This document shows positions 1-6,189 of a stretch of DNA of 6,189 nt, piece by piece. The stretch comes from Anaerolineales bacterium. Its GTDB lineage: Bacteria; Chloroflexota; Anaerolineae; Promineifilales; Promineifilaceae. Where the stretch lies: assembly GCA_020432595.1 (NCBI GenBank), contig JAGQGA010000346.1, forward strand, positions 1 through 6,189. The letters run 5' to 3'. Position 1 is the stretch's first letter. Each line of letters begins with the position of its first letter. The position numbers were made by a program, and so were the translations under genes. The notes beneath the pieces are model-generated. The model was given only the letters and a program-made list of their open reading frames with translations. It was not told the DNA's origin and did no database searches.

Positions 1-761
1 AAAGCAGCCAACCCCGAGGTAGCGATATGGCATGTGCTAGACCGCCAGTTTGACGGGGCACCGCTGTTTGAGTTCATTACCCACGACCTTCAGGATAAAT
101 GTGTCATTCGGCTGAAGAGTTCGCGCAATTCCCAGGAAAAGTGGGTCAATGAGGCTGGGAAAGAATGTCCGGTGAAGTTGAAGGATGTTCCTCTGGCTGG
201 CAAACAGATAGAGCGATTGAACAAAGTGCGTCTCAAGGGCAAGGTCTATCAGCAAGCCAAGAGAATCATTGAGTGGGGCACGTTGGTTTTGGCAGGGAAA
301 GCTATGCTATTGTGCGAGTGACCTTGTTGAAGCGAGATGGTCATCCCATTTTCAAACAACCGATGCTGTTGTTGACCAACCATAGTGTGGTCACATACCA
401 AGCAGCACTGGGGATTTACCGGATCTACTTGATGCGGTCAAAGATAGAAGAGGTCTTCAAATTTGTGAAAAATGCGGTTGGCTGGGAGGAATTTCAGGTG
501 AGAGATTGGGAATCAATCAAGAATCTGATAGCCACTGCCTTTTTCATTGGGGGATATTTTTATCAAATCGAACCGCAACTGTCCCAACATCCGGCCATTG
601 AATGGCTGTGTCAGTTGGGCAATGGCAAGGGCAAGGTAACGCGCCACTTCTTTTTGGAAGGGTTGCGGAATCTGCTGCTTCATCATCACGTCGAAAGGAT
701 GCGTACCCAATCAGGCATAACAGATGCTGAATGGGAAGATATGCTCTCCCTGGCTTTATGA
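1..761 (+). pseudogene. IS4-family DDE transposase, 5'-truncated by the window edge and frameshifted
   Basis: This is the C-terminal catalytic part of a cut-and-paste transposase. The first segment is open from base 1 and stops at 319-321; the second continues one frame back from about 300 to the TGA at 759-761. The first segment holds the LDRQFD block (Asp codon 40-42), fitting the second catalytic Asp of the DDE triad. The second holds YLMRSKIEEVFKFVK (426-470), matching the IS4 signature Y-x2-R-x3-E-x6-K exactly, with the catalytic Glu codon at 447-449. The two parts join naturally (...LVLAGK / SYAIVRVTLL...) if one base, probably an A in the GGGAAA run at 295-300, has been lost. As read, no full transposase can be made. 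The left end and first Asp lie outside the window, so completeness upstream is unknown. Family call is firm from motifs; the exact IS is not recognised. Confidence 0.87.
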
Positions 762-883
762 CCATTGTTTTCCAGAGTTTTCAAGAAGGAATGAACAACA
801 AGATTCGGCTGTTCAAACGCATTGCTTTTGGCTTGCCATCTTTTGCTCATTTTAGAGCGAGGATTCTTTGGGCTTGTGGTTGA
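761..883 (+). pseudogene. C-terminal fragment of an ISL3-family transposase
   Basis: Directly after the IS4 remnant, another frame reads ...FQEGMNNKIRLFKRIAF..., then ...SFAHFRARILWACG and a TGA at 881-883. The E-G-x-N-N-K-I-[KR]-x3-K-R block followed by an F..FR.RIL segment is the hallmark C-terminus of ISL3-type (IS204/IS1001/IS1096/IS1165) transposases; the Glu at 785-787 would be the last catalytic DDE residue. Only about 35 recognisable residues remain. The frame is open upstream to a TGA at 728-730, but residues before about 776 do not look like the family and overlap the IS4 remnant, so the rest of the transposase is gone. It cannot be functional. The boundary is approximate, the family call good. 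Confidence 0.75.
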
Positions 884-907
884 CCACAGAATTCCTCAGA
901 GAACCCT
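884..907 (+). repeat. candidate right terminal inverted repeat of the ISL3-family remnant
   Basis: The sequence CCACAGAATTCC...AGAACCC starts immediately after the ISL3 transposase stop codon. ISL3 elements usually end within a few bases of that stop, and many have ends of the general form CCACA...AGAGCC, so this probably is the outer end. The partner left end is absent, so the repeat cannot be confirmed internally. The marR-like gene on the other strand ends inside this segment. Confidence 0.4.
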
Positions 908-1366
908 CTTTTGCAGCTTCTCACGTTCCATATCCCAAAGTTTTGTAAATCGTTCAAAAACATCCGCAATGATTTTCAGTTCGCTTTCCGAGTAACTGGA
1001 AATCAATTCATCCTGCGCTTGACGCGCCGATTCAAACCATGCTGCGACCCTATCGGAGCTTGATGGCGCAGGCATGATCAAAGTCCCGCGACGATCTTTG
1101 GGATTAGGTTTTCGCTCAATCAACCCCGCCTTTTCCAGTCGGTCAAGCATGGCCGTTGTCGCCCCGGAAGTTAGGCCCGTGTGCCTGGCAAGTTCAGAAG
1201 GGGCAGCAACCCCTTTGATAAACAGCAGCCGAAGACATTCCATGTCGGTCACATTAAGCCCTGCCCATTCACTCATCGCATTTCTGAACTGCGTTAAATA
1301 AATGCCATAATCCCTCACCGCCATCAGAGCGCGTCTTTTCAAATCCGCTTTTGTCGAATTCGTCAT
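896..1366 (-). CDS. MarR-family transcriptional regulator
   Basis: A 156-residue cytoplasmic DNA-binding protein, typical of MarR regulators, which act as dimers and release DNA on binding a small ligand. The winged helix-turn-helix spans about residues 36-97: LNVTDMECLRLLF, then the helix-turn-helix PSELARHTGLTSGATTAMLD (recognition helix about 65-78), LEKAGLIER, and the wing with the family's D-x-R element (DRRGTLI, from residue 91). Flanking helices (about 6-33 and 98-153) would form the dimer interface. The reading frame is open to 1456, but the extra N-terminal residues cross the promoter region. Three consecutive ATGs lie at 1372, 1369 and 1366; the AAGGG at 1374-1378 sits 7 nt from the third, so 1366 is chosen. 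It is divergent from the DUF1801 gene, its likely target. The last codons and stop fall in a probable IS end, so the native tail may have been altered. Ligand unknown. Confidence 0.87.
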   Translation of the reverse strand: MTNSTKADLKRRALMAVRDYGIYLTQFRNAMSEWAGLNVTDMECLRLLFIKGVAAPSELARHTGLTSGATTAMLDRLEKAGLIERKPNPKDRRGTLIMPAPSSSDRVAAWFESARQAQDELISSYSESELKIIADVFERFTKLWDMEREKLQKRVL

Positions 1367-1373
1367 CATCATA

Positions 1374-1378
1374 CCCTT
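1374..1378 (-). promoter_or_regulatory. ribosome binding site of the marR-like gene
   Basis: AAGGG on the minus strand. Spacing is 1, 4 and 7 nt to the three consecutive ATG codons, which favours the third (1366) as the start. Confidence 0.55.
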
Positions 1379-1387
1379 GACATTGTC

Positions 1388-1416
1388 TTGATTTGCAAGT
1401 ATCTTTATTTTATAAC
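1388..1416 (+). promoter_or_regulatory. predicted promoter of the DUF1801 gene
   Basis: TTGATT (1388-1393) and TATAAC (1411-1416) are separated by exactly 17 nt and match the sigma-70 consensus at 4 of 6 and 5 of 6 bases. Transcription would start near 1423, leaving a leader of about 48 nt with a good ribosome binding site. Confidence 0.5.
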
Positions 1417-1421
1417 TAAAT
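1407..1421. promoter_or_regulatory. candidate MarR operator
   Basis: ATTTTATAACTAAAT is an imperfect 15-bp palindrome: five of seven base pairs are symmetric about the central base. It covers the -10 elements of both outward promoters, where a bound MarR dimer would block both. A looser symmetry, ACATTG at 1380-1385 and CAATGT at 1433-1438, brackets the region. Assignment rests on position and symmetry only. Confidence 0.4.
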
Positions 1422-1435
1422 CTATTCAAATGCAA
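1407..1435 (-). promoter_or_regulatory. predicted promoter of the marR-like gene
   Basis: On the minus strand TTGCAT (1430-1435) and TAAAAT (1407-1412) are separated by 17 nt. The -10 matches the sigma-70 consensus at 5 of 6 bases; the -35 is weaker (TTG conserved). It points to the regulator and overlaps the opposite promoter. Confidence 0.45.
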
Positions 1436-1458
1436 TGTGGTAACAAACACAAGCAAAT

Positions 1459-1464
1459 AAGGAG
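1459..1464 (+). promoter_or_regulatory. ribosome binding site of the DUF1801 gene
   Basis: AAGGAG, 6 nt before the ATG at 1471. This near-consensus site fixes the start. Confidence 0.75.
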
Positions 1465-1470
1465 ATTTCC

Positions 1471-1926
1471 ATGAGCCTCACCAAAAAGTCTACCAAAAAA
1501 TCAGCCGAAGCATTCACCGCCGAAGAAAAAGCCGCCATGAAAGCACGCGCCCAGGAGCTAAAAGCTGAAGCGCGTATGAATAAAAACAGGGAGGAAGGGG
1601 AAAAAGCAATTTTTGCGGCCATTGAACAAATGGAAGCGCATGACAGCGTGATGGCGCAGCGGCTCCATGAGGTGGTCACAGCCGCCGCGCCCGAACTTAT
1701 GCCAAAAACGTGGTATGGCATGCCCGCCTATGCCAACAAAGATGGGAAGGTCATTTGCTTCTTCCAGGCCGCCAGCAAATTTAACGTCAGGTACGCAACC
1801 TTTGGCTTTCAGCATGATGCCAACCTTGACGACGGCAATATGTGGGCCACCAGCTTTGCGCTGATTGAACTCACCCCGGCTGAAGAAGCAAAGATTGAGG
1901 CACTGCTACAGAAAGCGATCAACTAG
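1471..1926 (+). CDS. DUF1801 (YdhG-like) domain protein
   Basis: A 151-residue soluble protein. The N-terminal third (about 1-45) is Lys/Ala/Glu-rich and probably helical (EEKAAMKARAQELKAEAR). The conserved domain covers about 46-150 and contains PELMPKTWYGMPAYANKDGK (74-93), then VICFFQAASKF, and NLDDGNMW (118-125), ending in a helix after ELTPAEE. The PKTWYGMPAY block is the family signature. Related small proteins are widespread in soil bacteria; the wider family includes YdhG and frataxin-like iron-chaperone candidates, but the molecular role of this subgroup is not established and I assign none. It has no signal peptide or membrane segment. The gene starts 104 bp from the divergent marR-like gene and shares its promoter region, so it is probably controlled by that regulator. 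Translation starts at an ATG with AAGGAG 6 nt upstream. Confidence 0.82.
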   Translation: MSLTKKSTKKSAEAFTAEEKAAMKARAQELKAEARMNKNREEGEKAIFAAIEQMEAHDSVMAQRLHEVVTAAAPELMPKTWYGMPAYANKDGKVICFFQAASKFNVRYATFGFQHDANLDDGNMWATSFALIELTPAEEAKIEALLQKAIN

Positions 1927-1954
1927 GGCAATGTTCGCCCTCTAGTCCCAGTTT

Positions 1955-1989
1955 AAGAAGTTCAACTTCTGCCAGAAGTTGAACTTCTT
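1955..1989. repeat. nested-palindrome hairpin after the DUF1801 gene
   Basis: Two 16-base arms (1955-1970 and 1974-1989) are perfect reverse complements around a 3-base loop GCC. Each arm contains a 15-base palindrome of its own: AGAAGTTCAACTTCT in the first, AGAAGTTGAACTTCT in the second. It begins 28 bp after the DUF1801 stop codon. No T-run follows, so it is not a classic intrinsic terminator, though the stem could stop or stabilise transcripts from either side. Confidence 0.8.
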
Positions 1990-2062
1990 GGGAACATCAC
2001 GGCCGTTTTTCTCACCCTCTCACAGCACCATAACCGAAAATCGCCAATTTACCTATCCCCGC

Positions 2063-2068
2063 TATAAT
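2063..2068 (+). promoter_or_regulatory. perfect -10 box just upstream of the prepilin peptidase start
   Basis: TATAAT ends 6 nt before the ATG at 2075. The usual distance from -10 box to +1 would put the transcript's first base at or next to the ATG, suggesting a leaderless mRNA. There is no clear -35 at the right distance and no purine-rich ribosome binding site before the ATG. Confidence 0.4.
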
Positions 2069-2074
2069 CAGCAG

Positions 2075-2755
2075 ATGCTCACCGCTGTCTGGTTTATCCT
2101 GGGTTTACTGCTTGGTATTGGCATCAACGGGCTGGCCGATTTTCTGCCCCACTATCGGCTGCAACCCGCTTTGATACGGCCGTTTTTTTCCTATTTCCAC
2201 CCGCCCCGCAGCAGCCGCGACTGGCTGACGCTGGCAGCAACGGCCGTTTTTCTCGCCCTTCTCACCACCAACACCCAGCACTGGCTCACGCTGCCGTTCA
2301 ACACTCTCTACATCGCCATTCTTATTCTCATCATCGTCATTGATTTGGAGCATAAGCTCATTTTTAACCAGGTGACGTACCCAGGAACGGCCGTTGTCCT
2401 GCTCGGCAGCTTTTTGGTTGACGATAACAGCATTGGGCTGGCACTGGCAGGAACGGCCGTTGGCGGCTTCATTTTCTACGTCATCTACTGGGTTGGCAGC
2501 CGGCTCTTTGGCGACGGGGCTCTCGGCTTTGGCGATGTCAAACTTGCCATGCTCCTGGGAGCCATGCTCGGCTTCCACCGCATCTTTTTTGGCCTGCTGC
2601 TCGGCGTGTTGCTCGGCGGTCTCATTAGCCTGCTGCTGCTGCTTACCCGCCGCGTCTCCCGCCACGATGCCCTCCCCTACGGCCAATATTTGGCGCTGGG
2701 TGGCATTGTTATGCTTATTTGGGGGCAAGAGATCATTGCTTGGTATTTGGCGTGA
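2075..2755 (+). CDS. type A24 prepilin peptidase, short form
   Basis: A 226-residue polytopic inner-membrane aspartyl protease of the PilD/TadV type, which removes leader peptides from type IV pilin-like precursors. The two catalytic aspartates are visible: Asp90 in VIDLEHKLIFN, and Asp154 in the GxGD motif of ALGFGDVKLA. Hydrophobic stretches suggest about six membrane segments (near 2-20, 51-65, 77-90, 103-115, 125-142, 160-195). The N-terminus (GLLLGIGINGLADFLP) echoes the GSFLNVVIYRLP element of full-length enzymes, but no CxxC pairs follow, so the zinc-binding, N-methylating domain is missing or degenerate; it may be a cleavage-only enzyme. The frame extends upstream to a TTG at 1979, but that codon lies in the hairpin and the extra residues are not family-like, so the ATG at 2075 is chosen. 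No pilin or secretion genes are visible, so the partner system is unknown. Five copies of the ACGGCCGTT palindrome lie in or just before this gene. Confidence 0.85.
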   Translation: MLTAVWFILGLLLGIGINGLADFLPHYRLQPALIRPFFSYFHPPRSSRDWLTLAATAVFLALLTTNTQHWLTLPFNTLYIAILILIIVIDLEHKLIFNQVTYPGTAVVLLGSFLVDDNSIGLALAGTAVGGFIFYVIYWVGSRLFGDGALGFGDVKLAMLLGAMLGFHRIFFGLLLGVLLGGLISLLLLLTRRVSRHDALPYGQYLALGGIVMLIWGQEIIAWYLA

Positions 2756-2765
2756 CCAAACAAGA

Positions 2766-2838
2766 AGTAATCAGTAAACGGTAATCGGTAATCGGTCAGT
2801 AGCGCACTGGTTACCGATGACTGATTACCGATTACCGT
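2766..2838. repeat. heptamer-based hairpin between prepilin peptidase and GNAT genes
   Basis: Two 21-base arms (2778-2798 and 2818-2838) are complementary except for one G-T position, which would be a G-U wobble in RNA; the loop is 19 nt. The arms consist of tandem TAATCGG/TAATCAG-type heptamers, and related units begin at 2766. It shares the 15-mer CGGTAATCGGTAATC (2779-2793) with the repeat at 4925-4939. The stem ends 9 nt before the next start codon. There is no downstream T-run, so a terminator role is doubtful. Confidence 0.8.
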
Positions 2839-2847
2839 CTAGCGTAA

Positions 2848-3735
2848 ATGAGTGAATTACAAATACGGCCGTTAACCACCATGGCCGACATTGAACAAGT
2901 ACGGCACGTGCAAATGGCAACGTGGGGCATGGCGGCCGAGGAAACGATTCCGCCCCACACCCTCCATGCCTTGCAGCATCATGGCGCGTCGTTGCTGGGG
3001 GCGTTGGACGGCGACCGAGTGTTGGGGTTTGCTTTTGCCGTGCTTGGCACAATGGACGCACCCGATGAGACGGCGGCAGCCGAGCGGCTCAAGCTGTATT
3101 CGGTGGCAACCGGGCTGCTGCCGGGCTACCAGCAAACAGGGGCGGGCTACCGGCTGAAGCTGGCGCAGCGGGAATTTGCCAACCGGATTGGCGTGCGGTT
3201 GATTAGCTGGACGTATGACCCGTTGATGAGCGTAAACGGCCGTTTTAACATCCACAAGCTCGGCGGGGTCGTCTCCACCTATCACCGCAACTTTCACGGC
3301 ACCATGAGCGGGGTGAACGCCGGGTTGCCCACCGACCGCTTTGAAGTGGATTGGTGGGTAGCGAGCGAACGGGTGCAGGAAAGGGTGCTGGGGGAAAAAC
3401 GGCCGTTGTCTCTTGCCACCCTTCTCAACAGCGGCGCAACGCTGCTCAACCCCACCCAATTCAGCAACCACGGCCACCCCGTCCCACCCGCCACCGTCAA
3501 CACAGAGGGCAACAATTCCGCCCTGCTGGTTGAAATCCCTGCCAATTTCACCGCCCTCAAAACGGCCGATTTTGCCCTAGCACAGCAGTGGCGGCTCCAC
3601 ACCCGCACCCTTTTTGAAACCTTATTCCACCGTGGCTACACCGTCACCGACTTTGTGCAAAGCACCGACGGGCAGCCGCGCAGCTTCTATTTGTTAACAC
3701 AACAGACGCAACCTATTGAATTACCTATGAAATAG
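2848..3735 (+). CDS. COG3375-type GNAT acyltransferase, likely amino acid N-acyl (N-succinyl) transferase
   Basis: A 295-residue cytoplasmic protein of the GNAT superfamily, which transfers acyl groups from acyl-CoA to amines. The GNAT fold covers about 4-170: IRPLTTMADIEQV, then GFAFAVLGTM, and the CoA pyrophosphate loop around LPGYQQTGAGYRLKLAQRE (Q95-Q96-T97-G98-A99-G100), a variant of the usual Q/R-x-x-G-x-G/A. Diagnostic for the COG3375 group are LISWTYDPLMSVNGRFNIHK (118-137), NAGLPTDRFEVDWW (157-170) and the late WRLHTRTLFETLFHRGYTVT (248-267). Members are often annotated only as predicted acetyltransferases. The racemase gene 64 bp downstream suggests the acyl group is succinyl and the acceptor an amino acid; this is inference. 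A stop codon immediately precedes the ATG, so the start is certain not to lie further upstream. No Shine-Dalgarno is present; a hairpin ends 9 nt before it. Confidence 0.83.
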   Translation: MSELQIRPLTTMADIEQVRHVQMATWGMAAEETIPPHTLHALQHHGASLLGALDGDRVLGFAFAVLGTMDAPDETAAAERLKLYSVATGLLPGYQQTGAGYRLKLAQREFANRIGVRLISWTYDPLMSVNGRFNIHKLGGVVSTYHRNFHGTMSGVNAGLPTDRFEVDWWVASERVQERVLGEKRPLSLATLLNSGATLLNPTQFSNHGHPVPPATVNTEGNNSALLVEIPANFTALKTADFALAQQWRLHTRTLFETLFHRGYTVTDFVQSTDGQPRSFYLLTQQTQPIELPMK

Positions 3736-3751
3736 AACGCTGCATTTCCCA

Positions 3752-3778
3752 AATCAGGAAAATCAAGAAAATCTGCGT
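3752..3778. repeat. three 9-bp tandem units in the GNAT-racemase gap
   Basis: AATCAGGAA, AATCAAGAA and AATCTGCGT lie head to tail, the third degenerate. They occupy part of the 64-bp gap between the two genes. No hairpin or promoter was recognised here. Confidence 0.4.
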
Positions 3779-3789
3779 CCTATTTCCCC

Positions 3790-3794
3790 AGGAG
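3790..3794 (+). promoter_or_regulatory. ribosome binding site of the racemase gene
   Basis: AGGAG, 5 nt before the ATG at 3800. Confidence 0.7.
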
Positions 3795-3799
3795 AACCC

Positions 3800-4930
3800 A
3801 TGAAAATCGAAAAAATTGATCTCTATCACATCACCCAATCCCTCGTCAGCCCCTTCACCACCAGCTTTGGCACCGAGCTAGACCGCCACTGCCTCATCTT
3901 GGCGCTCTATGCCGACGGGCTGGTGGGCTGGGGCGAATGCGTGGCTTCCACTGACCCCGGCTACAGCTATGAAACCACCGAAACCGCGTGGCACGTTCTC
4001 ACCAAGTTCCTCATTCCCAGCGTGCTGGGCAAGGAGCTGGACGAGCCGGAGCAGGTGCAGGGATGGATGAGCCAGGTGCGTGGCCACCCGATGGCGAAGG
4101 CAGCGATTGACCAAGCGGCGTGGGACATTACCGCCCAGCGGGATGGGCTGTCGTTTGCCCAAAAATTGGCACTACCCTATCCCGAAGGGCCACGGGAACA
4201 GGTGTCGGTGGGGGTCAGCAACGGCATCCAGCCGTCGGTGGCCGACACGCTCAAGGTGATTGAAGGGCGGCTAAAGGAGGGGTATCGCCGTATCAAGCTG
4301 AAGATTAAGCCGGGGCATGATTTGGAACTGGCACGGGCGGCAACGGCCGCTTTTCCCGATGTGGCGATTATGTTGGATGCGAATTCGGCTTATACGCTGG
4401 AAACGGCCGTTCCCATCTTCCAGGCCATGGACGACCTCAACCTGCTCATGATTGAGCAGCCGCTTGCCCACTACGACATTCTTGACCATAGCTTGCTCCA
4501 CCCGCAAATTAAAAACCCGCTCTGCCTCGATGAAAGCATCCACTCCGACCACGACACCCGCCTCGCCATCACCCTCAACGCCTGCGACATCATCAACATC
4601 AAACCCGCCCGCGTTGGTGGCTTCACCAACGCCCGCAAAATCCACGACCTGTGCCGCGAAGCCGGCATCGCCGTCTGGTGTGGTGGAATGCTCGAAACCG
4701 GTGTCGGTCGCGCCGCCCAGCTTGGCCTCGCCTCCCTCCCCGGCTTCACCCTCCCCGGCGACATTTCTGCCACCGAACGGTATTACAAGCGCGACATCAC
4801 GCAAAACTTTACCCTCAACACCGAAAACAGCACCATTGACGTGCCAACCGGCCTCGGCCTCGGTATTGAAATTGATTTCACCCAGTTGGAAGAGGTGACG
4901 GTGCGGAAGGAAACATTTAGTAATCGGTAA
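3800..4930 (+). CDS. menC: N-succinylamino acid racemase / o-succinylbenzoate synthase (enolase superfamily)
   Basis: A 376-residue cytoplasmic enzyme of the NSAR/OSBS subfamily. Such enzymes either dehydrate SHCHC to o-succinylbenzoate (menaquinone synthesis) or racemise N-succinylamino acids; many do both. The N-terminal capping domain (about 1-125) has the substrate loop SPFTTSFGTE (17-26). The barrel carries the full active site: Lys166 and Lys168 in RIKLKIKPG, the Mg ligands Asp193 (MLDANSAY), Glu219 (IEQPL) and Asp244 (CLDES), and Lys268 (INIKPARVGG). Arg271, three residues after that lysine, corresponds to an arginine reported to favour racemase activity in the Amycolatopsis enzyme. 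No other menaquinone gene is nearby, while an acyltransferase gene sits directly upstream, so the racemase role is preferred; menC is the usual symbol but may mislead. Start supported by AGGAG. The last three residues (SNR) and the stop come from the downstream repeat. It carries one exact and one near copy of the AACGGCCGTT palindrome. Confidence 0.87.
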   Translation: MKIEKIDLYHITQSLVSPFTTSFGTELDRHCLILALYADGLVGWGECVASTDPGYSYETTETAWHVLTKFLIPSVLGKELDEPEQVQGWMSQVRGHPMAKAAIDQAAWDITAQRDGLSFAQKLALPYPEGPREQVSVGVSNGIQPSVADTLKVIEGRLKEGYRRIKLKIKPGHDLELARAATAAFPDVAIMLDANSAYTLETAVPIFQAMDDLNLLMIEQPLAHYDILDHSLLHPQIKNPLCLDESIHSDHDTRLAITLNACDIINIKPARVGGFTNARKIHDLCREAGIAVWCGGMLETGVGRAAQLGLASLPGFTLPGDISATERYYKRDITQNFTLNTENSTIDVPTGLGLGIEIDFTQLEEVTVRKETFSNR

Positions 4931-4989
4931 TCGGTAATCAGTAATCAGTAAGAGTTGTACCGATTACTGATTACTGGTCACCGATTACT
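4919..4989. repeat. heptamer-based hairpin between racemase and proC
   Basis: Two 31-base arms (4919-4949 and 4959-4989) are complementary at 25 of 31 positions around a 9-nt loop. They consist of tandem TAATCGG/TAATCAG units and resemble the hairpin at 2778-2838. The left arm overlaps the last codons and stop of the racemase gene; the right arm ends 11 nt before the proC ATG. There is no T-run. Confidence 0.8.
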
Positions 4990-5000
4990 GCCAAAATGAT

Positions 5001-5819
5001 ATGTTTGAAGGAACAACCATCTCATTCATCGGCAGCGGCATTATGGCTGAGGCCATGATTCGGGGGCTGATTGACCAACAGGTCGTTGCCCCCAGCCAAA
5101 TTATTGGCTCCGACCCTTATGAGCAACGCTGCGCCGAGCTACAGGAAAAGTACGGCATTTACACTACCACCAGCAACGAGGAGGCGGCTACCAAGGGGGA
5201 AATCGTCGTTCTCTCCATCAAACCCCAGTCGTTGAACAAAGTCATGCCGGAAATTCGCGGCCGACTGCGGCGGCGCGACCTGCTTATCTCCATCATGGCG
5301 GGTGTCCCCATCAAACGGTTAGCTGATGGCATTGCCCACGCCGCTGTTGTCCGCGCCATGCCCAACACCCCCGCCCAAATCGGCCAGGGCATCTCCGTCT
5401 GGACAGGCACACCGGAAGTAACCGAGGAACAGCGCAATCAGGCCCAGGCCATTTTGGAATCGTTTGGTGAAGCCATTTTTGAGGAAGATGAACGCTACCT
5501 CGACATGGCGACCGCCCTCAGCGGCTCCGGCCCCGGCTTTGTTTTTATGTTTATGGAAGCAATGATTGATGCTGGTGTCCACATGGGCTTCTCCCGCCGC
5601 GTCGCCGCGCAGCTCGTTTCCCAAACCATTTTGGGGTCGGTGGCTTATGCCAACCAGTCAAACAAACATGTGGCCGAACTGCGTAACCAGGTCACATCCC
5701 CCGGCGGCACCACTGCTGCCGGGCTGTATCACATGGAAAAAGGTGGCTTCCGCACCGTCATCTCCCGCGCCATCTGGGCCGCCTATGAACGCTCCATTGA
5801 GCTAGGCAAGGGGGGATAA
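5001..5819 (+). CDS. proC: pyrroline-5-carboxylate reductase
   Basis: A 272-residue cytoplasmic oxidoreductase that reduces 1-pyrroline-5-carboxylate to L-proline with NAD(P)H, the last step of proline synthesis. The length is usual for the family. The N-terminal Rossmann fold begins with FIGSGIMAEAM (G11-x-G13-x-x-A16), followed by LSIKPQ (71-76) and VVRAMPNTPA (116-125). The C-terminal dimerisation and substrate domain has TALSGSGPGF (171-180) and the family signature VTSPGGTTAAGL (231-242). All diagnostic motifs are intact. The ATG at 5001 gives the expected glycine-loop position; the ATG at 4996 is out of frame. No Shine-Dalgarno is visible, and a hairpin ends 11 nt upstream. It follows the racemase by 70 bp on the same strand and could be co-transcribed, which would fit an amino acid metabolism group, but the repeat between them weakens any operon claim. 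It carries no copy of the palindrome so common in the preceding genes. Confidence 0.94.
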   Translation: MFEGTTISFIGSGIMAEAMIRGLIDQQVVAPSQIIGSDPYEQRCAELQEKYGIYTTTSNEEAATKGEIVVLSIKPQSLNKVMPEIRGRLRRRDLLISIMAGVPIKRLADGIAHAAVVRAMPNTPAQIGQGISVWTGTPEVTEEQRNQAQAILESFGEAIFEEDERYLDMATALSGSGPGFVFMFMEAMIDAGVHMGFSRRVAAQLVSQTILGSVAYANQSNKHVAELRNQVTSPGGTTAAGLYHMEKGGFRTVISRAIWAAYERSIELGKGG

Positions 5820-5828
5820 TTTATCGGA

Positions 5829-5890
5829 CGCGGACGAACACGGACGAACACGGACAATAGGAAATCCGCGTTTGTCTGCGTTCGTCCGCG
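5829..5890. repeat. decamer-based hairpin between proC and galE
   Basis: Two 26-base arms (5829-5854 and 5865-5890) pair at 22 of 26 positions around a 10-nt loop. All four differences are transitions; two would still pair as G-U in RNA. The left arm contains CGGACGAACA twice in tandem (5831-5850) and a partial third copy. The T-rich but interrupted sequence after it (TTCTGTTTTC) could give weak termination of proC transcripts. Confidence 0.78.
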
Positions 5891-5901
5891 TTCTGTTTTC
5901 T

Positions 5902-5906
5902 GGGGG
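5902..5906 (+). promoter_or_regulatory. probable ribosome binding site of galE
   Basis: GGGGG, 6 nt before the ATG at 5913; purine-rich and well spaced but not a consensus AGGAGG. Confidence 0.45.
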
Positions 5907-5912
5907 TTTTCT

Positions 5913-6189
5913 ATGTACATTTTGGTCACGGGCGGGGCTGGTTATATCGGCAGCCATACCTGCTTGGAACTGTTAAACGCCGGTTATGAAGTCGTCGTTG
6001 TGGACAATCTTGCTAACAGCAAGGTGGAATCGCTGCGCCGGGTGCAGGCACTGACGGGCAAATCGCTTGCTTTCCACCAGGTTGATCTGCTGGATGCGGC
6101 AGCACTCAATGACATTTTTGCCGCTTACCCCGTTGAAGCGGTTATTCACTTTGCCGGGCTGAAGGCGGTGGGCGAATCGGTCTCGCAGC
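5913..6189 (+). CDS. galE: UDP-glucose 4-epimerase, N-terminal part (runs off the window)
   Basis: The first 92 residues of a short-chain dehydrogenase/reductase that interconverts UDP-glucose and UDP-galactose using tightly bound NAD+. The protein opens directly with the NAD-binding loop [11 protein letters not shown] (G7-x-x-G10-x-x-G13). Next come the end of the second strand [10 protein letters not shown] (Asp31, cofactor ribose contact), FHQVDLLD (Asp58) and [13 protein letters not shown] (77-89), which is characteristic of GalE rather than of other extended SDR enzymes. The catalytic Ser/Tyr/Lys would lie beyond the window. The start at 5913 leaves no residue before the first strand, as is normal for GalE. 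It lies 93 bp after proC on the same strand, beyond a hairpin, so it may be a separate transcript. GalE supplies UDP-galactose for cell-surface sugars or galactose use; nothing here tells which. Confidence 0.92.

Follow-up and report, generated by a model that had tools for sequence, protein, structure and literature searches.

A HIP-like palindromic octamer at high density in a family of the Chloroflexota

Results

The palindromic octamer ACGGCCGT is a HIP-like element, another variant of an already known class, and was present at 991-2102 copies/Mb, amounting to thousands of copies per genome, in 27 of the 52 genomes of one Chloroflexota family (the rich genomes). The organism that supplied the window (the whole 6,189-nt stretch of DNA analysed) belongs to this family; all genome-wide counts were made in its relatives and not in its own genome. 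In a class-wide sample of 396 genomes, more than 1,000 copies were found only in members of this family. When 8-mers were ranked on a 400-kb sample of genome G010, ACGGCCGT came first (767 vs 15.8), and ACGATCGT, a palindrome that differs from it only at the central pair, occurred once. The genome-wide count that the initial annotation had set as a test, run here in the relatives, was far above expectation, and the copies were not confined to the locus.

In the window, ACGGCCGTT occurs nine times on the plus strand, and the full palindrome AACGGCCGTT contains six of the nine copies (Table 1). These numbers had been reported before and were confirmed by the recount; the observation proved to be an understatement. 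On both strands, 15 matches were seen against a shuffle mean of 0.10, and 15 was reached in none of 200 shuffles. The nine copies of ACGGCCGT compare with 0.12 expected under an order-2 Markov model with the element masked. The codon offsets bore out the earlier listing of copies in all three codon phases. The copy at 1999 is probably intergenic, since it would be coding only if translation began at the TTG at 1979.

Table 1. Copies of the palindrome and of its isolated core in the window
Feature	Position	Start of ACGGCCGTT (plus strand)	Context	Codon offset	Residues
ACGGCCGT, then T	1999..2006	1999	probably intergenic		
ACGGCCGT	2176..2183	2176	prepilin peptidase gene	2	Arg-Pro
AACGGCCGTT	2239..2248	2240	prepilin peptidase gene	0	Thr-Ala-Val
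AACGGCCGTT	2386..2395	2387		0	Thr-Ala-Val
AACGGCCGTT	2452..2461	2453		0	Thr-Ala-Val
ACGGCCGT	2865..2872	2865	gene without Pfam match	2	Arg-Pro
AACGGCCGTT	3235..3244	3236		1	Asn-Gly-Arg
AACGGCCGTT	3398..3407	3399		2	Arg-Pro
AACGGCCGTT	4402..4411	4403	enolase-superfamily gene	0	Thr-Ala-Val
CGGCCG core, not within octamer	2933..2938; also at 3563, 4344, 5258				

The initial annotation took the 10-mer as the unit, which describes those six window copies but not the family, where the common unit is the octamer. AACGGCCGTT is a lineage-specific extension that makes up 6-84% of octamer copies, from 877 of 14,867 in G010 to 2,503 of 2,984 in G025. In some relatives ACGGCCGT is replaced by TCGGCCGA, GCGGCCGC or TGCCGGCA, which gives four octamer dialects; the CGGCCG core is constant in three of the four, and the outer base pair is lineage-specific. 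Among further relatives, some had only the CGGCCG core raised and some were without the element. The dialects clustered on the UvrC tree of the family. The bases flanking the octamer were variable in most genomes examined. Regular spacing was sought in the gap distributions of G010 and G017 and none was seen, the spacing being close to random (gap coefficients of variation 1.14 and 0.90). In whole counts, inner one-base variants were not in excess (122 vs 136.5 in G010, 96 vs 117.0 in G017) and outer ones were above expectation (2.0x and 4.5x, respectively); between genes in G010, both were slightly above it (inner 18 vs 12.7, outer 10 vs 5.3).

In G010 the octamer exceeded synonymous shuffles at every codon offset, 5.4-, 14.2- and 30.1-fold in turn. 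Intergenic octamers in this genome numbered 90 vs 94.9 expected by length, unlike in G049 (2 vs 12.9). Thr-Ala-Val was the commonest coding context in G010 (360 of the 676 coding copies); it was 6.9-fold over expectation and octamer-coded in 360 of 375 instances. In the repair gene uvrC the octamer accompanies amino-acid changes, which is relevant when substitutions in such genomes are interpreted. The octamer is kept so firmly that protein sequences change.

Between orthologues with conserved amino acids, and with each ORF used once, the octamer was kept in 42 of 46 cases, as against 20-31% of control octamers. When amino-acid conservation was not required, only 51 of 97 copies were shared. 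Copies with another at most 150 bp away were kept in 46/48 cases and isolated copies in 102/110, figures that rest on overlapping pairs; clustered copies being kept as well as isolated ones, the sites are independent of their neighbours. Controls encoding the same amino acids were few, with pairs counted in both directions and UvrC recurring: Thr-Ala-Val controls were kept in 0/7 cases, and Arg-Pro controls in 0/11, 10/20 and 4/4 at identities of <75%, 75-90% and >90%, respectively. The genome-wide excess, the use of all phases, the intergenic copies, the synonymous retention and the amino-acid changes favouring the octamer strongly support the original suggestion of a HIP1-like constraint that acts on the DNA.

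A uniform scaled force per site, S ~4.4, was set from abundance, and retention was then predicted. Simulation at S = 4.4 gave an O/E of 76, 1.69 copies/kb, and a retention of 0.92-0.94 at a control identity of 0.21-0.31. The observed loss factor of the octamer was 0.038-0.078; in a model-based reading, its rate of loss is about 13 to 26 times lower than that of control octamers. A setting with weak retention and high gain fits the abundance and the one-off counts too, and is disfavoured by the retention data only. For dialects other than that of G010, S is the logarithm of O/E from small samples. Any proposed mechanism has to match the figure of S ~4.4, a fit that cannot tell drive from weak selection.

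No candidate enzyme emerged among PF00145, PF01555, Vsr, DndC and MutS_I in the 52 family genomes. PF00145 showed no association with the element, occurring in 14 of the 27 rich genomes and in 10 of the remaining 25 (Fisher p = 0.42), and had no match in G010 or G046. PF01555 was matched in 48 genomes, above cut-off in 41; in G010, which had sub-cut-off matches only, and in G046 it was placed below cut-off by elimination from the best E-values among the matches listed. Vsr (8/52 genomes), DndC (above cut-off in 5/52, all five rich) and MutS_I (42/52) did not track the element either, and MutS_I was not found in six of the 27 rich genomes (G001, G005, G006, G025, G026 and G039). The C-to-T-type depletion that is the signature of very-short-patch repair was not seen in G010, where these one-offs stood at 1.49, 1.08 and 1.27 of expectation; an origin in this repair was rejected on this result and on the distribution of Vsr.

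IMG/VR loci were found by close octamer pairs and called dense at ≥1 copy/kb and ≥8 copies. At least 16 of the 120 loci listed were dense in ACGGCCGT (L291 and L339 being the same contig); the other 104 fell below one or both thresholds, a few because the stretch was short. One contig carrying ACGGCCGT has portal and terminase genes, and certain viral contigs exceed host chromosomes in octamer density. None of the 119 TCGGCCGA loci counted among those listed was dense (L298, from the ACGGCCGT scan, was left out), so viruses of the T dialect were not found among the matches listed.

Discussion

The explanation that we tentatively prefer, at a little under even confidence, is that the palindrome is held far above chance genome-wide by a weak, uniform force from a conversion-like host activity. 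This force would favour the intact octamer wherever it arises; in its support, sites are kept regardless of nearby copies and turn up in every codon phase, in intergenic DNA and in some viral or mobile DNA. The host activity may act in DNA repair, recombination or replication, recognising the palindrome and biasing which allele survives, and its outer-base preference may change from lineage to lineage. A wider proposal, which we consider somewhat unlikely, is that HIP-type DNA evolved outside the cyanobacteria and operates independently of DNA methylation. A host activity in repair or recombination, able to switch its outer-base specificity, would impose one palindrome on the DNA resident in the cell, including that of viruses and plasmid-like elements, and would thereby rewrite the proteome by dialect (Thr-Ala-Val, Ser-Ala-Glu/Asp, Ala-Ala-Ala).

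Weak additive selection is possible, if rather doubtful: the copies would be putative binding sites of a genome-wide protein (for nucleoid structure, segregation, repair loading or self-recognition), each adding a small benefit. The model with S = 4.4 fits it equally well, selection is reported to maintain HIP1 (Xu et al. 2018, cited in PMC6604393), and dense viral contigs are what a self-recognition mark predicts. Such selection would, however, have to act on thousands of sites whose placement is indifferent to genes and to one another, and the poorer keeping of clustered copies predicted by a density-dependent function was not seen. The nucleoid-protein site suggested by the initial annotation is possible; the methylase target named beside it found no support in the two families searched. 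Methylation-directed mismatch repair, proposed for cyanobacteria (Elhai 2015), would have a cytosine methyltransferase mark the core, with marked alleles then favoured in repair. We regard this as improbable here. It would account for a core hexamer with a variable outer pair, the cyanobacterial pattern (PMC4390886), MutS_I is widespread in the family, and Synechocystis has a GG-m4C-C methyltransferase (PMC6604393); but PF00145 is present in just over half of the rich genomes, G010 and, by elimination, G046 lack both PF00145 and PF01555 over cut-off, MutS_I was not found in six rich genomes, and Vsr was found in only eight of the 52. With no tracking of the element by either cytosine-methyltransferase family searched, or by Vsr or DndC, a methylase as driver, though conceivable, is unsupported.

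An uptake-type sequence, also raised at first, is disfavoured and would be a very improbable reading. Prepilin peptidase genes, one of which lies in the window and could speak for uptake, are common. The uptake sequences of Neisseriaceae and Pasteurellaceae are likewise short, dense words of comparable order of density whose spelling shifts among relatives as dialects (PMC3630211), but they are non-palindromic (PMC1939737), and the octamer is a palindrome. Neither G010 nor G017 had an excess of inner one-offs, unlike an uptake sequence of A. pleuropneumoniae (947 against 86 in the table of PMC1939737); the test is weak, as that table also gives 1830 against 160 for a HIP1 10-mer. The octamer is, moreover, dense in contigs with phage genes, and some viral contigs are denser than host chromosomes, whereas Neisseria mobile elements have atypical uptake-sequence distributions (PMC7371117). 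That codon usage, protein motifs, a dispersed repeat family or chance produced the pattern is barely conceivable. The prevalence of Thr-Ala-Val among coding contexts might suggest a protein motif; chance, codon usage and protein motifs were rejected on the shuffles, the masked Markov expectation, the synonymous shuffles, the intergenic copies, the octamer coding of Thr-Ala-Val and the retention, and the flanks, variable in most genomes examined, also count against this group of readings.

Comparison with known systems

Chi sites resemble the element as an over-represented octamer tied to repair (E. coli Chi, GCTGGTGG, 1008 vs 151 expected; PMC1939737), but Chi is non-palindromic. The repetitive palindromes of Caldithrix abyssi are 18 bp long, with 38 exact copies, mostly intergenic (PMC5317091). 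They are alike in being over-represented and unlike in their length, small number and mainly intergenic position.

The description of HIP1 dates from 1995. There is still debate over what causes it, and one leading model relies on cyanobacterial methyltransferases. The literature searched, which lacked most subscription papers, yielded no account of a HIP element in Chloroflexota. Cyanobacterial HIP1 (GCGATCGC) and the alternate HIPs are palindromic octamers at about 500-2500 copies/Mb, in coding and non-coding DNA, with a hexamer core, a laxer outer pair and alternates that swap between relatives (PMC4390886), and ACGGCCGT is alike in each of these respects. It belongs with this class as the top 8-mer of the G010 sample, by its density, by its use of all codon phases and by conservation beyond protein; it is not HIP1 proper, the sequence being ACGGCCGT in place of GCGATCGC, the core CGGCCG in place of CGATCG, and the phylum another one. 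In cyanobacteria a methyltransferase cognate to the core is reported to be associated with the element; no methyltransferase shared with HIP1 systems was found in PF00145 or PF01555. Unlike in the HIP1 account, the dialects cluster on the UvrC tree of one family, and the effect on the proteome and the presence in viral contigs were measured for the Chloroflexota element, the word 'phage' being absent from the available part of PMC4390886. A second HIP clade with four alternative octamers, core-only relatives and non-carriers makes the cause testable by comparison, and any host gene that follows the dialect would be the expected driver.

Abundance and dialects of the octamer

The element is real, strong, family-wide and HIP-like, and it occurs in dialects. 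The octamer ACGGCCGT (the "A" dialect, with the core CGGCCG) was present at 991 to 2,102 copies/Mb in 27 of the 52 genomes in the family to which the relative G001 belongs, and at 421 to 514 copies/Mb in three further family genomes; genome-wide statements refer to relatives of the window, not to the window's own genome. The reversed letters of the octamer gave 4 to 886 copies in each of 51 family genomes and 3,665 in the remaining one, G003. Among 396 genomes of the class, in which ACGGCCGT was the only palindrome counted, all those with more than 1,000 copies also belonged to the family list, and the top counts outside it were 430 and 408. The initial annotation had made its reading depend on a genome-wide excess, and this excess was found in the rich relatives, with a masked observed/expected ratio (O/E) of 79 in G010. 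The 10-mer AACGGCCGTT is a sub-dialect of the octamer, accounting for 84% and 82% of octamer copies in G025 and G026, 35% in G001 and 6% in G010.

TCGGCCGA occurred 9,414 times in G017 and 7,668 times in G019, with 198 and 85 copies of ACGGCCGT, respectively. GCGGCCGC reached 12,040 copies in G049, and TGCCGGCA 3,665 in G003, versus 14 of ACGGCCGT. In a 64-kb sample of G003 (L181-L190) CGGCCG was found 8 times versus 54 expected, as if the core of the other dialects were shunned in this genome. The flanking sides in G017 were A or T in 856 of 890. In small samples of G024, G051, G052 and G055, the CGGCCG hexamer was at 3.8-7.6 times expectation with a weak flank preference; G024 carries the A, T and G octamers in number (1,727, 1,326 and 1,462 copies), so one dialect does not shut out the others in that genome. 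In a UvrC phylogeny of 28 genomes, with 10 of its 25 inner branches open, the six dialect states took 7 changes versus a shuffled mean of 11.5, and none of 200 shuffles was as low as 7.

Numerous other palindromic hexamers were strongly depleted in samples of G010 (L141-L160), G017 (L161-L180) and G049 (L211-L215), for example GGGCCC in G010 (3 versus 220.8 expected) and CCCGGG in G017 (0 versus 66.7), and the element stands out against this general avoidance. The lowest octamer density among the 20 G010 stretches sampled (0.85/kb) was that of L151, on contig C11, whose long genes may be a BREX defence cluster.

Constraint on DNA and effect on proteins

In 400 kb of G010, with ORFs defined by the longest-frame rule, the octamer was present at 5.4, 14.2 and 30.1 times a synonymous-codon shuffle (one figure per codon offset), and 90 intergenic copies were counted versus 94.9 expected from length. 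The excess was seen at every codon offset in the samples of G017, G003 and G049 too (intergenic copies versus expected, 50/47.2, 4/7.6 and 2/12.9). The element acts on DNA, as the initial annotation had argued from the codon phases of the window copies, which were correct.

The element also goes with protein change. Thr-Ala-Val occurred 375 times in G010 versus a composition expectation of 54.1 (Val-Ala-Thr, 48), Ser-Ala-Glu and Ser-Ala-Asp 180 versus 34.2 and 131 versus 39.6 times in G017, and Ala-Ala-Ala 60 versus 17.6 times in G049; for Ala-Ala-Ala the other five samples were also 1.1-2.3 times over. The octamer codes 360 of the 375 Thr-Ala-Val in G010, 221 of 244 Asp/His/Asn/Tyr-Gly-Arg and 95 of 432 Arg-Pro, versus 15%, 5% and 0.4% predicted from codon usage; a milder bias was found in G040, which is without the element (12 of 19 Thr-Ala-Val versus 24%). 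At UvrC column 1059, Thr-Ala-Val was present in 7 of 28 genomes, octamer-coded every time, and Lys/Arg/Gln-Ala-Val/Ile in the other 21. Arg at column 838 was confined to the three genomes carrying the octamer at that site, and at column 958 it was found with the octamer in two genomes and without it in six.

Retention and strength of the force

Where amino acids were conserved, octamers were kept in 54 of 58 cases at 45-60% protein identity, 138 of 147 at 60-75% and 104 of 106 at 75-90% (each pair counted in both directions), and control octamers were identical in 14-31% of cases. With each ORF counted once, 42 of 46 were kept versus 31, 20 and 20% of controls. When amino-acid conservation was not required, 51 of 97 copies were retained. 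Retention was high regardless of neighbours (46 of 48 copies within 150 bp of another; 102 of 110 isolated copies).

One-off variants at the six inner positions numbered 122 versus 136.5 expected in G010 and 96 versus 117.0 in G017, and at the outer pair 182 versus 90.9 and 138 versus 30.9; G010 intergenic DNA alone gave 18 versus 12.7 (inner) and 10 versus 5.3 (outer). Under a standard fixation model, in which the gain/loss ratio is e^S (S, scaled force per site), the masked O/E in G010 corresponds to S of about 4.4, with gain and loss factors of 4.45 and 0.055; the observed loss factor was 0.038-0.078. Simulation at S = 4.4 gave an O/E of 76, 1.69 copies/kb, a one-off O/E of 0.99, and retention of 0.92-0.94 where control octamers were 0.21-0.31 identical. 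One number, taken from abundance, thus predicts retention.

The window and mobile DNA

An order-2 model with the element masked predicts 0.12 ACGGCCGT per 6,189-base window. CGGCCG is absent from the left 2 kb, which could be a recent arrival, or this could be chance. The best 14 relatives of the window's ProC protein (70-74% identical) are all from MAGs, labelled Chloroflexi, Anaerolineae, Anaerolineales, Ardenticatenia or Ardenticatenaceae; L012 alone is labelled Gemmatimonadales. For the two inverted repeats, AATCGGTAATC was counted 24 times across 14 of 518 sequences, the window among them and G010 and G008 the source of several; CGGACGAACACGGAC, from the tandem repeat, was found in the window alone among these 518.

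An IMG/VR scan for two close ACGGCCGT copies returned at least 120 loci, at least 16 of them dense (at least 1 copy/kb and at least 8 copies), and some of the loci may be proviruses or plasmids. In ten loci examined the octamer codes 86 of 89 Thr-Ala-Val. A similar scan for TCGGCCGA gave no dense locus in 119, among the matches listed.

Features of the window and of octamer-bearing IMG/VR loci
Location	Feature	Basis or octamer content
Window	Prepilin peptidase	Pfam, over cut-off
Window	Enolase-superfamily enzyme	Pfam, over cut-off
Window	Pyrroline-5-carboxylate reductase	Pfam, over cut-off
Window	Epimerase, start only	Pfam, over cut-off
Window 1-1998	MarR regulator	Pfam, over cut-off
Window 1-1998	DUF1801	Pfam, below cut-off
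Window 1-1998	Transposase domain	Pfam, below cut-off
Window 1999-4411, plus strand	ACGGCCGTT	Nine copies, 6 within AACGGCCGTT
Window 2848-3735	Gene	No Pfam match
Window 2764-2838, 4918-4992	Intergenic inverted repeats, GTAATCGGTAATC-like unit	
Window 5821-5895	Intergenic tandem CGGACGAACA units, then their inverse	
L291	ParA-type ATPase, RadC, antirepressor, FtsK-like	49 in 13.2 kb
L332	Portal, terminase	14 in 7.1 kb (0.06 expected)
L279	Terminase small subunit	44 in 14.7 kb
L321	ParB-like	47 in 13.2 kb

Candidate drivers and comparison with HIP1

None of five protein families tracked the element in the 52 family genomes: PF00145 (14 of the 27 rich genomes and 10 of the remaining 25), PF01555 (over cut-off in 41, with G010 and G046, by elimination, below it), Vsr (8), DndC (over cut-off in 5) and MutS_I (42). 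PF01555 matches numbered 19-27 each in G007, G008, G013, G021, G022 and G035, and 0-4 in several relatives. A GG-m4C-C methyltransferase is described in Synechocystis (PMC6604393); a similar enzyme could have been missed, as the methyltransferase search covered two families (PF00145 and PF01555) in genomes of unstated completeness, and as the PF01555 control search was silent in Synechococcus elongatus.

Our tentative preference is for a conversion-like drive, in which a putative host activity recognising the palindrome would keep the octamer in place. Weak selection is a possible driver that we rank lower; the fit based on S serves it as well as biased conversion, and does not tell the two apart.

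In cyanobacteria, HIP1 and its alternates occur at about 500-2500/Mb, with outer-pair deviation and a methyltransferase association (Elhai 2015, PMC4390886). The Chloroflexota element is not HIP1 itself; it is like the cyanobacterial HIPs in type of sequence, density and spread, so the HIP1-like label of the initial annotation stands. For the element's own core, PF00145 and PF01555, the two families that the search covered, gave no matching methyltransferase. This kind of element is already known; the clade, the sequence and the measured effect on proteins are new.
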